From positions 14,231 through 20,268 of the forward strand of contig PXRQ01000079.1 in the NCBI GenBank assembly GCA_003022005.1: a stretch of 6,038 bases of DNA, written 5' to 3'. Source of the stretch: Halobacteriales archaeon QS_5_70_15 (GTDB taxonomy: Archaea > Halobacteriota > Halobacteria > Halobacteriales > Haloarculaceae). Position 1 is the stretch's first letter. Every line of letters starts with the position of its first letter. A model generated the notes under the pieces. The model was not told the origin of the DNA. It was given only the letters and a program-made list of their open reading frames with translations, and did no database searches. The position numbers were made by a program, and so were the translations under genes. Of the stretch, positions 1 through 6,038 are shown piece by piece.

Positions 1-2
1 TA

Positions 3-482
3 GCGGCCGACGCGGCGAACGCGACCGACCGCGAGATGACCGTCTCGGCCGCCAGCGTCGACCTCTCGACGGCCGACGACGGGACGACCGGCCTGGTCGA
101 GCTGTCGGCCACCTACGAGGGCCTGGCCGCCGTCGAGGACGGCCGCCTGACGGTCGCGGAGCCGTTCGCCTCGGGCTTCGAGACGGACTACCGGTTCACG
201 CTCCGGGGGCCGGACGGCTACCGGCTCGCGGACGCCGCGCCCGAGCCCGCGGCCGTCGAGGACGGCCGGGCGACCTGGGCCGCCGGGAGCGATCTGAGCG
301 GGTTCGAGGCGACGTTCGTCCCCGAGTCGGGGGCGGCGGCCGAGAACTCCGATGGGACGAGCGGGACGGACGGGACGACCGGCGACGCGAGCTCCGGGGA
401 CGGTCCCGGGCTCGGGCCGGTGGCGGTGCTAGCGGCACTGGCGGTCGCGACGGCCGGCCTGGTCGCCCGACGGCGGACGTAG
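3..482 (+). CDS. C-terminal part of a secreted surface protein with PGF-CTERM-like tail (5' end outside window)
   Basis: The frame is open to the left window edge, so the 159 visible residues are the end of a longer protein; the ATG at 36 is internal and probably not the start. The visible part has an acidic beta-rich segment of about 105 residues, then a Ser/Gly/Thr/Asp linker (around residues 110-133), then GPGLGPVAVLAALAVATAGL followed by VARRRT. A low-complexity linker, a hydrophobic helix and a terminal Arg cluster are the layout of haloarchaeal PGF-CTERM proteins, which are processed by archaeosortase A and anchored in the membrane with the bulk outside. The motif here is PGL rather than PGF, so processing is uncertain and the tail could be a plain membrane anchor. 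No enzymatic motif is visible. It has no evident link to the arginine genes and is separated from them by a promoter. Confidence 0.75.
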   Translation, partial: AADAANATDREMTVSAASVDLSTADDGTTGLVELSATYEGLAAVEDGRLTVAEPFASGFETDYRFTLRGPDGYRLADAAPEPAAVEDGRATWAAGSDLSGFEATFVPESGAAAENSDGTSGTDGTTGDASSGDGPGLGPVAVLAALAVATAGLVARRRT

Positions 483-518
483 TACCGCCGCGCTACCGAC
501 TCGCACACCGTTCTCGAC

Positions 519-534
519 GCGAAAGGGTTTAGTA
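519..534 (+). promoter_or_regulatory. Promoter (BRE + TATA) of the argG leader / argGH transcript
   Basis: The stretch GCGAAAGGGTTTAGTA combines a purine-rich BRE-like CGAAA (520-524) with a TATA-like TTTAGTA (528-534), the usual haloarchaeal arrangement. The TATA centre is about 29 nt before the ATG at 560, so transcription should begin at or just before that ATG. I see no comparable TATA element nearer argG, so the argG mRNA probably has a leader of about 200 nt, which is long for a domain in which most mRNAs are leaderless. Confidence 0.6.
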
Positions 535-559
535 GCGGTCCGCGGATACGGTCGAGTAG

Positions 560-658
560 ATGACGATCGAGGCCGGCACCGCGCGCGCTCCCGCCGCGAG
601 CGGCGCCGCTCGGTCCCCCGCCCTTCTCCCGCGACCGCGACCGCGACCGGGCCGGTAG
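560..658 (+). CDS. Candidate Arg-rich leader peptide (32 aa) upstream of argG
   Basis: This small ORF starts at the first ATG after the promoter, at the spacing expected for a leaderless haloarchaeal mRNA (TATA centre about 29 nt upstream). It encodes 32 residues with six Arg, four of them in the last eight residues (RPRPRPGR then TAG). The three Arg of the tandem CCGCGA repeat are CGA codons, a codon I did not find in the five arg genes. Its position in front of argG and its Arg-run ending suggest an arginine-responsive leader peptide, by analogy with bacterial amino-acid attenuators. Against this, random GC-rich DNA readily yields Arg-rich frames, and no T-tract terminator follows. I do not recognise it as a known family. 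Whether it is translated is inference. Confidence 0.35.
   Translation: MTIEAGTARAPAASGAARSPALLPRPRPRPGR
597..612. repeat. 16-bp perfect palindrome in the argG leader
   Basis: CGAGCGGCGCCGCTCG equals its own reverse complement. It lies about 40-55 nt after the predicted transcription start, inside the candidate leader ORF. As RNA it can form a 6-bp hairpin with a GCGC loop; as DNA it could be a dimer-binding operator. Its function is unknown. Confidence 0.45.
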
Positions 659-709
659 GCCCAGTCACAACACCACTTCCCCGAACGGACGCGCCCGGTT
701 CTCGACGAC

Positions 710-726
710 ACCGCCCGGCCGGCGGT
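710..726 (+). other. Small stem-loop in argG 5' leader
   Basis: ACCGCC (710-715) pairs with GGCGGT (721-726) around the 5-nt loop CGGCC. The loop and 3' arm are also complementary to GGCCGG at 650-655, at the end of the candidate leader ORF, so alternative folds are possible. No T-run follows, so it is not a conventional terminator. The short GC-rich arms make chance a real explanation. Confidence 0.25.
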
Positions 727-734
727 ACTCGGAT

Positions 735-761
735 CCACACCACACACCACACACGACACAC
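735..761 (+). promoter_or_regulatory. C/A-only ribosome-entry stretch before argG
   Basis: All but one of these 27 nt are C or A (the exception is G at 755), and they run directly into the argG ATG. There is no Shine-Dalgarno match to the haloarchaeal 16S tail (GGAGGTGA). Such a sequence cannot pair strongly with GC-rich RNA, so the start codon should stay single-stranded; I infer SD-independent initiation on a leadered mRNA. Confidence 0.4.
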
Positions 762-2078
762 ATGCCACAGGACGTCACAGCTGACGGGAACGGAACGGTC
801 GCCCTCGCCTTCTCCGGGGGGCTCGACACGACGGTCTGCGTCCCGATACTCGAGGAGGAGTACGGCTACGACGAGGTCATCGGCGTTACGGTCGACGTCG
901 GCCAGCCCGAGGCGGAGTTCGCGGAGGCCGAGGAGACGGCCGAGGCGCTCGGGCTCGAACACTACGTCGTCGACGCCAAGGCGGAGTTCGCGGCGCTCTG
1001 CATGGACGGCATCCGCGCGAACGCCACGTATCAGGGCTACCCGCTCGGGACCGCGCTCGCGCGGCCGGTCATCGCGTCGGCCATCCTGGAGGTGGCCGAG
1101 GAGCACGGCTGCACGGCCCTCGCCCACGGCTGTACGGGCAAGGGCAACGACCAGCTCCGGTTCGAGGCCGTCTGGCGCGACTCGGACATGGAGGTCATCG
1201 CCCCGGTCCGGGAGATGGGGCTGACCCGCGAGTGGGAGAAGGCGTACGCCGCCGAGCGGGACCTGCCCGTGGAGGGCGGCAACGAGGGCGACTGGTCGAT
1301 CGACACGAACCTCTGGAGCCGCTCGGTCGAGGGGAAGGAGCTCGAGGAGCCGTCCTACGTCCCCGGCGAGGAGATCTACGAGTGGACGACCGCGCCGACG
1401 GGCGAGACGCTCGAACTCGAGATCGGCTTCGAGGACGGCTACCCCGTCTCGCTCGACACCGTCGGGGAAACCCCGACGAGCCCTCGGCTCCCAGCCGAGG
1501 ACGGCGAGGCGGTCTCGCCGGTCGAACTCGTCGAGACGCTGAACGAGACCGCCGGCGCGTACGGCGTCGGCCGGACCGACGTCATGGAGGACCGGATGCT
1601 CGGGCTGAAGGTCCGCGAGAACTACGAACACCCGGCCGCGACGGTTCTGCTCTCCGCCCACCAGGGCCTCGAGTCGCTCGTCCTCACGAAGGAGGAGCGG
1701 CAGTTCAAGACCTACGTCGACCAGGAGTGGGCCGAGAAGGGCTACGAGGGGCTCGTGAACGCCCCGCTCGTCCGCGCGCTCGAGGGGTTCATCGACGGGA
1801 CCCAGGAGCGGGTGACGGGTACGGTGACGATCCGCCTCGAGGGCGGGCAGGCCCGCGTCGTCGGGCGCGAGTCGCCGTACGCCGTCTACTCCGCCGATGC
1901 CGCCTCGTTCAACACCGAGGACGTGATGGACGGCATCGAACAGGCGGACGCGACGGGCGTCGCGAAGTACCACGGCTTCCAGGAGCGCCTGGCGAACACG
2001 ATGTTCGACGCGGCGAAAGCGCGCGAATCCGCCCAGGCCGCCACGGACGGCGGCACCGACGACACAGGGGACGAGTGA
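762..2078 (+). CDS. argG: Argininosuccinate synthase
   Basis: ArgG condenses citrulline and aspartate with ATP cleavage to give argininosuccinate, the penultimate step of cytosolic arginine synthesis. The N-terminal nucleotide-binding domain has the PP-loop AFSGGLDTTV (residues 16-25), VTVDVGQPE (42-50), YPLGTALARP (93-102) and GCTGKGNDQLRFE (123-135). The synthetase domain includes EGGNEGDWSIDTNLWSRS (171-188), GRTDVMEDRMLGLKVRENYE and a C-terminal helical part from about 383. The ATG at 762 is the only sensible start, because the PP-loop is at residue 16 and the next Met is at residue 81. The 438 residues are somewhat long for the short-type family: there is an acidic tail (about 427-438) and a 15-residue insertion, T233-D247, encoded by a double-hairpin segment. 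argH follows after 1 nt, so the two are cotranscribed and probably translationally coupled. Confidence 0.97.
   Translation: MPQDVTADGNGTVALAFSGGLDTTVCVPILEEEYGYDEVIGVTVDVGQPEAEFAEAEETAEALGLEHYVVDAKAEFAALCMDGIRANATYQGYPLGTALARPVIASAILEVAEEHGCTALAHGCTGKGNDQLRFEAVWRDSDMEVIAPVREMGLTREWEKAYAAERDLPVEGGNEGDWSIDTNLWSRSVEGKELEEPSYVPGEEIYEWTTAPTGETLELEIGFEDGYPVSLDTVGETPTSPRLPAEDGEAVSPVELVETLNETAGAYGVGRTDVMEDRMLGLKVRENYEHPAATVLLSAHQGLESLVLTKEERQFKTYVDQEWAEKGYEGLVNAPLVRALEGFIDGTQERVTGTVTIRLEGGQARVVGRESPYAVYSADAASFNTEDVMDGIEQADATGVAKYHGFQERLANTMFDAAKARESAQAATDGGTDDTGDE
1458..1502. mobile_element. In-frame double-hairpin palindromic insertion inside argG (candidate)
   Basis: Two perfect 19-nt hairpins lie side by side: CGTCGGGGAAACCCCGACG (1460-1478) and CCTCGGCTCCCAGCCGAGG (1482-1500). 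Each has an 8-bp stem and a 3-nt loop, and they are separated by AGC. A GAC triplet precedes the segment (1455-1457) and ends it (1500-1502), like a short target duplication. Removing 45 nt joins LD to GEAVSPVELVE, matching the turn seen in ordinary ArgG as I remember it (PVALNGE/PVAVDGE followed by the P-x-ELIE helix). The segment encodes TVGETPTSPRLPAED and the palindromic core has no stop in any of six frames. The tri-nucleotide-loop hairpins resemble REP/IS200-IS605-type palindromes moved by Y1 transposases, and in-frame Rickettsia palindromic elements, but that kinship is inference. It carries no gene itself. Confidence 0.55.
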
Positions 2079-2079
2079 G

Positions 2080-3603
2080 ATGAGCGGCGAGGAGCCCGAG
2101 GACCGGACCGGCGCCCCCGACGCGGCGGACGGCGGCGGCCACGCGGACGACGCGGCGGACGTCGTGCGCCGCGAGCGGTTCAGCGGCGGCCCCGCCCGCG
2201 GGTTCCTCTCCTCGCTCGACGCCGACGAGCGCATCTTCGAGGCCGACCTCGCGGTCGACCGGGCACACGTCGTGATGCTCGCCGAAGGGGGGATCATCGA
2301 CGAGGACTCCGCCGGCGAGGTACTGGCCGCGCTCGCGGAGGTGGAAGACGCGGGCCACGCCGCCCTCCCCGACGGCGAGGACGTCCACGCCGCCATCGAG
2401 ACGGCGGTCGTCGATCGCGTCGGCGAGGTGGGCGGACGGATGCACACCGCCCGGTCGCGGAACGACGAGGTGGCGACCTGTCTCCGGTACAGCCTGCGCG
2501 AGGACCTGCTCGAAACGGTCGAGCGGACCCTCGAACTGCGGGAGGTGCTGTGCGGGGTCGCCGCGGGGCACTCCCACACCGTGATGCCGGGGTTCACCCA
2601 CCTCCAGCCCGCCCAGCCGACGACGGTGGGCCACTACCTGCTGTCCTACGAGTCGTCGCTCCGCCGCGATACGGGACGGCTGCTCGACGCCTACGACCGG
2701 ACGAACCGGTCGCCGCTGGGCGCGGCGGCGTTCGCCGGGACCACGTTCGACGTCGACCGCGAGCGGACCGCCGAGCTGCTGGGGTTCGACGGCGTGGTGG
2801 AGAACTCGATGGACGCCTCGTCGGCGAGGGACTTCCTCGTGGAGGCGACCGCGGCGGTCGCGTCGCTCGCCACCGGTCTCTCGGGGATCGCCGAGGACCT
2901 CGTGATCTTCTCGAACCGGGGGCTGGTCGAGCTCGACGACGACTACGCCTCGACCTCCTCGATCATGCCCCAGAAGGTGAACCCGGACACGATGGAGCTC
3001 GTGCGGGCGACCGCGGGCGACGCCGCCGCCGGGCTGAACGGGCTGCTGACGACGCTGAAGGGGCTCCCCAGGGCGTACAACCGCGACCTCCAGCGGGCCC
3101 ACGGCCACGCCTTCGACGCGGTCGACGCGGTCGCGGAGGCCACGGGGGTCGTCGCTGGCGCGGTCGCCACCGCCGAGTGGCCCGAGGCGGCGCTCGCGGC
3201 GGCGGCCGGCGGGGGGTTCTCGACCGCGACCGGCGTCGCGGACCTGCTCGCCGCCTCGGGGGTGCCGTTCCGCACGGCCCACGAGATGGTGGCGCACGCG
3301 GCCGAGGCCGTCGAGGCCGGCGGCGCGGCGGACTACGCCGCGCTCGACGCCGCCGCCCGCGAGGTGCTCGGCGAGCCCCTCGAGGCGAACGTCGACCCCG
3401 ACGCCGTCGAGCGGGCGCTCGGGCCGGCAGAGAGCGTCGCTTCGAGGGACTCGTTCGGCGGGCCGGCGCCCGACGCGGTGGCGGACGCGCTCGACCGGGC
3501 GGCCGACGAACACGAGGCCGACGCCGGGGCGCTGGCCGACCGCCGCGAGGCGCTCGCGGACGCCGCCGACCGGCTCGCATACGAGGTGAGCCGGTATGTC
3601 TGA
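2080..3603 (+). CDS. argH: Argininosuccinate lyase
   Basis: ArgH splits argininosuccinate into arginine and fumarate, the final cytosolic step; it is a homotetrameric member of the fumarase/aspartase superfamily. Visible family blocks are FSGGPARGFLSSLDADERIF near the N-terminus, HTARSRND (122-129), MPGFTHLQPAQPTTVGHY with the conserved His174, and the superfamily signature TSSIMPQKVNPDTMEL, where Ser293 is the expected catalytic base and Thr292 sits where many homologues have Gly. The 507 residues are longer than the usual 450-490, mainly because of an acidic, Asp/Gly/Ala-rich leader of about 28 residues before VVRRERF and an Ala-rich C-terminal half. The start at 2080 is 1 nt after the argG stop (TGAGATG), which favours translational coupling; there is no good SD. 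A small ORF overlaps the last 8 nt. Confidence 0.97.
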   Translation: MSGEEPEDRTGAPDAADGGGHADDAADVVRRERFSGGPARGFLSSLDADERIFEADLAVDRAHVVMLAEGGIIDEDSAGEVLAALAEVEDAGHAALPDGEDVHAAIETAVVDRVGEVGGRMHTARSRNDEVATCLRYSLREDLLETVERTLELREVLCGVAAGHSHTVMPGFTHLQPAQPTTVGHYLLSYESSLRRDTGRLLDAYDRTNRSPLGAAAFAGTTFDVDRERTAELLGFDGVVENSMDASSARDFLVEATAAVASLATGLSGIAEDLVIFSNRGLVELDDDYASTSSIMPQKVNPDTMELVRATAGDAAAGLNGLLTTLKGLPRAYNRDLQRAHGHAFDAVDAVAEATGVVAGAVATAEWPEAALAAAAGGGFSTATGVADLLAASGVPFRTAHEMVAHAAEAVEAGGAADYAALDAAAREVLGEPLEANVDPDAVERALGPAESVASRDSFGGPAPDAVADALDRAADEHEADAGALADRREALADAADRLAYEVSRYV

Positions 3604-3697
3604 GCGACCCGGGTCGAGGCGAGCGGCCCCCGACGCGGCCCGCGGGCCGCCGGGGCTGCCGTCCCCGCACGGGGACGAATTACCAAAATTCCGATAA
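3596..3697 (+). CDS. Candidate 33-aa small protein overlapping the argH end
   Basis: An ATG at 3596 overlaps the argH stop in another frame and opens a 33-codon ORF ending in TAA at 3695. A GAGGTGA at 3583-3589, complementary to the haloarchaeal 16S 3' end, stands 6 nt upstream, so re-initiation after argH is plausible. The peptide begins MSERPGSRRAAPDAARGPPG, ends ELPKFR, and has five Arg, three of them CGA. It has no recognisable domain. The SD match also spells Glu-Val-Ser of ArgH and could be coincidence; codon use is unlike that of the neighbours. The 3' part covers the hairpins downstream of argH, so this may simply be the non-coding trailer of argGH. Confidence 0.3.
   Translation: MSERPGSRRAAPDAARGPPGLPSPHGDELPKFR
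3635..3677 (+). terminator. Tandem hairpins after argH (possible transcript end)
   Basis: GCGGCCCGCGGGCCGC (3635-3650) is a perfect palindrome, and CGTCCCC (3660-3666) pairs with GGGGACG (3671-3677) around the loop GCAC. AT-rich DNA starts immediately afterwards, with short T-runs at 3717-3720 and 3750-3753, and a new promoter follows. The position between two transcription units suits 3'-end formation or mRNA stabilisation. Archaeal termination relies mainly on T-tracts, and these are short here. Confidence 0.4.
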
Positions 3698-3710
3698 CGT
3701 CGTTCGGAAT
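3688..3710. repeat. Inverted repeat ATTCCGA-N9-TCGGAAT upstream of lysW
   Basis: Seven-base arms at 3688-3694 and 3704-3710 are exact reverse complements separated by nine bases, with arm centres 16 bp apart. It sits in the AT-rich island more than 60 bp upstream of the lysW TATA box. The geometry would fit a dimeric regulator or an mRNA hairpin. No regulator is identified. Confidence 0.35.
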
Positions 3711-3727
3711 ACGCTGTTTTGGTCGTC

Positions 3728-3747
3728 TCGAGGCGCTTAGCTCGGAG
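3728..3747 (+). promoter_or_regulatory. Upstream copy of duplicated promoter-like box
   Basis: TCGAGGCGCTTAGCTCGGAG closely matches the lysW promoter box starting at 3775 (shared TCGARGCGCTTA, then CGGAG), 47 nt upstream of it. Its TATA-like part is weaker and only about 19 nt before the ATG at 3756, too close for a leaderless start there. It may be a second promoter, giving a leadered lysW mRNA, or a duplicated regulator site. Confidence 0.3.
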
Positions 3748-3774
3748 TATTTTCTATGAATTCTTCTGACAGGT

Positions 3775-3796
3775 TCGAAGCGCTTAAGTGCCGGAG
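3775..3796 (+). promoter_or_regulatory. Promoter of the lysW-argX-argC operon
   Basis: TCGAAGCGCTTAAGTGCC contains a BRE-like CGAAGC and a TATA-like CTTAAGT centred near 3786, 30 nt before the lysW ATG at 3816, as expected for a leaderless haloarchaeal transcript. The box is built of overlapping palindromes (TTCGAA, AAGCGCTT, CTTAAG), which could also serve a symmetric regulator. It indicates that lysW-argX-argC is transcribed separately from argGH. Confidence 0.6.
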
Positions 3797-3815
3797 GGTC
3801 CGAGTACCGGGTACA

Positions 3816-3980
3816 ATGGCAGAGTGCATCGAGTGCGGGGCCGACCTGACCCTGCACGCGGACCTCGAAGTCGGAGAGATCGTCGACTGTGGGACCTGCG
3901 GTGCCGAGCTCGAGGTGGTGGGGACCGATCCCGTCGACCTCGAGACGGCGCCCGAACTCGAGGAGGACTGGGGCGAGTGA
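3816..3980 (+). CDS. lysW: Amino-group carrier protein LysW/ArgW
   Basis: LysW is a small carrier whose C-terminal glutamate gamma-carboxyl is joined to the amino group of glutamate, protecting and carrying intermediates of ornithine synthesis. The 54 residues are the normal size. MAECIEC gives Cys4 and Cys7, and CGTC gives Cys25 and Cys28, the zinc ribbon. The C-terminus is EDWGE, the family signature with the acceptor Glu54. There are about 17 acidic residues and no Lys or Arg, giving an acidic surface for binding the basic patches of pathway enzymes. The start at 3816 is chosen because the family begins two or three residues before the first Cys and because the TATA box is 30 nt upstream. 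An in-frame ATG at 3756 would add 20 basic residues unlike the family. argX follows 34 nt later. Confidence 0.95.
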   Translation: MAECIECGADLTLHADLEVGEIVDCGTCGAELEVVGTDPVDLETAPELEEDWGE

Positions 3981-3982
3981 GC

Positions 3983-4018
3983 ATGTCGGCGGCCGGCAAC
4001 ACGGGGACGCGCCGATGA
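3983..4018 (+). CDS. Candidate 11-codon coupling minicistron before argX
   Basis: An ATG 2 nt after the lysW stop opens an 11-codon frame, MSAAGNTGTRR, whose TGA overlaps the argX start as ATGA (4015-4018). argX itself has no clear SD, so a ribosome ending here could restart directly on argX. The last two codons are Arg (CGC, CGA). Whether this is a real coupling or sensing element or simply spacer is unresolved; the peptide is too short to judge by composition. Confidence 0.25.
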   Translation: MSAAGNTGTRR

Positions 4019-4878
4019 ACGTCGGGGTCCTCTACTCGCGCATCCGGCGGGACGAGAAGCTCCTCCTGTCCGAACTGCGCGAGCGCGGCCACGAGGTGAC
4101 GAAGATCGACGTCCGCAAGGAGCGGTTCGGCGTCCATGAACCGCCGGTGTCGTTCGAGGGATGTGACCTCGTGCTGGACCGGTGTCTCGCGACGTCGCGC
4201 TCGCGGTACATCACGCGGTTCGTCGACCGCTACGGGATCCCGGTGGTGAACGACCCGGAGACCGCCGAGGTCTGCGCGGACAAGGCGCGCAACAGCCTCG
4301 TCCTCTCGGAAGCCGGGGTTCCGACGCCGAACACCGAGGTGGCGTTCACCAAGGAGTCCGCGCTCGAGTCGATCGAGGGGTTCGGCTACCCGTGTGTCCT
4401 GAAGCCGGTCGTCGGCTCCTGGGGGCGGCTGATGGCGAAGATCGACTCCCGGGACGCCGCCGAAGCGATACTGGAACACAAGGAGACGCTCGGGCACTAC
4501 GAGCACAAGGTGTTCTACATCCAGGAGTTCGTCGAGAAGCCCGGCCGGGACATCCGCGTGGTCGCCACCGACGGCGAGCCGGTCGCGGCGATGGCCCGCT
4601 CCTCGGAGCACTGGCTCACCAACGCCGCGCAGGGCGCGGAGGTCGAGCCCCTCGAGGTGACCGACGAGATGCGCGACCTCGTCGAGCGCGCGAGCGACGC
4701 CGTCGGCGGCGGCCTCCTCGGCGTGGACCTGATGGAGACCGGCGACGACTACACCGTCCACGAGGTGAACCACACGGTCGAGTTCAAGGCGCTCGACTCG
4801 GTGACCGACGTGGACGTCCCCGCTGCGGTCGTCGACTGGCTGGAGGCCACGGTACAGACGCCCGAGGTGACGGCCTGA
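4015..4878 (+). CDS. argX: Glutamate--LysW ligase ArgX (LysX/RimK-type ATP-grasp)
   Basis: ArgX uses ATP to link the alpha-amino group of glutamate to the C-terminal Glu of LysW, the committed first step of carrier-dependent ornithine synthesis. The 287 residues match the LysX/ArgX size. Visible are the N-terminal MNVGVLYSRIRRDEK, the ATP-grasp segment LKPVVGSWGRLMAKI with Lys130 and the G-S-W-G-R loop (134-138), QEFVEKPGRDIRVV, and EVNHTVEFK (250-258), where Glu250 and Asn252 are expected metal ligands. The frame is open further upstream, but the start at 4015 gives the family N-terminus, and upstream ATGs would overlap lysW. LysX (aminoadipate) and ArgX (glutamate) are close relatives; ArgX is chosen from the context of argG, argH and argC and because haloarchaea use the diaminopimelate lysine route. 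argC follows after 1 nt. Confidence 0.93.
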   Translation: MNVGVLYSRIRRDEKLLLSELRERGHEVTKIDVRKERFGVHEPPVSFEGCDLVLDRCLATSRSRYITRFVDRYGIPVVNDPETAEVCADKARNSLVLSEAGVPTPNTEVAFTKESALESIEGFGYPCVLKPVVGSWGRLMAKIDSRDAAEAILEHKETLGHYEHKVFYIQEFVEKPGRDIRVVATDGEPVAAMARSSEHWLTNAAQGAEVEPLEVTDEMRDLVERASDAVGGGLLGVDLMETGDDYTVHEVNHTVEFKALDSVTDVDVPAAVVDWLEATVQTPEVTA

Positions 4879-4879
4879 G

Positions 4880-5914
4880 ATGACCCGGGCCGCGGTGGTC
4901 GGCGGCTCGGGGTTCACCGGCGGCGAGCTCTGTCGCCTGCTCGACGGCCACCCCGAGTTCGAACTCGTCCAGGCGACGAGCCGGTCGTACACGAACAAGA
5001 CCCTCGGGTACGTCCACCCGAACCTCCGGCACCTGGACCTGCGCTTTACGGATCCCGGGGAACTCGAGAGCGTCGACGTCCTGTTCGCCGCGACGCCACA
5101 CGGCGTCTCGATGGGACGGATCGACGAGTTCCGGGACGCCGCCGGGGTCGTGGTCGACCTCTCGGCCGACTTCCGCCTGCCCGGGGAGTCCTACTACGAC
5201 GAGTGGTACGACGGTCACGAGCGGCCCGAGCTGCTCGAGGAGGCGGAGTACGCCCTCCCCGAACTCGGCCGCGAGGCGCTCCCGGGCGCGGGCCTGATCG
5301 CGACCGGCGGGTGCAACTCGACGGCGACGATCCTCGGGTTGCTCCCGCTGTACGAGGACGGGATCCTGTCCGGGGACGAGCAGGTGGTGGTCGACGTGAA
5401 GGTCGGCTCCTCGGAGGGCGGCGCGTCGGGCTCCCCGGCCTCGCACCACGCCGAGCGGTCGGGCATCGTCCGGCCGTACGCCCCGACGGGCCACCGCCAC
5501 GAGGCCGAGATCGAGGCCTACCTCGGCGCGCGGGTCTCCTTTACCGTCCACGCCGTGGACATGATCCGGGGCGCGAGCGCGACCTGTCACGTCTTCCCCG
5601 ACGGGCCCGTCTCGAAGGGGGATCTCTGGGGGGCGTACAGGGGCGAGTACGACGAGGAACCGTTCGTCCGGATGGCCGCCGGCGGGGGCGACGTCTACCG
5701 CTACCCCGAGCCGAAGGCCGTCGCCGGGTCGAACCTCGCCGAGGTCGGGTTCGAACTCGACCCGCGGAACGGACGGGTGGTCGTCTTCTCGGCCATCGAC
5801 AACATGATGAAGGGCTCGGCCGGCCAGGCGGTCCACGCCGCCAACCTCGCGCTCGCGTTCGAGGAGACCGCCGGCCTGGAGTCCACGGGGTTCCACCCCG
5901 TCGGAGCGCCCTAG
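4880..5914 (+). CDS. argC: N-acetyl-gamma-glutamyl-phosphate reductase-type enzyme acting on LysW-glutamyl phosphate
   Basis: This enzyme reduces LysW-gamma-glutamyl phosphate to the semialdehyde with NADPH, the third step of the carrier pathway (after ArgX and ArgB). The 344 residues fit the ArgC/LysY family. VVGGSGFTGGEL (6-17) is the Rossmann dinucleotide loop, GGCNSTATI carries the catalytic Cys145, VDVKVGSSEGGASG and GHRHEAEIEAYLG (204-216) follow, with the expected catalytic His in HRH, and NMMKGSAGQAVHAANLA (308-324) closes the family pattern. The start at 4880 lies 1 nt after argX (TGAGATG), with GAGGTGA at 4864-4870 as a good SD, 9 nt upstream. It is the last complete gene in the window; the partner argB is not directly adjacent. 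Confidence 0.95.
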   Translation: MTRAAVVGGSGFTGGELCRLLDGHPEFELVQATSRSYTNKTLGYVHPNLRHLDLRFTDPGELESVDVLFAATPHGVSMGRIDEFRDAAGVVVDLSADFRLPGESYYDEWYDGHERPELLEEAEYALPELGREALPGAGLIATGGCNSTATILGLLPLYEDGILSGDEQVVVDVKVGSSEGGASGSPASHHAERSGIVRPYAPTGHRHEAEIEAYLGARVSFTVHAVDMIRGASATCHVFPDGPVSKGDLWGAYRGEYDEEPFVRMAAGGGDVYRYPEPKAVAGSNLAEVGFELDPRNGRVVVFSAIDNMMKGSAGQAVHAANLALAFEETAGLESTGFHPVGAP

Positions 5915-5926
5915 GTGAGTTCTGAT

Positions 5927-6038
5927 ATGAGTTCGGAGACGACGCCTTTCGATACACCGACCGTGACGACGTTTTCAGGAACACCTCGGAAGCCCCTTCA
6001 CGAGTCGGCGCAGGGAACACCTCGGAAGCCCCCGGGCG
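5927..6038 (+). CDS. Possible start of a repeat-containing ORF (3' end outside window)
   Basis: An ATG at 5927 is preceded by AGGTGA (5913-5918) at 8 nt spacing and the frame stays open to the window edge: MSSETTPFDTPTVTTFSG, then two copies of GTPRKP 12 residues apart. It does not resemble ArgB, which begins with a VVKIGG-type kinase motif. Several A/T-ending codons (AGT, CCT, ACA, CTT, TTT) differ from the neighbours, so the region is more likely non-coding DNA carrying a repeat, with argB starting further right. Confidence 0.2.
   Translation, partial: MSSETTPFDTPTVTTFSGTPRKPLHESAQGTPRKPPG
5978..6032. repeat. Two copies of a 19-nt repeat with 36-nt period
   Basis: GGAACACCTCGGAAGCCCC occurs exactly at 5978-5996 and 6014-6032, each preceded by CAG or AG and separated by 17 nt. 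More copies may follow beyond the window. The period is a multiple of three, and all frames stay open through it (readings include NTSEAP and, on the other strand, GASEVF). I recall such peptides scattered through haloarchaeal hypothetical proteins, which would make this a dispersed DNA repeat, but I cannot verify that here. It lies where argB would normally follow argC. Confidence 0.7.

What the first reader, a model, noticed from the sequence alone, without database searches (positions are those of the whole stretch)
1458..1502. In-frame double-hairpin insertion within the argG coding sequence
Two perfect 8-bp stems with 3-nt loops fill 1460-1500, three bases apart, inside a conserved enzyme gene. 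The 45-nt segment is bounded by GAC on the left (1455-1457) and GAC at its right end (1500-1502). Deleting it gives LDGEAVSPVELVE, the form expected at this beta-turn of ArgG, so the protein appears to have gained 15 residues (T233-D247) at a surface turn where they are tolerated. The core has no stop in any of six frames. This looks like a protein-tolerated palindromic mobile element, analogous to Rickettsia palindromic elements, possibly mobilised in trans by a Y1 (IS200/IS605-type) transposase. The mobility and the transposase link are inference.
Basis: partly seen in the sequence, partly recalled or inferred. Interest (0 to 1): 0.8.

Follow-up and report, generated by a model that had tools for sequence, protein, structure and literature searches.

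The report
Mobile double-hairpin insert in haloarchaeal proteins
The 45-letter insert in this enzyme gene is one copy of a tiny, scattered DNA element, made of two hairpins, that sits in the reading frame of many genes of salt-loving archaea and adds about 15 amino acids to loops of everyday enzymes.

Summary
The 45-nt unit 1458-1502 holds two perfect 8-bp hairpins after a GAC; 99 of the 120 nearest ArgG proteins lack an insert there. A covariance model built from six ArgG inserts, then widened, matches 287 of 391 haloarchaeal genomes, up to 44 matches in one. In two genomes scanned more deeply, of 80 places 67 lie in one sense frame, 5 antisense on the same codon grid, 8 uncertain or noncoding. 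Hosts include ValRS, PurA, Mre11, HisC, TrxR, histidine kinases. Hairpin pairing is kept through many double changes. Filled and empty sites exist between loci 91-98% identical, and tandem arrays step by 45 nt. The Rickettsia-like reading holds as an analogy. The Y1-transposase link does not: five copy-rich genomes have no Y1 match even at E<=10, and Y1 is as common in genomes without copies as in copy-rich ones. What moves the element is unknown. I found no report of it in the library searched. New variant of protein-coding palindromic elements.

The parts
762..2078 (+). argG (argininosuccinate synthase, 438 aa), host gene
   Evidence: ORF; homologues; PDB relatives
1458..1502 (+). 45-nt palindromic element (codons T233-D247), element strand = coding strand
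   Evidence: absent from P0003-P0008 at 88-92% identity; model match 1456-1503, 70.9 bits with R1 and 67.3 with R2; the window copy is one of the sequences both models were built from
1455..1457 (+). GAC triplet (Asp codon) after which the unit lies
   Evidence: triplet at this place is GAC in 57 and AAC in 20 of 100 copies
1460..1478 (+). hairpin 1: CGTCGGGG-AAA-CCCCGACG
   Evidence: I10; helix 1 in A5: 95.7% of cells paired, 7 of 8 pairs with double changes
1479..1481 (+). spacer AGC
   Evidence: AGC in 54 and GGC in 31 of 100 copies
1482..1500 (+). hairpin 2: CCTCGGCT-CCC-AGCCGAGG
   Evidence: I7; helix 2 in A5: 89.7% of cells paired, 8 of 8 pairs with double changes
1500..1502 (+). 3' terminal GAC of the unit
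   Evidence: 3' end GACG in 60, AACG in 15 and GACA in 10 of 100 copies

Best explanation
The insert is one copy of a very small, non-autonomous mobile DNA element widespread in the class Halobacteria. Its layout is RAC - hairpin 1 (about GNCGAGC-RAA-GCTCGNC) - GAGC/GGGC - hairpin 2 (about CGGAC-NNN-GTCCG) - GAC; the unit is mostly 45 nt, sometimes 48-54. It lies after an RAC triplet. Its length is a multiple of three and one strand reads as a Ser/Thr/Glu/Arg-rich hydrophilic peptide, so copies landing after an in-frame Asp/Asn codon in a loop are tolerated and translated, while copies in other frames are mostly removed by selection (inference). Because each copy brings its own terminal GAC, units can stack in tandem (inference). 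Also inferred: both hairpins are the recognition signal, read as single-stranded DNA by an unidentified factor acting in trans, and copies can be lost cleanly by slippage between the flanking GAC triplets. Shown: dispersal, in-frame placement, filled/empty polymorphism between relatives, hairpin covariation and tandem arrays. Not shown: the enzyme, the strand used, and mobility in the laboratory.
For: Dispersal: R2 matches in 287 of 391 genomes at E<=0.001, 15 candidates scored per genome with stricter filters; 44, 38, 24 and 24 matches at E<=0.01 in four genomes with 150 candidates each. Frame: 67 of 80 places in one sense frame, 5 antisense on the same grid, 8 without positive coding score (its script failed later, after printing these counts). 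Empty/filled pairs: lysX of Haloferax denitrificans L071 filled (+48 nt), L074, L075, L079 empty, L071/L074 flanks 97.9 and 98.2% identical; lysX of Natrialba L070 filled (+45) against L067 and L076, and argH of L076 filled (+48) against L070, nearby flanks 91-93% identical; TnpB 3' region, exactly 45 nt between AAC and GAC against the empty L316; ArgG L232 empty at 94% identity to filled P0101. Covariation: 344 double-change cells against 90 in shuffles, 0 of 500; pairing 92.7%, at most 40.7% when slid. Tandem 45-nt steps, e.g. G284:C1:2367187/2367232/2367277. Near-identical copies in different genes of one genome: L145 with L209 and with L214, 94% each. ArgG insert patchy: at least 25 changes on a tree of 226 rows.
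Against: No transposase or other factor was found. In one search, 104 of 391 genomes have no match. The nine ArgG 15-aa copies in A5 are each nearest to another ArgG copy, so part of the ArgG pattern may be old insertion plus repeated loss rather than fresh insertion. Models were built from their own hits, so covariation in A4/A5 is partly selected for; the empty sites are the independent support. Matches near 30 bits include what reads as native gene sequence (L002 and L039; L088, L089, L093, L096, L100, L108, judged by eye), so low-scoring copy counts are inflated. In the Haloferax lysX pair the net gain is 48 nt and the junction triplets changed, so that site does not show the 45-nt rule cleanly. 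The window's own genome is not held.
Confidence: 0.85

Rival explanations
1. A terminal-only IS605-type remnant (PATE-like): two transposon-end hairpins fused together and moved in trans by a Y1 TnpA.
For: PMC3119063 (passages read) describes 52-bp terminal-only PATEs in Haloquadratum with near-terminal palindromes, no target duplication, and strain-specific insertions although nearly all TnpA genes there are pseudogenes. Size, paired palindromes and target-adjacent insertion fit.
Against: No Y1 match in five copy-rich genomes even at E<=10; no association across genomes; no model match above about 20 bits around ten Y1 genes. One copy-rich genome (G290) also has no TnpB match at E<=0.001. G003 is a metagenome-assembled genome and the completeness of the others is not told, so absence is not absolute.
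Confidence: 0.2
2. A functional peptide motif spread or kept by selection on the protein; the DNA palindromes are a by-product.
For: The peptide is uniform in character: over 100 copies Ser 26%, Thr 11%, Glu 10%, few hydrophobic residues.
Against: Pairing is kept while the residues change; copies also occur antisense, in apparently noncoding DNA and downstream of TnpB; ArgG orthologues 92-95% identical over shared columns lack it.
Confidence: 0.05
3. In argG itself: one old insertion per flavour followed by many precise losses, rather than many separate gains.
For: Nearest neighbour of each of the nine 15-aa ArgG copies in A5 is another ArgG copy; three flavours (15, 17, 18 aa) each recur in parts of the tree.
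Against: Residues flanking the insert in P0001 match its insert-free sisters P0004 and P0005; the window copy is almost as close to a non-ArgG copy (L107, 0.81) as to its best ArgG match (L111, 0.85). Tree counts cannot tell gain from loss.
Confidence: 0.4
4. Chance palindromes in GC-rich coding DNA.
For: Haloarchaeal genomes give thousands of first-look candidates, and matches near 30 bits include native sequence.
Against: In 712 kb of arg-cluster DNA only the six ArgG copies pass 50 bits; two GC-rich bacterial plasmids (4.4 Mb, stricter filters; three further records given were not searched) give one match at E<=0.01, 28 bits; filled/empty pairs exist.
Confidence: 0.01

Closest known systems
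Rickettsia palindromic elements (RPE)
   Same: Dispersed palindromic DNA translated in-frame inside unrelated conserved genes; also found in RNA genes (PMC2229807, PMC10969869, passages read).
   Different: RPEs are given there as 105-146 bp or about 150 bp with long stem-loops; this unit is 45 nt with two separate short hairpins and a RAC...GAC frame. No sequence kinship was tested.
Coding palindromic repeats of Wolbachia and of Methanocaldococcus jannaschii
   Same: In-frame palindromic inserts; the second is an archaeal precedent (seen only as cited in PMC2996958 and PMC2229807; originals not read).
   Different: Other lineages; their structure could not be compared here.
PATEs and IS605-type transposons of Haloquadratum and Natronomonas
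   Same: Haloarchaeal, paired near-terminal palindromes, a target oligonucleotide, no target duplication; terminal-only copies of 52 bp (PMC3119063, passages).
   Different: No Y1 association here; copies here lie mostly inside reading frames; sequences not compared.
REP / BIME elements with RAYT transposases
   Same: Short hairpins in pairs, sometimes inside ORFs (PMC3733652, passages).
   Different: REPs are described as predominantly between ORFs and GTAG-REPs as tied to Y1-type RAYTs; neither holds here.

Membership tests
Protein-coding palindromic elements (RPE-like, as a kind) | Repeated palindromic DNA at many places in a genome | tested here: met
   44, 38, 24 and 24 matches in four related genomes; the window's own genome is not held
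Protein-coding palindromic elements (RPE-like, as a kind) | In-frame insertion in conserved genes, orthologues without it | tested here: met
   67 of 80 places in one sense frame; empty sites
Rickettsia palindromic elements sensu stricto | About 105-150 bp with long stem-loop and terminal inverted repeats | tested here: not met
   45-nt unit with two separate hairpins
Rickettsia palindromic elements sensu stricto | Sequence kinship with RPE families | not tested
   no RPE sequence was fetched
IS605-type / PATE | Near-terminal palindromes | tested here: met
   two hairpins fill the unit
IS605-type / PATE | Y1 transposase in the genome or linked to the copies | tested here: not met
   absent from five copy-rich genomes at E<=10; no association
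IS605-type / PATE | Sequence match to known PATE/IS605 ends | not tested
REP/RAYT | Mainly extragenic location | tested here: not met
   72 of 80 places have a positive coding score
MITE | Terminal inverted repeats with target duplication | tested here: inconclusive
   no terminal inverted repeat spanning the unit was seen; GAC...GAC fits either a 3-nt duplication or a unit that ends in GAC

The most novel reading that the evidence does not exclude
A class-wide family of 45-nt mobile elements that spreads through haloarchaeal genomes without Y1/HUH transposase or reverse transcriptase, by a mechanism that reads only a pair of single-stranded hairpins next to RAC. Being in codon register and precisely reversible, it acts as a continuing source of disordered surface loops in core enzymes.
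Probability: 0.35. Interest if true: 0.9.

Novelty: new variant of a known kind. Interest (0 to 1): 0.77.

Why it matters
It suggests that short stretches of many conserved haloarchaeal enzymes come from an invading DNA element rather than from the gene's own history. Such inserts can mislead alignments, trees and claims about halophilic adaptation. It may be the smallest mobile element known to spread inside coding genes across a whole class (size comparison recalled, not searched), and it occurs in the genus Haloferax, which has working genetics, so the long-standing question of how protein-coding palindromes move becomes testable.

Tried and rejected
Y1 transposase in trans: rejected as a general requirement. 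TnpB: R2 hits next to TnpB genes (G140, G284) looked like a parental transposon, but relatives with the same TnpB 3' region lack the unit (L313, L314, L316), so I read it as one more insertion; G290 has copies and no TnpB match. Reverse transcriptase: no match in 7 of 8 copy-rich genomes. Viral carriers: strict pattern 0 contigs, loose pattern 15 contigs, of which I looked at one (L309), which reads by eye as an ordinary phage gene; chance is assumed for the rest, not shown. Chance palindromes and pure protein selection: see rivals. Horizontal swap of argG alleles over long tracts: flanks of P0001 match its sisters. AlphaFold model of ArgG: mean pLDDT only 65.6; residues 236-247 are below 50 and lie between a strand and a helix, so it supports a loop only weakly.

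Rows dropped or limits: 11 of 111 matches of A5 were left out as opposite-strand readings or repeat views of one place; one search counted all 111 (104 distinct). In one search, L245 and L254 were left out as second views of the genomes of L019 and L029; some other rows are still the same protein reached twice (216 of 226 differ). One search was given 100 sources, not all loci held. G003/G245: 82 matches are 80 places. In one search, L290 was given with a stretch that ends inside the insert; its whole insert is seen. The antisense composition printed may be off by a frame and is not used. One search was not repeated for all genomes at a laxer limit, only for five.

Full report
What is there. 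The window is a haloarchaeal argG-argH-lysW-lysX-argC cluster (ORFs; gene names other than argG are recalled from the sequences, not from a search). It folds better than all 200 shuffles as DNA and as RNA.

The insert in ArgG. Of the 120 best ArgG relatives listed, 99 have no insert and 21 carry one at exactly this turn, in three flavours of about 15, 17 and 18 residues (DTVEETSTSS.., DTGEQSSPSN.., DVLGSDAPAS..). With ArgG from fetched loci added, 34 of 228 rows carry one. On a tree of 226 rows with the insert columns left out, presence needs at least 25 changes, of which starred branches force 16; the starred set of eight that holds the window protein has six without and two with (FastTree). 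The two PDB alignments shown lack the residues. The 15- and 18-residue flavours were seen as DNA and share one layout: GAC, hairpin, (G)AGC, hairpin, GACG or a close variant; the 17-residue flavour was seen only as protein.

Dispersed copies. A covariance model from six ArgG inserts (R1) found copies outside argG, above all in genome G003, the MAG Halobacteriales archaeon QS_9_68_17. A second model from 18 copies (R2) matched 287 of 391 genomes of the class at E<=0.001, with 15 candidates scored each. With 150 candidates, four genomes gave 44, 38, 24 and 24 matches at E<=0.01. Controls: in 712 kb of arg-cluster DNA (80 loci and the window) only the six ArgG copies pass 50 bits; two GC-rich bacterial plasmids (4.4 Mb) give one match at E<=0.01, 28 bits, under stricter filters. 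Weak matches around 30 bits do include native sequence.

Reading frame. In the 28 loci read the copy stands in the same sense frame, open and continuous with recognisable protein, in 28 of 28, although several are orthologues of one another (six geranylgeranyl reductases, three aldo/keto reductases, three nitrite reductases, two ArgG). For all 80 places of G003 and G245 a codon score learned on argG and applied to the flanks alone gave 67 in that sense frame, 5 antisense on the same codon grid and 8 without a positive score (listing; a few of the 8 still read as in-frame copies). No other frame was best among the 72 places with a positive score. GAC itself is in frame in 1572 of 2443 occurrences in argG, so site preference explains part and selection must explain the rest; the other two sense frames are 22-25% arginine, which should fit poorly in acidic haloarchaeal proteins (inference). 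Hosts named by family models include phosphoglucosamine mutase-like, adenylosuccinate synthase, Mre11, valine-tRNA ligase, geranylgeranyl reductase, nitrite reductase-like, HisC, thioredoxin reductase-like and acyl-CoA dehydrogenase proteins, two proteins with a histidine-kinase ATPase domain, an aldo/keto reductase and a class I tRNA synthetase of the Glu/Gln type.

Empty sites. LysX of Haloferax denitrificans (L071) carries 48 extra nt that H. sulfurifontis (L074) and two other Haloferax (L075, L079) lack, with flanks of L071 and L074 97.9 and 98.2% identical. Three Natrialba loci differ likewise in lysX (L070 filled) and argH (L076 filled). The same lysX turn holds inserts of five kinds in seven loci: L020, L027, L029, L071, and one kind in L035, L049 and L070, so some loops are hot spots. 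Downstream of a TnpB gene, in the region that should encode its guide RNA (inference), L153, L156, L290, L296 and L317 are filled and L315 has a different insert at the spot, while L313, L314 and L316 are empty. Against L316 the unit is exactly 45 nt between AAC and GAC, the same rule as GAC|45 nt|G in argG; L313 and L314 have GAA and AAA in place of AAC. The triplet at the 5' junction is GAC in 57, AAC in 20, GGC in 12 of 100 copies and the 3' end is GAC in 70. Arrays at 45-nt steps follow if each copy supplies the next target. An antisense copy in L017 (1849-1896) lies in a gene whose relative in L039 has none.

Hairpins under constraint. In A5 (111 matches, 104 distinct) 92.7% of cells pair, against 40.7% at most when the partner is slid, with 344 double-change cells against a shuffled mean of 90; 15 of 16 pairs change on both sides. 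The sequences were chosen by a structure model and a few are opposite-strand readings of one place, so this overstates the case. Whether the constraint acts on DNA during movement or on something in place is not shown.

What moves it. Y1 transposases are not the general answer, TnpB has no match in one copy-rich genome and reverse transcriptase none in seven of eight. I commit to an element recognised as paired single-stranded hairpins by an unidentified trans factor, with loss by slippage across the GAC triplets; this is inference.

Known or new. Library searches and passages of PMC3119063, PMC10969869, PMC3733652, PMC2229807, PMC12306157 and PMC2996958 gave Rickettsia, Wolbachia and M. jannaschii coding palindromes, REPs in ORFs and haloarchaeal PATEs, but no haloarchaeal family like this one. 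No paper was read whole. Most subscription papers are not in that library, so novelty is likely but not certain.

Noticed in passing
window 5978-5996 and 6014-6032: Two identical 19-nt direct repeats GGAACACCTCGGAAGCCCC, start to start 36 nt, downstream of argC at the window's end; a 16-nt core was found in no other fetched locus.
   Followed up: partly
window about 4731-4770 (lysX, METGDDYTVHEVNH): The window's lysX is empty at a turn that carries palindromic inserts of five kinds in seven fetched relatives.
   Followed up: yes
L153 1501-1548, L156 1501-1548, L290, L296: A copy of the element sits downstream of a TnpB gene, in the stretch expected to encode its guide RNA, and is absent or replaced by another insert in relatives.
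   Followed up: partly
L119, L122, L139, L161, L199, L213: Proteins that read as histidine kinases often carry the element, sometimes in tandem, directly at the N-box (NAVEHG), whose own DNA resembles by eye the first half of the element.
   Followed up: no
L027, L029, L076, L315: Inserts of similar two-hairpin size but with unrelated stem sequences at the same or other loops suggest further families that the model R2 does not catch.
   Followed up: no
A5, loops: Loops are mostly 3 nt, often GAA/AAA in hairpin 1 and GCA/GGA in hairpin 2; GNA triloops are recalled as very stable in DNA hairpins, which would hint at a DNA-level role.
   Followed up: no
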